From NCBI RefSeq assembly GCF_024345375.1, contig NZ_JAGQAZ010000003.1, forward strand, positions 62,001 to 126,000: DNA of 64,000 nt, written 5' to 3'. The first letter of the stretch is position 1. Each line of letters begins with the position of its first letter. This document shows, one piece after another, positions 1 to 64,000 of this stretch. The position numbers and the translations under genes were made by a program. Below the pieces are notes generated by a model, which did not search any database, was not told the DNA's origin, and was given only the letters and a program-made list of their open reading frames with translations. This DNA comes from Cyanobium sp. WAJ14-Wanaka (lineage in GTDB: Bacteria; Cyanobacteriota; Cyanobacteriia; PCC-6307; Cyanobiaceae).

Positions 1-242
1 TTTAGGGATCGGGCCGCAATTGCTAGAAGCAGCCAGAGCAAGATCTCGTCGGCCAGTGGCTTGAGGATGGTCAGAAAAGCAAATCGCCCCTGGAAAAACC
101 AGGGTCTTTTCTCCAACCTGAGCCAAGACTTCAGTACCAGCCACAGGCTAATAGCCAAAAATAAGGCTAAAAACTGCTGCCAAACATCCTGCCTCTGCAG
201 GTTAGAGAAGAGGTCGTCTAAGACAATCAGCAGATCATTCAT
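1..242 (-). CDS. membrane protein, N-terminal part only
   Basis: About 80 residues are visible, starting MNDLLIVLDDLF and running off the left edge of the window. There are two hydrophobic stretches, one near residues 23-36 (LALFLAISLWLVL) and one near 68-78 (ILLWLLLAIAA), separated by a basic segment. The ATG overlaps the TGA stop of the upstream solute-binding protein in an ATGA junction, so the two are probably translationally coupled. Permeases usually follow binding proteins, but the N-terminus would also fit an MscS-type channel. I cannot decide from the visible part. Confidence 0.6.
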   Translation of the reverse strand, partial: MNDLLIVLDDLFSNLQRQDVWQQFLALFLAISLWLVLKSWLRLEKRPWFFQGRFAFLTILKPLADEILLWLLLAIAARSL

Positions 243-1462
243 GGCTTGAGCAACTCCTCGAATTGCGGGGCCACCTCAGCCGGCAAACTGTAACCACTAA
301 TAACCTGACCAAGCAACTTTTGCAGCTCGGGCGCCACCCGGGCCAATCTCTCTTGGCTGGCCATGCTCAAGGGCACTTCAGTTGTGGAAGACTGCTCAAT
401 AACCCGCAAGCCCGTATAGGCCTTAGATGGCAGAGATGCATAGGGATTTACGGGCAATATGGTTCCCATTTGCAAAGCCAAGTTGCGTTGCTGGATTGCA
501 TTTACGCCAAACAGGGCTAGATCCTTGGCCAGGTACTGCTGGCGAGCGCTCGACTGACTCCCAAAGGCCCAGATACTCAGATTCAGCCCAGGCGCCGGAG
601 AAACATCTGGCCCAGTCGGCATAACCCCCACCCCAAGGCGGGATCCCAGGGCTTTTTTCAAGCTAGGCAAGGAGCGGCTTTGGCAAGGTATCCAGGCGAA
701 ATTGCCCTTAATTAGGCCATTGTGCAATATATTTTTATCTTCCACAAAACTAATGCCGGGCTGGGAGCTCGCAAGCCGAATCCACTCCAAAAATGCCCGA
801 ACAGAGCCGGGCCTACTGGTCCCTTTCCCCTCTACAAAAGCATGGTTACCGAATCCAGACAAAAGCCAGAGAAGTTGTCTAAAATCGGCATCCATTCCCA
901 TCGAAACATTGGAGCTGCCCAGCTTGATTAGCCCATCAAAGCTTCGGGGGGAGCGGGCCAGCTTATCGGTGTCAAAGCAGGCTAAATTTGGGTAGGCAAA
1001 AATTGGCAGTGCCAAGTATCCATTAGCAACCTCGAAGGGCTTTAGGAGCTTGGATCGCCATTCTCGGCGCTCATTGCTAGTGAGCGTTACGGCGCGAATA
1101 TAATTTTTTTGCCTAAAAGTCAGGAGGCTGGTCCCGCCTGTGGATGTCTGCAAAATCATCAGATCTGGCAGCAAACCACGGGCATATAAATCCTGCAGCC
1201 TGTTATCTAGCTGGGCGCTACTTACCTTTGACAGCTTAACCTGCACATTGGGGTTAAAGCTGCGAAAGTCAGCGATTCCCTTGAGTAGCCCCTGGCGGGA
1301 TATGGCCCTGTCCTGGGGATCCAGTTGGTCCCTCTGCTCCACCAGCACCGAAATGGTGTTGGCCCCTACTAATGAGCTGGGGGAACCACAGCCAGCCAGC
1401 AGCAGGCCCAATAGTGGGCATGCCGCCAAGGGCAGTCGAAATCTGGCTGCAGGCACCGACAA
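239..1462 (-). CDS. ABC-type extracellular solute-binding lipoprotein
   Basis: Periplasmic substrate-binding component of a probable carbohydrate-type ABC importer (family 1 solute-binding proteins). The 407-residue product starts with a lipoprotein signal peptide: basic start, hydrophobic LLGLLLAG, and a lipobox LLAGC placing the acylated Cys near residue 25. The body has the usual features of the family, such as an early LLPDLMILQTS segment where the partner residues of the lobe-lobe hinge lie, and a C-terminal region with several short helices. Length is normal for the family (about 400). It is coupled by ATGA to the downstream membrane protein. No ATPase or typical permease is visible in the window, so the substrate cannot be inferred. 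Confidence 0.75.
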   Translation of the reverse strand: MSVPAARFRLPLAACPLLGLLLAGCGSPSSLVGANTISVLVEQRDQLDPQDRAISRQGLLKGIADFRSFNPNVQVKLSKVSSAQLDNRLQDLYARGLLPDLMILQTSTGGTSLLTFRQKNYIRAVTLTSNERREWRSKLLKPFEVANGYLALPIFAYPNLACFDTDKLARSPRSFDGLIKLGSSNVSMGMDADFRQLLWLLSGFGNHAFVEGKGTSRPGSVRAFLEWIRLASSQPGISFVEDKNILHNGLIKGNFAWIPCQSRSLPSLKKALGSRLGVGVMPTGPDVSPAPGLNLSIWAFGSQSSARQQYLAKDLALFGVNAIQQRNLALQMGTILPVNPYASLPSKAYTGLRVIEQSSTTEVPLSMASQERLARVAPELQKLLGQVISGYSLPAEVAPQFEELLKP

Positions 1463-1513
1463 CCATCGGCTTGGGAACCGTCAAGATAGGGCCCAGATTG
1501 AAATGAACCAACC

Positions 1514-1633
1514 ATGGGTGAGCGGCTGCGAACGGTGATTTCCATGGGCCTTTTTCTGGTTCTGGCCGGCTATGTGGGTTTCAGTGGAATTCGGCTTGGC
1601 CTTTTGCTGTGGCAGCGCTTTAACTCCGGCTGA
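1514..1633 (+). CDS. small single-span membrane protein
   Basis: A 39-residue reading frame, MGERLRTVISMGLFLVLAGY and on to a WQRFNSG end, sits between the divergent solute-binding gene and the DUF2470 gene. It has a charged N-terminus, one strongly hydrophobic helix (about residues 9-32) and a short basic end, the usual shape of a small cyanobacterial membrane protein. Its stop lies 44 bases before the next start, so it could be co-transcribed with it. The call rests on amino-acid pattern and position only. It could be chance, and a longer family member is not evident upstream. Confidence 0.4.
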   Translation: MGERLRTVISMGLFLVLAGYVGFSGIRLGLLLWQRFNSG

Positions 1634-1677
1634 CCCCAGAATCATCAAAACTCTTACTCCGCCTAAGGAAGCCAGCC

Positions 1678-1959
1678 ATGGACACCGCCCCAAAGCAACC
1701 TGACCCGCTCACCCCAGCCGTAAGCGACCGGATCTGTCTGCACATGAATGACGATCACGCCGCTGCCGTACTCGCCTACGCCCGCCACTACGCCGGCATC
1801 GAAGGGGCACAAACGGCCCGGATGGTCGCCATCACCCCGGAGGCCATGGAACTGGAGGTGGATGGCAATTCCGTCGCTGTGGGCTTCGACCACCCGCTCA
1901 GCGATAGCGAAGACGCCCATCGCACCCTGGTGGCCATGCTCCGCTCCCTGCCCAAGTAG
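1678..1959 (+). CDS. DUF2470 domain protein
   Basis: A 93-residue protein consisting of a single DUF2470 domain. The family signature is the CLHMNDDHAAAVLAYARHY stretch near residues 20-39, with the HMNDDH core. This domain is otherwise found at the C-terminus of HugZ-type heme-degrading proteins and pyridoxamine-phosphate-oxidase-like proteins, where it packs near heme. As a stand-alone protein in picocyanobacteria its role is unproven; a link to heme or tetrapyrrole handling is an inference from the family. The start at ATG is preceded by a purine-rich AAGGAAG, a good ribosome site. comF follows 34 bases downstream. Confidence 0.8.
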   Translation: MDTAPKQPDPLTPAVSDRICLHMNDDHAAAVLAYARHYAGIEGAQTARMVAITPEAMELEVDGNSVAVGFDHPLSDSEDAHRTLVAMLRSLPK

Positions 1960-1993
1960 GTGGGAAGCCTGGGCTAGCAGCGCTCAAGCGCCA

Positions 1994-2692
1994 ATGGCCG
2001 CGAACCTTTCAGCCCTGTTGGGCTGGATGCCCCTGGAGTGGCTAGCAACTCCAAACCCCAAACCCAGCGCCGCCCGAGCCCCCAGGCCCAACCTGGAACT
2101 ACCGGAGGAGGCCCTCAAAGGCAGCACGCCCCTTACCTGGTGGGCTGCGGGCAGCTACGGCGGGGAGCTGAGGCGGCAGCTACTTTTCTGGCGCAAGCAA
2201 GCCAAATGCGAGCAGCGCCTCGACCTACTGGATCCCCTGCTGGAGGCGGCCCTGCCCCAGCTGGCTAGGGCCCTGGAGGATCACCTGCTGAGGCTGCATC
2301 GCCCGGGCAAAGGTGGCCTGCTGGTGCCGATTCCGAGCTGGAAACGCCACGCCAATCCCCTGCCTGGCCACCTGGCCCAGCGGCTGGGAGCAAGCCTGGG
2401 TTGGCGCCAGTCGGCCCTGCTCAAACGCAGCAGGCCGGTCCTGGGCCAGCACCACCTGGGCCGCCAGCAACGCTGGAGCAACCAGGCGGACGGCTTCTGT
2501 TGCCAGGAGCCACCCCAGCAGCGATTGGGCCCGCGGCCGCCAATCCTGCTAATCGACGACATCCTCACCACCGGGGCCACCCTCTGCGCCGCCGCCGCCT
2601 GCTTGGAGCAGAAGGGTTGGAGGGTGTTGGGGGCCGCCTGCCTGGCACGCACTCCGGCCCGGGGAGCTGCTGCAGGTGTAAGAGGTCGGTGA
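1994..2692 (+). CDS. comF: ComF-family phosphoribosyltransferase-like protein
   Basis: A 232-residue protein of the ComF/GntX family, related to type I phosphoribosyltransferases and needed for natural DNA uptake in transformable bacteria. The PRPP-binding loop is clear near the C-terminus: ILLIDDILTTGATL. Upstream are LLVPIPSWKRHANPLPGHLAQ and a FCC-type end of the central region, both usual for ComF. The open frame extends further upstream, but I chose the ATG that begins MAANLSALLGWM because the upstream part is the shadow frame of the DUF2470 gene. The zinc-ribbon of long ComF proteins is not obvious at the N-terminus, so this may be the short cyanobacterial form. tRNA-Phe follows 30 bases after the stop. 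Confidence 0.8.
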   Translation: MAANLSALLGWMPLEWLATPNPKPSAARAPRPNLELPEEALKGSTPLTWWAAGSYGGELRRQLLFWRKQAKCEQRLDLLDPLLEAALPQLARALEDHLLRLHRPGKGGLLVPIPSWKRHANPLPGHLAQRLGASLGWRQSALLKRSRPVLGQHHLGRQQRWSNQADGFCCQEPPQQRLGPRPPILLIDDILTTGATLCAAAACLEQKGWRVLGAACLARTPARGAAAGVRGR

Positions 2693-2722
2693 TTTAAGAT
2701 GATTAAGTCGCCCAGGCGACGG

Positions 2723-2795
2723 GCCGGGATAGCTCAGTTGGTAGAGCAGGCGACTGAAAATCGCCGTGTCCGCAGTTCAAATCTGCGTCCTGGCA
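2723..2795 (+). tRNA. tRNA-Phe (GAA)
   Basis: Full cloverleaf of 73 bases without encoded CCA. The acceptor GCCGGGA pairs with TCCTGGC (one G-T), discriminator A. The D arm carries AGCTCAGTTGGTAGAGC, the anticodon arm has GACT-GAA-AATC with a GAA anticodon, and the T arm reads CGCAG-TTCAAAT-CTGCG. It marks the left border of the phycobilisome rod region. No repeat of its 3' end was seen elsewhere in the window. Confidence 0.97.
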
Positions 2796-2839
2796 TTTGC
2801 TTAAGTTCCGGCCAATCCGATGCCCCTGCCCCTCCAGTA

Positions 2840-3082
2840 ATGCGACAGCCACCTTCCCTCGGCAGTCAGCAGGCTCAGATTTTCAACAATGCCGACAGCT
2901 TCGCCCAGGCCTTTGATGAGGCCTGGCAGCGCCACGGGGAGAGGCAGCCCGGGCACGGCCTGGATCGGGAGACCAAATTGGCCCTAATCCTTGAACAGGT
3001 AAAGGAGCATCCTTTTCGGCTCAGTGAGCCGGAATTGTCATTGCAGGTAGCCACCTTTCGGTTACGGCTGCTCGGTCTCTGA
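2840..3082 (+). CDS. conserved-looking small soluble protein upstream of cpcT
   Basis: An 80-residue acidic/basic helical protein (MRQPPSLGSQQAQIFNNADS..., ending FRLRLLGL) lies between tRNA-Phe and cpcT, eight bases before the cpcT start, so it is almost certainly co-transcribed with it. No cofactor motif, signal peptide or membrane segment is seen. The open frame reaches back through the tRNA, so the start must be downstream of it; the ATG chosen is the only good one after the tRNA. Function unknown. The position suggests a helper role in phycocyanin maturation, but that is inference. Confidence 0.6.
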   Translation: MRQPPSLGSQQAQIFNNADSFAQAFDEAWQRHGERQPGHGLDRETKLALILEQVKEHPFRLSEPELSLQVATFRLRLLGL

Positions 3083-3090
3083 GGATCCCC

Positions 3091-3702
3091 ATGGCAAGCC
3101 AACTAGCCCGCTTTGTGCGGATGCTCAGTGGGGGCTTCAGCAACCAGGAGCAGGCCTTTGAGAATCCGCCGCTATACGCCCACATCTTGGTGAAATTCCG
3201 GCCCCTGCCCCAGCTGGAGCCCGGGTCGTTGTTGCTGGAGCAGAGCTACGCCATCAATCCCGCAGCCCCCTATCGAATTCGGGTACTTCGGGTGGAAAAT
3301 TACTGCGGTGATCAGCCGGCCAGCCTGGTCATCCACAACCAAGCCCTCGTCGACGACCAACGCTTCTGGGGTGCCGTAGACGACCAGGACCTACGCGACC
3401 AAATCCGTACAGCAGATCTTAAAAACCTAGGGGGCTGTGCCTACCTGGTCAACGAAGAAGGGGATGGCTTTATGGGCGAGGTGGAACCTGGCTGCCGTTG
3501 CCTGGTGGAGCGCAAGGGAAGCGTTGCCTACCTGGTGAGCCGCCTGGAGCTCGATCCCCAGGGCATGCGCACCATCGACCGGGGCCACGATCCCCAAACC
3601 CACGAGCATCTCTGGGGCTCCTTACCTGGCCCGTTTGAATTCAGCCGCACGGCCGACTACGGCAGCGAGGTGCCGGATACCTGGCTGAGGGCCTGGAATT
3701 AG
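3091..3702 (+). CDS. cpcT: CpcT-type bilin lyase
   Basis: T-type phycobiliprotein lyase (CpcT/CpeT, chromophore lyase family) of 203 residues. Known CpcT attaches phycocyanobilin to Cys153 of the phycocyanin beta subunit. Family features are visible in order: the N-terminal MLSGGFSNQEQAFENP (F-S-N-x-E-Q-A), the HILVKFRPLP strand, LLLEQSYAINPAAPYRIRV, and the C-terminal EVEPGCRCLVERKG with TYLVS-like YLVSRLEL. The second T-type protein in the window (in the cpe operon) shares these motifs. I assign this copy to phycocyanin because it lies beside cpcL and cpcBA, while the other lies between cpeS and cpeR. That assignment is by context. Confidence 0.8.
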   Translation: MASQLARFVRMLSGGFSNQEQAFENPPLYAHILVKFRPLPQLEPGSLLLEQSYAINPAAPYRIRVLRVENYCGDQPASLVIHNQALVDDQRFWGAVDDQDLRDQIRTADLKNLGGCAYLVNEEGDGFMGEVEPGCRCLVERKGSVAYLVSRLELDPQGMRTIDRGHDPQTHEHLWGSLPGPFEFSRTADYGSEVPDTWLRAWN

Positions 3703-3720
3703 GCGAAACCAGGCCGATGC

Positions 3721-4101
3721 CTAGGCGCAGAGTTCGTCCATGAAGGGCTGCTCGGCCTCCTCCTGGAAATGGGACTGGAACTCCTGCTCAAATTCCCGGG
3801 CGGAGAACAGATCCTGCTCCAGCTGCTCCGGCTGGGCCACGGATTCAGGGGCGGTGAGCAGACCCTCGATTCGGGCCAGGCGTTCTTCGGTATCGCCCAG
3901 GCGTAGCTCGGTGTCGGCGGCCATGGCCCCAGAGACCTCGCTTTCACCAGCCTGCAGGGATTGGAGCTGCTGCTCCTGGGACTTGAAGCGCTCCTCCAAC
4001 TCGAGCATCCGAAAGGTGAGCGCCTCGGCCACCTCGGAAAGGGTCTGCAGCTGGTCGGCCAGCCGCAGGGTGCAATCAGCCAGCTTCAACTCAGAAGCCA
4101 T
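3721..4101 (-). CDS. acidic coiled-coil protein of unknown function
   Basis: A 126-residue protein rich in Glu, Gln and Leu with heptad-like spacing over most of its length (LADQLQTLSEVAEALTFRML and LRLGDTEERLARIEGLL). There is no membrane segment or known catalytic motif. The C-terminal 40 residues are very acidic and end FMDELCA. It lies on the minus strand downstream of the cpcL-like linker gene, 85 bases away, and converges on cpcT. A scaffold or assembly role is possible but not shown. Confidence 0.55.
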   Translation of the reverse strand: MASELKLADCTLRLADQLQTLSEVAEALTFRMLELEERFKSQEQQLQSLQAGESEVSGAMAADTELRLGDTEERLARIEGLLTAPESVAQPEQLEQDLFSAREFEQEFQSHFQEEAEQPFMDELCA

Positions 4102-4186
4102 GGGCCAGGACGCGGGGATTGGCCGGATGGTATCGGCCTTGAATCAATGCGCTAGGGGGTTAGCCGAGGTGGAGGTCCACCAAAAC

Positions 4187-4951
4187 TCATCCCTGGCGGG
4201 CGGTGCTCAACATTGCGATCGCAATCCAGAGCACTAGGCCAGTCAAGGCGAAGCCACCGGTAGCAACCGTGTATTGCCAAATCCGCTGCACGGCGGGAGT
4301 TGGCTGATTTGCAAGCCAGGCAGGGCGATCCCAGCCAGTGGGCTGACCAAACGAACCGCCGCCGGCGGGAGCCCTGCGGGCCATGGCATTGCGCCAGTAG
4401 GCCTCGTAACGGGGGGCCTGTTGGTTGAAGGGCATGGTGCCCACTGCCTGACCGGCCAACACCCGCGAACGCTGGTAAGGAACCATGTCTTCGCCGAAGT
4501 TTTCAAGATATTCCTGCGAATTGAGCAGGGCATCCACAAAACCAGCCATGCCCTGGCTAGCAATCACGATCGACCAGGCGATCTTCTCCTCCTGGCCGTG
4601 GACAGGACGACCCAAAACCCTGCCAACAACCTGCTCAACCACTCGATAATTGCTGTTGCAACGGTAGAAATCCCTCTGGAACTTCTCAGACAGCAGCAAC
4701 TGGCGCACGAAGCCCCGGGTGGTGATCTGACCAGAGCAGAGTTGCGATTCGAGCTCCCGGTCCCGATCAACCTTGAAGGCGTGGAAATAGATCTGGCGAT
4801 AGGCCTGCTCTACCAGTGCCTTGGCCGCTGCGCGGTCGCCCTGAAGCAGGGCCGTGGCGCTTTGGCGGGTCATCTCCTCGCCTGCGAGCTGGAAGCTGCT
4901 AACCCGAGCGTTATTGGTAAGCGGCTTGACTGCTAGTAGGGGGAGAGGCAT
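4187..4951 (-). CDS. cpcL: CpcL (CpcG2)-type rod linker with C-terminal membrane helix
   Basis: A 254-residue phycobilisome linker. The N-terminus MPLPLLAVKPLTNNARVSSF is typical of CpcG proteins. Residues about 20-180 form one Pfam phycobilisome-linker domain (ALVEQAYRQIYFHAFK, TTRGFVRQLLLSEKF, YRVVEQVVGRVLGRPVHG, NSQEYLENFGEDMVPYQRSR). The C-terminus, instead of a soluble core-binding tail, ends in a hydrophobic helix (GGFALTGLVLWIAIAMLS). That tail defines CpcL/CpcG2 proteins, which in other cyanobacteria hold core-less rods on the thylakoid membrane near photosystem I. An upstream in-frame start exists, but the MPLP start matches the family. The gene is divergent from cpcBA. Confidence 0.85.
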   Translation of the reverse strand: MPLPLLAVKPLTNNARVSSFQLAGEEMTRQSATALLQGDRAAAKALVEQAYRQIYFHAFKVDRDRELESQLCSGQITTRGFVRQLLLSEKFQRDFYRCNSNYRVVEQVVGRVLGRPVHGQEEKIAWSIVIASQGMAGFVDALLNSQEYLENFGEDMVPYQRSRVLAGQAVGTMPFNQQAPRYEAYWRNAMARRAPAGGGSFGQPTGWDRPAWLANQPTPAVQRIWQYTVATGGFALTGLVLWIAIAMLSTARQG

Positions 4952-5230
4952 CACTGGGAAAATGGAGTAGCACACCTTATCCGCTAATGCGAGCCAAGCT
5001 CCTTCTAGGCACAAAAGCCTACAAGGAATTACATGCAGCCCAGCCCTGGCCTGCCCAGCCGAAATCCAGTGACCCTTTGTAAAGCTGGCAGTACTAGCTG
5101 CTGGTCTTGCTGAAAAATGGCCTGGTGCTCAGCACTTGATGCCCACCTGTCTTGGTCAGCCACGACATTTGAGGTATCAGTCCCCCTTACCCACCCTTCC
5201 GACTCTTCGTCGAGACAAGGAGCTCCCAAA
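4952..5230. promoter_or_regulatory. divergent promoter region cpcL / cpcBA
   Basis: The 279 bases between the divergent cpcL and cpcB starts must hold both promoters. A good ribosome site, CAAGGAGC, lies just before cpcB. Little else can be read with confidence; no clear hairpin or repeated operator was found. Confidence 0.4.
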
Positions 5231-5749
5231 ATGTTCGACGCCTTCACCAAGGTTGTTGCCCAGGCCGATGCCCGTGGCGAATTCATCAACGCCGGCCAAA
5301 TAGACGCCCTGGCCGCCATGGTTGCCGAAAGCAACAAGCGCATGGACACGGTGAACCGCATCACCTCCAACGCATCCGCCATCGTCACCAACGCGGCCCG
5401 CAATCTCTTCGATTCGCAGCCCTCCCTGATCGCCCCCGGCGGCAACGCCTACACCAGTCGCCGCATGGCTGCATGCCTGCGCGACATGGAGATCATCCTC
5501 CGCTATGTCAGCTACGCAATCTTCACCGGCGACGCTTCCGTCCTGGAAGATCGCTGCCTGAATGGCCTGCGTGAGACCTACCTCGCCCTCGGCGTCCCCG
5601 GTGCATCCGTGGCAGAAGGAGTCCGCAAGATGAAGGACGCCGCCATCTCGATCGCCAACGATCGCAACGGCATCACCCCTGGCGATTGCACAGCCCTGAT
5701 GTCCGAGGTAGGCACCTACTTCGATCGGGCCGCAGCAGCTGTCGGCTGA
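5231..5749 (+). CDS. cpcB: phycocyanin beta subunit
   Basis: C-phycocyanin beta chain, 172 residues, the normal length, starting [18 protein letters not shown]. The two bilin-binding cysteines are visible: MAACLRD (Cys82, served by an S-type lyase) and TPGDCTALM (Cys153, served by CpcT). The Asn72 that is methylated in the family lies in [18 protein letters not shown] lacks the extra Cys50 of phycoerythrin beta, which separates it from cpeB. The open frame extends upstream, but the start after CAAGGAGCTCCCAAA is certain from the family. It forms an operon with cpcA, and the pair ends at a strong terminator. The protein assembles with CpcA into rod discs on the thylakoid surface. Confidence 0.98.
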
Positions 5750-5820
5750 TCGCCAACTGAATGGCAACCCAGCTGCCTATCAAGCCAGCACTTGGTTAAG
5801 AACATTAATCCTTCCCTTCA

Positions 5821-6309
5821 ATGAAGACCCCCCTCACCGAAGCCGTAGCAGCCGCCGATTCACAAGGTCGCTTTCTCTCCAATACCGAGTTGAATGCAGC
5901 CTTTGGTCGCTATGAAAAGGCAGCCAATGCCCTCTCAGCAGCCAAGGCCCTAACAGCTAAGGCAGACCAACTTGTCAACGGCGCTGCCCAAGCTGTTTAC
6001 AACAAGTATCCCTACACCACCCAGCAAACAGGCAGCAATTTTGCCTCCGATGCCCGTGGCAAGGCCAAGTGTGCCCGCGACATCGGCTATTACCTGCGCA
6101 TGGTCACCTACTGCCTCGTGGCAGGCGGCACCGGCCCCATGGACGAGTACCTAATCGCCGGCCTGGATGAGATCAACCGTTCTTTTGAACTCTCCCCCTC
6201 CTGGTACGTGGAAGCCCTGAATTACATCAAGGCAAACCATGGCATTTCAGGCGAGCCTGGCACCACCGCCAACAACTACATCGATTACGCTATTAATTCC
6301 CTAATCTAA
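5821..6309 (+). CDS. cpcA: phycocyanin alpha subunit
   Basis: C-phycocyanin alpha chain, 162 residues, starting [18 protein letters not shown] and ending DYAINSLI, both diagnostic. The bilin cysteine (Cys84) is in [17 protein letters not shown]. There is one bilin site, as expected of phycocyanin alpha, and it is the usual substrate of the CpcE/CpcF lyase encoded at the far end of the region. No fused lyase of the RpcG kind is seen nearby, so a phycocyanobilin-type alpha chain is the simplest reading; R-phycocyanin cannot be excluded. It lies 71 bases after cpcB. Confidence 0.98.
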
Positions 6310-6339
6310 AAGCATTTAGCTTTTTGGTTAATTTGCACC

Positions 6340-6366
6340 AAAGAGCTCCTTAGGGAGCTCTTTTTC
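6340..6366 (+). terminator. intrinsic terminator of cpcBA
   Basis: Perfect nine-base stem AAGAGCTCC / GGAGCTCTT around a four-base TTAG loop, with extra A-T pairing at the base and a T run, 30 bases after the cpcA stop. It should isolate the highly expressed cpcBA transcript from the genes that follow. Confidence 0.9.
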
Positions 6367-6409
6367 ATGGACATTTTTGCAAAGCATACGCACACCTTAC
6401 CCTGGCCCC

Positions 6410-6877
6410 ATGAACGACCCATCCTCAGACCTGAGGTCATTACTAAGTACCTATCAAGGCCAGGAAGACATCCAAGTAGATGCATTGCAGCCAGATCTTC
6501 GCCTTAATCTCCTAGACACCAACATTAAACTTTGGGGCACAACATATCAACAAATAGCAGGCACAGGCGATAATCTACTGCTTGCATGCAATAACTCAAC
6601 GGGACCAGTCGAGGAAGCAGTCCTGACATGGGTAGTGGGAGCAGCCATACGCAGCCTTAGGGTGGAAGGCAAGGACCAATTCACCGATCTGCTTAAGTGC
6701 CTTGGCATAAAGCCTGAATTAATATCGAGCCTTCTCTGCAATTGCCCGGGAATATCTGGTAAAGCAATATGGGCTATTTATTTAGAGCGCCACGGATACC
6801 TGGTGGCGACACCCATACTCTCCGCAGGCCTGGGGCTTGTGGTGGCAAATCAAGATCAGATCAAACAAGCAAACTGA
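6410..6877 (+). CDS. unknown protein of the rod region
   Basis: 155 residues from MNDPSSDLRSLL; the frame opens eleven codons earlier but that start lies close to the terminator. The protein is soluble, with Leu-rich helices (TWVVGAAIRSLRVEGKDQF, DLLKCLGIKPELISSLL) and a Cys-containing LLCNCPGISGKA stretch. No known catalytic motif, no signal peptide. The gene is one base from the following pentapeptide-repeat gene, so the two are coupled, and both have the lower GC of the cpe operon. Its place between cpcBA and the cpe linker operon suggests a role in phycobilisome assembly or regulation. Function unknown. Confidence 0.65.
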   Translation: MNDPSSDLRSLLSTYQGQEDIQVDALQPDLRLNLLDTNIKLWGTTYQQIAGTGDNLLLACNNSTGPVEEAVLTWVVGAAIRSLRVEGKDQFTDLLKCLGIKPELISSLLCNCPGISGKAIWAIYLERHGYLVATPILSAGLGLVVANQDQIKQAN

Positions 6878-6878
6878 C

Positions 6879-7553
6879 ATGTACAACTGGAAAATCCCTG
6901 AGCTGCAGGGGCCCTCAGAGATTGAGGGAACGGCAAATCCAGACTGCCGGGGTGCGGACTGGAGGGGATTAAAACTTGGCGCTGCAAATCTGGGCGGTGC
7001 CAAGCTATGCCGCGTGGACATGCGAGGTACGGACCTCGAGCACTGCAATCTTGAAGGAGCAGATTTACGACTGGTTCGATATGACAAGTTCACCAAATGG
7101 CCCCAAAATTTTGACTTCTGCAGCTCTGGAGCAGTAGGTCCAAGAGCAAAGCTCAGCGGCAGCTTTCTTAATAGTGCGGATCTCTCGGGCCTAGATCTGC
7201 AAGGCGCCAACCTGATGGGCTGCTATTTGAGTGGGGCTGACCTCAGTGGCAGCTGCCTAAGGGGCGCCCGTCTCGCCGGGGCAGATCTGCGACATGCCCT
7301 ACTACGTGGCGCGTGCCTGGAGGGGGTCAGATTTTCGGGCTGTCAACTTGACTACACCGACTTCAGGTCAGCATCACTTGAGGATGCGGACCTAAGTGCG
7401 GCGGACTCGATTCGCGGGGCAGATTTCAGGGGATCCACAGGCCTGGAACCAGGTAGGGCCCAACTCCTAGGCAGATCAATCCAGGAACTTGACTGCTGGA
7501 ACCCTCGCACCCAAACCACCACCCGCCAAAGCCTCGGCCGCTCTCACATTTGA
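6879..7553 (+). CDS. pentapeptide-repeat protein of the rod region
   Basis: 224 residues, mostly pentapeptide repeats of the A(D/N)LxG kind forming a right-handed beta helix: GADWRGLKLGAANLGGAKLC, then LEGADLR, SADLSGLDLQGANLMGCYLS, GADLSGSCLRGARLAGADLR and more to about residue 195. A non-repeat insertion (about residues 66-95) interrupts the first and second blocks. The C-terminal tail is basic. Such proteins are protein-protein adaptors; the partner here is unknown. It is coupled to the preceding unknown gene and followed 72 bases later by the cpeC-type linker gene. Confidence 0.85.
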   Translation: MYNWKIPELQGPSEIEGTANPDCRGADWRGLKLGAANLGGAKLCRVDMRGTDLEHCNLEGADLRLVRYDKFTKWPQNFDFCSSGAVGPRAKLSGSFLNSADLSGLDLQGANLMGCYLSGADLSGSCLRGARLAGADLRHALLRGACLEGVRFSGCQLDYTDFRSASLEDADLSAADSIRGADFRGSTGLEPGRAQLLGRSIQELDCWNPRTQTTTRQSLGRSHI

Positions 7554-7625
7554 GCTTTGTTAAGCCAACAAAAAAAACCCAAGGATACAGGCAAAATAGT
7601 CTGGTTTCCCTAGGCAAGAATTCTC

Positions 7626-8501
7626 ATGTCATTTGGCCCAGCCTCACTCCTGGGAGTTGAGCAATTCGACAGCGAAGATCCCCTCGAGCTGCTCCCTGGT
7701 GATTCAAGCGATAAGCAGGAGCAAATCATTCGGGCCGTTTACCGCCAGGTGCTCGGAAATGCCTATGTAATGGAAAGCGAAAGGCAGATAGTAGCCGAAT
7801 CACAGTTCAAACTTGGCGAGCTAAGTCTGCGTGAATTTGTGCGGAGCATTGCCAAGAGTGAGTTATACCGCTCACGCTTCTTTGACGCCTGCCCCAGATA
7901 TCGCTATATCGAGTTGGCCTTCCGGCACCTAATGGGTCGTGCCCCCTCAGATTTTGAGGAGATGCGTGGCCATGCGGAGCGACTTGATAGCCATGGCTAT
8001 GAAGCTGACATTGATAGCTTTATTGATTCGAGTGAGTATCAGGATACCTTTGGCGAGTGGACCGTTCCCTATCAACGGGGCTGGAAAACTGAGAGCTGCA
8101 TGACCATGCAGGAGTTCACCTGGAGCCTCCAGCTACTTCGCGGCGCCAGCAGCAGCAGCCTGAAGGGAAATCTCTCCGGGAAGGCAGCAAGGCTAGGGGG
8201 CAATGCCTACCTGAATCGCCCCATTCCTGTCGTTCCCCCCTCATCCCAGGAAACCCAGGGCTGGGGCTTCAGGCCCTCCCCAAATTTCCAGGATCCCCAA
8301 ACCCGCTTCGCTCCAGGAACAGGGGAAGAAGGGACGATGTACAAGGTCCAAGTTACTGGCTATCGGGCAAACACAATCCGCCCAATCTCACGCTACAAAA
8401 AGTCAAACCGGACCTACTTCGTTCCCTTCTCACAACTATCCCAAACCTACAAGCAAATTCACCGCGAAGGCGGAGTAATTGCAAGTATTACCCCAGCATA
8501 A
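7626..8501 (+). CDS. cpeC: phycoerythrin-associated rod linker CpeC
   Basis: 291-residue rod linker. The start MSFGPASLLGVEQFD and the phrase LLRGASSSSLKGNLSGKA are characteristic of CpeC. Residues about 30-180 form the phycobilisome linker domain (IIRAVYRQVLGNAYVMESER, LREFVRSIAKSELYRSRFF, IELAFRHLMGRAPSD, SSEYQDTFGEWTVPYQRGW). Residues about 237-290 form a CpcD-like domain (MYKVQVTGY..., YFVPFSQLSQTYKQIHREGG). It is the first gene of the cpeC-to-cpeR operon. In the cell it sits inside the hexamer cavity and joins phycoerythrin discs. The class (PE linker) is firm; the exact letter is from sequence memory. Confidence 0.85.
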   Translation: MSFGPASLLGVEQFDSEDPLELLPGDSSDKQEQIIRAVYRQVLGNAYVMESERQIVAESQFKLGELSLREFVRSIAKSELYRSRFFDACPRYRYIELAFRHLMGRAPSDFEEMRGHAERLDSHGYEADIDSFIDSSEYQDTFGEWTVPYQRGWKTESCMTMQEFTWSLQLLRGASSSSLKGNLSGKAARLGGNAYLNRPIPVVPPSSQETQGWGFRPSPNFQDPQTRFAPGTGEEGTMYKVQVTGYRANTIRPISRYKKSNRTYFVPFSQLSQTYKQIHREGGVIASITPA

Positions 8502-8558
8502 TCTCCCCCTTCAGAAATATTTTTAGTTTCCCTAAGCCTCTCCCTTGCCAACAAAGCC

Positions 8559-10085
8559 ATGACCCTTAAATCAGCCGCCTACGGATTTGGTGCCACAACT
8601 CTGCTCGAATCGGCACCCAGCTACAAACTTGGGGATGACGAAACATCCCTAAATTTGGCAATTAATGCATGCTATCGCCATGTATTCGGCAACATCAGAC
8701 CGATGGAAAGTGAGCGCCTCACCTCGGCTGAATCACAATTACGCAACGGCACGATAACCGTCAGAGAGTTTGTTCGCTGCCTAGCAAAATCCGACTTCTA
8801 TCGCTCGCGCTTCTTTGAATCGGTGGCGCCCCATCGTTCAGTTGAACTGAGCGTGAAGCACCTACTCGGAAGGCCTCCCGTTGACGAGGCTGAAGTGAGC
8901 ACCCATGTGGCCAAAATTGCCACCGAAGGATTCGATGCTGACATCGATTCCCTTATTAATTCCAAGGAGTATGAAGACTCCTTTGGGGAGAACACAGTTC
9001 CCCACATTCGCGCCTGGGGAAGCCCCACTGGAGCCCCCCAATCCTCCTTCAACCGCATCGCGGCCCTTGAGCAGAATTTTGCCGGCAGCGATAGCTCCGT
9101 TGGCACGAAAAGCCAGCTTCTCAGCAACCTGGCAAAAGGCCAGCCCATCAGCATCAGAATTCCAGCCCAGGTCTACCGAACCCAAAGCTCCGGTTCCTTC
9201 GGCGGCTCATCTTCCCTGAATGGGGCCTTCGCCCCAGTTAGGCGCTCGACAAGCGATGGCGGCGACTCCACCCCCCTGCGCGGCGACGTCTATGTCGGCT
9301 TCGGGGTGGGTCAGCGAACCCAGGAAGTTTTCCAGCGCTGCAATGGTGACACTGCAGATCAACTCCTGGGCCTAATTCGCTCCGCATATCGTCAAGTGAT
9401 GGGCAACCCCCACATGATGGAAAGCGAGCGCGATTTGACAGCCGAAAGCAAGTTTGTAGAAGGCAATCTGAGCACCCGTGAATTCATCAGGGCGATTGCA
9501 AATTCAGCCGAATATAGCCGCCGCTTCTTTGAAAGCAACACTCCCTACCGCTTTGTAGAACTCAACTTCAAGCATCTGCTTGGCCGTTCGCCCCGCAACC
9601 AGCAGGAAGTTAGTGAGCACATTCAAAGAATGGCCAATGAGGGCTATGGGGCTGAAATCAACAGCTACATAGACAGTGCCGAATACCAGGATGTGTTTGG
9701 TGAGCAGACAATCCCCTATGCCCGCCTAGCAACCGAAAATGGCCGTGACCAGATCGGCTTCAACCGGAATCTGTCCCTATTCCAGGGCTATTCAAGTAGC
9801 GATACGGTTCAAACATCATCCAGCCTTGTGCTCTCACTGGGCGCAAACATGCTCCCCAATGGTTGGGGCACTACAACCGTTCGCAACAACCGCCGTAGCG
9901 CCTTCAGCGGCTCTGCTGACCCCACCACAAAGCGCTTCAGGATCGTCGTCCAAGCCCAGCCAGCTGGTGGCCGCCAACGCACTCCCAACGCCAGCTATTT
10001 GGTTTCCGGCAAAGACATGACCACCCAGTTGTCATACATTCATCGCCGCGGTGGCCGGATTGTCTCAATTACTGAAGTAGCCTAA
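8559..10085 (+). CDS. double-headed phycobilisome rod linker (two linker domains plus CpcD domain)
   Basis: 508 residues with two complete linker domains in one chain. Domain 1 is about residues 25-165 (INACYRHVFGNIRPMESERL, VREFVRCLAKSDFYRSRFFE, HLLGRPPVDEAE, SKEYEDSFGENTVPHIRAW). A Ser/Gly-rich joint (about 165-265) follows. Domain 2 is about 270-420 (LIRSAYRQVMGNPHMMESER, TREFIRAIANSAEYSRRFFE, VELNFKHLLGRSPRNQQE, YQDVFGEQTIPYARL). A CpcD domain closes the protein (about 455-508). Most rod linkers have only one linker domain, so this protein could join two disc interfaces. By position it takes the place of cpeD in the cpeCDESTR order known from filamentous cyanobacteria. Marine Synechococcus have similar long PE linkers. 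Confidence 0.9.
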   Translation: MTLKSAAYGFGATTLLESAPSYKLGDDETSLNLAINACYRHVFGNIRPMESERLTSAESQLRNGTITVREFVRCLAKSDFYRSRFFESVAPHRSVELSVKHLLGRPPVDEAEVSTHVAKIATEGFDADIDSLINSKEYEDSFGENTVPHIRAWGSPTGAPQSSFNRIAALEQNFAGSDSSVGTKSQLLSNLAKGQPISIRIPAQVYRTQSSGSFGGSSSLNGAFAPVRRSTSDGGDSTPLRGDVYVGFGVGQRTQEVFQRCNGDTADQLLGLIRSAYRQVMGNPHMMESERDLTAESKFVEGNLSTREFIRAIANSAEYSRRFFESNTPYRFVELNFKHLLGRSPRNQQEVSEHIQRMANEGYGAEINSYIDSAEYQDVFGEQTIPYARLATENGRDQIGFNRNLSLFQGYSSSDTVQTSSSLVLSLGANMLPNGWGTTTVRNNRRSAFSGSADPTTKRFRIVVQAQPAGGRQRTPNASYLVSGKDMTTQLSYIHRRGGRIVSITEVA

Positions 10086-10138
10086 GAAATCTAAAGGTTC
10101 AAATCAAGGCTACAACTAATTCAAAAAACGTGATCAAC

Positions 10139-10885
10139 ATGCAAACAATCACTAGACAGACCACCACATCAATTCAAGATTTCAGCCAAGCCCAGTCGAT
10201 CCTGCGCTCCGCCTACAAACAGGTATTTGGCAATGCCCACCTGATGGAAGAAGAGCTGGTAACCACAGCAGAGAGTCTCTTTCTGCAGGGGGACCTCACC
10301 GTGCAGGGCCTGATCTCAGCCCTCGCAACATCCGATACCTACCGCAAGCTATTTTTAGATAAAAATGGCCCCTATCGCTTTGTAGAACTCAACTTCAAGC
10401 ATCTGCTGGGCCGCGTCCCCCAGGATCAATCGGAGTTGAGCCACCACGTTCAGCTACTTGCCAACGAAGGCTATGAAGCTGAAATCGCAAGCTACGTTTC
10501 ATCAGCCGAATACATCGAAAACTTCGGCTTCGACACAGTGCCCTACTGGCGCACAAACCAAACATCAACAGGCGCTGCCAACGTCACCTACGTGCGTAGC
10601 CTGAAAATGCAAGGCGGCCAGGCAACATTTGATGGCACCTCGGGATCCAAGCTCAAGGCAAGCCTGGCCACAGGTGATGCACCTAATATTGATATTCAGG
10701 GTAAGCGCGGTGAAAGCACTAGCCGCAACGACCGCCGCTATCGTATTTGCTGGACAACGGCATCACCTTCGGGCCTAAACAGAAGAGCTGTCCAGGTGTC
10801 GAATGTTCCCTATAGCAGCCTCTCCAAAACAGTGCAGGGTGTGCAAAGGCTTGGCGGTTCAATCCTATCCATTACTAACGGCTAG
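10139..10885 (+). CDS. cpeE: phycoerythrin rod linker (CpeD/CpeE type)
   Basis: 248-residue rod linker with one linker domain (about residues 15-155: ILRSAYKQVFGNAHLMEEEL, RFVELNFKHLLGRVPQDQSE, SAEYIENFGFDTVPYWR) and a C-terminal CpcD domain (about 195-247: YRICWTTASPSGLN, SNVPYSSLSKTVQGVQRLGG, ILSI). The frame also opens at a GTG three codons upstream; I chose the ATG. Its VELNFKHLLGR segment is nearly identical at DNA level to the second domain of the preceding linker, suggesting common descent by duplication. The symbol follows the third position in a cpeCDESTR-like order and is less certain than the class. Confidence 0.75.
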   Translation: MQTITRQTTTSIQDFSQAQSILRSAYKQVFGNAHLMEEELVTTAESLFLQGDLTVQGLISALATSDTYRKLFLDKNGPYRFVELNFKHLLGRVPQDQSELSHHVQLLANEGYEAEIASYVSSAEYIENFGFDTVPYWRTNQTSTGAANVTYVRSLKMQGGQATFDGTSGSKLKASLATGDAPNIDIQGKRGESTSRNDRRYRICWTTASPSGLNRRAVQVSNVPYSSLSKTVQGVQRLGGSILSITNG

Positions 10886-10916
10886 CCACCAATTACCAAC
10901 CACCAATATAAGTGCT

Positions 10917-11081
10917 ATGGAACAACGGATCGATCGGAGCAATGCCCCTGCCCAACGGCAAGTCCAAAGTCAGGGGTCAGCGATTGAGATGATGATACAT
11001 AGCATGGTAAATATGGTGCAGTCCGGCAGGGAAAACAGCAGCCAAATTTCAGGCAAAAGACTTTCCCTGCATGATAATTGA
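10917..11081 (+). CDS. small unknown protein overlapping cpeS
   Basis: 54 residues, MEQRIDRSNAPAQRQVQSQG and on to SLHDN, polar with a Met-rich centre (EMMIHSMVNMVQSG). It fills the gap between the linker gene and cpeS, and its end overlaps the cpeS start by eleven bases, which suggests translational coupling. No recognisable domain. It could be an unread leader, but the phase and spacing favour a real gene. Confidence 0.4.
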   Translation: MEQRIDRSNAPAQRQVQSQGSAIEMMIHSMVNMVQSGRENSSQISGKRLSLHDN

Positions 11082-11607
11082 GAAGTTCGTTAGTCGCTCA
11101 GAAGGCTGCTGGAAATCGATGCGATCGGCCCACTCCCTAGCCTTTCGCCAATTTGAAGATGTCCTGAGCGAAATTAAAATTGAATGCCTTGCCGTAAATG
11201 ACGCCATTGTCACTGAATACCTTGAAAAGGTATCAATAGACTCCTCGTCAATAGTTTCTCCCTTCAAAATGAGTTGGGAGGCTGACTCGGATTGGGAGCC
11301 AGAAGACCCTAGCGAAGTTAGCAGCGGCTCATGCATATTAATACCCATTCCAGATACTGATACCACGGGTATTCTCCTAAGAAGTGTGGGATATGCCGAG
11401 GCAGAATCGGCCACATCTTCCTATCTTTTTCTAGAGGATGATACATTTATCCTCAACACAACCTATGGCCAATCCGTCGCAGAAGAACGGATTTGGTTCA
11501 TTTCAGAGAACGTACGCTGCAGATCGTCTGTTCTGAGGACATCTTCAGGGGCTGGGGTCCTACAGACGTCATTCGCTTCGGAAATTAGGAGGATATCGTC
11601 AGATTGA
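11071..11607 (+). CDS. cpeS: S-type bilin lyase CpeS
   Basis: 178-residue lipocalin-fold bilin lyase of the CpcS/CpeS family. The start MIIEKFVSRSEGCWKSMRSA and the following SLAFRQFEDVLSEI are typical of CpeS. Later ERIWFISENVRCRSSVLRTS and a SFASEIRR end match the family beta-barrel. Known CpeS attaches phycoerythrobilin to Cys82 of the phycoerythrin beta subunit. It lies between the linkers and cpeT, as in the cpeCDESTR operon, and its stop overlaps the cpeT start (TGATG). Confidence 0.88.
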   Translation: MIIEKFVSRSEGCWKSMRSAHSLAFRQFEDVLSEIKIECLAVNDAIVTEYLEKVSIDSSSIVSPFKMSWEADSDWEPEDPSEVSSGSCILIPIPDTDTTGILLRSVGYAEAESATSSYLFLEDDTFILNTTYGQSVAEERIWFISENVRCRSSVLRTSSGAGVLQTSFASEIRRISSD

Positions 11608-12236
11608 TGGAGATCGAGAAAATGCTCCACTTCCTGCACACAATCTCCGGACACTTCAGCAATCATGAACAGGCCCAAGCTGAGCCTGCAAAATTTTCGC
11701 ACATTAATATCTTTTTTAGGCCCCTTCCCCAGGAGCTTCTGGGAGGGCCCTGGGTATATTCAGAGCAGAGCTATGATTACGATCCCTGGAGGCCATACCG
11801 ACAGGGAGTACATAAAATCGTTGCAAAAACCGACTATATTTTAATGCTCAACTATGGCTTGCGTGAGCCGATGAGATGCGCGGGCGGGGGCACAACTCCC
11901 AAGCTCCTTAATTCAATTAAGCAAGAAGATCTTCTACCTCGGCCAGGTTGTGGGATGCATTTTCGCCCTAATAATTCTGGCGGCTACCTAGGCGAAGTGG
12001 AACCTGGCTGTAGCTGCCTGATACCAAGGGATGGTCAGCTTACCTATCTTGTAAGTGAGGTTGAATTCGATCAACACCGCTGGAGTAGTAGGGATCAGGG
12101 CTTCGATCCAACCTCTCACGAATATTGTTGGGGTTCTGAAAATGGAGCACTCCAATTTACACGTATGGACCGCTATGCGGATCATCTTGATGCTGAATGG
12201 TTTAAGGAAGAACAGAGGGAATCAACAGCCAGCTAA
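11607..12236 (+). CDS. cpeT: T-type bilin lyase CpeT
   Basis: 209-residue T-type lyase (CpcT/CpeT family). The N-terminus carries LHFLHTISGHFSNHEQAQAE and INIFFRPLPQELLGGPWVYS, followed by EQSYDYDPWRPYRQGV, and the C-terminal half has EVEPGCSCLIPRDGQLTYLVS. Known CpeT attaches phycoerythrobilin to Cys165 of phycoerythrin beta. A TTG codon precedes the ATG in frame; I prefer the ATG, which overlaps the cpeS stop. An AGGAGGA box lies about 14 bases upstream, slightly far. Its stop overlaps the next start by one base (TAATG). Confidence 0.88.
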   Translation: MEIEKMLHFLHTISGHFSNHEQAQAEPAKFSHINIFFRPLPQELLGGPWVYSEQSYDYDPWRPYRQGVHKIVAKTDYILMLNYGLREPMRCAGGGTTPKLLNSIKQEDLLPRPGCGMHFRPNNSGGYLGEVEPGCSCLIPRDGQLTYLVSEVEFDQHRWSSRDQGFDPTSHEYCWGSENGALQFTRMDRYADHLDAEWFKEEQRESTAS

Positions 12237-12550
12237 TGCCAATAAAAAGCCCAGAGGAACTGCTGCGTTCATGGATTAAATCTCAACATCTAATCTGCAA
12301 AGGTACGGATTTTATTTTCGAAACAGTGGACCAAAATCTGATAGACCGCTTTGAAGATTGCCTGAAGTCACTTGGCGGCGAAATCCACAGTGTCAAACAG
12401 GTGGGCCTGTGGCCAATGGGTCACAACCGCAATTTCAAAATCCTTCGCGCTGTCGCCCGAGTGCCCCGGCCAAGCTGCAACGAAATTGTTAGCTTTTGGG
12501 CCTGCAATGGCAGCTTTACCACTCGTTATTCAGAGATCAACGAACAATGA
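12236..12550 (+). CDS. cpeR: CpeR-type activator of phycoerythrin genes
   Basis: 104-residue protein resembling CpeR: SWIKSQHLICKGTDFIFETV, an LIDRFEDCLKSLGGEIHSVK segment, the FKILRAVARVPRPSCNEIVS phrase and a short aromatic C-terminal part (FWACNGSF). CpeR activates cpeBA transcription in filamentous cyanobacteria; the same role here is inferred from family and from its position at the end of the cpeC-to-cpeT operon, exactly where cpeR lies in cpeCDESTR. No classical DNA-binding helix is seen, as is usual for this family. The 3' end overlaps the 3' end of convergent cpeY by 21 bases. Confidence 0.8.
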   Translation: MPIKSPEELLRSWIKSQHLICKGTDFIFETVDQNLIDRFEDCLKSLGGEIHSVKQVGLWPMGHNRNFKILRAVARVPRPSCNEIVSFWACNGSFTTRYSEINEQ

Positions 12551-13972
12551 CTGCATAGATATTTTCTTAGCCTGTACAAACCTATGGGGGTCAGTTCCGG
12601 TAAGGCCAAGATCCCTACAGAGGCAATCGCTGGAGCCAGCATTTGCCTTAAGCATCATCTCCTGGGCGACCAATGCAGCATATCTACATTCCCAATTTGA
12701 CTCCTTTTCCGCATCAATAAGATCAGGGATAAGACTAGCCAGCCGTTTTTGATTTAGCTGCACAAGAGCAAGGATGCCAGCGGGTCGGGATTTCTGAAAC
12801 TGGGGGCGACGGTTATGTATGGCTGACTCACAAAGATCTTCCACCATTAGCTGTGCTTCTCCCCAGTATTGAATACTGCCAAAGAGTTTTAGGAAAAAAT
12901 AGTTCGCACCATAGTCATTGTAGGCCTCCTCTCGCCATCGCTGATCCAGTAGGGGCCAAAGCTTGTCACTGGGGACAAATTTAAGATGGGATAGCGCCAA
13001 ATAGCATCGACTAAAATCCGTGCCAAACAACTCATTAACCAGAAAAAGATTATCTGGAACCTCGTCGTAGCGATGCACAAGATCTAGGTTGGCAGGGGAA
13101 TCCCACAACAAGGATTCCACACTTCCCACAAGCGACAATCCAGAATCTTCCAAATTATGGGCCTGCCAGAGTAAACCTAGGGCCCTCATCCGAAAAACTG
13201 GAGATACGGGAGACCTAAGTATTTGGGGAAGCAGTTCGGATGCGGAAGCATCAATTGCATCCTGGATAGCAGACTGCCGATCCATCTGATTGGGCAGGAA
13301 GAAATGGTCTGCTAGTTCACTAATTCTTTGACTCGAACCTGATAATTTAGCGACAGCCGCCAGGGCTGCTCCGCTTACTCCGGGGTTCTGATCATCCTGG
13401 AGTTGCTGGATCATCGGTAGAGCCTGGCTCACACCAAGGCCAGCCAGGCTCTGAATTAGCACCCTCCGATTCTGAGCTGGATCTGCCAATAGGGCAACCA
13501 TCCGCTGGTGCAATGCGCCATCCCTGCACTCCAATTGCTGCAAGGCCCAAGCAGCATTTTCAACTAAATAGTGATCCTCACTGAGTAGGCAATCGCCAAT
13601 AATTTCTTGGGCAGCACCACATCCCAGCCGTGCCAAAACCTCCACGGCCTTGCGCTTGGCAAGCCGTACCGCCTGGCGGCTATCGCTGTTGCCAAGCAGC
13701 TCAAGCAGTGCCCGCTCCGAAGGCTGGCCAGGGAAATTGATCAGATGGGAAGCAGCCATATAGAGATCACTGCTCGAATCGAGCTGCTCCACAGGCAAAC
13801 TAAGAATGCGCAAAGCCTCCCCATGGCTGAGGCCAGGGTGGATATTTGCAAAGCGGCCCGAATCCGCCAGAACTACCACCTTTGGGACTGCTTCACTATT
13901 ATCACATTCGCAGGTCCCAACTGGGTGTGAACGTATATTGCGAATACAGCACGAAGCAATCTTTTTAAGCAA
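12530..13972 (-). CDS. cpeY: CpeY, HEAT-repeat subunit of a phycoerythrin bilin lyase
   Basis: 480-residue E/F-type lyase subunit. It consists of HEAT-like repeats, e.g. RKAVEVLARLGCGAAQEIIG, NAAWALQQLECRDGALHQRM and AALAAVAKLSGSSQRISEL. The conserved middle and C-terminal parts (MRALGLLWQAHNL, RYDEVPDNLFLVNELFGTDF, YNDYGANYFFLKLFGSIQYW, NWECRYAALVAQEM) are characteristic of CpeY. Together with CpeZ it attaches phycoerythrobilin to Cys82 of phycoerythrin alpha. It is about 40 residues longer than the usual CpeY because of a Cys-containing N-terminus; a shorter start is possible. It stands alone on the minus strand and converges on cpeR. Confidence 0.85.
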   Translation of the reverse strand: MLKKIASCCIRNIRSHPVGTCECDNSEAVPKVVVLADSGRFANIHPGLSHGEALRILSLPVEQLDSSSDLYMAASHLINFPGQPSERALLELLGNSDSRQAVRLAKRKAVEVLARLGCGAAQEIIGDCLLSEDHYLVENAAWALQQLECRDGALHQRMVALLADPAQNRRVLIQSLAGLGVSQALPMIQQLQDDQNPGVSGAALAAVAKLSGSSQRISELADHFFLPNQMDRQSAIQDAIDASASELLPQILRSPVSPVFRMRALGLLWQAHNLEDSGLSLVGSVESLLWDSPANLDLVHRYDEVPDNLFLVNELFGTDFSRCYLALSHLKFVPSDKLWPLLDQRWREEAYNDYGANYFFLKLFGSIQYWGEAQLMVEDLCESAIHNRRPQFQKSRPAGILALVQLNQKRLASLIPDLIDAEKESNWECRYAALVAQEMMLKANAGSSDCLCRDLGLTGTDPHRFVQAKKISMQSLFVDL

Positions 13973-14002
13973 AATGAAGCCTGTTAATCGAAAGAGAAAG
14001 TC

Positions 14003-14281
14003 ATGGGACCCTATCTTGCGGATTCACTAGCTATCAGGGTAAATGATGCCAATGCATCTAAACTACCCACCAGCAGATTATTAAGGGTTCCATTTTCAAG
14101 CCTGAGCCTGATGATGGGCAATCTTCACAAGCGGGGATCGGCTGTTACCCATGTTGGATCAGTCGGCTCAAATGAGATCGTGGAGGCTCCCGAAAGTGCT
14201 GCCGAAGGCATGGGCACTGGGGATGGGGAGTCTCAGCCAGCCCCACGCAAGCGCACAACCACGAGAAGGGCCCGCAGCTAA
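14003..14281 (+). CDS. small CpcD-like linker with basic tail
   Basis: 92 residues. Residues about 9-57 look like a CpcD capping-linker domain: ADSLAIRVNDANASKLPTSR followed by LLRVPFSSLSLMMGNLHKRG and AVTHVGSV, which lines up with the VPYxxMnxEMrRIxrlGG core of CpcD. The C-terminal 35 residues are low complexity, Ala/Glu/Gly then strongly basic (PRKRTTTRRARS), unlike ordinary CpcD. The gene is divergent from cpeY with only 30 bases between starts. It may cap rods at the distal end or tune disc contacts. The domain call is from pattern and is not certain. Confidence 0.65.
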   Translation: MGPYLADSLAIRVNDANASKLPTSRLLRVPFSSLSLMMGNLHKRGSAVTHVGSVGSNEIVEAPESAAEGMGTGDGESQPAPRKRTTTRRARS

Positions 14282-14313
14282 ATCAGCCAGAATCTGAGCC
14301 CTTGAATTTATAG

Positions 14314-14754
14314 TTAACCTTGGGCGGGCAGCCTCTCCACCTCGAAAACACCATCGGCTGGTCGAGCTGCCTTAAGGGCCTGCCAATTAATCGCCTCTAG
14401 GAAACCCTTCGGGTCCATTGTCTCAACGACATCGACTCCCCATGAGCCCAGATCCAGCGGCGATCCGCTAGAGGCTGGAGAATCTTTCCTGCCTCCAAGG
14501 GCCAGGATTGCATGGTCCACATCATGGCCCGCCCCTTCCCGCAGCGCAGCCCAGGCCCCAACTAGCTGACTGGCTAGCTCGTGGGGATCTTGCTTGCCTA
14601 CGAGCCTGACTAGCCAATGGTGATGGCTAAGGGCTTCGGCAGTGATGACTCCATCGCAATGACTTTTTAGCCCCTCTGCCAATTCACTGGCAGTAAGGGA
14701 TGGAATCGATCCATTCGGGAGTTGAAGATTATGGGATATGAGGAAAGTGGTCAT
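14314..14754 (-). CDS. unknown protein of the rod region
   Basis: 146 residues, MTTFLISHNLQLPNGSIPSL and on to FEVERLPAQG. It looks like a soluble alpha/beta protein with WLVRLVGKQDPHELASQLVG and a Gly-rich middle. I recognise no family. It is convergent with the CpcD-like gene (32 bases between stops) and divergent from the cpeF-like lyase gene. Because every neighbour serves the phycobilisome, a role there is likely but unproven. Confidence 0.6.
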   Translation of the reverse strand: MTTFLISHNLQLPNGSIPSLTASELAEGLKSHCDGVITAEALSHHHWLVRLVGKQDPHELASQLVGAWAALREGAGHDVDHAILALGGRKDSPASSGSPLDLGSWGVDVVETMDPKGFLEAINWQALKAARPADGVFEVERLPAQG

Positions 14755-14847
14755 GCAATCTCTAGTGCGGCTTCATATTACGGGCCATCCCGGCAAACAG
14801 GCTTGGGGATTGCTTGCTGAGACAATGGATCTTTCTGACCCGCAGCC

Positions 14848-15774
14848 TTGAGCATCGAGTCCAGCAACCTTGCTCCAGCAGTGCCGGCCGTCTCCTTAAG
14901 TGAGTCAGAGGCCACCTTGCTTGCCGCTGAATTAAAGCTCCAACTCCGTTCTGGTGAACGGCTTGACGGAGATCGCAATCAGATCGAGAAAATGGTGGCG
15001 GGGCTTGGTGATCCCCGCGGCCTGATGAGGCTCACCTTTGCCGAAAGTCTTGGTTCTGTCGGCACGGCAGCCGTTCCCTCCCTCTGCCGCGCCCTACGCA
15101 GGCACGAAAACGTGACAGTGCGTCGCGCGGCGGCCAAGACCCTCACTTTGATAGGCGATCCCAGCGCCATACCCGACCTCCTGGAAGCTCTTCTCAACGA
15201 TGCGGATCCGGTTGTTCAGGGATCGGCCGTTGGGGCCATGGCTGCCACCGGAGAGTGCGCCGTTGAGGCACTGATCAATGTATTGGCCAGTCCAGAGAGC
15301 ACCACCATGCACCTGGGCCTGGCCAGCTGGGGGCTTGCCTTTGTGGGAGCCCAAGCCCCTGATGCCCTGCGCCGGGCTGCCCGCTCAACCCACACGGAAG
15401 TGCGAACCGCCGCCATAGCTGCCCTGGGCGAGCAGATCCAATCCCTCAATGACCAAGAGGCTAGGGATCTTGTGGTCGAAGCCCTGGCGGATTCAGCTGA
15501 GCTGGTTCGGGCGGAGGCCGCGACCCTGCTGGGCAAGCTGCATGAGCCCCTGTGGGCCGCCCCCTTGCTCACACCCATGCTTGCGGACAGCTCCGCCCAG
15601 GTCCGCAAGAACACAGCTCTTGCCTTGATGAAGTTAGGGGCCGTTGAAGCGATTGCTGACCTGGAACAGGCCGCACCCCTAGAGACCTGCGAATCGGTAA
15701 AGCCAATTCTGCAACTTGCGATTCTGCAGCTCCGCCGCCATCAGGCCGAAGCTGATGGGGACGCCGCGGGCTGA
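14848..15774 (+). CDS. cpeF: HEAT-repeat bilin lyase of the CpeF/MpeV/MpeU group
   Basis: 308-residue protein made of HEAT-like repeats: IEKMVAGLGDPRGLMRLTFA, ESLGSVGTAAVPSLCRALRR, TVRRAAAKTLTLIGDPSAIP, DPVVQGSAVGAMAATGECAV, LGLASWGLAFVGAQAP and two further repeats. Length and motifs fit the CpeF/MpeV/MpeU branch of E/F-type lyases, which act without a fixed partner. CpeF is known to attach the doubly linked phycoerythrobilin of the beta subunit (Cys48/Cys59); MpeU-like members are lyase-isomerases for phycourobilin. With no mpe genes here, CpeF is the better guess. Its end overlaps the end of convergent cpeZ by 34 bases. An NblB-like degradation role is a less likely alternative. Confidence 0.65.
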   Translation: MSIESSNLAPAVPAVSLSESEATLLAAELKLQLRSGERLDGDRNQIEKMVAGLGDPRGLMRLTFAESLGSVGTAAVPSLCRALRRHENVTVRRAAAKTLTLIGDPSAIPDLLEALLNDADPVVQGSAVGAMAATGECAVEALINVLASPESTTMHLGLASWGLAFVGAQAPDALRRAARSTHTEVRTAAIAALGEQIQSLNDQEARDLVVEALADSAELVRAEAATLLGKLHEPLWAAPLLTPMLADSSAQVRKNTALALMKLGAVEAIADLEQAAPLETCESVKPILQLAILQLRRHQAEADGDAAG

Positions 15775-16388
15775 CGGGCCCGCAGGTCGTCCAAGCGGGC
15801 AACTGCTGAGTTAACGGTCTCCCTTACATAGGAATCCGTCGATTCGGCCCCCGCCAATTGGTACAGGCATGTGGCCACATCTGGATGGTCGATCCCGACC
15901 AGCGCGTTTACTGCCGCCACCGCCTGGGCCTCATTTTTTCCAAGGCAGACCTGAATTAGCAGGGGCACCGCCTGCTCCCCCACCTGGCCAAGGGCCATCA
16001 CTGCAGCGATGGCCACCACTGGAGATTCGTCGGCAAGGGCAGCCTCAAGGGCAGCCATTGCCTCAGGTGGAAAGGGTATGCCTCGGAAGTTTGAGGCGAC
16101 CTGGGCATAGGCCTTTACGCAGCTAGCCCGCACCGTGGCGTCGTGGCTGGCTTGAAACTTCTGCGCCAGGGGAACCATGGCCCGCTCCGCAAAGGCGCCA
16201 AGGGCCCGCACCGCTGCCCGGCGCCTCACCACATCTTCCTGATCCAGCAGCAGCAGCAGCCGGGGGAGTGCCGCATCCGCATGGTTGCGGACCATGGCCA
16301 AAAAAGCCTCTGTCTGCAAATAGGGATTGGGATGGCCGAGGTCCTCGAACAGCTGGTCAAGGTCGGTGGAACTCGCTGATTGCGCCAT
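15741..16388 (-). CDS. cpeZ: CpeZ, HEAT-repeat subunit of the phycoerythrin lyase
   Basis: 215 residues with HEAT repeats starting DLDQLFEDLGHPNPYLQTEA, then EDVVRRRAAVRALGAFAERA, ATVRASCVKAYAQVASNFRG, SPVVAIAAVMALGQVGEQAV and VAAVNALVGIDHPDVATCLY. Length and order are those of CpeZ, the partner of CpeY. Its position directly downstream of cpeBA is the same as in other phycoerythrin cyanobacteria. CpeZ acts with CpeY and may also stabilise folding of the beta subunit. It is separated from cpeA by a strong terminator, so part of its expression probably depends on read-through or its own promoter. Confidence 0.85.
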   Translation of the reverse strand: MAQSASSTDLDQLFEDLGHPNPYLQTEAFLAMVRNHADAALPRLLLLLDQEDVVRRRAAVRALGAFAERAMVPLAQKFQASHDATVRASCVKAYAQVASNFRGIPFPPEAMAALEAALADESPVVAIAAVMALGQVGEQAVPLLIQVCLGKNEAQAVAAVNALVGIDHPDVATCLYQLAGAESTDSYVRETVNSAVARLDDLRARQPAASPSASA

Positions 16389-16403
16389 CGGATCTGGGTC
16401 TGC

Positions 16404-16433
16404 AAAAAAAAAAGGGAGGTCCTAGGACCTCCC
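16404..16433 (-). terminator. intrinsic terminator between cpeA and cpeZ
   Basis: A perfect 20-base palindrome, GGGAGGTCCTAGGACCTCCC, is followed in the minus direction by ten T residues (ten A on the + strand). It lies 21 bases past the cpeA stop and 15 bases before the cpeZ start, so it should end most cpeBA transcripts. Confidence 0.9.
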
Positions 16434-16454
16434 CAACTCAGCTATCGAACAACC

Positions 16455-16994
<540 letters not shown>

Positions 16995-17002
16995 TCAGTC
17001 GC

Positions 17003-17922
<920 letters not shown>

Positions 17923-18138
17923 ATGAGTGATCCCAGCCTCCAGGAGCTTCTTGAATCGATCGAAGCCCTCACCACCTACCGGGATCGGCTGACCTCGGAC
18001 GTGAGGTCCATGGGGCAGCGGTTGAAGCTGCCGCAAAAGAAAGTGGACGACACCCTGGCTTCCCATGCTGAACTTCAGCGCATTGAGGAGGTGCTCGCCC
18101 AGCTGGTTAGCCAACGGGATGCCCCCCCAAGCCCCTAG
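17923..18138 (+). CDS. small coiled-coil-like conserved protein upstream of ho1
   Basis: 71 residues, MSDPSLQELLESIEALTTYR, then a helix with RMGQRL-like QRLKLPQKKVDDTLASHAEL and a Pro-rich end. Predicted all-helical and soluble. Codon choice and length are typical of small conserved picocyanobacterial proteins. It is divergent from cpeBA and precedes ho1 by 120 bases; that gap shows no gene or clear hairpin. Function unknown. Confidence 0.6.
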   Translation: MSDPSLQELLESIEALTTYRDRLTSDVRSMGQRLKLPQKKVDDTLASHAELQRIEEVLAQLVSQRDAPPSP

Positions 18139-18258
18139 GGATATGGACGGTGGGAGCCAGGGGCCATCGGGTTTTAAGGCCTGCGAACGGGAGGCCTGCT
18201 TCAGGGTTCGAGGCCAGTAAGTTCGAACTCTCCATCCCTGCCTTCGGCGCGAGCCCCC

Positions 18259-18972
18259 ATGTCTGTCGCCCTTGCCTCCCAGCTGCGAGAAGGCACCAAA
18301 AAGGCCCACACGATGGCGGAGAACACCGGCTTCGTGAGCTGTTTCCTCAAGGGCGTGGTCGATAAGGCCAGCTATCGCACCCTGGTGGCCGACCTCTACT
18401 TCGTTTACTCCGCCATGGAGGAGGAGTTCGCCAAGCTCAAGGACCACCCGGTGGTGGGTCCGGTGGGGTTTGTTGAGCTCAACCGCCGCGACAGCCTCGA
18501 GCAAGACCTCGCCTTCTATTTCGGAGCCGACTGGCGCACTGCGATCACAGCCACCCCCGGTGCCCAAAAATACGTCGCTCGCCTGCACCAGGTGGCAAAA
18601 GAAAGCCCCGAGCTTTTGGTGGGTCACCACTACACCCGCTACATCGGTGATCTCTCCGGCGGCCAGATCCTCAAGAACATTGCCCAGAAGGCGATGAACC
18701 TGGGTGAGCACGACGGCCTGCGCTTCTACGAATTCGATTCGATCCCCGACGAAAAGGGCTTTAAGGCCAACTACCGCACCGTGCTGGATGGCCTGCCGAT
18801 TGACCAGGCCATGGCCGATCGCATCGTGGAAGAGGCCAATGGCGCCTTCCACCTCAACATGGTGATGTTCCAAGAGCTTGAGGGCAACCTGATCGCCGCC
18901 ATCGGCAAGGTGCTATTTGGCTTCCTCACCCGCCGTCAGCGCTCCGGCAGCACTGAGGCCGTGCCCGCCTGA
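18259..18972 (+). CDS. ho1: heme oxygenase (HO1)
   Basis: 237-residue ferredoxin-dependent heme oxygenase that opens heme to biliverdin IX-alpha, the first step of bilin synthesis. The start MSVALASQLREGTKKAHTMA holds the proximal heme ligand (His in KKAHTMAE). The distal helix with the conserved GDLSGGQ motif (YIGDLSGGQILKN) is intact, as is the HHYTRYIGD segment. Length is normal. It heads a chain with the S-type lyase, pebA and pebB, so bilin synthesis and use are clustered. Confidence 0.95.
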   Translation: MSVALASQLREGTKKAHTMAENTGFVSCFLKGVVDKASYRTLVADLYFVYSAMEEEFAKLKDHPVVGPVGFVELNRRDSLEQDLAFYFGADWRTAITATPGAQKYVARLHQVAKESPELLVGHHYTRYIGDLSGGQILKNIAQKAMNLGEHDGLRFYEFDSIPDEKGFKANYRTVLDGLPIDQAMADRIVEEANGAFHLNMVMFQELEGNLIAAIGKVLFGFLTRRQRSGSTEAVPA

Positions 18973-18976
18973 ATCG

Positions 18977-19591
18977 ATGCTCAGCACACCACCCCTAACC
19001 ATGGCGGCTTTCTTGGCCGCCAGCGCCGGCACCTGGCTAACCCGCCGCGCCGTTCACCACCTAGACCATCAAGACGATGAGGCAGGAGATTCAAACCTGA
19101 CCATCGAGCCCTTCGACGCCTCTGATGCCGTGGTCCAGAGGGTCTGTGAAAGCCTGGACGTAGGTGCGGGTGAGGCGGCTGGGGGGGCGCGCTTTTGGTG
19201 GGAAAGCAACCTCAAGGAGGCAAGCCGCAGCGAAGACCAAGCTGCCGTGCTGGTTGATGTGGTGGATGCTCAGAACCCCCGCCGAGGCTTCCTATTGCGC
19301 GACAAGGGCTACATCGAAAAACAACCGGTCGTTAGCACCTATGTATTTGCCGAAGACGGCCTGCTCACGATCACGACCCGCTATGACACGAACATCGGCA
19401 TTGAACGCTGTTGGTTCGTCACGAATGACGTGAGGATTCGGGTCAGCAGCGTGCAGTTTCTTAATGGCGTCAGCATGACCACCTATTGCACCGAGCTTCG
19501 CTGCCCCAGTGGCGGCGATCTGGAGGCGATCAGGGCAGAGGCCCAAAGCCGATTCCCCGCTGCCAGCCAGCAACCATCCACCCCAGGCTAA
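18977..19591 (+). CDS. S-type bilin lyase (CpcS/CpeU group)
   Basis: 204-residue CpcS/CpeS-family protein, recognised by FLAASAGTWLTRRAVHHLDH near the N-terminus, GARFWWESNL, the strand pair VVSTYVFAEDGLLTITTRYD and the phrase IERCWFVTNDVRIRVSSVQF. It is clearly different from CpeS in the same region and carries an acidic insertion DHQDDEAGDSN. In other cyanobacteria this group attaches bilins to Cys82-type sites of beta subunits. Phycocyanin beta is the probable substrate, but I cannot separate CpcS from CpeU by eye. It starts four bases after ho1; an inner ATG eight codons later (MAAFLAAS) fits the family start equally well. Confidence 0.75.
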   Translation: MLSTPPLTMAAFLAASAGTWLTRRAVHHLDHQDDEAGDSNLTIEPFDASDAVVQRVCESLDVGAGEAAGGARFWWESNLKEASRSEDQAAVLVDVVDAQNPRRGFLLRDKGYIEKQPVVSTYVFAEDGLLTITTRYDTNIGIERCWFVTNDVRIRVSSVQFLNGVSMTTYCTELRCPSGGDLEAIRAEAQSRFPAASQQPSTPG

Positions 19592-21111
<1,520 letters not shown>

Positions 21112-22254
21112 ATGGCATCACCAAATGGCCCGATGCTGCGAATTGCCATCGTCGGTGCGGGCACTTCAGGCCTGCTACTAACCCTGATGCTCCAACGCCA
21201 GGGCCATCGGGTAAGCCTGTTTGAGCGGAGCTCTGCGCCCCGCGCCGAGGGTTGCGGGATTTTGCTGGTGGCTGCCGGGGTGCAGGCGGTGCTGGAGGCG
21301 GGTGTGCCGGGCCTTGTCGAAAACCTGATAGCCGCGGGTCAAAAGGTACAGACCTTCCACATACGCAACCTGGTGGGGAGGTCAATCAACTCCTCTCCAG
21401 CCGAGCAGCGTCCAGGAGAGCCACCCGGCCTTTTGATTCATCGCAGCGCCATTTTGAAGACCCTCTGGCAAGAGGTCGACCCTGACCTCTTCCATGGAAA
21501 TTGTGCCGTGGCCAATTGCCATCAGGATGAAACAGGTGTGAGCGTGGAATTCAGCGATGGCCGTAGCTGGCAGGGGGATTTGCTGATCGGCGCCGACGGC
21601 ATTTTTTCGCAGGTGGCCATGGTGGTGGCACCGGAAAGGCACCTCAATTACCTGGGTGATCGGGTGTGGCGTGGTGTGGTCGCCGACGACCACTTCTGCA
21701 CCAACGGCGATTTCTTTGTCTATGCAAGGGGCCGTGGCATCTACGCCAACTTTTTCGACCTGGGCCGCGATGAACAGGGCATAGCCCAAACCCATTGGGG
21801 TTTTTTCAACGAAGAAGACCTGCCAGCAGAGCGCAGTGAGCAACGCCGACTTCTGCAGGAACCAGTTCCCCCTGGGGCCCTGGCAAAACTTGCAGCCGAT
21901 GCTGCTGACCTGATCGCCAGCACCCCGGCAACCCGGGTGATCGCCAATTGGTCGTTCGACCTCGACCCCCTGCCGCGCCTAGCCATTGGCAGGATTGGCC
22001 TGATCGGCGATGCCGCCCACGCAATGAGCTCCTCCCAGGCCCGGGGCATGACAGCGGGGCTTGAGGATGCCCTGGTGATGGCCAGGGCCCTGGCATCTTT
22101 TCCCACAGACCCCTGCGCCGCCTTAGGTGCGTACCAGACAGAGCGACTGCCAGTGGTTCACAAATACCAGAATCAAAGTAGAGAAGTGAGCAATCGGGTT
22201 GGCCGCAGCCGTAGGCCGCAAAGTCAGCATCAAGCTCCCAGCTCTGCACCATGA
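21112..22254 (+). CDS. FAD-dependent monooxygenase-like protein in the bilin gene chain
   Basis: 380-residue flavoprotein of the UbiH/PHBH-like group. The dinucleotide-binding start is IAIVGAGTSGLLLTLMLQRQ, followed by the acidic FERSSAP. The second FAD motif is GDLLIGADGIFSQV (the DG motif) and the third is IGLIGDAAHAMSSSQARGMT (the GD motif), so all cofactor sites are intact. The C-terminus is a polar tail. The gene is coupled on both sides: no gap after pebB and an ATGA overlap with cpcE, which argues for a function in bilin or phycobiliprotein chemistry rather than a chance neighbour. The substrate is unknown. It is not a known bilin reductase or lyase. Confidence 0.85.
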   Translation: MASPNGPMLRIAIVGAGTSGLLLTLMLQRQGHRVSLFERSSAPRAEGCGILLVAAGVQAVLEAGVPGLVENLIAAGQKVQTFHIRNLVGRSINSSPAEQRPGEPPGLLIHRSAILKTLWQEVDPDLFHGNCAVANCHQDETGVSVEFSDGRSWQGDLLIGADGIFSQVAMVVAPERHLNYLGDRVWRGVVADDHFCTNGDFFVYARGRGIYANFFDLGRDEQGIAQTHWGFFNEEDLPAERSEQRRLLQEPVPPGALAKLAADAADLIASTPATRVIANWSFDLDPLPRLAIGRIGLIGDAAHAMSSSQARGMTAGLEDALVMARALASFPTDPCAALGAYQTERLPVVHKYQNQSREVSNRVGRSRRPQSQHQAPSSAP

Positions 22255-23096
22255 GAACCATGGCCGGCAATGCCTATCCTGATGCCGGGAACTCCACAGC
22301 AGGGGAACCGATCACGGAGGCCGAAGCCCTTAGGCGCCTGCTCCAAAGCGAAGACCATTCCCAGCAGTACTACGGAGCCTGGTGGCTGGGCCGGATGCGC
22401 AGCCAGCACCCGGAGGCCGTGCCCCTGCTTTGCCGAGCCCTAAACCAACGGCGTCCCAGGGATCCAGGTGCTGGGGTAGAGGAAAACGCCGTGGCCCGCA
22501 ATGCGGCCCGGGCCCTGGGCAAGTTGGCGCCCGCCGCCCTGGCGGCCATTCCCGACCTACTGGCCAGCCTTGAAGACCCAGACGATGGCCTGCGCGAGGC
22601 CGCAGCCCGGGCCCTAGGGGAACTGAAGGCCACCGAGGCCGTAGCCCCGATTTGCGCCCGGCTCGCCAGTGGACCAGAGCTGGCTGGGGGGCAAAGGGCT
22701 GATGGGCCCAGGCTGCAAGAACCCTGCGAGGCCCTGCTGGAGGCCCTGGGCGACATCGGCCTAGCCACACCAGAGGTGCTGGCGGTGGTGGAGCCCTTCA
22801 CGGGCCATGGGCGTCCCCTGATCCGCAGTGCCGCAGCCCGCACCCTGTTGCAGCTCGGCGGTGATGCCCAATGGAGCGAGCTCCTAATCGAGCTGCTGGA
22901 GCACCCCCAACTCCAGGTGCGGCGAGCTGCCCTGATGGACCTGGGGGCAACCGGCTGGAGGCCAGCCCTGGAGCCGATCTCGCGCACCCTGGCCGAAAAC
23001 AGCTTGAAATTAATGGCCCTACGCGGCCTGGTGGAGAAGGGCCAGGGTGAACCCGGCGAAACCGCCCTACTGGCCTGCATGGATTCCCTGCTGTGA
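22251..23096 (+). CDS. cpcE: phycocyanin alpha bilin lyase subunit CpcE
   Basis: 281-residue HEAT-repeat subunit of the E/F-type heterodimeric lyase. Typical CpcE parts are the N-terminal ALRRLLQSEDHSQQYYGAWW with LGRMRSQHPEAVPLLCRAL, then VARNAARALGKLAPAALAAI, DGLREAAARALGELKATEAV, LLEALGDIGLATPEVLAVV, and RSAAARTLLQLGGDAQW. With CpcF it attaches phycocyanobilin to Cys84 of CpcA. Order cpcE-cpcF with an overlapping GTG supports the call. Assignment to phycocyanin rather than R-phycocyanin (RpcE/RpcF) is by default. Confidence 0.82.
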   Translation: MRTMAGNAYPDAGNSTAGEPITEAEALRRLLQSEDHSQQYYGAWWLGRMRSQHPEAVPLLCRALNQRRPRDPGAGVEENAVARNAARALGKLAPAALAAIPDLLASLEDPDDGLREAAARALGELKATEAVAPICARLASGPELAGGQRADGPRLQEPCEALLEALGDIGLATPEVLAVVEPFTGHGRPLIRSAAARTLLQLGGDAQWSELLIELLEHPQLQVRRAALMDLGATGWRPALEPISRTLAENSLKLMALRGLVEKGQGEPGETALLACMDSLL

Positions 23097-23749
23097 GCGC
23101 CAGTCGTCCCGTGGGCCCGGATTTAGATGCGCTGATCAGGGCAGTGCGGAAAGCTGCCAGCAGCGAGGCCCTACTGCTGGCAACCCAGGAGCTGGCCAGC
23201 TGCGGCCAACCGGGGGCTGCCCCCACCCTGGTGGAGGTGCTCGGCTTCAACAATCCCGGAGCCGCCGTGGCCGCGGTGGACGGCCTAATTGGCCTGGGGC
23301 CGACAGCGGTAGAAGCCCTACTGCTGCTGGATCAACAAAACTATGGGGCCCGGGCCTGGGCGGTGCGGGCCCTGGCCGGCATCGGCGACGTGCGCGGGCT
23401 GGAATTGCTGCTGGATGCCCTTGGCAGCGATGTGGCCGCCAGTGTGCGCCGGGCCGCCGCCAAGGGCTTGGGCCAGCTGCAACTGGCTGAATTAGAAGCA
23501 CGGCGCCAGCAGGAGATCCGCTGCCTTTGCCTTGAAGCCCTGCTGGCAGCCTGTGGCGATGGGGAATGGGTGGTGCGCTACGCCGTGGTGGTGGGCCTCG
23601 AGGCCCTTGGAGCGGGCCTGGAGCTCGGCTCCGAGGGCCACGGCAAGTTGCTGGCGGGGCTGGGCGGGCTCCAACGGCCCAGCAATGAAAATCCCAAAGT
23701 GGTGCAGCTAAGGGCCAACCTGGCCCTCGAGCGCCTCCAATCCCCATGA
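23093..23749 (+). CDS. cpcF: phycocyanin alpha bilin lyase subunit CpcF
   Basis: 218-residue HEAT-repeat partner of CpcE. The family hallmark LLLDQQNYGARAWAVRALAG followed by IGDVRGLELLLDALGSDV is present, as are SVRRAAAKGLGQLQ and WVVRYAVVVGLEAL. The start is GTG and overlaps the cpcE stop by four bases. The stop in turn overlaps the ATG of the phosphatase gene, so the chain from pebA to the phosphatase is continuous. Confidence 0.85.
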   Translation: MSASRPVGPDLDALIRAVRKAASSEALLLATQELASCGQPGAAPTLVEVLGFNNPGAAVAAVDGLIGLGPTAVEALLLLDQQNYGARAWAVRALAGIGDVRGLELLLDALGSDVAASVRRAAAKGLGQLQLAELEARRQQEIRCLCLEALLAACGDGEWVVRYAVVVGLEALGAGLELGSEGHGKLLAGLGGLQRPSNENPKVVQLRANLALERLQSP

Positions 23750-24228
23750 CAGCTTCAGCCAAACCATCACTGCTGTTTGTCTGCCTGGGCAACATCTGCC
23801 GCTCCCCAGCCGCCGAGGGGGTGTTTCTGCACCTGAGCGAAAACCAGGGAACCGGCGATTGCTTTGAGGTCGACTCGGCCGGCACCGGGGGCTGGCATGT
23901 GGGCAAACCGGCCGATGGGCGGATGCGGAGCGCGGCCCAGGCCCGGGGGATTGAGCTGCCCAGCCGGGCCCGTCAGATCGAAATTGCGGACCTAAACCGC
24001 TTCGATTGGATCCTGACGATGGATTCGGACAACCTGGCCCATGTGCAGGCCATGGCCAAGCACCACGGGCAAGCCACGGCCAAAATCCTGCCGATCACCA
24101 GCTTTTGCAGTGGTTTTAGCGTCAGGGATGTGCCCGATCCCTACTACGGCGGCCCCGAGGGTTTCGAGCAAGTGCTCGACCTACTCGATGACGCCTGCAG
24201 GGGCCTCCTGGAGCACCTGGCCTCCTAA
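23746..24228 (+). CDS. low-molecular-weight protein tyrosine phosphatase
   Basis: 160-residue phosphatase of the LMW-PTP/Wzb family. The P-loop CX5R is at the N-terminus: LLFVCLGNICRSPAAEG. The general acid Asp is in VPDPYYGGPEGFEQVLDLLD, the DPYY(G) signature. It could act on phosphotyrosine proteins or on arginine-phosphate; the substrate is unknown. It overlaps cpcF by four bases and marks the right border of the rod region. It converges with the panC-cmk gene, also with a four-base overlap. Confidence 0.9.
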   Translation: MTASAKPSLLFVCLGNICRSPAAEGVFLHLSENQGTGDCFEVDSAGTGGWHVGKPADGRMRSAAQARGIELPSRARQIEIADLNRFDWILTMDSDNLAHVQAMAKHHGQATAKILPITSFCSGFSVRDVPDPYYGGPEGFEQVLDLLDDACRGLLEHLAS

Positions 24229-25802
24229 TGGGGGGCGGGCCAGGCCTCCTCGGGCACCCGATCACGGAACAGATCGACTAAGGCCTGGATCACCGCCCCG
24301 ATCTCCATACCGTCGGTAACCAGCTCAATCGCATCTGCGGCCTGGCACAGGGGCGCCACGGCGCGAGTGGAGTCGAGGTGGTCGCGCTCGGCGATCTGCT
24401 GCTCCAACTCCTCGAGGGGAGGCACCGCAAAGCCCCGCTGCTGGAGATCCGCCGCCCGCCGCCGGGCCCGTTCGGTGGTGGTGGCCGTTAGGAACACCTT
24501 CAATTCAGCGTCTGGGAAAACGGCGGTGCCGATATCGCGCCCCTCCGCCACCAAGCCCCCCCGCTGGCCCATGGCCTGTTGCTGGCTGGTAAGGGCTGCG
24601 CGCACGCAGCCATGGGCCGCCACCAGGGACACCTGGGCCGTAACTCCGGGGCTACGAATCGCATCCGTGACCTCATGGCCATTAATGCGCACCTGCTGCT
24701 CTCCGCCGGCCGCCGTAGTAAGCCGCAAATCCAAGTCCACCAGCAGGGGCGCCACCGCCTGGCCATCGGCTGGATCAACGCCCTGCTGCTGCACCCACCA
24801 GGTGAGGGCCCGGTACATCGATCCCGTGTCGAGATAAATCAGGCCCAAACGCTTGGCAAAAGCCTTGGTAACAGTGCTTTTGCCCGCCCCAGCGGGGCCA
24901 TCAATGGCAACGATCGGAGAGCGGCTCATCAGGAAGGTGTGGTCGATCAAACGGCTAGACCCACAGCGCACGGCGGCGGCCAAAAGGCCCACCCCCGCCA
25001 GGGCAGTCAGTGGCCTCAGGTTATGGGCCGACACCAACTCCACATACTCAACCGCCAGGCCCGCCGCCTCGAGCCGTTGGCGTACGCCGGCAATCAGGGA
25101 TTTCGCAGACAGTGGGTCTTTGGCTTGGGTCTGGTCCTGGGCCTTGATCGCCCCAGCTGCAGCCGCCAGGGCCCCTGGCAAGGCCCATGCCTGCTCCATT
25201 TGCCCAGGCTCGAGGTAGCGGTTGCGGGAACTGCAGGCCAGCCCGTGGTCTTCCCGCACGGTGGCGCAGCCCTCAATCCAAGCCTGGAAACCCAAGTCGG
25301 AAGCCACCCGCCGCAGGATTATCAGCTGCTGCCAATCCTTTTCCCCCATCACCAACCGATCGGGCCGCACAAGCTGCAAAAGCCGAGTAACAACAGTGGC
25401 CACGCCGTTGAAGTGGCCGGGGCGACTGCGGCCACAAAGAACCTCCTGCAGGCTGGCCGCCGGCTGAATCGCCGTGAGCTCCTCCACGCCTTTGGGATAG
25501 ATCTCAGCCACCGAGGGGGCAAAAACTGCAGCCACACACCCCTGCTCAGCCACCGCCAAATCGGCCGCCAGATCCCTGGGATAGCGGCTGAAATCCTCGC
25601 CAGGACCAAATTGGCTGGGATTTACAAAGATGCTGGCAAGCACCGCTGGCTGGCCAGCGCCCCGCAGCTCGGTGGCCCTGCAAAAGAGCCGTAGGTGGCC
25701 TTGGTGCAGCGCCCCCATCGTGGGCACGAAATGCACGGGCCCAGGCTGTTGCTGCCGCCAGAGGGCCAGGTCACTGCAACTTTGAAGAAGCTGGAGAGCC
25801 AA
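24225..25802 (-). CDS. panC-cmk: bifunctional pantothenate synthetase / cytidylate kinase
   Basis: 525-residue fusion typical of cyanobacteria. Residues about 1-285 are PanC: VHFVPTMGALHQGHLRL (HIGH-like site), SIFVNPSQFGPGEDFSRYPR, YPKGVEELT, RPGHFNGVATVVTRLL and VMGEKDWQQL; this domain makes pantothenate from pantoate and beta-alanine. Residues about 290-525 are cytidylate kinase: VAIDGPAGAGKSTV (P-loop), GLIYLDTGSMYRALTWW, GLVAEGRDIGTAVFPDAELK and the LxTERARRRAADL lid. Both active sites look intact. The fusion ties coenzyme A and nucleotide metabolism for no known reason. Confidence 0.95.
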   Translation of the reverse strand: MALQLLQSCSDLALWRQQQPGPVHFVPTMGALHQGHLRLFCRATELRGAGQPAVLASIFVNPSQFGPGEDFSRYPRDLAADLAVAEQGCVAAVFAPSVAEIYPKGVEELTAIQPAASLQEVLCGRSRPGHFNGVATVVTRLLQLVRPDRLVMGEKDWQQLIILRRVASDLGFQAWIEGCATVREDHGLACSSRNRYLEPGQMEQAWALPGALAAAAGAIKAQDQTQAKDPLSAKSLIAGVRQRLEAAGLAVEYVELVSAHNLRPLTALAGVGLLAAAVRCGSSRLIDHTFLMSRSPIVAIDGPAGAGKSTVTKAFAKRLGLIYLDTGSMYRALTWWVQQQGVDPADGQAVAPLLVDLDLRLTTAAGGEQQVRINGHEVTDAIRSPGVTAQVSLVAAHGCVRAALTSQQQAMGQRGGLVAEGRDIGTAVFPDAELKVFLTATTTERARRRAADLQQRGFAVPPLEELEQQIAERDHLDSTRAVAPLCQAADAIELVTDGMEIGAVIQALVDLFRDRVPEEAWPAPH

Positions 25803-25818
25803 GGCGGATCAATCCAAA

Positions 25819-25850
25819 CAAAAACCCACCCGCCAGATTGGCGGATGGGT
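25819..25850 (-). terminator. intrinsic terminator after rlpA
   Basis: Reading the minus strand, ACCCATCCGCCA pairs with TGGCGGGTGGGT around a three-base loop (one mismatch) and is followed by TTTTTG. It lies 15 bases past the rlpA-like stop and before the panC-cmk start, so it separates the two transcripts. Confidence 0.85.
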
Positions 25851-25864
25851 CGCGGTGACTCGAT

Positions 25865-26395
25865 TTACTGGATCACTTCGAGCTTGACGGGAGCCAGGCC
25901 GCTGGCGGTAAGGCCGAGCTGGTTGGCTGCCCCATGGGCAATGTCAATAACGCGGTTGCCATGGAAGGGTCCGCGGTCATTGATGCGAACCATCGCCGTT
26001 TTGCCGTTAGCCATGTTGGTGACACGCACCTTGGTGCCGAAGGGCAAGGAACGGTGGGCGGCGGTGAAGGTTCCGGGACGGAGCACTTCACCGCTGGAGG
26101 TGCGGTTGCCGTAGAGGCCAGGTCCATACCAGCTGGCTTGGCCTTGGAAGGCCCTGATGACCTTGGCGGTGGGAATGGCGAGGGGAGCAATCGGCAACTC
26201 AGGACCCAACTGGATTAGGGGATCTTCTGAACTGGCATTGCCACCGGCCTCGCGGATAGCGACCTCGGTGCTGGGACTTGCTGTCTGAAGCTCACCGAAT
26301 TGGGTGGAAGCTCTGCTCGATTCGGCCAATGCGGGAACAAGGGCGCTACCAGAGAGAGACAGGGCAAGGGCCCCTAGGAAGAAGGTGCGACGCAT
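25865..26395 (-). CDS. rlpA: RlpA-like double-psi beta-barrel secreted protein
   Basis: 176 residues with a signal peptide (MRRTFFLGALALSLSGSALV, cleavage after ALA near residue 24). Residues about 85-176 form the RlpA-type double-psi barrel: QASWYGPGLYGNRTSSGEVL, TAAHRSLPFGTKVRVTN and VRINDRGPFHGNRVIDI, including the catalytic-type Asp. RlpA proteins are septal lytic transglycosylases or wall-binding proteins. There is no SPOR domain, as is common in cyanobacteria. It acts in the periplasm on peptidoglycan. Confidence 0.9.
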   Translation of the reverse strand: MRRTFFLGALALSLSGSALVPALAESSRASTQFGELQTASPSTEVAIREAGGNASSEDPLIQLGPELPIAPLAIPTAKVIRAFQGQASWYGPGLYGNRTSSGEVLRPGTFTAAHRSLPFGTKVRVTNMANGKTAMVRINDRGPFHGNRVIDIAHGAANQLGLTASGLAPVKLEVIQ

Positions 26396-26851
26396 AACAA
26401 ACGAAACCCGCCGCCTTAAGGGGCAGCAACCACAAGCGAATTAGTGGTTCATCAGCGTTGGATTTGCTTGTCAGCCAAAACCAAGAATTGAAAAACCCAA
26501 ATGGGAGTTCCTCAAAATCGTGGCGGGTTTGAGAAGCGAATTCGCCGGTGGAGTTCCTATCTCGAATTAACAACCCCGGAAACCTATCCGCCTTTCCGAA
26601 GGCTTTTGGTGCAGTTAGCCACCATCATCTTTGATCAGCAATCACTATCGAACCGCCCCAGCCCAGGCCCTACCTGGGCTTCCGGGCAGCCCGCAAGCCC
26701 CTGGCGATCAGCGAGGCAAATCACTGACATAAGTCCAGCTGATCGTCAATTGTGCCAATCGCCGGGTCGTCCACGGCCAGTGGCCGGAAACTGGCGTTGG
26801 CCAGCCCCGGCATTGGAGGATCTCCAAAGCAGTTACCAGAGCGCCTTCTCG
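26396..26851. other. intergenic region between rlpA and purM
   Basis: 456 bases between divergent genes. Open frames here have no homology pattern I recognise, and the long frame running into purM is only its upstream extension. It presumably carries both promoters. AT-rich parts lie near the rlpA side (AACCAAGAATTGAAAAACCC). No hairpin or tRNA was found. Confidence 0.4.
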
Positions 26852-27913
26852 ATGGACTACCGCACAGCCGGGGTAGACGTGGCCGCAGGCAGGGCCTTCG
26901 TGGAGCGGATCAGGTCCAGTGTGGAATCAACCCGCCGGCCTGAGGTGGTGGGAGGCCTGGGGGGATTTGGGGGCTTCTGCCGCCTGCCAGCGGGCCTCAA
27001 GGAACCCCTACTGGTCGCCGGCAGCGATGGGGTGGGCACCAAGCTCGAATTGGCCCAGGCCCACGGCCAGCACCACAACGTGGGCATCGACCTGGTGGCG
27101 ATGTGCGTAAACGATGTGATCACAAGTGGCGCTGAGCCGCTTTTCTTCCTCGACTACATCGCCACCGGCAAGCTCAGCCCGGAGGCAATGGCTGCCGTGG
27201 TGGAGGGCATTGCCGATGGCTGCCGCCAGAGCGGTTGCGCCTTGCTAGGTGGCGAAACCGCCGAGATGCCTGGCTTCTACGGACCAGGGCGCTACGACCT
27301 TGCCGGCTTCTGTGTGGCCGTGGTGGAGGCGGCCGAGGTGATCGACGGCCATCTGGTGCAAGCCGGTGATCGAATTCTGGCCGTGGCCAGCAGCGGGGCC
27401 CACAGCAATGGCTTCAGCCTGGTGCGACGCATCCTCGAAGACCAGGGCGTCAGCGATGCAACCCTGCTGCCGGGCAAAGAAGAAGGCCTAATAAACGCAC
27501 TGCTGGCCCCCACCCGCCTCTATGGAGAACTGACAAAAGCCCTAAAGGCGGCGGCCACCCCATTGCACGGCATGGCCCACATCACCGGTGGCGGGCTGCC
27601 GGAAAACCTGCCCCGCTGCATACCCGCCGGCCTCCACGGCCGCATTGATCCAGGCAGCTGGCCCAGGCCAGCCATCTACCAATGGCTGCAGAACGCGGGG
27701 GAGGTGCCAGAAGCAGATATGTGGAACACCTTCAACCTGGGGGTGGGCTTTTGCCTGGTGGTGCCGCCCAACGCAGTGGCAGCGGCCCTGGCCACCTGCG
27801 CAGCCCAGGGCTACGAAGCCTGGGAGTTGGGAGAGGTGGTCCCAGGGCCTGCCCCAGCAGTGGGATTGGCGGGCTTGCCGGGGATCCAGCCTGGGCCACT
27901 AGGCTGCCTGTAG
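26852..27913 (+). CDS. purM: phosphoribosylformylglycinamidine cyclo-ligase
   Basis: 353-residue AIR synthetase of purine synthesis. The start [20 protein letters not shown] is typical. Family motifs follow: [19 protein letters not shown] (phosphate-binding), [40 protein letters not shown], and [19 protein letters not shown] near the C-terminus. The open frame extends 117 codons upstream but those residues do not resemble PurM. Monocistronic as far as can be seen. Confidence 0.96.
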
Positions 27914-28007
27914 CGGATTCCGGGCACCTAGGCCCCGGGGATCTTGTCGGTTGGGATCGCGATCGCAACGGAATCAAGCAATAGGCCCTTAATAAGGATC
28001 GGATGTC

Positions 28008-28724
28008 ATGACCTTTAATTCCAGCGAAATTGCGATTGGCAACAGCAGCAGCCAGGCCAGCGCGCCTTCCCCTATCCCGGCACCGATAGCCACCGGCCAA
28101 CGCCTGACCCGGCGCCGCAGCTCAGCCGGCCCCCTGGCGCCGGTGCGCCCCCAACGGCCGAAGGATGGCTATGGAGCCCCCCAGCGGCCTGCCTATCCCA
28201 TGGGTGGTGGCGGGGGCATGCGTCCCACCTTCCTCACCCTGCGCGACCACGGCAAGGTTTTTGTGGCCGATCTGCCCCGGCTCTCCGATGGCCAATTGGC
28301 CCACGTGGCCAAGGAGGTGCATGAGGTTCTCGACAGCCTCACCCGTCGATTGGCGGAACTTGAAACCCAAAGCTTTCTCTCCCAACCAGAGCAGGACACC
28401 CGCATTCGCGCTGCCACCAAGCGTGATGTGACCGAAAGGTTTATCCGGGCCATCGCCGAAGAGCAGGACCTGCGCCGCAACAATCCAGCCCTGCGGGCCG
28501 CCGCGGGCGAATCCCTGGCCCGGGCCTTCCTCGAGCTGGCCCGCCACCGCTTACCCGGATCCACCTTTGATTCGCTGCTGCAGGAAGCCTTGGAAGCCTG
28601 TGGACCAAATGCCGAAGGGGCTGAAGAGGCCCACGCAGCCAACCCCGTGGTGCCGATGGTGCGTCCCCAGGCGCTGCCGGTGGTGCTCACTCCAGACGTG
28701 AACGAGCAAATCGAAGCCAGCTAG
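28008..28724 (+). CDS. conserved picocyanobacterial protein with disordered N-terminus
   Basis: 238 residues. The first 70 are low complexity, rich in Ser, Pro, Arg and Gly (RRRSSAGPLAPVRPQRP, MGGGGGMRPTFL). Residues about 75-205 are a folded, helix-rich region (LTLRDHGKVFVADLPRLSDG, LAHVAKEVHEVLDSLTRRLA, TKRDVTERFIRAIAEEQDLR). No catalytic motif is recognised. It is followed within five bases by the small zinc-type gene, probably in one transcript. Function unknown. Confidence 0.65.
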   Translation: MTFNSSEIAIGNSSSQASAPSPIPAPIATGQRLTRRRSSAGPLAPVRPQRPKDGYGAPQRPAYPMGGGGGMRPTFLTLRDHGKVFVADLPRLSDGQLAHVAKEVHEVLDSLTRRLAELETQSFLSQPEQDTRIRAATKRDVTERFIRAIAEEQDLRRNNPALRAAAGESLARAFLELARHRLPGSTFDSLLQEALEACGPNAEGAEEAHAANPVVPMVRPQALPVVLTPDVNEQIEAS

Positions 28725-28728
28725 AGCG

Positions 28729-28884
28729 GTGCAAAATCTGTCATCCAGCCCCGAGAAGCCCAGCGAAGAAGGGCAGCAGGAAACTGCCCCAGCCCCTGAT
28801 CCCGTGCTCTGCAAGCACTGTGGACGCACCGCCAGCAACGGCATTAGCTGCGAAGGCATTTGCGTAGCTGATTCGGGCTATTGA
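28729..28884 (+). CDS. small Cys-rich (zinc-ribbon-like) protein
   Basis: 51 residues from a GTG start. The N-terminal half is Glu/Pro-rich (SSSPEKPSEEGQQETAPAPD); the C-terminal half has four cysteines, VLCKHCGRTASNGISCEGIC, a CX2C...CX3C pair that could bind zinc. It starts four bases after the previous stop and ends one base before the next start, so it belongs to a tight three-gene chain. Too short for most gene callers; I accept it because of the cysteine pattern and the packing. Confidence 0.55.
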   Translation: MQNLSSSPEKPSEEGQQETAPAPDPVLCKHCGRTASNGISCEGICVADSGY

Positions 28885-28885
28885 A

Positions 28886-29368
28886 ATGAACAGGCTGGGC
28901 CTGGCCTTGGCTCTCAACTTCAGTGCCGTGTTAACAGCAGCAGCCCAGGCCGGGGGATTTGGCCGCTGGGAAACCCAGCTGGGTAGTTGCCAAATCGAGC
29001 ACCGCATCGCCAGGCTCGGGCAGCAAACAGTGGCCAATAACTGCCGCAGGATGCGGCTAGAGCAAAATATCGAGGGCCTGCTGAGCGCCAGATTCATTGC
29101 CCCCGGCCGGGAGCTGATTTTCGTGGGCTCCCTTGGGAAAGGTCAAAAGCCGATGCTTTGCAATGGCGATGGAGGCTGCAAGCCGGAAATGCCGATCAAG
29201 CTTTTGGTCAGCACGGTGGCAGAAGCAGCTTTTGATAACGGTGGCCTGGCAAGAGGCATCCCCCATGCCCAGCTGGCGCGGGGCGAATGTGAAGTGACGA
29301 ACAGAAGCGTCAATTGCCAGGCTTCTAACGGGGAAGGGGAGAGCTGGCATGCCAGCGCCAGCCTTTAG
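28886..29368 (+). CDS. secreted protein of unknown function
   Basis: 160 residues with a signal peptide (MNRLGLALALNFSAVLTAAA, cleaved near AQA). The mature part contains six cysteines (GSCQIE, NNCRRM, MLCNGDGGCKP, RGECEV, NCQAS), which suggests disulfides and a periplasmic or exported location. It follows the small Cys-rich gene by one base. No family recognised. Confidence 0.6.
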   Translation: MNRLGLALALNFSAVLTAAAQAGGFGRWETQLGSCQIEHRIARLGQQTVANNCRRMRLEQNIEGLLSARFIAPGRELIFVGSLGKGQKPMLCNGDGGCKPEMPIKLLVSTVAEAAFDNGGLARGIPHAQLARGECEVTNRSVNCQASNGEGESWHASASL

Positions 29369-29371
29369 GAC

Positions 29372-29524
29372 CTATTTCTTGGCGGCCTCTGCGTTGCTGT
29401 CGGAGCTGTTTTGATGGCCATCTAGGTGCTTTTCGCAGGCCTGGGCTGGGGCTGGGGACCAGGTCGAGGCCGCACCTACGAAAACCGCGGCAAAAAGCAG
29501 GGTGGTGGCGACCAGGCGTTTCAT
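29372..29524 (-). CDS. small secreted or lipoprotein-like peptide
   Basis: 50 residues, MKRLVATTLLFAAVFVGAAS with a signal-peptide shape ending around PAQA, then a short polar mature part (CEKHLDGHQNSSDSNAEAAK). The first mature residue would be Cys, but there is no good lipobox. A longer start ten codons upstream is possible. It converges on the previous gene with a three-base gap. Confidence 0.45.
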   Translation of the reverse strand: MKRLVATTLLFAAVFVGAASTWSPAPAQACEKHLDGHQNSSDSNAEAAKK

Positions 29525-29644
29525 CGGGATAGGGGAGCTGTCTAGGTCTGTCAAGATTAAGCCGCAGCTGCGCTGCCAGCTGGGTTGACTTGGGATCCAG
29601 CACCAGCCGACTTCTTACCATTACTGAGTTGTTGAGTTCCTCAC

Positions 29645-29911
29645 TTGGAGCCCTCACCACCCCATTACCTGGATGCGCTGGACCACCTCTGCCACCAGGT
29701 GGACGGTGACCCTGAATTTGGGCAGCAGTTTTACGAAGCCTCCACACCAGAGCAGATGGTGGAGCTAGCGATGGAAAGCGGGATTTTGATTGATGCCGAC
29801 GACTTCCGGGCCCTACTGAGAAGCGGCAGCACTGAATTTTGGGAGGTTCGCGGAGACGAGGAGCACAACCCGATTACCCATCTGCAGAGGGTCTTTCGGA
29901 TTTCATGCTGA
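29645..29911 (+). CDS. Nif11-domain-like small protein
   Basis: 88 residues beginning at a TTG; no ATG or GTG is available early in the frame. The segment YLDALDHLCHQVDGDPEFGQ with QMVELAMESGILIDADDFRA resembles the Nif11 family (helix, DP, A-x-x-x-G-x-x-I-x-x-x-D-L). Nif11 proteins include leader peptides of modified natural products as well as stand-alone proteins. No double-Gly cleavage site or Cys-rich core follows, so a stand-alone role is likelier. The C-terminus differs from the leader type. Confidence 0.5.
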   Translation: MEPSPPHYLDALDHLCHQVDGDPEFGQQFYEASTPEQMVELAMESGILIDADDFRALLRSGSTEFWEVRGDEEHNPITHLQRVFRISC

Positions 29912-30028
29912 ACAGGGGCACCCTGGGCGTTTTCTAGACCCGAAGGCACCCGGATCGGCCAAAAGTGCCTGTCGATACCCATTCCCCCATCGCAGCCGAT
30001 TAAGATTTGTAAAGAAATTTTCAAATCC

Positions 30029-30490
30029 ATGGATTGGTCCGCGGCCTTTTCGGCTCTACCTTCTTCTGAACTAGACAAACTAGCGATTTTGAGGGTGATC
30101 GAATGCACAAATGGCGTCATTCAAAATCTGTATAGGGAGGGCAGCCCTGATGCCCTATCCGTGGATGAAACCCGCCAAGCGATGAAATTCTCCATGTCAT
30201 GCATCAAAAGCATGGCAATCCCAATGGGTGATCAGCAAGTCACATTTTGTGAGCCCACGGCTGGTCTATTTACTGAAATAAGGCGTCTTTATATCAGCGG
30301 AGCCAAAAACAACAATACAGCGGATTGGGCTGAGTTTCTGCGCGCCTCAGAAGCAAACCTAAGGGCCATAGGTCTTGAGAGGATAGAAGCTGCCAAGCGG
30401 GAAATTTTCTACCACATCTATGACCTCCCACCCCACACCCTGGATTGGGGCGTGGACTACATCAAAGGATTCATAGGGGCCAGGATCTAG
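30029..30490 (+). CDS. unknown soluble protein
   Basis: 153 residues, MDWSAAFSALPSSELDKLAI, with helical segments such as VIECTNGVIQNLYREGSPDA and EANLRAIGLERIEAAKREIF and an aromatic C-terminus (HTLDWGVDYIKGFIGAR). Lower GC than the genes before it. No family recognised, no signal peptide. A 117-base gap separates it from the Nif11-like gene, and it converges on the EamA gene. Confidence 0.5.
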   Translation: MDWSAAFSALPSSELDKLAILRVIECTNGVIQNLYREGSPDALSVDETRQAMKFSMSCIKSMAIPMGDQQVTFCEPTAGLFTEIRRLYISGAKNNNTADWAEFLRASEANLRAIGLERIEAAKREIFYHIYDLPPHTLDWGVDYIKGFIGARI

Positions 30491-30519
30491 CTGCCAATAC
30501 AAATCGCCACTGCAATCAT

Positions 30520-31596
30520 TCAATGCTGATGGCGGTGATGGTCATCACTGGCATGGGGATGCGCGTGTGTGATGGGTTCGTGTTTATGGGTATGGGAATG
30601 CCATAAAGGTTGATCCTGTTTTGTATCATCTGTTTCCCCATTTGGATGCTCATGGGCATGGTGGGGGTCCTGATCAATTGGGGAGTGACAGTGCTTGTGC
30701 TCATGCCACTCTTCGCTGTGGCGATGCCAATGGGCATGGTCTTCTAGAAGCAACAGGGCAATGCCCCCAACCATCAAGGCACCAGCGGCAAGCAGATTGC
30801 TGCCCATTGTTTCCTTTAAGACGACAACTGAAAAACCAGCACCAACGAAAGGTGCCGTCGCAAAAATTACCGATTCCCTGGCAGCACCCAATTCCCTTAA
30901 TGCCAGCAAATCCAACCAGATAGAAAGTCCATATCCGATGCCACCAATTACAAGGAAGAGTGCCGTCTCGATAGGCGTGGGGAACCTTGCTCCTGCCATA
31001 CCAGCAACAATCAGCATCGGTACTGCAGCACCAACTGATTTCAGCAAGGCAACTTGGATTGGATCCCTGATGCTCAGGCGCTGACTGATGTTGTTGTCAA
31101 TGCCCCATCCCAGACACGCCAGGGCAATAAGAACTGCTCCGTAAAGGGTGGGACCAGTGGTTGTTCCACCACCAATGATCACTGCGCCAGCAAGGATCAG
31201 TACCGCTGCGGTGATTCCTTTGCTGCTGAGGTGCTCTCTACCCACCACGATGGCGATTCCCATCGTGAAGATCGCCTCTAGGTTCAGCAGCAGGGATGCG
31301 GACCCCGCCGAAAGAAGCGCCAGGCTACTTACTAAACAGATGGGCGCTGCGATGCCACCGATCAAGGTCAGCATTGCCAGCATCCCAAGATCTTGGCGTT
31401 TAACCGAACTCTCCTGGTTGCTTTTGCCCAGCACACTCCTTGCTGCTAGCAACACAAGCGCAGACCCGCCATAGAGCAGACCCGCAATCGAAAGTGGCGA
31501 CCCTGAGGCGGTGAGGGTGCTGATGAGTGGGGCGCTCAATCCGAAGGTCACTGCAGCAAGCAGACCCCTGAGCAAACCCTGGTGCTGGCGGTTCAT
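30520..31596 (-). CDS. EamA/DMT-family transporter with His-rich tail
   Basis: 358 residues with about ten membrane helices in two EamA halves (LLRGLLAAVTFGLSAPLIST..., ALFLVIGGIGYGLSIWLDLL and so on to LLAAGALMVGGIALLLLE). The C-terminal 75 residues are extremely rich in His (DHAHWHRHSEEWHEHKHCHS, HSHTHKHEPITHAHPHASDD), a feature of a known subgroup thought to handle or sense divalent metals such as zinc, nickel or cobalt. I chose the ATG at MNRQHQGLLRGLL; an upstream start would add a basic stretch with no membrane sense. It is the last gene before the AT-rich island and may itself be acquired. Confidence 0.85.
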   Translation of the reverse strand: MNRQHQGLLRGLLAAVTFGLSAPLISTLTASGSPLSIAGLLYGGSALVLLAARSVLGKSNQESSVKRQDLGMLAMLTLIGGIAAPICLVSSLALLSAGSASLLLNLEAIFTMGIAIVVGREHLSSKGITAAVLILAGAVIIGGGTTTGPTLYGAVLIALACLGWGIDNNISQRLSIRDPIQVALLKSVGAAVPMLIVAGMAGARFPTPIETALFLVIGGIGYGLSIWLDLLALRELGAARESVIFATAPFVGAGFSVVVLKETMGSNLLAAGALMVGGIALLLLEDHAHWHRHSEEWHEHKHCHSPIDQDPHHAHEHPNGETDDTKQDQPLWHSHTHKHEPITHAHPHASDDHHRHQH

Positions 31597-32120
31597 CAAA
31601 CCAGCGTAAATCGCGTATCCCACTGCTTTCAAGCGCCTGTTACCCCCGACACCTGACCTCGGTAGGGGTAGGGGTGTCCGCTTGAACACCTACGGCAATC
31701 CCCCTATGACGTAAGTGTAAATGCCTAATAGCGTTGACGAGTCGCAATGAGCGACGGGAGACCCATCCTTGGCGGAGTCGAACACGCCAGGGATTTTTTT
31801 GTAAACAGACATTGCGCCTGCTCACGTTTAACACCAGTGCCTGACTGGAATAATTTGCCTATGGCGGTGTTCGACCCGTCCATAGGTTGAGGAAGTGGGC
31901 GGAGGTTCCGGTTATGCGGGATTTGGTTACTGCAAAACTTTCTGAATCATTGCCCTCGTACCGATTTGTTTGTCAGATCACAAAGGTGTGATGCTTCTGG
32001 CGCGAATATTCATTTGGCATATTTAAGGCCGTCGCCGATACATCTTGAAGTCGCCTGCGTCACTTTCGCACTCTTTTTCAGTGAAACAATAAGTTATTGG
32101 TCAAATCATTCTTTTCTCTC
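31597..32120. other. intergenic region at the left edge of the AT-rich island
   Basis: 524 bases with no convincing gene. It contains a GC-rich patch with GGTAGGGGTAGGGGTG (near 31664), a possible short reading frame of 47 codons starting at 31747 that I do not trust, and a T run after GGCG...CGCC that could be a weak hairpin. It presumably includes the promoter of the EamA gene. Confidence 0.35.
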
Positions 32121-32345
32121 ATGCGGATCATCCGTTCTGAGGATCAGTACTGCCTACTGTTGACAAAGGCAGAGGCGGAGTGCCTTTCGGACGTCTGTGC
32201 CATGGTGTTCTTGGCGGGTCAAACCGATCCACGGGCAACGCTTCCGCCACAGATGAATGTCCTGCTGAGCACCCTGTTTGACGTACTCCGCAAATGTGCC
32301 TCACAAGATGGCGTGGAACCCTTTGCCCCGTCAGCGAACCCGTAA
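32121..32345 (+). CDS. small island protein of unknown function
   Basis: 74 residues, MRIIRSEDQYCLLLTKAEAE, then CLSDVCAMVFLAG and a short helical C-terminus. The shape (short strand, LTxxEAECLxDVCA helix, PPxM helix) resembles small proteins common in picocyanobacterial islands. The start is the ATG; a TTG eight codons upstream is possible. Confidence 0.45.
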   Translation: MRIIRSEDQYCLLLTKAEAECLSDVCAMVFLAGQTDPRATLPPQMNVLLSTLFDVLRKCASQDGVEPFAPSANP

Positions 32346-32865
32346 AGAGTGATTGAGGCAACCTTCGCACCGTAAATCCACGCTTTCTACAGGGTCTTGG
32401 GTGCTGTGGTGCTTCAGAACCTACCCTTCACCAGACAGTGCCCCCAGTGTGACCAGTGACTTCCTGTTCGACCTGTAGGCACTTCAGCGGGCGCGTTGCT
32501 CCTCAGGGGATTTGCCTGGTTTGGCAGAAGGTGATGACCTCAGCGCAGGCAGCGGTCCATGTTTGTTCGATGTGGGAGGCGGTCAAGCGACCCTGAAGTG
32601 GGAGGTGGTGGGCGCTGCGTTGAACCTCTATGGGTTGCTGTTCACTCACATAGGTATGTATCGCTACGGCACACAGAAACGGTGCTGGGTAAAAAGGGGC
32701 ACCCCTGGGTGAAGCCGTCGTGGTCTTATCTGGTCTGCCATCTCTGTTGGCGATAACAGGCGTTGCGGGTTTTCTGGTCTTACAGGTTGCTTTGGGTGCT
32801 TTTTAGTATGAAGCGCTAAGTACCTTGCTCCTTTTGAGGGTATTGCCTCTTAAAGCACCTGAGGT
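32346..32865. other. island region without a supported gene
   Basis: 520 bases. Short open frames exist in two phases but show no family pattern, no good ribosome sites and odd composition. It may be decayed sequence or an unannotated RNA. No strong hairpin found. Confidence 0.35.
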
Positions 32866-32877
32866 ATGGTGCTCCTT

Positions 32878-33135
32878 ATGGCAAAACAAGTGCGTTTCAC
32901 CCTCGCTAAGGCAATCGCCAAGGCAAATCTGCGTCGTGCTGAGACAGGTGAAAAGGCAATCACGATGAACTCGCTGGCAACTCAGGCAGGAGTGGCAGCA
33001 ACGACCATCACAAGGTTGGGGCGTATTGCTGACGACCCAAAAGCGGCATCGGCACTTTCTTTGGAGTTGGCGGGAAAAATTGTGACGGTGCTGGATTGTG
33101 AGATTGGGGATTTGTTGGAGGTTTTTGAGGGGTAG
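32878..33135 (+). CDS. XRE/Cro-type helix-turn-helix protein
   Basis: 85 residues from MAKQVRFTLAKAIAKANLRR. The helix-turn-helix is TMNSLATQAGVAATTITRLG (residues about 34-53), followed by an LELAGKIVTVLDCEIGDLLE end that is the classic Cro/C1-type close (xLDCxxGDLLE). Probably a DNA-binding regulator of the island. An ATG four codons upstream gives a slightly longer form. Its partner, if it is an antitoxin, is not evident. Confidence 0.75.
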   Translation: MAKQVRFTLAKAIAKANLRRAETGEKAITMNSLATQAGVAATTITRLGRIADDPKAASALSLELAGKIVTVLDCEIGDLLEVFEG

Positions 33136-33142
33136 TGCTCGT

Positions 33143-33226
33143 TCAGAACTGCTTTTCCAGAGCATCTGCCACAACTGACTCAATCTTCTTTCCAAGATCC
33201 TCCCTCGACCACTCCTCAGAAATCAT
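33143..33226 (-). pseudogene. possible short gene remnant
   Basis: A 27-codon frame, MISEEWSREDLGKKIESVVA and on to LEKQF, that reads like the C-terminal end of a helical protein. It begins within the end of the next small gene on the same strand. It could be a coupled micro-ORF or the tail of a lost gene. Weak support. Confidence 0.2.
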
Positions 33227-33438
33227 TTCGGCTTGCTAGAGCACCAAATCAATCGCCGCCGGGTCCTATCGCCCAGCGGACAATCCAGTAGTGCTCCTGA
33301 CTGATCAACCAATCGATGGCGCTTTTTTGTTGATTCAGCACGACGCTGAGCAGCCCGATAAGCATCCGCCTGGTTTTGCTTGGTTTGGGAGTGCTTCCAG
33401 TTGCCGTTTTGATCTTGGTATTCGATGTTGATGGTCAT
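33223..33438 (-). CDS. small basic island protein
   Basis: 71 residues, MTINIEYQDQNGNWKHSQTK, with a strand-rich start and a very basic helix (QADAYRAAQRRAESTKKRHR, LVDQSGALLD). The look (small, beta hairpin then basic helix) is typical of small proteins that recur in picocyanobacterial islands. The last 15 residues after SGALLD look divergent, perhaps from a frameshift near the end. Function unknown. Confidence 0.5.
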   Translation of the reverse strand: MTINIEYQDQNGNWKHSQTKQNQADAYRAAQRRAESTKKRHRLVDQSGALLDCPLGDRTRRRLIWCSSKPK

Positions 33439-33511
33439 ACCTTGGATTTGATCGAAGATTCAGTGATGACGTGATAAAATCCTGACAGTATCTGTAATGG
33501 ACACAGGTTAA

Positions 33512-34810
33512 ATGAAGACTACAGCGGTTGTAATTGGTTTTCTCCTTTCTACGGCAATCGCTTCGCCATCCATTGCTCAACAACCTATTGATACTCCAAG
33601 TAGTGCAGTTCCTGCACCTGGAGAACCCCCCTTCACCAAGGAACTACCCAATGACATTGATTGGAAGTCTCCCCAAGAGACACCGCCTTACTCAACAATA
33701 TTAAAAATCAAAAGCGCATTTGATGGATCTGCTGAGTATGTAGTTTTTGATAAGGATTGGCGCAACAATATGAATGGAACGGAGACAGGGATAAGAACTA
33801 GGTGGTCAAGCGATAAATTAGAGGGTCAAATTTATCTCAAAGCAGGATGCGGAATTCTCGCCTGTCCATTTGGCAGCATTATTGATATAAGAGGCCTTCC
33901 TAGTCCTATTGTCATTAGTTCAGGCGGACAAGAATTCAGAATTTATGGTGAGGATGGCGAGTTCATATTACCAACTGCTTTTGGCAAGTCTCTCGCAGAG
34001 ATTGCTACTTCTGTCACTGTCAAGATTGGAGAATCAGGAAAGACTTTCACTCTGGGCAAAGGAAGTGTAGATGCACTAAAGAAACTTTTTTTGGCAATTT
34101 CTACTAAGGAAGAACCTCCAAAATTTATCCTCTCAGCAGAACCTCTTCAGCAGAAGTCGACATCATTCCAAAAGCAAGTTGCATCTGCTCTTACTAGAGT
34201 TGTGGGTATAAAAAGTCCAAAGGGTAGTGGGACAGCATTTGTGGCAGAAAGCACAGGAATTCTTCTGACTAATCGGCACGTCGTCGGTTCATCTAAAAAA
34301 ATTGAAGTCACATATTCTGACGGAACTAAAAAGGATGGTGATGTAATATTCAAGGATAGGGAAATTGACCTAGCAGTAATCAAAGTTGTTTCGCCTCCTA
34401 AAATCTCGCCTCTTCCGCTGTGTTACGCAACCTATCCAAAACCCGCCGAAGACGTAATTGTTCTGGGTAATCCTTTGGGTCTCGCTAACACTGTTACAAA
34501 GGGGATAGTCAGCGCACTAAGGAGATCTGATGGCGACCTGAAGAGCGTTACTCCAGAAGGAACTACCTTGATACAAACTGATGCCGCCATAAATCCTGGA
34601 AATAGTGGCGGACCAATGCTGAATCAGGATGGTGAGGTCATTGGAATCGTTTCATTTAAGAAATCCTCTGGAGAAGGCACAGGATTTGCCATCTCGATAG
34701 TTGATGCACTTCAAGCAATGAAGGTCAAGAAACCTGGAATTGCAAAAAATCTCGCAATCAGCGAATGTGGCAACCTAATACCTTCCGTGTCCAATAAGGT
34801 AAAGAAATAA
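33512..34810 (+). CDS. secreted trypsin-like (HtrA/S1C-type) serine protease
   Basis: 432 residues with a signal peptide (MKTTAVVIGFLLSTAIASPS, cleavage near IAQ). Residues about 25-215 are a separate N-terminal domain with no recognised family, containing WRNNMNGTETGIRTRWSSDK and a Cys pair (AGCGILACPFGS). Residues about 225-420 are a trypsin-like protease: catalytic His in LLTNRHVVGSS, Asp in REIDLAVIKVV, Ser in AAINPGNSGGPMLNQDGE. No PDZ domain follows, unlike DegP/HtrA. Markedly AT-rich compared with the rest of the window, so probably acquired. Its stop lies one base from the stop of the convergent nuclease gene. Confidence 0.88.
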   Translation: MKTTAVVIGFLLSTAIASPSIAQQPIDTPSSAVPAPGEPPFTKELPNDIDWKSPQETPPYSTILKIKSAFDGSAEYVVFDKDWRNNMNGTETGIRTRWSSDKLEGQIYLKAGCGILACPFGSIIDIRGLPSPIVISSGGQEFRIYGEDGEFILPTAFGKSLAEIATSVTVKIGESGKTFTLGKGSVDALKKLFLAISTKEEPPKFILSAEPLQQKSTSFQKQVASALTRVVGIKSPKGSGTAFVAESTGILLTNRHVVGSSKKIEVTYSDGTKKDGDVIFKDREIDLAVIKVVSPPKISPLPLCYATYPKPAEDVIVLGNPLGLANTVTKGIVSALRRSDGDLKSVTPEGTTLIQTDAAINPGNSGGPMLNQDGEVIGIVSFKKSSGEGTGFAISIVDALQAMKVKKPGIAKNLAISECGNLIPSVSNKVKK

Positions 34811-34811
34811 A

Positions 34812-35492
34812 CTACTTCAGCGTTTCACACGCCTCCCCGTCGCCATCACGATCCAGGTAGGTATGCCCTTGCTTAAGCAGTTCCTGTGCCTTGCTCCAGG
34901 ACCCGATTTCCTTACAGCGATACCTGCCGCCTCCTGACGCTCCAGAGGTGGAGGCCCTATTGCCACGCCTTGAGCGCCTGTAATCCCAGGGACGCTGGAT
35001 TCCACCAGTCACAGACCAGACGCCAATTCCCTGGGCACGGGCATCTGTCTCCAATTGGGAGTAGGTCTCACGGTCACACCCACTGATGTATTGCCAGTAG
35101 ACGAAGGCATCTCCAGATCCCACCAGGGTTTGGTTGATGTTTGTTCCTACCTTGAATACCTCAGCGACACTTCTGCCGTAGCGATCGGTTGCCTTGGTCT
35201 TCAGGGTGACCTGTGAACCAATGGGAAGCAGACCCTGGAGTTTTTGCCTTGCTGCTAATCCATAGGGTGCCTGGGAGGTTTCTGGAGCATCAATACAGGC
35301 AAAGCGAACCTTGATCCGTTGGGATCCTTCGCTAACCGTGATTGTGTCTCCATCACCAATTGAGAGGACATTTGCCGCTTTTGCAGTAGGCGCTAACAGC
35401 GCAAGCAGTAATGGCAGATGAAAACCAATAATTAATCTAAACTTGCATCTCTTTAGTCGGGCAATTCTTGCTATTTCACGATAAACTATAAT
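34812..35492 (-). CDS. thermonuclease-like secreted protein with Excalibur tail, no canonical start
   Basis: The open frame (226 codons) encodes a hydrophobic, signal-like start (KFRLIIGFHLPLLLALLAPT then AKA), a staphylococcal-nuclease-like domain (VLSIGDGDTITVSEGSQRIK, VRFACIDAPETSQAPYG, TDRYGRSVAEVFKV, ALVGS-like LVGSGDAFVYWQYI, ETYSQLETDARAQGIGVWSV) and a C-terminal Excalibur-type calcium motif (LDRDGDGEACE). All key nuclease segments read well. But between the upstream stop and the domain there is no in-frame ATG, GTG or TTG; an ATT about 35465 is the best placed alternative. Either a rare start codon is used or the start has been lost. The coordinates give the whole open frame. Confidence 0.6.
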   Translation of the reverse strand: MIVYREIARIARLKRCKFRLIIGFHLPLLLALLAPTAKAANVLSIGDGDTITVSEGSQRIKVRFACIDAPETSQAPYGLAARQKLQGLLPIGSQVTLKTKATDRYGRSVAEVFKVGTNINQTLVGSGDAFVYWQYISGCDRETYSQLETDARAQGIGVWSVTGGIQRPWDYRRSRRGNRASTSGASGGGRYRCKEIGSWSKAQELLKQGHTYLDRDGDGEACETLK

Positions 35493-35537
35493 TTAACCAT
35501 AATTCTGGTAGTATTGTAGTTGTGCTGACGTTTACCC

Positions 35538-35921
35538 ATGGTTGAATCTCCTGCTGAATCAACGAAAAAATCCAATGGTTGTGCTGGTTGTTTATCTGTT
35601 GTCGGAATTTTGTTCTTAATACTTGTTGGCGTCGGTTTATTCCAATCAAGTACGCAAACGCCTGAACAAAAATTGGAAGAGTGGTATGCCGAGGTTTCCC
35701 ATGTCTCCTGTGAGAGAATATTGAAAGAACGGTTGAAGGATCCTGATAGTTATCGGCAAATAAGTGATTTTGCTGTAGCGAAAGATACTGGTACGGAAAA
35801 AAATGTTGTTTGGAGATTTAGGGCAAAAAATGGGTTTGGAGGTTATGGTGTTTCCGCTGCTATTTGCAAGGTTAGCAAAAAAGATGGCGGTAGTGTTAAC
35901 CCATCCATTGTGGGCGAATAA
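35538..35921 (+). CDS. small membrane-anchored protein
   Basis: 127 residues with one N-terminal membrane helix (residues about 17-38, CLSVVGILFLILVGVGLFQS) after a Cys-containing cytoplasmic start, and a mature domain with CERILKERLKDPDSYRQISD and FGGYGVSAAICKVSKKDGG. The mature part resembles small periplasmic domains often found as YdfW/Dpy-like neighbours but I cannot name a family. Island gene, AT-rich. Confidence 0.55.
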   Translation: MVESPAESTKKSNGCAGCLSVVGILFLILVGVGLFQSSTQTPEQKLEEWYAEVSHVSCERILKERLKDPDSYRQISDFAVAKDTGTEKNVVWRFRAKNGFGGYGVSAAICKVSKKDGGSVNPSIVGE

Positions 35922-36066
35922 AATTAAGATTTTGTTGTCATCTTTTTGACTCACTGCAGTTATGTCCTTGCGGTGTGTTACGGATGCTGAGAAGCGCAAT
36001 AAAACTTCTTGCCTGGATTTACTTTCACTAGTTCATTCGCCTCTTGCCAGTACCTCCATCTTCCTT

Positions 36067-36678
36067 CTACTGAAAGCATCCAAGTCGTTGTTTCTTGTCT
36101 AGTTCCTCAGCAACTGTAATGGCATTGTCCCAGTTCACCGCACTTGATTCTCCATATTTCTCGGAATATTGCTGCTGGGCAAATTCCATAATTTGCCCTC
36201 TTGATATTTTACCCATTTGATACCAGGTGCAGGAGGCAATAATGGCAATAGCAGCATTACCTTGAATCTGGGGTCTCTTGTCTCCCGCTGTTTTCCCATC
36301 AATTTCATGCCTGTTGCCTATTTCTTGCAGTGGATTGTCTATACCGGCAATCCTGCACTTTTTAGGGTTAATTTTTTGTGCTTCTTTTGCTATTGATTCA
36401 TACTGTTGAAATGCATATTGCAGACTAGTGTTGTCCCTGACCAGGAGATTCCTGAACGTCAATGTCTTGTCGCAGGATGCCTTTATCAGAATCTTCGCAA
36501 TTCTTTTGTTTTCAGCGACTTCCTTCGTATCTTTTGTTTCCCATTTCCAGTCATCGTTGCTACTATCATCAAGCATGACGAAAAGGAATGCAGTCCCAAG
36601 TGCCAAGAATAGAAAATATACGTAGTATTTTTTACACCAGGAAACAATACGGATAGGGTTAGGGTGCTGTTTAATCAC
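36067..36678 (-). CDS. membrane-anchored island protein
   Basis: 203 residues with one N-terminal membrane helix (YYVYFLFLALGTAFLFVML), then a polar, Lys/Glu-rich domain with four cysteines (KASCDK, PKKCRI, ASCTWYQMG, LGCFQ). TWYQMGKISRGQIMEFAQQQ reads like a helical repeat. It is probably anchored in the inner membrane with the domain outside. No family recognised. Confidence 0.55.
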   Translation of the reverse strand: MIKQHPNPIRIVSWCKKYYVYFLFLALGTAFLFVMLDDSSNDDWKWETKDTKEVAENKRIAKILIKASCDKTLTFRNLLVRDNTSLQYAFQQYESIAKEAQKINPKKCRIAGIDNPLQEIGNRHEIDGKTAGDKRPQIQGNAAIAIIASCTWYQMGKISRGQIMEFAQQQYSEKYGESSAVNWDNAITVAEELDKKQRLGCFQ

Positions 36679-36720
36679 TTATGCCTTTGCAGTTTTGCTT
36701 GCATTATTGGATATTTTAGT

Positions 36721-37152
36721 TCATTTATTCCCCCACAACTCCAACCCCAGACCCGCCAACGCTGCTGCCCTCCTCAGGCACGAGGACGCAGCAACCTCAG
36801 CAGCAGGTGCTTTGGACGCTGACTCCAACGGTTCTGATGCCACTGCTGGGTAGTGAAGCAGGTCTCCATCAGAGGTAGGGATGGTCAAACGCCCAATTAC
36901 CACCACAGCGCCACCAACCTCTTGAACGCTCTGAACCTCCCAGCACCAACCAGGGGCACGGTGATGAAGGTGACGGGCAATGGTGTTCCAGGGGCAGCAG
37001 GTGAGGGTGGTGTTTCCCTGCTTCCTGGTCTTGATGTGCCTTGGATCTATGGGGCGCGACAGATCCGAAAGGGCTTCGGCAGTAGGGCGTAATGAAAACT
37101 TGGTGGTAGTGGCGGCGGTTGCCTGGGTGCCGTTGGTGAAACGCCAAGCCAA
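36721..37152 (-). CDS. Rad52-like single-strand annealing protein (probable)
   Basis: 143 residues. The pattern fits the Rad52/DUF1071 superfamily: a start LRPTAEALSDLSRPIDPRHI, then VKxR-like KTRKQGNTTLTCCPWNTIAR, the core HLHHRAPGWCWEVQSVQEVG with GAVVVIGRLTI, and the final AAEVAASSCLRRAAALAGLG with LELW (the helix that closes the domain). Such proteins are often phage or island recombinases. It is short at the C-terminus, as the smaller phage members are. The GC content is higher than its neighbours. Identification is by pattern only. Confidence 0.45.
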   Translation of the reverse strand: MAWRFTNGTQATAATTTKFSLRPTAEALSDLSRPIDPRHIKTRKQGNTTLTCCPWNTIARHLHHRAPGWCWEVQSVQEVGGAVVVIGRLTIPTSDGDLLHYPAVASEPLESASKAPAAEVAASSCLRRAAALAGLGLELWGNK

Positions 37153-37249
37153 TGGCGACCTGCTGATTGCTAGCAGACCTACTAGTTGAGTCTGTACAGG
37201 TTCTTAATCATTTGCGTGCACATCCCAGTTGCTTACGACATGGTGTCTC

Positions 37250-37447
37250 TCAACGCGAGTGATGCCAGTGCGCAGTTGCAATATTATTTAGCTTGTCAGA
37301 AGGTGTGTATGCGCCGCCTGAGGCTTGAACGTAAGAGCCCACATAGGAATTAACGCAATCATTTAATTCGCTCCCTGATGCATTGTTGGCTCCCACAACT
37401 GCTATGCCGAGTGTCACTGTAAATAGTACTACTTTGTTGCTTGTCAT
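37250..37447 (-). CDS. small secreted island protein
   Basis: 65 residues with a signal-peptide-like start (MTSNKVVLFTVTLGIAVVGA) and a short mature part with one Cys (ELNDCVNSYVGSYVQASG). A start nine codons upstream is possible. It may be a truncated copy of a longer secreted protein. No family. Confidence 0.4.
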   Translation of the reverse strand: MTSNKVVLFTVTLGIAVVGANNASGSELNDCVNSYVGSYVQASGGAYTPSDKLNNIATAHWHHSR

Positions 37448-37580
37448 AGTGGCAGAGTTTCTATACTTTGGCACAATGCATGCGTTGGCTTGTTTTACTG
37501 TCAGATTGTATTTCTTGCCAATAGTCTATGCCCATACCCAATGCCGCTCCCTTAGCCACCACCCTCTCCCACCGCATTCC

Positions 37581-37736
37581 TCACTCCTTCTTGTGCCGCC
37601 CAGCTCTGGCGCCTTCTATATGTCCTGCCAGCACTTCCGTTACGAGGTCGGCAACCGTTGCGAAACCCTGCTCACCTGCCCGATCCATCAGCGCCTGATA
37701 CCTCAGGGAGATCACCTCACCAGTCGCTGCTCCCAA
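37581..37736 (-). CDS. short helical island protein, start uncertain
   Basis: 51 residues from a TTG: MGAATGEVISLRYQALMDRA, then GEQGFATVADLVTEVLAGHI and a basic end (RAGRHKKE). The helix pattern (EVIxxRYQALMDRAxxxGFxxVADLVxEVLAxH) resembles small ribbon-helix or DNA-associated proteins, but this is only a guess. The frame is open further upstream without a good start. Confidence 0.3.
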   Translation of the reverse strand: MGAATGEVISLRYQALMDRAGEQGFATVADLVTEVLAGHIEGARAGRHKKE

Positions 37737-37799
37737 TGGGTTGCTCGACGGGAGGTGGTGCTTGGGTGGTGTTCTGAGGGGTGACGTGGGAGCGACTTC

Positions 37800-37862
37800 G
37801 TCGGTAGGGGAATTGAAGGGCGAGAGCTCTGGTCCAATCCCGAAAGGGATTCCCCTACCGAC
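37800..37862. repeat. 14-base inverted repeat near the tRNA-Cys end of the island
   Basis: Arms GTCGGTAGGGGAAT and ATTCCCCTACCGAC are perfect complements separated by 35 bases. They could form a long-stem RNA hairpin or be protein-binding sites. The nine-base core CGGTAGGGG also occurs at about 31662, near the other edge of the island. Confidence 0.6.
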
Positions 37863-37981
37863 TGGAACGCCGCCGAGGCGACGCCTGTGGTTAGCGCTTA
37901 ACGCTAAAAACATCGTGTTTGGCACAACTTAAGCGGCAACCTGCACGCGTAAATCAGCGCCTCGTCTCACGCATTAAACAA

Positions 37982-38052
37982 AGGCGGCACCCAGATTCGA
38001 ACTGGGGGTAAAGGATTTGCAATCCTCTGCCTTACCACTTGGCCATGCCGCC
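37982..38052 (-). tRNA. tRNA-Cys (GCA)
   Basis: 71 bases on the minus strand. Acceptor GGCGGCA pairs fully with TGCCGCC, discriminator T. The D arm has TGGCCAAGTGGTAAGGCA, the anticodon arm GGATT-GCA-AATCC with anticodon GCA, and the T arm CCCAG-TTCGAAT-CTGGG. Its 3' end faces the AT-rich island, the usual orientation for elements that integrate into tRNA genes. Confidence 0.97.
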
Positions 38053-38096
38053 GGCCAGGGAGCAAAATCCCTTAATCGGATCGTATCAGCCATGGC

Positions 38097-39380
38097 ATGT
38101 CCTCCCGCCTGCTGGTCTTAAGCAACGGCCACGGGGAGGATTTAATTGCCCTCCGGGTGATCGAAGCCCTGGTCAAGCGCGGTGGCTGTCCGCCCATCGC
38201 GGTACTGCCCCTGGTGGGGGAGGGCGAAGTCTTTGGCCCCGCCAGTCGCAATGGCAGCCTCGAACTGGTCGGAGCCAGGCAAAAACTGCCCAGCGGTGGC
38301 TTCAGCAACCAAAGCCTGGGCGGCCTGGGCCGGGATCTAGCCGCCGGACTGCCCCTATTGAGCTGGCTCCAGTGGCAGCTGGTGCGGCGCTGGGGGAAAA
38401 CGGGCAATCCCGTGCTTGCCGTTGGCGACCTTTGGCCCCTGCTGTTGGCCTCCTTGAGCGGAGCGCCCTTTGGCTTCATCGGCACCCCCAAGAGCGATTA
38501 CACCTGGGCCTCCGCCCCCCCCCAGGGCTGGGGGCGATCTACCTGGGCCGATGCCTACCACCGCTGCAAAGGCAGCGAATGGGACCCCTGGGAATGGGCC
38601 TTGATGGGCCAGCGGCGCTGCCGGCTGGTGGCCGTAAGGGATGGCCTCACCGCCCGGGGCCTCAGGCGCCATGGGCTGAACGCACTGGCGCCGGGAAATC
38701 CAATGATGGATGGCTTTGCTGCCATACCCCTGCCCGATTGGCTTAGGGGCCAGCGACGCATTTTGATGCTGCCGGGTAGCCGGATGCCCGAGGCCCTGGG
38801 CAACGCCAGCCGACTGCTGGCTGCCCTCAAGCTGCTGCCCGAACTACCAGCTCCCACCACCGTGCTAGTGGCCTGCGGCAGCCAACCCGACGCCCCCGCC
38901 TGGGCCTCCCTGTTGCAGCAGGCTGGCTGGCGGCAGGGGGCCAACGACTCCCAGGGAAGCGACAGCCTGCTGCCGCAATCGATTTGGGAGCTGCCGCGGC
39001 CCAGGGCACCCCTGCAGCTGGTGCTCGGCCCCGGCTGCTTTAACCACTGGGCCCCCTGGGCAGAGCTGGGCTTGGCCACGGCAGGCACGGCCACCGAACA
39101 ATTGGTGGGCCTGGGGGTGCCGGTGCTCTCCCTGCCCGGGCCAGGCCCCCAATTCAAGGCCCCCTTTGCCCGCCGCCAGAGTCGTCTGCTGGGCGGAGCG
39201 GTGCTGCCCTGCCACGGAAGCCGGGAATTAGCCGAAAGGCTGGCCCTGCTCATGGCTGAACCGGCCCTCTGCCAGCAACTGGGACACCGCGGACGCCAAC
39301 GGATGGGGGGCCCTGGCGGCAGCGCCCAGCTGGCCGGGTTAGTGGCCGAGCGGTTGTTGGCATCAGACCGGCTGGGATGA
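38097..39380 (+). CDS. lipid-A-disaccharide-synthase-related glycosyltransferase
   Basis: 427 residues of the cyanobacterial LpxB-related family (conserved cyanobacterial protein, fold of glycosyltransferase family 19). Recognised by LLVLSNGHGEDLIALRVIEA at the start, LAAGLPLLSWLQWQ, IGTPKSDYTWAS, RDGLTARGLRRHGLNALAPG-NPMMDG, ILMLPGSRMPEALGNASRLL and the C-terminal GTATEQLVGLGVPVLSLPGP with GPQFKAPFARRQSRLLGGAV. The substrate is not known; many cyanobacteria have it beside normal LpxB. It begins 44 bases from the tRNA-Cys gene on the opposite strand. Confidence 0.8.
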   Translation: MSSRLLVLSNGHGEDLIALRVIEALVKRGGCPPIAVLPLVGEGEVFGPASRNGSLELVGARQKLPSGGFSNQSLGGLGRDLAAGLPLLSWLQWQLVRRWGKTGNPVLAVGDLWPLLLASLSGAPFGFIGTPKSDYTWASAPPQGWGRSTWADAYHRCKGSEWDPWEWALMGQRRCRLVAVRDGLTARGLRRHGLNALAPGNPMMDGFAAIPLPDWLRGQRRILMLPGSRMPEALGNASRLLAALKLLPELPAPTTVLVACGSQPDAPAWASLLQQAGWRQGANDSQGSDSLLPQSIWELPRPRAPLQLVLGPGCFNHWAPWAELGLATAGTATEQLVGLGVPVLSLPGPGPQFKAPFARRQSRLLGGAVLPCHGSRELAERLALLMAEPALCQQLGHRGRQRMGGPGGSAQLAGLVAERLLASDRLG

Positions 39381-39408
39381 TGCTGATCTCTTAGGGGCTC
39401 CTCAAGCC

Positions 39409-39666
39409 ATGGCTGGCATTCCCGATCGGGCCTACAACGGAGCCTGCGGCAAATTGGCGAGCCAACTGGGCATCAGCCTGGCCTCGGCCCGTCGCAAGGT
39501 GGAGGTCAGGGCCGCCCAGCAAGACATCCGCGATAGCCAGGCCAAGTTGGCCCTGGCCGAGCAGCTCCTGGCCGAGGCCCTGGCCGGTGGCGAAAACAAC
39601 CATGAATTACTTACCTCCTTGCTAGAAGCCGTCGGCAACGACGACAAGTTCATGGTTGAAGACTGA
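39409..39666 (+). CDS. small conserved helical protein
   Basis: 85 residues, MAGIPDRAYNGACGKLASQL, then KVEVRAAQQDIRDSQAKLAL and ENNHELLTSLLEAVG with an acidic end. All-helical, with a possible short coiled coil. It converges on the RNase D gene. The gap between holds a hexamer repeat. No known function. Confidence 0.55.
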   Translation: MAGIPDRAYNGACGKLASQLGISLASARRKVEVRAAQQDIRDSQAKLALAEQLLAEALAGGENNHELLTSLLEAVGNDDKFMVED

Positions 39667-39689
39667 ACTCAACCAACCAACCAGCCCCA

Positions 39690-39713
39690 GGCTCAGGCTC
39701 AGGCTCAGGCTCA
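39690..39713. repeat. hexamer repeat GGCTCA x 4
   Basis: Four exact copies of GGCTCA in a row, ending on the RNase D stop codon. In other phases of the same strand it would encode Glu-Pro or Pro-Glu repeats, but the RNase D frame stops inside it. A slippage-prone microsatellite in a 3' region. Confidence 0.75.
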
Positions 39714-40388
39714 GCGGTTGCCGCCGGTGGAGTGCTCAAAGAGCAGGTGAAAGCGGTTGCGATCCAGCTCCGCAAACACCGGGATGCAGCCAAAGCAGCG
39801 CTCGGCCAAATCCCAACGCTCCTCCCGCTTGAGCATCGTTTCCAGCCGGTCGCGGGCGGCCAGTAGGTAGCGCACATCCCCTGCCGCATAGGCCAGCTGG
39901 GCGTCGCTGAGGTCTTCCACCTGGCCCCAGTCAGAGCTTTGGGCCTGCTTGTCGAGCTCCACACCCACCAGCTCCTGCACCACCTCCTTGAGGCCATGGC
40001 GAGGGCTGTAGGTGCGGCCCAAACGGCTGGCCACCTTGGTGCAAAAGATTGGATTCACCGTGATGGCCAGGTTTTCGGCCAAGGCCGCCACATCAAAGCG
40101 GGCGAAGTGAAAAACCTTCTCGATCGCTGGGTTTTCCATGAGGGCCTTGAGCAGGGGGGCGCCGTCCTGGCCCCTGGAAAGCCTGATGCAGCAAACGTTG
40201 TCGTGGTCATCACAGATCTGCACCAGACAGAGCCGATCACGGCCATGGATCAGGCCCATCGCTTCGGTATCCACCGCCAGGGCCCGGGCTCCGGCATAGA
40301 GGGCCGCCCACTCGCCATCGAGGTCCCCATCAAAAACAGCGAAACGGGCGGGGGCTGGCAGGTTGCTGGCGGGGGAAGGCGCGGCCAT
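39711..40388 (-). CDS. rnd: ribonuclease D-like 3'-5' exonuclease
   Basis: 225 residues, DEDD-family exonuclease. Motif I is ALAVDTEAMGLIHGRDRLCL (Asp and Glu), motif II is VFHFARFDVAALAENL (Asp), and motif III is SDWGQVEDLSDAQLAYAAGD with YAAGDVRYLL (Tyr and Asp). PIFCTKVASRLGRTYSPRHG and LVGVELDKQAQSSDW are family-typical. It lacks the HRDC domain of long RNase D, as do other cyanobacterial copies. The start MAAPSP was chosen over a much longer frame that carries nothing recognisable. Confidence 0.9.
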   Translation of the reverse strand: MAAPSPASNLPAPARFAVFDGDLDGEWAALYAGARALAVDTEAMGLIHGRDRLCLVQICDDHDNVCCIRLSRGQDGAPLLKALMENPAIEKVFHFARFDVAALAENLAITVNPIFCTKVASRLGRTYSPRHGLKEVVQELVGVELDKQAQSSDWGQVEDLSDAQLAYAAGDVRYLLAARDRLETMLKREERWDLAERCFGCIPVFAELDRNRFHLLFEHSTGGNR

Positions 40389-40434
40389 CGGCAAAGGGGC
40401 GGGGATCACCCCATGCTTGCAAGCCAAAGGCAGA

Positions 40435-40995
40435 ATGGGGTCCATGGCCAACACCGGCTCCACCCTGCTGCTCACCCTGCTACTGGCCATCGGGCTGGTC
40501 TTTTTCCTGCGGGCCGCCAGCAAGGACCGCACCACGGTCGTTGAAGTGCATTCGGGCAAGCCCGCCCTCGAGGTGCTCGAGGGCCTGAGCCTTTGGCTCA
40601 CCGCCCGGGGCTGGCAGGCCAACGGCGGCGATCCCGAGCAACAGCTACTGCGCTTCCGCGGCCAGGTGAGCTCCAGCGCGACCCTGGCCCTGCTGCTTTC
40701 ACTGCTGGGCGCCGTGGGCGCCGCCTGCCTCGGCCTGGTGATCCGCCAACTGCTACCCCAGCTGGGCTGGTGGCCCCTGCTGCTGGCCCTGGCCGGGCCC
40801 CTGGCCGGATTTCTATATCGCCGCCGGGCCGAGCGCGATGAAAGCCTGGATCTGCGCCTGGTCAAGGAAATCGAAGGCCAGGGCTGCAGTTTGCGGCTAA
40901 GGGCACACCGCGATGAACTGATCGCCCTGGAATTGGAGTTGGCAGAGCCGCTACAACTGGCCAGCGATGGGGCCCTTCTGAGTTCTCCTATCTAG
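40435..40995 (+). CDS. cofactor assembly of complex C subunit B (CCB2/CCB4-like)
   Basis: 186 residues with a membrane helix at the N-terminus (LLLTLLLAIGLVFFLRAASK) and a second hydrophobic pair in the middle (LALLLSLLGAVGAACLGLVI, WWPLLLALAGPLAGFLYRRR). The phrase FFLRAASKDRTTVVEV and LEGLSLWLTARGWQANGGDP are typical of the family named for CCB2/CCB4, which in chloroplasts help attach the extra heme ci of cytochrome b6. Function by family inference. It is divergent from RNase D and precedes the amidase-like gene. An ATG three codons later is possible. Confidence 0.75.
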   Translation: MGSMANTGSTLLLTLLLAIGLVFFLRAASKDRTTVVEVHSGKPALEVLEGLSLWLTARGWQANGGDPEQQLLRFRGQVSSSATLALLLSLLGAVGAACLGLVIRQLLPQLGWWPLLLALAGPLAGFLYRRRAERDESLDLRLVKEIEGQGCSLRLRAHRDELIALELELAEPLQLASDGALLSSPI

Positions 40996-41013
40996 CTGGA
41001 ATCAAGCCAAACC

Positions 41014-41850
41014 ATGAAGCGTCTGCCCTTGCAAACCAAACTCAGCCGCTTCGCTTTGATCGCCGCATGCCTGGCCCTGGCAACTGGCGCCCAGGCCCAA
41101 AACCTGGCTGCCAGCGCCGATCCCCTGCTGGGCACGCGGGCGCCATACAGCAAAAACTGGTTGGGGATTAATTCAGCCCATCCGAGCACCGAAATCCTGG
41201 TGATGGCTGGCCACTCCGATTCCCAGGGTGTGGGCGGCTCGGGCACCGGAGGAGCTGCCGTCTCCCTCTATGGCGCCCGGCCGATGCAGAGCGGCATGAC
41301 CGATGAGCTCTATTGGAATCTCCAGGTTGCCCAGGCAGTGGTGGCCCTGGGCCAAAGCCGCGGCCTAAGCATGCGCTTTTACGACCCCCCTAGCCGATCA
41401 ATTGCCAGTGGCAGCGATCCACGCACCACCTGGAGCATCGGTAAGGCCCATGTAAATCAAGGCGGCTACGCCATGGAAATCCACTTCGATGCATACGGCA
41501 GAGATGGGGTGGGATCGGGCCTAATTCCACCAATCAACAAGCCCCTCAGCAATATCGACGAAAGCCTGGCGGCGGCCTTTGGGGCCTATCCCAGGAACTT
41601 TCGCGATGGCCTGGGCGCCCCAAAGAGGGGGATCGCCATTCTGGAGGTGGGCAAGTTGGAGGGTTCCCTTGAGCAGTCGCTGCGCAATCCCCAGACCCGC
41701 GAAGCAACCGTGGCGGCCATTGCCGAGCGGATCGTCAATGCCCTGCACATCGGCCTAAAACAGCCGCCTACTGACACAAACCTCGCCATTGACATCAATG
41801 GCTTTGGGCCAATCAGTCCACCGCCTGATGTGGTGAGCAACGCTCCCTAA
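41014..41850 (+). CDS. secreted N-acetylmuramoyl-L-alanine amidase-like protein
   Basis: 278 residues with a signal peptide ([18 protein letters not shown]). The mature part contains [40 protein letters not shown] and [15 protein letters not shown]. The spacing of His, E-x-H and Glu residues is like the zinc amidases (Amidase_3), which cleave peptide stems of peptidoglycan. The family match is incomplete by eye, and such proteins are often annotated only as hypothetical. Its end overlaps convergent hemF by 38 bases. Confidence 0.5.
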
Positions 41851-42877
41851 GGGCCCCATCCGCCAACCAATCCTGGGGCCTGGTGAAGAGCTCGGTGAGG
41901 AGCGCCTCACGGCTGCCAGCTTCTGGCCTGTAGCCGTACTCCCAGCGCACCAGGGGGGGCAGCGACATCAAAATTGATTCAGTGCGGCCATTGGTTTGCA
42001 GGCCAAAGATCGTGCCGCGGTCAAACACCAGGTTGAACTCCACATAGCGACCGCGGCGATAGAGCTGGAACTGGCGCTCCCGCTCGCCATAGGCAAGGGC
42101 ATGGCGCTTTTCCACGATCGGCACGTAGCTGGGCAAGAAGGCATTGCCGCAGGCCGAAGCCAGGGAGAAAAGCTGCTCCCAACCCTGGGCTAACGCCCCA
42201 TTGGCATTGCTCACCTGGGCTGCGGGCCCGTCGGGGTCTTGGCCCTTGTAAAGCACCCCGCGGGGGTCCTGGTAGTCGTAGAAAATTCCGCCCACCCCGC
42301 GGGTTTCATCGCGGTGCTTCAAATAGAAATACTCGTCGCACCAGGGCTTGAAAACCTTGTAATAGGCGGGGTTTACAGAGTCGCAGGCTCCCTTGAGGGT
42401 GCGGTGAAAGTGCTTGGCATCCTCAAGGAAGGGGTAGTAGGGGGTTAGGTCTGCCCCACCGCCAAACCACCAAACCGGGCCAGCCTCGAAGTAGCGGTAG
42501 TTGAGGTGCACCGTGGGCACATAGGGATTGCGGGGGTGCAACACCATCGAGGTGCCCGTGGCAAACCAGCGCTGCCCCTTGGCTTCCGGCCTTTGGCTGA
42601 GGATCGAGGGGGGCAGTTGATCGCCCTCTACCTCTGAGAAATTGACGCCGCCCTGCTCAAAGATGCGGCCAGCCTTCATCACCCGCGAGCGGCCGCCGCC
42701 CCCCTCGGGCCTTTCCCAACTTTCTTCCTGAAAACGCCCCTCAACGTCGAGTTGCTCGAGGCCGGCGCACATCGAATCCTGTAGGCCCATCAACAGGGCC
42801 TTGGCCCTGGCGCGGGAGTCTGGGGGTGGGATCTCCAGGGGCGAGGCTTTTTTGCGGTTTAGCCAGGCCTTAAGCAT
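41813..42877 (-). CDS. hemF: oxygen-dependent coproporphyrinogen III oxidase
   Basis: 354 residues, aerobic coproporphyrinogen oxidase of heme and chlorophyll synthesis. Signature stretches are present: [74 protein letters not shown], and [20 protein letters not shown] with [17 protein letters not shown]. The start [10 protein letters not shown] was chosen; upstream in-frame starts give only a short, non-conserved lead. It is divergent from mrp. Confidence 0.97.
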
Positions 42878-43002
42878 TGAGCGCGTGCCCATGGGGGCAA
42901 GGGGAGTTCCACCCACATTTTCAGGCCAGCCAGCCCCGAGACAAGGGATCGAGAAGCTCTGTCACGGCTCCTAGGATCACGGGCCCTAGAAGCCCCACAT
43001 CC

Positions 43003-44169
43003 GTGCCGCCTACTGCGCCCAGCTCTGAGCCAACTTCTGGGGCTAGTTCTGGAGCAAATGCCGCGGCCACTCTCGAGCAGGCCCAGGGCGCCCTGGAGGG
43101 GGTCAAGGATGCGGGCAGCGGCCGCAGCGTGGTCGAATTGGGCTGGATTGGCCCAGCCAAGCTCCAGGGCGAGCGGGCCGTAATTCGCCTGGCGCTGCCG
43201 GGCTTTGCCCAGGGCCAACAGGGTCGCATTGCCGAAGAAGCGCGTTCAGCCCTGCTGGCCCTTGAGGGCATCAAGGAAGTGCAAATCGAAGTGGGCCAGC
43301 CGGCGGGGGCAGCCCCAATCGGCGCAGCGGGGCATGGAGCAGCGGGGCATGGAGCAGCGGGGCACGGCCAGGTGCCGGAGCGCCAGCCGATCCCCGGGGT
43401 CAAGAAGGTGATTGCCGTGAGCAGCGGCAAAGGCGGTGTGGGCAAAAGCACGGTGGCCGTAAATCTGGCCTGTGCCCTGGCTGGCCGCGGCCTCAAGGTG
43501 GGCCTGCTCGATGCCGACATCTACGGCCCCAACGCCCCCACCATGCTCGGGGTGGCCGATCGCACCCCGGAGGTGCAGGGCGAGGGCCCATCCCAGGTGC
43601 TCACCCCGATCGAGACCTGCGGCATCGCCATGGTTTCGATGGGGCTCCTAATTGCCGAAAACCAACCGGTGATTTGGCGGGGCCCGATGTTGAACGGGAT
43701 CATTCGCCAGTTTCTGTACCAGGTGAATTGGGGCGAGCGGGATGTGCTGGTGGTCGACCTGCCCCCTGGCACCGGTGATGCCCAATTGAGCCTGGCCCAA
43801 GCCGTGCCCATGGCGGGGGTGATCGTTGTCACCACGCCCCAGCAGGTGTCGCTGCAGGATGCCCGCCGCGGCCTGGCGATGTTTTTGCAAATGGGCGTAA
43901 ATGTGCTCGGGGTGGTGGAAAACATGAGTGCCTTCATTCCGCCCGACGCGCCGCAAAAGCGGTATCCGATCTTTGGCAGTGGCGGCGGCGCCACCTTGGC
44001 CCAGGAGGCCGGGGTGCCCCTACTGGCCGAACTACCCCTGGAAATGCCTGTGCGCGAGGGCGGCGACGACGGCAGGCCCGTGGTGTTGAGTGCACCCGAA
44101 TCGGTAACGGCCCAGGCCTTTGATGCACTCGCCAAGCTGCTCCAAGTCGAGCAGTTGGCCCCTAGCTAA
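43003..44169 (+). CDS. mrp: Mrp/ApbC-type iron-sulfur carrier ATPase
   Basis: 388 residues. An N-terminal MIP18-like domain (EGVKDAGSGRSVVELGWIGP, VIRLALPGFAQGQQGRIAEE) is followed by the P-loop ATPase: VIAVSSGKGGVGKSTVAVNL, GLLDADIYGPNAPTMLGV, DVLVVDLPPGTGDAQLSLAQ. Family members carry or assemble iron-sulfur clusters. Between the domains lies a repeated GAAGHG linker. The start is unclear: the frame opens at a TTG near 42877, but I chose the first GTG after it. ATG is not available. The extra N-terminal residues are Pro/Ser-rich and poorly conserved. Confidence 0.92.
   Translation: MPPTAPSSEPTSGASSGANAAATLEQAQGALEGVKDAGSGRSVVELGWIGPAKLQGERAVIRLALPGFAQGQQGRIAEEARSALLALEGIKEVQIEVGQPAGAAPIGAAGHGAAGHGAAGHGQVPERQPIPGVKKVIAVSSGKGGVGKSTVAVNLACALAGRGLKVGLLDADIYGPNAPTMLGVADRTPEVQGEGPSQVLTPIETCGIAMVSMGLLIAENQPVIWRGPMLNGIIRQFLYQVNWGERDVLVVDLPPGTGDAQLSLAQAVPMAGVIVVTTPQQVSLQDARRGLAMFLQMGVNVLGVVENMSAFIPPDAPQKRYPIFGSGGGATLAQEAGVPLLAELPLEMPVREGGDDGRPVVLSAPESVTAQAFDALAKLLQVEQLAPS
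43321..43365 (+). repeat. 15-base tandem repeat inside mrp
   Basis: Three near-identical copies of GGAGCAGCGGGGCAT (first copy GGCGC, last copy ending GGCAC) encode Gly-Ala-Ala-Gly-His units in the interdomain linker of Mrp. In frame, so linker length can vary without breaking the protein. Confidence 0.85.
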
Positions 44170-44174
44170 AGGCC

Positions 44175-45452
44175 ATGGCGAGCCTGCTGGGCCGGCGTCA
44201 GAAATTCTTTGGCGGGGGCGACCAAAAACGCCGCCGTTGGTACGACGATGTCGACAAAATTCTCTGGGGCGTGCCCCTCGGCCTCACGGCCCTAGCCGGC
44301 GGCCTGATCGCCAGCACCCAAAGGCAGGCCTCCTACGCCGATTGGTACGACCACTGGATTACGGCGGCCGTGGGCATGGCCCTGGCCCTGATCCTCGCCA
44401 GGCTGCCCCTTGAGCGGATCAACTCCCTACTCGCGCCGCTCTATGGGCTCACGGTGGTCAGCCTGCTGGCGGTGCGATTTGTCGGCACCTCGGCCTTAGG
44501 GGCCCAGCGCTGGATCAGCATTGCCGGCTTCCATGTGCAGCCCTCGGAATTCGCCAAAATGGCGGCCATCCTGCTGCTGGCAGGGGTTTTGGCGCGCTAC
44601 CCAATCGAGCGACCGGTGGATTTGATCCGGCCCAGCGCCCTGATTGGCCTGCCCTGGATTTTGGTGTTTATCCAGCCCGATCTGGGCACCTCCTTGGTTT
44701 TTGGGGCGGTGCTGCTGGTGATGTTGTTTTGGGCGGGCATGCCCACGCCCTGGCTGGTGCTGCTGCTTTCACCGCTGGTCGCGGCAATTTTGGCGGGCAG
44801 CTGGCCCTGGGCCTTGGCCGGCTGGATACCCCTCATGACCTACCTGGCCTGGAGCTCCCTGCCCTGGCAACGGGTAGCAATGGCGGTAGTAGTGGCGATC
44901 CAGGGCCTATTTGCCCTGATTACCCCCTACCTCTGGCTGCACGGCCTCAAGGATTACCAGCGCGATCGGTTGCTGGTTTTTCTTGATCCCGCCAAGGACC
45001 CCCTCGGGGCCGGCTATCACTTGATGCAGAGCAAAATCGGCATTGGCTCTGGCGAGTGGTTTGGCACCGGTCTGCTCCAGGGCCATCTCACAAAATTGCG
45101 CTTTATCCCTGAGCAGCACACCGATTTCATCTTCAGCGCCCTGGGGGAAGAAATGGGCTTTCTGGGTTGCCTGCTGGTGATCTGCGCCTATGGCCTGCTG
45201 ATGTGGCGCCTGCTAGTGATCGCTAGACAAGCCCGGAGCGATTTCGAATCGCTGGTGGTGGTGGGGGTGGGTGCAATGTTGATGTTCCAAATACTGGTCA
45301 ACATCTTCATGACGATTGGCCTGGGCCCCGTAACTGGCATTCCCCTGCCCTGGATGAGCTACGGGCGCTCGGCCATGCTAGTGAACTTCGCCGCCCTGGG
45401 CTTTTGCTCCTCCGTGGCCCGGCGCGGCAAGGCCAACACAGAGCCATGGTGA
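44175..45452 (+). CDS. rodA: rod-shape protein RodA (SEDS glycosyltransferase)
   Basis: 425 residues with about ten membrane helices. SEDS-family hallmarks: LGAQRWISIAGFHVQPSEFA (with the conserved S-E-F), FIQPDLGTSLVFGAVLL, and the C-terminal GLGPVTGIPLPWMSYGRSAM. RodA polymerises peptidoglycan with a class B penicillin-binding protein during elongation. It sits five bases after mrp and its end overlaps the histidine kinase start by seven bases. Confidence 0.95.
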   Translation: MASLLGRRQKFFGGGDQKRRRWYDDVDKILWGVPLGLTALAGGLIASTQRQASYADWYDHWITAAVGMALALILARLPLERINSLLAPLYGLTVVSLLAVRFVGTSALGAQRWISIAGFHVQPSEFAKMAAILLLAGVLARYPIERPVDLIRPSALIGLPWILVFIQPDLGTSLVFGAVLLVMLFWAGMPTPWLVLLLSPLVAAILAGSWPWALAGWIPLMTYLAWSSLPWQRVAMAVVVAIQGLFALITPYLWLHGLKDYQRDRLLVFLDPAKDPLGAGYHLMQSKIGIGSGEWFGTGLLQGHLTKLRFIPEQHTDFIFSALGEEMGFLGCLLVICAYGLLMWRLLVIARQARSDFESLVVVGVGAMLMFQILVNIFMTIGLGPVTGIPLPWMSYGRSAMLVNFAALGFCSSVARRGKANTEPW

Positions 45453-46855
45453 ACCCAAACGGGTCAAACCCAAGCAAGGTAAACACCGAGCTCAGCCTGG
45501 CCGCCCTGCGCCGCAGCCTGGCCGATGGGGTGCCCGCCGGAACGGGTGATGAAGACAGCGTCAGGCGCCAGTGGTGGGCAGCCCTGGCCACCCTGCAGGA
45601 CGACCTCCTCCAGCAGGAGGGCCTACAGGGGGTGTGGCTCGCCGCTCCCCTGCCAGCCCTCTATGAACCGGGCCTGCTGCAGCAGCTCCAGGGCTGGGTA
45701 TGGGCCCCTTCCGAACTGGAGGATCTACTACCGGCAGCCTCCAGCCTGCTGCCCATCGGCCGCGGCCCAGCAACTGGCATGCCCTCAGGGGGCGGCTTCC
45801 AAAGGCTGCCCCTCGGCGATGACGACGGCACCGATCCCCTGCTGCTGGTCATTACCCCCAAGGTGCAAGTGGCCCTCTGCCTGGATGGCCCTGCCAAGGC
45901 CCGCCGACTGGTGGTGCGCTTTGACCCCCAGGTGCTCTCCTCCGCCCTGGGCCTGATCAACCGTCGTCTGCAGGCCAGCGATCCAGCGGCCGCGGAGATC
46001 CTGCGCAGCAACCTCCAAAAACTCGGCTCCCTGCAGAGCGATGAACAGTTGGTGCTGCGCTTCTGGCCCCGCCTAGCCGAACGCCTAGCCGCCATCGCCC
46101 CCAGTGTCACCCTCCAACCCCTGGTCCATGGCGGCGGCGACCCGGGCAAAGCAGCCAGCAGTGAACTGGCCCTGCTCGAGGCGCTCACCCATGAGGTGCG
46201 CACGCCGCTTGCCACGATTCGCACCCTGATTCGCTCCCTGCTCAAGCGCGGCGACATGCCCCCGATCGTTCGTCAACGGCTTGAGCAAATCGATGGGGAA
46301 TGCAGTGAACAAATCGACCGCTTTGGCCTGATCTTCCTGGCCGCCGAGCTGCAGCGGCAGCCCAGCAGCGAAGTGCCCCTAGGCCCCGATGCCCTAGCCC
46401 GCACCGATCTCAGCGCCCTGCTGGGCCAACTCGAGGAGATTTGGCAAAAGCAACTAGCCCGTCGCGACCTCCAACTGGAGCTGGAGATTGCCGTGGACCT
46501 ACCGCCCGTACTCAGTGATCCCACCCGCCTGGAAACGATGCTGGGCGGCCTGATCGATCGATTCAGCCGCAGCCTTCCCTCCGGCAGCACGGTAAAGGTG
46601 GCGCTTCAACCGGCCGGGGCAAAGTTGAAATTGCACTTGAGCAGCACCGATTCCCCCAGCGGCGGCAAACCTCCTGGCGGCAGCCCCACCAGCGGCACCT
46701 CCAGGGAGCTGGTGGGGCCCGTTCTGAGCTGGAACCCGGCCACCGGCAGCTTGCAACTGAGCCGTCAGGCCACCCAACGGCTCTTCGAGCGCCTGGGCGG
46801 CCGTCTCACCGAGCGCAGCGGCAATGGCCTGACCGTGTTCTTCCCGATTTGTTGA
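45446..46855 (+). CDS. sensor histidine kinase
   Basis: 469 residues. The first 250 are a soluble sensor-like region without membrane helices (ALATLQDDLLQQEGLQGVWL, LVVRFDPQVLSSALGLINRR). The HisKA site is LLEALTHEVRTPLATIRTLI (His in THEVRTP, near residue 253), and the ATP domain has a weak N-box-like DPTRLETMLGGLIDRFSR and later a GLTVFF-type end; the usual G boxes are degenerate. A cytoplasmic two-component kinase, with no response regulator next to it. Start chosen inside rodA. Confidence 0.85.
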   Translation: MVNPNGSNPSKVNTELSLAALRRSLADGVPAGTGDEDSVRRQWWAALATLQDDLLQQEGLQGVWLAAPLPALYEPGLLQQLQGWVWAPSELEDLLPAASSLLPIGRGPATGMPSGGGFQRLPLGDDDGTDPLLLVITPKVQVALCLDGPAKARRLVVRFDPQVLSSALGLINRRLQASDPAAAEILRSNLQKLGSLQSDEQLVLRFWPRLAERLAAIAPSVTLQPLVHGGGDPGKAASSELALLEALTHEVRTPLATIRTLIRSLLKRGDMPPIVRQRLEQIDGECSEQIDRFGLIFLAAELQRQPSSEVPLGPDALARTDLSALLGQLEEIWQKQLARRDLQLELEIAVDLPPVLSDPTRLETMLGGLIDRFSRSLPSGSTVKVALQPAGAKLKLHLSSTDSPSGGKPPGGSPTSGTSRELVGPVLSWNPATGSLQLSRQATQRLFERLGGRLTERSGNGLTVFFPIC

Positions 46856-46933
46856 CGGGTGTGAAGACTCAGCCGCCAGGGGCCAGGAGCCCAAAAACAC
46901 GGTGCTAGCTTCAGTTTGAAACGATCCAAAGCA

Positions 46934-47365
46934 ATGGCAGCTACTGCGCTGAGCGGTCAACTTCCCAAGTACATCGGCAGCACGGGTGGCCTGCTGAACG
47001 CTGCAGAAACAGAAGAGAAGTACGCCATCACCTGGTCCAGCTCCACTGAGCAGGTTTTTGAGCTGCCCACCGGCGGTGCCGCCCACATGAACGCCGGCGA
47101 AAACCTGATGTATTTCGCCCGCAAGGAGCAGTGCCTCGCCCTCGGCACCCAACTACGCACAAAGTTCAAGCCCCGGATTGAGGACTACAAGATTTACCGG
47201 ATCTTCCCCGGCGGCGACACCGAATTCCTCCATCCGAAGGACGGCGTCTTCCCTGAGAAGGTCAATGAAGGCCGCCCCATGGTGGGCCACAACCCCCGTC
47301 GTATTGGCGCCAACCCCAATCCTGCGAACCTCAAGTTCACCGGCAGAAACACCTTCGACGCCTGA
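46934..47365 (+). CDS. psaD: photosystem I reaction centre subunit II
   Basis: 143 residues, the PsaD subunit on the stromal side of photosystem I that docks ferredoxin. Typical start [20 protein letters not shown], then [40 protein letters not shown] and [20 protein letters not shown]. Six extra in-frame codons upstream are not part of the family. A terminator follows 33 bases later. Confidence 0.97.
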
Positions 47366-47398
47366 TCGTCAGGCCTCGCACCAACTAGCACCTATAAA

Positions 47399-47425
47399 GG
47401 CGGGGCCCAAAGCCCCGTTTTTTTT
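47399..47425 (+). terminator. intrinsic terminator of psaD
   Basis: Stem CGGGGC / GCCCCG with a five-base loop, followed by eight T. It lies between psaD and trpE and should end the highly expressed psaD message. Confidence 0.9.
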
Positions 47426-47441
47426 GCCCACCGGTTGCCCG

Positions 47442-48979
<1,538 letters not shown>

Positions 48980-48983
<4 letters not shown>

Positions 48984-50137
48984 ATATGTCCAATGGGCCA
49001 GACACTTTTGCCATGGGCACGACCCGTCTGCTGAAGGGCTTCGAGGTGGAGCTCTACACCGGTCGCCCCGATGGCACCGTGGTGGGCTGTGCGGCCGATG
49101 CGGCCAGGGAACTGGAGGGTTTCGTCACCGAGCCCGACCAACGCAACCTCGAATACATCACCGCCCCCGACGCCAGCTACACCACCCAAAGGAAGCTGCT
49201 GCTGGAGCCCCGCAGGCGCCTGCGCCAGTGGCTTGCCCCCAGGGGCCTAACCCTGCTGCCGGGCAGCACCTTGAGCCTGGGCGACAGCCACCGCTTTGAG
49301 CGCTCAGACCCCCTAAACGACTACCACGGCTACATCGAGAGCACCTATGGCACCCGGGTGGTCACCGCCAGCGTGCACATCAACCTGGGGGTCCCATCGA
49401 TGGACGCCCTGTTTGCGGGCCTGCGCTTGCTGCGCTGTGAGGCGGCCCTGCTGCTTGCCCTAAGTGCCAGCTCCCCCTTCCTCGATGGGGCCCCCACCGG
49501 CGCCCATTCCCAGCGCTGGCTGCAATTTCCCCTAACTCCAGCCCAGGTGCCCCTGTTCAAGGACCAGGCCCACTACATCGAATGGATGGATGAACAGCTG
49601 GCGGCGGGCACGATGCAAAACGTGCGGCACCTCTGGACCTCCGTGCGGCCCAATGGCGACAACAGGCCCCATGACCTCAACCGCCTGGAGATTCGCATTT
49701 GCGATTTGGTCAGTGATCCCGACCTCCTGCTGGCCATCACGGCCTTTATTGAGCTGAGGCTCCAGCAGCTGTGGCAAGAGAGCGGGCGCTGGGATCCGCT
49801 CCTGGCCAGCAGCCTGGGCACCAGCGAATTGGCCGCCCTGGCCGATGCCAACGATCAAGCCGCGGCCCGCAGCAGCCTGGATGCCCAGCTGCAGCAGTGG
49901 AGCAATGGGGAGCCCATCGCTGCCCGCGACTGGCTGGCTTCCCTGCTGGCCTCAATGGCGCCCCTGGCCGAACAACTGGAGCTCACAGGCCGGCTCAGCC
50001 CCCTGCAAAATGTGCTGGAGCAGGGCAACCAGGCCATGCGTTGGCTCAGTCGCCATCAGGCCGGAGAAGGGATCGGCGCAATCTTGGCCAGCGAAGTCCG
50101 CTTGATGGACAGCCAGGAGAGGGATCCTTTGGGATGA
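48980..50137 (+). CDS. gshA: glutamate--cysteine ligase, cyanobacterial type
   Basis: 385 residues, the cyanobacterial form of gamma-glutamylcysteine synthetase, the first step of glutathione synthesis. Recognised by [80 protein letters not shown] and [20 protein letters not shown]. The ATG overlaps the trpE stop and its own stop overlaps the ppc start by four bases, so trpE-gshA-ppc form a coupled chain. Confidence 0.92.
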
Positions 50138-53100
50138 TCAGCTCCACGAGCACTGGCCTTCCGGCCCCCATGCCGCAGAAACTGCCCAACCCAACCCCGC
50201 CAGCCAGCGACCCATCCCCCCGGGTGACTCGTCTGCTGGGCGAGCGGCTCGAGCTGGTAGAAGACCTGTGGCAAACCGTGCTGCGCAGTGAATGTCCGCC
50301 TGAGCAGGCCGAGCGGCTACTGCGCCTCAAACAACTCAGCGAACCGGCGGAAGCCGCCGATGCGGCCGCGGCCATCGTGCAGCTGATCCGGGAGATGGAT
50401 CTGGCCGAGGCGATCGCCGCCGCCAGGGCCTTCTCCCTCTACTTCCAGCTGGTCAACATCCTCGAGCAACACATCGAGGAAGACAGCTACCTCGACAGCC
50501 TGAAAACTTTGGTCGAGCCCGTTGACACCGATCCTTTTTTGCCGGCCCTGGCCAGCCAGAGCGATCCGGCCACCTTCCGCCAATTGTTTGAACGCCTAAG
50601 GGCCCTGAACGTGCCGCCGGCCCAGCTGGAAAACCTGCTGCGCGACCTTGACCTGCGCCTGGTGTTTACGGCCCACCCCACCGAAATCGTGCGCCACACC
50701 GTGCGGCACAAGCAAAGGCGGGTGGCAAACCTGATCCAAAAGCTGGAGCAGGACGAACTGCTCAACAGCCTGGAGCGCCGCAGCCTAAGGATGCAGCTGG
50801 AGGAGGAGATCCGCCTCTGGTGGCGCACCGATGAGCTGCACCAGTTCAAACCCACCGTGCTCGATGAGGTGGATTACGCCCTGCACTACTTCCAGCAGGT
50901 GCTGTTTGATGCGATGCCCCAGCTGCGCCAGCGAATTCGCACGGCCCTGGGCGTCAGCTATCCGGATGTGGAGCCGCCCCGGGATGCCTTCTGCACCTTT
51001 GGCTCCTGGGTTGGTTCAGACCGCGATGGCAACCCCTCGGTAACCCCGGAGATCACCTGGCGTACGGCCTGTTATCAGCGGCAGCTGATGCTCGAGCGCT
51101 ACATCAAATCGGTCGGTGAACTGCGCGACCAACTGAGCATTTCAATGCAGTGGAGCCAGGTGAGCCCGGCCCTGCTCGAATCGCTGGAGATGGACCGGCT
51201 GCGCTTTCCGGAGATTTACGAACAGCGCGCCGCCCGCTACCGCCTGGAGCCCTACCGGCTCAAGCTCAGCTACACCCTTGAGCGCCTAAGGCTCACCCAC
51301 AGCCGCAACCAACACCTCGCCGAGGTGGGTTGGGAATCCCCCTGGGATGGCCAGGGCAACTCCAGCCAGGAGCTGCACTACAGCACCGTTGATGAATTCA
51401 GAAGTGATCTGGAGCTAATCCAGGGGAGCCTCGAGGGCACTGGCTTGAGCTGCGAAGCACTGCAGCATCTGATCAGCCAAGCCCAAATCTTTGCCTTCTG
51501 CCTGGCGAGCCTGGATATTCGCCAGGAGAGCACCCGCCACAGTGCCGCCCTAGATGAGCTGAGCCGCTACCTCCAACTGGCCGTGCCCTACGGCGAGATG
51601 GATGAGCAGCAGCGGGTTACCTGGCTGCTCTCTGAGCTGCAAACCCGCCGCCCCCTGATACCGGTGGCAGCCAGCTGGAGCGAAGCCACCGCAGAAACGA
51701 TTGCCGTGTTCCGAATGCTGCAACGGCTGCAGCAGGAGTTTGGCCAGCGCATCTGCCGCACCTACGTGATCTCGATGAGTCACACGGTCTCCGACCTCCT
51801 GGAGGTGCTGCTGCTGGCCAAGGAGGCCGGCCTGGTGGATCCGATGGCCCAAATGGCCACCCTGCTGGTGGTCCCCCTTTTTGAAACGGTGGAAGACCTC
51901 CAGGGGGCGCCCGAGGTGATGGAGCAGCTATTCAGCCAGCCCTTCTACCGCCGCTTACTTACCAGCAACGAGGCCAACCAGCCCCTGCAGGAAGTGATGT
52001 TGGGCTACTCCGACAGCAACAAGGATTCCGGCTTCCTTTCCAGCAACTGGGAAATCCACAAGGCCCAGATCGCCCTGCAGGCCATCGCCATCGGCAATGG
52101 GGTGGCCCTGCGGATCTTCCACGGCCGGGGGGGCTCGGTGGGACGCGGCGGCGGCCCTGCCTACCAGGCAATTCTGGCCCAACCCGGCGGCACCCTGGGC
52201 GGCCGGATCAAGATCACCGAACAGGGGGAGGTGCTCGCCTCCAAGTACTCCCTGCCGGAGCTGGCCCTCTACAACCTGGAAACGGTCACCACCGCCGTGC
52301 TGCAAAACAGCTTGGTGAGTGCACCGGTCGATGCAAACCCCAGCTGGAACTCCCTGATGGGCCGCCTGGCCGCCCGCTCCCGCGACCACTACCGCGCCCT
52401 GGTCCACGACAATCCAGACCTGGTGGCCTTCTTTCAGCAGGTCACCCCGATAGAAGAGATCAGCAAACTGCAGATTTCCAGCCGGCCGGCCCGCCGTAAG
52501 GGGGGAGCCAAGGATCTCTCGAGCCTGCGGGCCATCCCCTGGGTATTCGGCTGGACCCAGAGCCGTTTCCTGTTGCCCAGCTGGTTTGGGGTGGGGGCCG
52601 CCCTGCAGGACGAGCTGGAGCAGGACGCCCAACAGCTGGAGCTATTGCGGCTGCTCTACCAGCGCTGGCCCTTCTTCCGGATGCTGATTTCCAAGGTGGA
52701 AATGACCCTGTCCAAGGTCGACATCGACCTGGCCCACCACTACGTACAAGCCCTGGGTCGCCCCGAAAACAAAGAGGCCTTCGAGCAAATCTTCGAGACC
52801 ATCGCCACTGAATTTGCCCTAACCCGCGACCTGGTGTTGCAGATTTCCGGCCACACCCGCCTGCTCGATGGGGATCCCGCCCTGCAGCTCTCCGTGGACC
52901 TGCGCAACCGCACGATCATTCCCCTGGGCTTTTTGCAGGTGGCCCTGCTGCGGCGCCTCCGCGATCAAAACCGCCAGCCCCCGATGAGTGAGGCGATTGG
53001 CAGCAGCGAAGACGGCCGCACCTACAGCCGCAGCGAGTTGCTGCGCGGTGCCCTGCTCACCATCAATGGCATTGCCGCTGGCATGCGCAATACCGGCTAG
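50134..53100 (+). CDS. ppc: phosphoenolpyruvate carboxylase
   Basis: 988 residues, normal for cyanobacteria. The catalytic His is in [20 protein letters not shown] and the second signature is [20 protein letters not shown]. Also seen: [20 protein letters not shown] and the C-terminal [14 protein letters not shown]-type end. It fixes bicarbonate onto PEP to make oxaloacetate. An alternate longer frame upstream lies inside gshA and is not used. Confidence 0.97.
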
Positions 53101-53105
53101 GCGAG

Positions 53106-53654
53106 GTGCTTCCCTTTCGCAGCCAGCCAGCGCCCCCCTCCCTGCCGGAGGGCTACAGCCTGGTATCCGATCCCTACCCCGATGCCGACGCCCTCAATGG
53201 CCTGCTGGTTGGCTGTGGCGACAGGCCCCGGGAAGCCCAGCGCTGGCAGCGGGTGCTCGAGCACAGCATCTGGCATCTCGGCATCTATCGACCCGGCGGC
53301 CAGTTGGTGGGCTTTGTGCGGGCCACCAGCGACCTGGCCCTAAACGCCAACCTCTGGGACCTCTGCTGCGATCAGGCTGAAGCCGACCAGGCCGGCCTCC
53401 TGGCCGTTCTTGTCTATGCGGCCCTGGGCAAGCTGCGGCGGGAACTCTCGGGCTGCAGCATCTCCCTTTCAGCGCCCCCAGCGGCGGTAAAGCCCCTGGA
53501 GCACTTTGGTTTTGTGGTGGATCCAAGTGGCATTAGGGCCATGGGGCTTGCCATAAAAAAAACTCCCCCCGCTGATGCAGAGGGAGCAAAACGAGCATGG
53601 AGAGACTCGAACTCCCGACCCTCAGAACCGGAATCTGATGCTCTATCCAACTGA
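53106..53654 (+). CDS. GNAT-family N-acetyltransferase running into antisense of tRNA-Arg
   Basis: 182 residues. Residues about 15-155 look like a small GNAT domain: PDADALNGLLVGCGDRPREA, HLGIYRPGGQLVGFVRATSD, LLAVLVYAALGKLRRELSGC and VKPLEHFGFVVDPSGIRAM. The frame then continues through the terminator and the opposite strand of tRNA-Arg, giving the tail RDSNSRPSEPESDALSN before a stop inside the tRNA. This tail is simply antisense tRNA; the protein must tolerate it or end by some other means. A short gap of five bases follows ppc. Substrate unknown. Confidence 0.7.
   Translation: MLPFRSQPAPPSLPEGYSLVSDPYPDADALNGLLVGCGDRPREAQRWQRVLEHSIWHLGIYRPGGQLVGFVRATSDLALNANLWDLCCDQAEADQAGLLAVLVYAALGKLRRELSGCSISLSAPPAAVKPLEHFGFVVDPSGIRAMGLAIKKTPPADAEGAKRAWRDSNSRPSEPESDALSN
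53555..53586 (-). terminator. intrinsic terminator of tRNA-Arg
   Basis: Reading the minus strand, a ten-base stem CTCCCTCTGC / GCGGGGGGAG (two G-T pairs) with a four-base loop is followed by eight T, just past the tRNA 3' end. It lies inside the 3' part of the acetyltransferase frame. Confidence 0.85.
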
Positions 53655-53665
53655 GCTACATGCCC
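53592..53665 (-). tRNA. tRNA-Arg (CCG)
   Basis: 74 bases. Acceptor GGGCATG with CATGCTC (one G-T), discriminator G. D arm AGCTCAGTTGGATAGAGC, anticodon arm TCAGA-TTCCGGT-TCTGA with anticodon CCG, T arm GGGAG-TTCGAGT-CTCTC. A terminator follows directly. Confidence 0.95.
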
Positions 53666-53781
53666 ATGCGCTTCTAGGCTTTAGGGCAAGCCTTGAACTG
53701 GCAAGCCATAAGCGTTGAGGCCAACCAGGGCCAGGCCCCGATGGCCCTACCTTAACCGCTCATCGCATCAGCCCTATCCGC

Positions 53782-54888
53782 TTGCACCACCTGGAGCTGC
53801 GGCACTTCCGCAACCTGCAGCCCCTGAAGCTGGAGCTGGATGCCCCGCGCCTATTGGTGATTGGCTCCAATGGGGAAGGCAAATCCAACCTGCTGGAGGC
53901 GGTGGAATTGTTGGGCAGCCTGCGCTCCCACCGCACCAGCTCCGATCGCGACCTAATCGCCCATGGCGAGCCCAGCAGCCGCCTGGCTGCGCTGACCAGC
54001 TCAGGCGACAGCTTGCAACTGGATTTACGGCGCAGTGGCGGCCGCAGCGCAAACCGCAATGGCAAGCAGCTCGATCGCCAACTGGACCTCCTTGGATCGC
54101 TGCGCTGCGTGGGCTTTAGCGCCCTCGACCTCGACCTGGTACGGGGCGAGCCCGCTGGGCGGCGCCAATGGCTAGATCGGGTGGTGCTGCAGCTGGAGCC
54201 GGTCTATGGCGAGCTGTTGAGCCGCTACGGCCGGCTGCTGAGGCAACGCAGCCAATTGCTGCGCCGCGGCCTGGGCGGCAGTGAAGTCGCGGCCCTGCTC
54301 GATGCCTTTGATCTGCAGATGGCCCTGGTCGGCACCCGCCTGCACCGGCGCAGGGCTAGGGCCCTGCGCCGGCTGGAACCCCTGGCCGCCGCCTGGCAGC
54401 AGCGGCTAAGCGGCGGCCGCGAGCAACTGCGGCTGGAATATCAAAGCGGCACCTTGCTAACGGGCGATGACGGCGAGGAAGGGCCCTGGCGTGAGGCCCT
54501 GGCGGCCCAAATGGCCGCCCAACGCCCCGAGGAATTGCGGCTGGGTCAATGCGCGGTTGGCCCCCACCGCGATGAGGTTGGCCTGCTGCTCAGCGAACAG
54601 ACCGCCCGCCGCTACGGCTCGGCTGGCCAGCAACGCACCCTGGTCCTGGCCCTGAAATTGGCCGAGCTGGAACTGGTGCAAGAGGTGCTGGGCGAGCCCC
54701 CATTGCTGCTGCTCGATGACGTCCTGGGAGAACTCGATCCGGATCGCCAACAACTGCTGCTGGAGGCGGTGGGGGAGGGCCACCAATGCCTGGTTAGTGC
54801 CACCCATCTCGGCGCCTTTGAGGGGGGCTGGCAAGCCCAGAGTCAGGTGATCAAAATGCGCGCCGGCTGCCTGGAGATCGGCACTTAA
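53782..54888 (+). CDS. recF: DNA replication and repair protein RecF
   Basis: 368 residues from a TTG start; no ATG is available before the conserved [19 protein letters not shown]. Walker A is [20 protein letters not shown], the ABC-type signature is [20 protein letters not shown], Walker B is [20 protein letters not shown], and the RecF QVxxxGPHRDE motif appears as [14 protein letters not shown]. RecF loads RecA at gaps with RecO and RecR. It is followed 27 bases later by speD. Confidence 0.95.
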
Positions 54889-54915
54889 GGTGGCCGGCTT
54901 GTCAGCTCGGATTCG

Positions 54916-55395
54916 ATGACCCAGAGCCTGCCCTGCCTCCACCCCAACCCGGGATGGACCGGTGCTGCCTCCATGGCCCCTGCCGATTCTTCCCTTTCCG
55001 ACACGGTTGGAAAACACTGCATTCTCGAGCTCTACAACTGCGATAGCGCCAAGCTCGACGACGAAGCCTTTCTCAGGACAGCGATCACCACGGCAGCCAA
55101 GCAGGCTGGTGCGACGCTCCTAAATCTGATCACCCACCGGTTTGATCCCCAGGGTGTGACGGGTTTGGCCCTGCTGGCCGAATCCCACATCTCGATTCAC
55201 ACCTGGCCCGAATCGGGCTACGCGGCGGTTGATGTGTTCACCTGCGGTGACCACACCATGCCGGAAAAAGCCTGCCAGGTGTTGGCCGAAGAACTGGAAT
55301 CGGGCCGCCACAAGCTGACCAGTTTCCGCCGGGAAACCCCCGGCTGCATCGCCGGCGCCGAAAGGGATCCAGCCAAAACCGCCAACCCCCTCTAG
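54916..55395 (+). CDS. speD: S-adenosylmethionine decarboxylase proenzyme
   Basis: 159 residues, class 1B (bacterial SpeH-type) AdoMetDC. The self-cleavage site that yields the pyruvoyl group is in [20 protein letters not shown] (Ser near residue 91). [20 protein letters not shown] and CILELYNCD are family-typical. It makes the aminopropyl donor for polyamine synthesis. The first 20 residues are poorly conserved; a start at the second Met (MAPADSSL) is plausible. Its end overlaps the end of convergent larE. Confidence 0.93.
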
Positions 55396-56327
55396 GCCGA
55401 TTGGGGGCCAGGGCCAGATGGGGGGCCAGGGCCAGATGGGGGGCCAAAACCGGCCAGATCCCGGTTGAGCTTGCCGCTCACCAGGCCCTCCAGGTCCAGG
55501 GCAACGGCGCTGAAGCCGAGTTGGCGAAACTTTGTCACCAGCTCCTGGCGCGCCCCCGGTTCGGCCCAGCCCAGCAGCGCGGCATCCAAACAGGCCTCCG
55601 GCAATTCGATTCTTGCCGTGCTCCCCTGGCTGCGCACCCGCAGTTGGGGCCAACCCCGCTGGAGCAGCCAAGCCTCAGCCGCCGCCACCCGCTCCAACCT
55701 TTGGGCCGTGATCGGCTCGCCGTAGGGAAAGCGTGAGGCCAGGCAGGGCTGGGCGGGCTTGTCCCACCAAGGCAGGCCCAGGGCCTTGGAAATCTGGCGC
55801 ACAGAAGCCTTATCAATGCCCGCCTCTGCCAAGGGGGAGAACACCCCCTGCTCCCTTGCGGCCCGAATGCCGGGTCGATGGTCGCCCAGATCATCCAGGT
55901 TCACCCCATCCAGCACCCTGGCCCCAGACGCCGCTGCCGCGATGGGGGCCAGCTGCAGATGCAGGGTCTGCTTGCAGGCGTAGCAACGCTCCTCGGGGTT
56001 GCTGGCATAGGCGGGATCGGCCAATTCAGCGGTGGCAATTTCCCGGTGGGCGATCCCCAGCCAGGCCGCCTGTTGGCTTGCCTCCCGGCGCAGGTGGGGC
56101 GCCAGGGCTGGAGATACGCCGGTAATTGCCACGGCGCGGCTGCCCAACTGCTCCAGGGCAATGGCCGCCACCAGGGAGCTATCCACCCCGCCGGAATAGG
56201 CCACCACCACGGAGCCCTCAGCAGCCACCAGCCCGCGGAGCTGGGCAAGGGCCGCCGCCGTGGGCTCCGGCAGGGTTTCAAGCAGGGTGAAGGGCTGGCT
56301 CAAGGGCCTGGCAATCGCCGGTAGCAT
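55392..56327 (-). CDS. larE: LarE-type ATP-dependent sulfur transferase
   Basis: 311 residues, PP-loop sulfur-transfer protein. The PP-loop is [20 protein letters not shown], followed by [20 protein letters not shown] (the YxCxQ-like Cys pair) and the sacrificial-type Cys in [20 protein letters not shown]. LarE makes the thiocarboxylate groups of the nickel-pincer nucleotide; in cyanobacteria, where lactate racemase is often absent, the role may differ. The C-terminus carries repeats of Gly-Pro-Pro-Ser. LarB and LarC are not in this window. Confidence 0.85.
55402..55446. repeat. 18-base tandem repeat at the larE C-terminus
   Basis: Two and a half copies of GGGGGGCCAGGGCCAGAT on the + strand encode, on the minus strand, a repeated Gly-Pro-Pro-Ser-Gly-Pro tail of LarE. 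In-frame and likely to vary in copy number. Confidence 0.8.
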
Positions 56328-56349
56328 CCAGTCTCACCCCAGCGCCCCC

Positions 56350-57507
56350 ATGGCCCCCAGCAGCACCCAAACGCCGCAAAGGGGCACCGGCAAGGGGATC
56401 GGCATCCGCACCGCCGCCGGCAGCGATGAAAGGGCCCATGGCCAGCTGCATGTCTACGACGGTGATGGCAAGGGCAAAAGCCAGGCTGCCCTTGGCGTGG
56501 TGCTGCGCACCATTGGCCTGGGCATCTGCGAGCAGAAACGCACCAGGGTGCTGCTGCTGCGCTTCCTCAAGGGCCCCGGCCGCGCCTACGACGAAGACGC
56601 CGCCATCGAGGCCCTCCAGCAGGGTTTCCCCCACCTAATCGACCAAGTCCGCACGGGCCGTGGTGATTTTTTTACGGCCGAGGAGGCCACAAAATTTGAT
56701 CGCCAAGAGGCCCAGCGCGGCTGGGATATCGCCAAGGGCGCCATCGCCAGCGACCTCTATTCCGTGGTGGTGCTCGACGAGCTCAACCCCGTGCTCGACC
56801 TGGGCCTATTGGATGCCGCCGAGGTGGCCAAAACCCTGGCCTCTAAACCTGCGGGGATGGAGGTGATCTGCACCGGCAGGGGCGCTCCGCGCGAGCTGGT
56901 CCAACTGGCGGATTTGCACTCGGAGATGCGGGCCCATCAACAGGCCGATCCAGGCATCACCGGCATCGAGATCTACACCGGTGAAGGTAAGGGCAAATCC
57001 ACCAGTGCCCTGGGCAAGGGGCTCCAGGCCATTGGTCGGGGCATCAGCCAGGACAAAAGCCACCGGGTGCTGATCCTCCAGTGGCTAAAGGGGGGTTCTG
57101 GTTACACGGAAGATGCCGCCATTGCGGCCCTGCGCGAGAGCTATCCCCACCTGGTGGATCACCTGCGCTCTGGCCGCGATGCCATCGTCTGGCGGGGCCA
57201 GCAGCAACCGATCGACTACGTGGAAGCGGAGCGGGCCTGGGAGATAGCCAGGGCCGCCATCGCCAGCGGCCTTTACAAGACCGTGATCCTCGATGAGATC
57301 AACCCCACGGTGGACCTCGAACTGCTGCCGGTGGAACCGATTGTGCAAACCCTGCTGCGCAAACCGGCCGAAACGGAGGTGATCCTCACCGGCCGCTGCA
57401 AGAACCGCCTGGCCTACTTCGAATTGGCGAGCGTCTTTTCAGAAATGGTCTGCCACAAGCACTATGCCGAGAGGGGCATAGACCTCAAGCGCGGCGTGGA
57501 TTACTAA
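56350..57507 (+). CDS. double-domain corrinoid adenosyltransferase (CobA/CobO-like)
   Basis: 385 residues with two complete CobA-type domains in tandem. Domain 1 (about residues 30-200) has the P-loop LHVYDGDGKGKSQAALGVVL and FLKGPGRAYDEDAA, AKGAIASDLYSVVVLDELNP and CTGRGAPRELVQLADLHSEM. Domain 2 (about 205-385) repeats the plan: YTGEGKGKSTSALGKGLQAI, QWLKGGSGYTEDAA, ARAAIASGLYKTVILDEINP and TGRCKNRLAYFELASVFSEM. CobA/CobO add adenosine to cobalt of corrinoids. Both P-loops are intact, so both halves may be active or the protein may be pseudo-dimeric. Confidence 0.88.
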   Translation: MAPSSTQTPQRGTGKGIGIRTAAGSDERAHGQLHVYDGDGKGKSQAALGVVLRTIGLGICEQKRTRVLLLRFLKGPGRAYDEDAAIEALQQGFPHLIDQVRTGRGDFFTAEEATKFDRQEAQRGWDIAKGAIASDLYSVVVLDELNPVLDLGLLDAAEVAKTLASKPAGMEVICTGRGAPRELVQLADLHSEMRAHQQADPGITGIEIYTGEGKGKSTSALGKGLQAIGRGISQDKSHRVLILQWLKGGSGYTEDAAIAALRESYPHLVDHLRSGRDAIVWRGQQQPIDYVEAERAWEIARAAIASGLYKTVILDEINPTVDLELLPVEPIVQTLLRKPAETEVILTGRCKNRLAYFELASVFSEMVCHKHYAERGIDLKRGVDY

Positions 57508-57539
57508 CCAGTGGTGGATTCCCAGCGGAGCCCTGCTGC

Positions 57540-58712
57540 TCAATAGCGGGGGACGCTCGAATCGACCTGCTGGCTCCAGGCGTCGATACCGCCCTCCACA
57601 TTGATCCCTTCGATGCCATGGCGCTTCAAGGCAATTAGGGCCTTGGCGCTGCGGCCACCCAGCTTGCAGTGGGCATAGAGCTGTTTGCCCTCCACCAGCT
57701 GTCTGATGCGCTCCACGGCCGTGCCGTTTTCAATCAGATCCAGGGGAAACAAGCTGGCCCCAGGGATCACCCCAATTTCCGCCTCCGGTGGATTGCGCAC
57801 GTCGATCAGCACCAGGCCGCTGCTGTCGCCATCGAGCAGGGTTTTCAGCTCCGTAACCGAAATGCTTTCCACGGCTCCCGCCTCCTCCTGGCCTGGAGCG
57901 CTGCCGCCCACTCCACAAAACTCCTGGTAATCCACCAGCCTGTCGATCACCGGCCGCTCGGGGTTAGGGCGCAGCTTTAACTCCCTGAACTTCATCCCCA
58001 ATGCATCGAACAGCAGCAGCCGGCCGCTGAGGGTGGTGCCGATGCCCGTGATGATCTTCAAGGCCTCGGTGGCCTGGATCACGCCGATGATCCCCGGCAA
58101 TACCCCCACCACGCCGCCCTCTGCGCAGGAGGGCACCATCCCAGGCGGTGGCGGCTCGGGAAATAGATCGCGGTAATTGGGGCTCTCCGCATCCAGGTTG
58201 AACACCGTGGCCTGGCCCTCAAAGCGGAAGATCGAACCGTACACATTCGGCTTGCCCAGCAGCACACAGGCGTCGTTCACCAGGTAGCGGGTGGGGAAGT
58301 TGTCGGTGCCGTCGCAGACGATGTCGTATGGGCGAATTATTTCTAGGGCGTTGTCGCTGGTGAGGGCGGTTTCGTAGAGATCCACTTGGCAGTGGGGGTT
58401 GATCTCCAGGATCCGGGCCTTGGCCGATTCGATCTTGGGCTTGCCCACCCAGCTGGTGCCGTGGATCACCTGGCGCTGCAGGTTGGAGTGGTCGACCACA
58501 TCGAAATCGACAATCCCGATCCGGCCCACTCCCGCCGCGGCCAAATAGAGAAGCAATGGTGAGCCCAACCCGCCCGTGCCCACGCAGAGCACGGCGGAGG
58601 CCTTAAGGCGCTTTTGGCCCTCCATTCCCACCTCGGGAAGGATCAGGTGCCGGGCAAAGCGAGCCACCTCATCGGGGCTGAGCTGAACGCCGCTGGTGTC
58701 GGGAGGAAGCAT
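57540..58712 (-). CDS. moeB: MoeB/ThiF-like E1 enzyme with C-terminal rhodanese domain
   Basis: 390 residues. The ThiF/MoeB adenylation domain (about residues 10-270) has ASAVLCVGTGGLGSPLLLYL, DFDVVDHSNLQRQVIHGTSW, CDGTDNFPTRYLVNDACVLL and PSCAEGGVVGVLPGIIGVIQ. The rhodanese domain (about 290-390) has LVLIDVRNPPEAEIGVIPGA and the active-site loop YAHCKLGGRSAKALIALKRH. This is the Uba4/MOCS3-like form that both activates and thiolates ubiquitin-like sulfur carriers. It lies ten bases after a JAMM protease gene, so the two form an operon. Confidence 0.93.
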   Translation of the reverse strand: MLPPDTSGVQLSPDEVARFARHLILPEVGMEGQKRLKASAVLCVGTGGLGSPLLLYLAAAGVGRIGIVDFDVVDHSNLQRQVIHGTSWVGKPKIESAKARILEINPHCQVDLYETALTSDNALEIIRPYDIVCDGTDNFPTRYLVNDACVLLGKPNVYGSIFRFEGQATVFNLDAESPNYRDLFPEPPPPGMVPSCAEGGVVGVLPGIIGVIQATEALKIITGIGTTLSGRLLLFDALGMKFRELKLRPNPERPVIDRLVDYQEFCGVGGSAPGQEEAGAVESISVTELKTLLDGDSSGLVLIDVRNPPEAEIGVIPGASLFPLDLIENGTAVERIRQLVEGKQLYAHCKLGGRSAKALIALKRHGIEGINVEGGIDAWSQQVDSSVPRY

Positions 58713-58722
58713 GGCTAGAGGA

Positions 58723-59175
58723 TCAGCTCCCCATTCTCCATGGCAGGTGCTGGGGCTTAACACCATTGTCCTCAATCCACCAGCAGCGCAATACCGGCGG
58801 ACCACCCCCTGCAGCCAGCCCCTGAATCACCATCAACACTGGTGCCACCGCCAGTTCCAGGTCGGTGGCCGATGGATCAGGGCCAGCCTGGGGATGGCTG
58901 TGGGCAAATCCCAATACCGCCTGTTTGTGCAGCCGTGCCCATTTTTGAGCCAGCAATTGTTCGCACGGATCCACCGCGAACCTGCGGCCCCGTTCAGCCG
59001 CCTCTGGCCAACGGTTACAACAGGGCCAAATCGACCGCAGCACAAGGGCATCGCCCTGTCTTTGCCCCAGCAATAGGGCGCAGCCCTCCTGGGGGTTTGC
59101 CGCAGCCAGGATCCGCTCGAGCACCCCAACCAGACGGAGATCCGCCATAACCAGAGCTGGCGTTTGGGGGTGCAT
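58723..59175 (-). CDS. JAMM (MPN+) metalloprotease
   Basis: 150 residues. The zinc site of JAMM proteases is clear: the distant Glu in AANPQEGCALLLGQRQGD, and HxHPxxxxxPSxxD in LGFAHSHPQAGPDPSATDLE. Bacterial members act on ubiquitin-like sulfur carrier proteins, removing C-terminal extensions before activation by MoeB/ThiF. It starts the operon with the moeB gene. The start ATG is the earliest good one; the protein is a little short at the C-terminus compared with some relatives but complete in its motifs. Confidence 0.88.
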   Translation of the reverse strand: MHPQTPALVMADLRLVGVLERILAAANPQEGCALLLGQRQGDALVLRSIWPCCNRWPEAAERGRRFAVDPCEQLLAQKWARLHKQAVLGFAHSHPQAGPDPSATDLELAVAPVLMVIQGLAAGGGPPVLRCWWIEDNGVKPQHLPWRMGS

Positions 59176-59223
59176 ACCGATACCTTATGAAGCAATATCC
59201 TTTCCCTGTGCGAACTTCGGTCC

Positions 59224-59607
59224 ATGAGTGACTTCCCTACCGACGTGCAGGAGCAGGGCACCGAAGCCAACAGCAACCTTTTTGGTGAAGGCGACGCTGG
59301 CACCTCCTTTACAGAGAAATACAGCGATGTGCTGGGCAAAGTCAACGATGCCCTCGACCAGGTCGACTGGAATCAAATGGGTCGGATTGGCAAAGCCACC
59401 GGCGTCATCGTGGCCGTTTGTGTGGTGCAGATCCTGATCAAGGGTGTGCTCGACACGATCAATTTGATGCCGATTCTGCCCGGCCTACTAGAACTTCTGG
59501 GCCTGGTAATCGTGGGTCAGTGGAGCTGGAAAAACCTCACCACCAGCCAGAAACGTGATGCCGTGGTGGCCAATCTCCAAAACCTGCGCAAGGAGTATCT
59601 GGGCTAG
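59224..59607 (+). CDS. CAAD/CURT1-like membrane protein
   Basis: 127 residues with an acidic N-terminus, an amphipathic lead-in (FTEKYSDVLGKVNDALDQVD), two membrane helices (residues about 60-75 and 80-100; GVIVAVCVVQILIKGVLDTI, ILPGLLELLGLVIVGQWSWK) and a basic C-terminal helix (KRDAVVANLQNLRKEYLG). This layout is that of the CAAD domain and of CURT1 proteins that bend thylakoid membranes. It is divergent from the JAMM gene and converges on the fructosamine-kinase gene. Confidence 0.8.
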   Translation: MSDFPTDVQEQGTEANSNLFGEGDAGTSFTEKYSDVLGKVNDALDQVDWNQMGRIGKATGVIVAVCVVQILIKGVLDTINLMPILPGLLELLGLVIVGQWSWKNLTTSQKRDAVVANLQNLRKEYLG

Positions 59608-59622
59608 GCCCCCAGCTGGGAT

Positions 59623-60558
59623 TTAGGCAAAACCCCAGCTCTCCAACAGAGTGTCGATGCTGGCCTGGGCCTGGCCCCAGTAGCCCCCTCCAAAAAGGTT
59701 GGCGTGGTTCAACAGGTGGTACAGGTTGTAGAGCTCAATGCGAGCTCCTGCTCCGGCTTCTAGGGGCCAAACCTCCCCGTAACCAGAGAAAAACGCCGGC
59801 GAAAAGCCCCCAAACAATTTGGCCATGGCCAGGTCCACCTCCCGGTCGCCCCAATAGACCGCAGGGTCAAACAGCGCCGCTTCTCCGTTTTGCAGCAAGG
59901 CCCCGTTACCGCTCCAGAGATCCCCATGCACCAGGGCGGGCAGCACCGCATGCTGCAGCCGTAGGGGCAACTGCTCCAGGAGTTGCTCTGAACCCCTGGG
60001 GCGATGGCCCTGGCGGGCCGCCCAGTCCAGTTGGGGGGCAAGGCGACATTCGCTAAAAAACACCCCCCAATCGGAGCGCCATTCGTTGGACTGGGGTGCC
60101 GCGCCGATGAAGTTGGCGGAGGGCCAGCCAAAGCGCTCTTGGGCTGCGCTACTGGCCAGGTGCAACTCGGCTAGGGCCGCCCCAAAGGCCCGCCAGCCCA
60201 GGCTGTTTTCCCCTGGCCTGGCGCTTTGTAAATCGAGCCAAGGCAGCAGCAGTAAAGCCCGATCCCCCGCAGCGCCGAGATCAGCTACACCCATCGCCAA
60301 GGGCTGGGGCACCCGGATCGGCGGCTGCGCCCACCGGGCCAAAGCCTGCAGCCCGGCAGCCTCGGCCTCCAGCAAAGGCAGGGCGGTGGGGTCGTTGCTC
60401 TTCAGGAAAAAGCGGCGGCCATCGCCCAGCTGCAAACGCCAGGCCCTGTGGATGCTGCCGCCACCCACCCGGGCTATGGCTGCCAACTCCAGGGGGCCTG
60501 GGGCCGCCAGCTGCTGGCCAAGCCACTGGGCCAATTCAGGCTTGGGTAAAAGCGCCAA
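59623..60558 (-). CDS. fructosamine/ketosamine kinase family protein
   Basis: 311 residues. Motifs: SIHRAWRLQLGDGRRFFLKS (ATP-binding Lys), LLLLPWLDLQSARPGENSLG, FGWPSANFIGAAPQSNEWRS, the catalytic HGDLWSGNGALLQNGEAALF and DPAVYWGDREVDLAMAKLFG. These are the kinase family that phosphorylates ketosamines and starts repair of glycated proteins. It starts at TTG; the next ATG would cut into the domain. It is divergent from the crtD-like gene. Confidence 0.9.
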   Translation of the reverse strand: MALLPKPELAQWLGQQLAAPGPLELAAIARVGGGSIHRAWRLQLGDGRRFFLKSNDPTALPLLEAEAAGLQALARWAQPPIRVPQPLAMGVADLGAAGDRALLLLPWLDLQSARPGENSLGWRAFGAALAELHLASSAAQERFGWPSANFIGAAPQSNEWRSDWGVFFSECRLAPQLDWAARQGHRPRGSEQLLEQLPLRLQHAVLPALVHGDLWSGNGALLQNGEAALFDPAVYWGDREVDLAMAKLFGGFSPAFFSGYGEVWPLEAGAGARIELYNLYHLLNHANLFGGGYWGQAQASIDTLLESWGFA

Positions 60559-60613
60559 CCACGCGCCCGGTATCTAGCTGCCAGCATGCCGCCTGAGCTT
60601 TAAACCTGCCGCC

Positions 60614-62176
60614 ATGGAGCACCGGGTTGACGTGGCCGTCGTTGGGGCAGGCATCGCCGGGCTGACGGCAGCAGCCCTTTTGGCCCGGGCTGGCCTCAAG
60701 GTGGAATTACTAGAAGCCCACAGCCAATCCGGTGGCTGCGCAGGTACCTTCCGCCGCGGGCCATACACCTTCGACGTCGGAGCAACCCAGGTGGCCGGCC
60801 TCGAAGCCGGGGGTATCCACAGCCGCCTATTTGCCCACTTGGGGGTACCTGCCCCAGAAGCCACCCCCCTTGACCCTGGCTGTGTGGTGGATCTGGGGGA
60901 TGGCAGCGCGCCGATCCACCTCTGGCGCGATCCAGAGCGCTGGCGCCTGGAGCGGCAGCGCCAATTTCCCGGCAGCGAGCGCTTTTGGCAGCTCTGCGCC
61001 GCAATCCATCGGGCCAACTGGCACTTTGCCGCCAAGGATCCAGTCCTGCCGGCGCGGAACTGGTGGGATTGGGGCCAACTGCTGGGTTCCCTGGGCCCCG
61101 GCAACCTGGCCAGCGGCCTCCTGACCGGCGCCACCATCGCCAACCTGCAGGACCTCTGCGGCTGCGGCCAGGACCAGCGGCTACGCCGCTTTTTGGACCT
61201 ACAGCTCAAGCTCTATTCCCAGGAGCCGGCTGATCGCACGGCGGCCCTGTACGGGGCCACGGTTTTGGCCATGGCCCAGGCGCCTTTGGGCCTATTTCAC
61301 CTCCAGGGCTCCATGCAGAGCCTCTGCGATGCCCTCGAAAGCGCCTTAGCAAGCGGCAGCGGTGGAGGCGGCGGCGGCGTCCTAAGGCTGCGCCATCAAG
61401 TTGGGCAGCTGGAGGCCGCCAACGCAGGCCAGGGCTGGCGGGTGCGGGGAAAAGTTCTTGCTGGCAAAGGTTTGGCTAACGGCAAAGCAACCAAGACCAA
61501 CTTGGAAAGCTTTGAGCTGGAGGCGGCCGATGTGGTGATTGCCATCCCGCCCCAGGCCCTACCACCCCTGCTCGGTGACGGCTTGAAGGCCAACTACAAG
61601 CAATGCCTCGAAGGGCTGGGGGAGCCCTCGGGTGCCCTGGTGCTCTATGGCGCCGTGGATCGATCGGCCCTGCCGCCGGATTGCGCCAGCCATCTCCAGC
61701 TGGCCTGGGAGGAGCCAGGTTCGCTGTTTGTCTCCATTAGCCAGGAGGGCGATGGGCGGGCTCCTGCGGGCCAGGCCACGGTGATTGCCAGTGTCTTTAC
61801 CCCAGCCAAGCAATGGTTTGGCCTTGAGCCCCAGGCCTATGCCGCCAAAAAAGCGGCGGCCCAATTGGGCATCAACCGCGGCCTCTCGGCCCTATTGCAG
61901 CTGGAGCCTGGCGACTGGCGCCACCAGGAACTGGCCACCCCCAGGGGCTTTGCCGGTTGGACCGGCAGGCCCTGGGGCTATGTGGGGGGATTGGGGCAGC
62001 ACCCGAGTCGGTTTGGGCCCTTTGGCCTGCCCAGCCGCACGCCCCTGCCGGGCCTATGGCTCTGCGGTGATGCCATCTACCCCGGAGAGGGCACCGCCGG
62101 GGTGAGCATGTCGGCCCTAACCGCCTGCCGCCAGCTGCTCCAGACCCGGGGCATCGGCCTGGCGCTGGAGCGTTAG
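60614..62176 (+). CDS. crtD: carotenoid C-3',4' desaturase CrtD-like FAD enzyme
   Basis: 520 residues, phytoene-desaturase-like flavoprotein. The dinucleotide motif is VDVAVVGAGIAGLTAAALLA, followed by SQSGGCAGTFRRGPYTFDVG, and the C-terminal FAD motif is LPGLWLCGDAIYPGEGTAGV. The family of cyanobacterial CrtD (myxoxanthophyll branch) has the same length and ends. A CrtO/CrtH-type function is possible. The end overlaps the tail of tyrA and sits in a short duplication. Confidence 0.75.
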   Translation: MEHRVDVAVVGAGIAGLTAAALLARAGLKVELLEAHSQSGGCAGTFRRGPYTFDVGATQVAGLEAGGIHSRLFAHLGVPAPEATPLDPGCVVDLGDGSAPIHLWRDPERWRLERQRQFPGSERFWQLCAAIHRANWHFAAKDPVLPARNWWDWGQLLGSLGPGNLASGLLTGATIANLQDLCGCGQDQRLRRFLDLQLKLYSQEPADRTAALYGATVLAMAQAPLGLFHLQGSMQSLCDALESALASGSGGGGGGVLRLRHQVGQLEAANAGQGWRVRGKVLAGKGLANGKATKTNLESFELEAADVVIAIPPQALPPLLGDGLKANYKQCLEGLGEPSGALVLYGAVDRSALPPDCASHLQLAWEEPGSLFVSISQEGDGRAPAGQATVIASVFTPAKQWFGLEPQAYAAKKAAAQLGINRGLSALLQLEPGDWRHQELATPRGFAGWTGRPWGYVGGLGQHPSRFGPFGLPSRTPLPGLWLCGDAIYPGEGTAGVSMSALTACRQLLQTRGIGLALER

Positions 62177-62195
62177 TCGGGCGCTGGAGCGTTAG
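62162..62195. repeat. 15-base direct repeat at the crtD/tyrA 3' junction
   Basis: GCGCTGGAGCGTTAG occurs twice with four bases between. The first copy ends crtD (Ala-Leu-Glu-Arg-stop) and the second lies inside the tyrA C-terminus. It looks like a local duplication that gave one of the genes its present end. Confidence 0.75.
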
Positions 62196-63081
62196 GGCTG
62201 GCAGCCACAAATTGCGGCCGCAGGGCCTGGGCCTGGGCGAGGGTCGCCTGCAGATCCTGCCAATGGCCCTCCTGCAGTTGCTGCTCCAGGGCCTCGATCC
62301 CCTCGCGATAACGGCCCAAGGCGGTGAGCAGGGCCGCCCGGTTGGTGCGCGCCATCAGGCTGCCCAGCTCAGGGTTGCCCCCACCCACCCGGGTCGTGTC
62401 GGCAAAGCCCGTGGAGGCAAGCGCTCGCACCAAAGCAGGCAATTCAATGCCGCCCTCCTGGGCTGCCCCATCGGCCACCTGCAACAGGGCCGCACCGGCC
62501 AAAACGGGCAGATGGGAGATGAGGGCCACAGCTTGGTCGTGCAGGCGGGGATCGCAGGTAAGCCACTGGGCCCCGAGGGCCAATGCCAAATCACGCACGG
62601 CAGCGAGGGCCTCCGGGTCCGTGGAGAAATTGGGGGTGGCCACCCAAGGTCGACCGGCAAACAACCCGGGCAACCCCGCTTCCACCCCCGCCTCGGCGGT
62701 ACCCGCCATCGGATGGCTGGCCACAAAGCGATCCACCAGCCTTTGCCAACGCTCCAAAACGGAGCCCTTCACCGAACCCACATCCGTAACCACGGCGGCC
62801 TGGGGAATGGCCGCCAACCATTCGGGCGCCGGATCCAGCAAACGGTCTAAAGGCACGGCCAAAATCACCAGGCCGCAGCCCTCCAAGACCGCCGGATCGG
62901 TGCTGACCGTGCCGGCCAAGCCCCTGGCCAAAGCCCTTTGGGCAGTGACTGGGCGATGCACCAGGGCCCGCACCTCTGCGCCGAGGCGACCCAGATCAAG
63001 CCCAATGGAACCGCCGATCAGGCCCATGCCGACGATGCCAACGGGCTGGCTACGCCATAGGGGGGAGGGGGCGTCTGTCAT
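62173..63081 (-). CDS. tyrA: prephenate/arogenate dehydrogenase
   Basis: 302 residues, NAD(P)-dependent dehydrogenase of tyrosine synthesis. Rossmann start VGIVGMGLIGGSIGLDLGRL, then VTDVGSVKGSVLERWQRLVD, RFVASHPMAGTAEAGVEAGL, PALVRALASTGFADTTRVGG and SLMARTNRAALLTALGRYR, with the conserved His in SHPMAG. In cyanobacteria the substrate is often arogenate. The last residues NAPAPD derive from the short direct repeat. Divergent from the helicase-like gene. Confidence 0.93.
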   Translation of the reverse strand: MTDAPSPLWRSQPVGIVGMGLIGGSIGLDLGRLGAEVRALVHRPVTAQRALARGLAGTVSTDPAVLEGCGLVILAVPLDRLLDPAPEWLAAIPQAAVVTDVGSVKGSVLERWQRLVDRFVASHPMAGTAEAGVEAGLPGLFAGRPWVATPNFSTDPEALAAVRDLALALGAQWLTCDPRLHDQAVALISHLPVLAGAALLQVADGAAQEGGIELPALVRALASTGFADTTRVGGGNPELGSLMARTNRAALLTALGRYREGIEALEQQLQEGHWQDLQATLAQAQALRPQFVAASPNAPAPD

Positions 63082-63140
63082 CCCTGCTGCAGTGCGATGA
63101 CGCCAGCTTCCTACGCTTTTGGTCCGATGGCCGATCGCGG

Positions 63141-64000
63141 ATGCTCGAAGCCCGCGCCCACCACCAACTCAAGGCCCTGCTGCAAAGGGAGGGAGCCCAT
63201 GGCTGGCCCCACCACCTGAGCATGGGCCGGCTGGTAGCCCGTAGCCTGCGAAGGCAGGACCACACCCTGCTGCGCCTGGCCCCTGGCAGCGAAGAGAACT
63301 GGTGGATCAGCCTGCTGGTGCCCCTGGCCCTGGCCGAAGAACGGCTGGCCTTGGTGCTCAGTGAGTCAGCCCGCCAGCGTCTCCAACAGGTGGAGTTGCC
63401 CCGGCTGGCGGCAGCCGACGCCTGCCTCGCCCTGCCCTGGTTTGAAGGGCCCACAGCACCTAGGGAGGCGCGGGTTTGGGTACTTAGCCACCGCCAACTG
63501 GTTGAGGCCTGGCAAGCCGGACTCCTGGACAACCGCCAACTGGTGATCCCCGAAGCAGAAAAACTGGACAACCAGCTGCGCCAAGCCCTTGCGGTGGTTA
63601 TCCAGCCGGGGCACTGGGACCAACTGCGGCGCGCCCAGCCCAGGGCGGAAGCGGGCGTACTGGCCCTCCATGAACGGCTCAGCCGCCAACTGCTCGCCCA
63701 GCCGCGCAATCCCCAAAAGCAGGTAGCCATAGCCCCCGAAGACGAAGCCCCACTGCGCCACCTGCTCCAGGTGCTTGGCCCCTTGCCCCAGCCATGGCCG
63801 GCCTGGCTAGCTGCCGCGGGCCAGGGCTGGACCAGCTGGGCCCAGGTGGATCCCAACCAGCTGCAATGGGAGCTACATCGCCAGCCCCTGGAGCCGGAAA
63901 ATGCCTTGCCAGGGATCCTGGAGGCACGGGGCTGCATCCTGCTCGGCCAGGGCCTGGGCCCAGAACAAGGGGGCGCCCAACAGCTGGGCCTGGAGCCAAA
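63141..64000 (+). CDS. ATP-dependent DNA helicase-like protein, 5' part
   Basis: 286 residues visible, running off the right edge. The start MLEARAHHQLKALLQREGAH and SMGRLVARSLRRQDHTLLRL, then ENWWISLLVPLALAEERLAL, are the N-terminus of a large picocyanobacterial protein usually annotated as a DinG/Rad3-type helicase. No P-loop has been reached in the visible part, so the helicase call is from memory of the family start. It lies 59 bases from tyrA on the other strand, with a shared promoter region. Confidence 0.5.
   Translation, partial: MLEARAHHQLKALLQREGAHGWPHHLSMGRLVARSLRRQDHTLLRLAPGSEENWWISLLVPLALAEERLALVLSESARQRLQQVELPRLAAADACLALPWFEGPTAPREARVWVLSHRQLVEAWQAGLLDNRQLVIPEAEKLDNQLRQALAVVIQPGHWDQLRRAQPRAEAGVLALHERLSRQLLAQPRNPQKQVAIAPEDEAPLRHLLQVLGPLPQPWPAWLAAAGQGWTSWAQVDPNQLQWELHRQPLEPENALPGILEARGCILLGQGLGPEQGGAQQLGLEP

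Follow-up and report, generated by a model that had tools for sequence, protein, structure and literature searches.

The window analysed here, a stretch of 64,000 nucleotides from Cyanobium sp. WAJ14-Wanaka, codes for a chain with two linker domains at the place where cpeD is expected, which raises the questions of how many phycoerythrin (PE) hexamers one such protein would hold and where its two halves come from. We propose, with a probability of about four in five, that it is a double-length PE rod linker of the MpeD/CpeD-like family, a single chain of which would bridge three stacked hexamers. The features discussed are listed in Table 1.

Table 1. Features of the double linker and its surroundings (positions in the window).
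Feature	Position	Strand	Basis
Putative two-domain PE rod linker (MpeD/CpeD-like), 508 aa, without the PUB-site cysteine pair	8559..10085	+	translation, Pfam, conservation
First PF00427 domain, residues 27-151, most likely the lineage-specific half	8637..9011	+	Pfam, AlphaFold, tree
Interdomain stretch, residues 152-245, partly Ser/Gly-rich, without CpcD relic	9012..9293	+	
Predicted complete CpeD-like unit, residues 246-508: leader, second PF00427, spacer, CpcD	9294..10082	+	
CpcD domain (PF01383), residues 458-505 of the double linker	9930..10073	+	Pfam
CpeC-like one-domain linker with CpcD	7626..8501	+	Pfam, tree
CpeE-like one-domain linker with CpcD	10130..10885	+	Pfam, tree
CpcG-type rod linker with hydrophobic C-tail (probably CpcL-like)	4187..5014	-	Pfam, NCBIfam, hydropathy
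cpeA and cpeB, phycoerythrin subunits	16455..17620	-	NCBIfam

Domain content of the double linker

Translation of frame 8559-10085 (+) gives 508 residues with zero inner stops. Pfam detects PF00427 twice (315.4 bits summed, best stretch 27-151) and CpcD once, with 29.9 bits for a cut-off of 27, so that the architecture announced in the earlier note, two linker domains and one CpcD in a single stop-free frame, is confirmed. Taken separately, the two PF00427 domains score 163.5 and 159 bits and rank 2 and 3 among the nine PF00427 places of the genome. The segment joining them had been described as Ser/Gly-rich, which is only partly the case: 30 of its 94 residues are Ser or Gly, with a peak around 210-222, but it also contains a conserved block at 164-182. 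By eye, this block looks like the stretch that starts at residue 401, C-terminal to domain 2. A relic of CpcD between the two domains was searched for and not found (hhalign probability 0.2%, E 0.37; best hmmsearch E 1.1).

Outside the host family, no match spanning both domains and CpcD was present among the matches listed; those reaching CpcD begin at residues 237-272, the best one at 246. At the corresponding loci (L091-L102), the matching frames are one-domain and 251-314 residues long, except L101, an example of how a longer chain can hide behind a partial match. Because matches from outside the family begin around residue 246 and come mostly from one-domain frames, residues 246-508 read, on sequence grounds, as a complete CpeD-like linker, and residues 1-245 as an added domain with its extension.

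L101 (genome G380) is a 664-residue frame with three PF00427 and one CpcD, and adjoins a one-domain CpeD-like linker. Other families of the class also have frames with two to four PF00427 and without CpcD (L085, L086, L087, L088, L089, L090, and L063 and L073 from Hormoscilla), which are reminiscent of CpcN, a protein whose homologues are reported absent from crown cyanobacteria in the part of PMC10696076 cited here. Multi-domain frames of other families align to both domains of the double linker too, and their domains did not group with first halves in the first of the trees described below.

Structure model and comparison with multi-domain linkers

The AlphaFold model, computed from 29 aligned sequences, has a mean pLDDT of 64.7 and a pTM of 0.36, and gives no domain-domain geometry. 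It contains two compact helical domains, with block pLDDT values of 74-91 (residues 21-150) and 68-91 (residues 261-390), and a C-terminal CpcD-like fold (pLDDT 52-79); the connecting stretches are below 50. Superposition on the single PF00427 domains of rod linkers 3pru and 3nph gives an rmsd of 0.8-1.2 Å over some 134 columns, and Foldseek matches of the model include Gloeobacter and Anthocerotibacter linkers, ApcE and canonical rod linkers. Domain search and structure prediction, both proposed as checks in the earlier note, thus return the same picture of two PF00427, or helical, domains followed by CpcD.

No MpeD-like linker was present among the PDB matches listed, and the best sequence match was CpcN (8imn). 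CpcN and CpcJ of Anthocerotibacter panamensis, like Glr1262 and Glr2806 of Gloeobacter, also have several PF00427 per chain, and their structures are solved. As described in the cited part of PMC10696076, CpcN carries five PF00427 domains, lacks CpcD, and joins phycocyanin hexamers into loosely staggered chains. Given this top match, and a tether predicted at low confidence as disordered stretches are, one could imagine the two domains of the window protein arranging their hexamers in a loose staggered chain, or as a side branch, and not in a stacked rod. We consider such an arrangement unlikely, since, like canonical rod linkers, the window protein ends in a CpcD, and since its second half clusters with CpeD-like rows; with two PF00427 and a CpcD, it was also rejected as a member of the CpcN group. 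Another candidate was the core-membrane linker ApcE, in which a phycobiliprotein-like domain is followed, along a long chain, by several PF00427 domains; it was rejected as well, the window protein having 508 aa with PF00427 and CpcD only.

Occurrence and conservation

Among the 201 genomes of the host family (Cyanobiaceae, own genome included), 59, again with our own, have a match spanning both domains and CpcD, according to a hand count of the matches listed, and no stop is found inside these matches. One of the 59 (G049) has a three-domain frame, and G097 has two copies. The frame of G049 (L109) is 711 residues long, with three PF00427 and one CpcD, and is flanked by a linker with CpcD and by a CpeE-like linker. 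Of the 201 genomes, 123 have CpeB above cut-off; among the 59 with the double linker the number is 58, the call for one of which (G199) derives from the tally and the E-value. The last one, G096, has the double linker and no CpeB above cut-off; this genome is 85% complete. As to the 65 further genomes with CpeB, 63 have just one or two phycobiliprotein matches and would resemble Prochlorococcus. The two others, G164 and G180, have many phycobiliprotein matches and no full-length double-linker match; in G164, the halves of the double linker are located at two contig ends. In G180, linkers are spread over several contigs.

A scan of named genomes returned 37 loci, namely 24 picocyanobacterial ones, three from Hormoscilla, and ten whose frames are ApcE-like in architecture (nine from Calothrix or Dulcicalothrix, one from Vasconcelosia). 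The picocyanobacterial loci include those of Cyanobium sp. Aljojuca 7A6 (78%), Synechococcus lacustris and Vulcanococcus limneticus, and the double architecture occurs both in named isolates and in MAGs. All 63 double loci examined, window included (49 distinct sequences), are flanked on the same strand by a linker with CpcD on the upstream side and another linker on the downstream side. Locus counts leave out the duplicates of our own genome (L001-L009), and counts of double loci leave out L058 and L061, which are cut by contig ends.

These data bear on the two ways in which, according to the earlier note, its claim could fail. The first, an artificial merger of two genes by assembly or gene calling, is ruled out by the recurrence of the same stop-free architecture in 59/201 genomes, its presence in isolates and MAGs, and the gene order conserved at 63/63 loci. 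The second, conservation of only one half in relatives, does not hold inside the family: for the 48 other distinct sequences, median identity to the window protein is 63% in domain 1 versus 71% in domain 2, with 61% in the interdomain stretch, 71% in the domain-2 leader, 55% in the spacer and 88% in CpcD.

Linker set of the genome

The gene does occupy the place of cpeD, as first noted, with the CpeC-like linker upstream and the CpeE-like linker downstream. Upstream of the CpeC-like linker, frame 6837-7553 (+) looks by eye like a pentapeptide-repeat protein. The phycocyanin beta and alpha genes are found at 5117-6309 (NCBIfam). The whole genome has nine PF00427 places: four in the three PE linkers, three in a 993-residue frame on contig C1, which we take from its architecture to be ApcE, and two in CpcG-type frames without CpcD (4187-5014 and one on contig C4). 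CpcD is above cut-off in the three PE linkers and in a 78-residue frame adjoining the presumed ApcE on C1, which its place suggests to be ApcC; a fifth place is below cut-off. None of the nine PF00427 places remains for a CpcC, and the linker set therefore fits with one phycocyanin hexamer per rod, as argued for PE strains in the cited part of Six et al. (2007; PMC2246261). The PE linker set of the window is thereby explained as four PE linker domains in three genes, in a picocyanobacterium where CpeB is above the curated cut-off once. The idea that the double linker alone would set PE rod length was too strong and is not retained, because the same cluster codes for two more PE linkers.

The CpcG-type linker beside cpcBA has a C-tail with a 19-residue hydropathy of 1.96; because of this hydrophobic tail, it is probably CpcL-like.

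Relation to MpeD

The double linker belongs to a kind already known. A chimeric two-domain linker, MpeD, was described in marine Synechococcus by Six et al. (2007; PMC2246261), who also report, in the part cited here, that MpeF and MpeG are related to its amino terminus and that the PEII-less strain WH7805 has an MpeD homologue without the PUB-binding stretch. In Table 1 of PMC4139726, the linkers of pigment type II include an mpeD that has no PUB-binding domain. PMC6363710 uses the name cpeCDE for the linker operon of PE strains, and the order in WH8102 is cpeC/mpeD/cpeE, according to a table of PMC2408579. The window protein shares with the MpeD of PEII strains, as the cited parts of PMC2246261 and PMC2408579 describe it, the two linker domains, the CpeD-like C half and this gene order. 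Its C-terminal unit is CpeD-like and includes CpcD, its gene lies between cpeC and cpeE, its C half is kin to CpeD with moderate support, and its N half is kin to PEII-type linkers (100/97 clade). Single-domain CpeD proteins of other cyanobacteria match the second half, at up to 53% over residues 246-507, but are without the first PF00427 domain.

The window protein differs from MpeD of PEII strains in having no C-X14-C pair before domain 1. On whole frames, the pair is present at 18 of 70 double loci, a set in which the same genome can occur as copies from two collections and of which 63 loci amount to 49 distinct sequences; a nineteenth positive, L141, was left out, its match being located right where the frame begins and not within the likely protein. 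Whole frames matter here in that the alignment used to compare halves begins each protein at the Met closest to 25 residues ahead of domain 1, so that PEII leaders are clipped and cysteine lists are incomplete. In L080, the cysteines are at 43 and 58 of the frame read, and this sequence position fits the published PUB site, two cysteines within residues 43-59 that are missing in WH7805 (PMC2246261, part cited). Four double loci (L038, L145, L112 and L142) come from genomes with a second CpeB match above cut-off and likewise have no C-X14-C pair; in the genomes of L112 and L142, the two CpeB copies score alike. Because the pair is absent, we class the window protein, from its sequence, as MpeD-like and not as MpeD sensu stricto. 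It would be of the PUB-less kind found in WH7805 (pigment type 2), whose linker, compared by its description in part of the source, likewise has two domains, no PUB-binding stretch and a PEI-only context.

Proposed role in the rod

In canonical rod linkers, CpcD is oriented into the next hexamer towards the core. For the stacking, the identity of the hexamers held and the rod length, we infer the following arrangement. Two PE hexamers would each take up one PF00427 domain in their cavity, with the interdomain stretch (about 94 residues) passing from one to the other, and the C-terminal CpcD would reach into the next hexamer on the core side. One double linker would then hold three hexamers through two joints, where a single-domain CpeD would hold two through one joint. 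This bridging is favoured by the presence of two PF00427 and a CpcD, the conserved gene order, the co-occurrence with CpeB in 58/59 genomes and the structural matches to single domains. It is also favoured by an existing proposal: for the WH7805 homologue, the cited part of Six et al. (2007) suggests, with reference to a cluster map and a gel, that the long linker equals two linkers and adds one PE disc, so that the idea is already in print; the same study checked linkers of WH7805 by mass spectrometry. Counted against it are the lack of an MpeD-like linker among the PDB matches listed, a model that does not place the domains relative to each other, the staggered chains made by CpcN, the lack of a full-length match in G164 and G180, and G096 with no CpeB above cut-off.

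The chain could also be cleaved after synthesis into two one-domain linkers, the fusion merely fixing their ratio. The low pLDDT of the tether would suit cleavage, as would the fact that the second half is a CpeD-like unit complete with a leader of its own. The first half, however, has neither CpcD nor a relic of it and would, alone, miss the usual C-terminal unit; moreover, the WH7805 homologue is called a long linker in the part of PMC2246261 cited, with reference to a gel. Cleavage is therefore quite improbable, and the bridging of three stacked hexamers by an intact chain remains our preferred reading.

Origin of the two halves

The phylogeny of the halves, another check proposed beforehand, points to the first half as most likely the younger, lineage-specific one, since, among the rows examined, every counterpart that grouped with it came from inside the family. 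In the first tree (136 rows, 129 columns), L111 and L112, from divergent genomes, had both halves placed away from the main ones, with their first halves close to CpeE-like rows, and a pair of ApcE rows came out among first halves; we read these misplacements as due to too few columns and long branches. The halves grouped once 40 residues after the domain were added (second tree, 112 rows and 175 columns, excluding L109 domains 1 and 3 and L143). There, second halves formed one clade (98/87, including one L109 domain), with single-domain CpeD-like rows from other families as neighbours (93/89), and first halves formed one clade with five single linkers without CpcD (95/81). In the third tree (83 rows, 27 such single linkers in all), first halves and singles again made one clade (97/92), with the singles nested within (100/97 and 99/95). 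AU tests rejected first halves alone as a clade (p-AU 0.001) and singles alone as a clade (p-AU 0.008), with groups named by architecture and a nesting already seen in the earlier trees. The nested single linkers are of PEII type and of Prochlorococcus type; the label PEII-type was given on genome context and motif rather than on protein names.

The CpeE-like rows of the main group were unstable, being sister to first halves in the second tree (86/80) and inside the second-half clade in the third (about 89-93/87-89), where second halves formed one clade in 10% of bootstrap trees. Because these rows change place between trees, the CpeD-like nature of the second half has moderate support.

Because the singles nest within the first-half clade, the trees support one old fusion, with single linkers that would derive from its first half. 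In one possible order of events, which we put at slightly below an even chance, an old fusion set the extra domain before CpeD in the picocyanobacterial ancestor; one-domain linkers of PEII strains and of Prochlorococcus type would then have been copied from the first half without the CpeD part, some of them later gaining a CpcL-like hydrophobic tail. In the open-licence papers searched, we saw no statement of this order. It would reverse the published view, in which MpeD is a fusion of a PEII linker with a PEI linker, and marine picocyanobacteria would have drawn on a linker fusion as raw material for their blue-light antenna. An ancestor in which PEII was already present is argued for in PMC6363710, which names S. 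spongiarum, has type II strains losing PEII, and reports transfers of whole clusters. With such an ancestor, PEII linkers could be as old as the fusion, which makes the order proposed here less probable.

A hydrophobic end stretch is present in ten single PEII-type linkers (L104, L105, L108, L119, L120, L126, L148, L121, L123 and L125). The tails of L121, L123 and L125 look by eye like CpcG2-type tails, such as that of L048; CpcG2-like tails on PEII-type linkers would be in keeping with PE rods anchored to the membrane.
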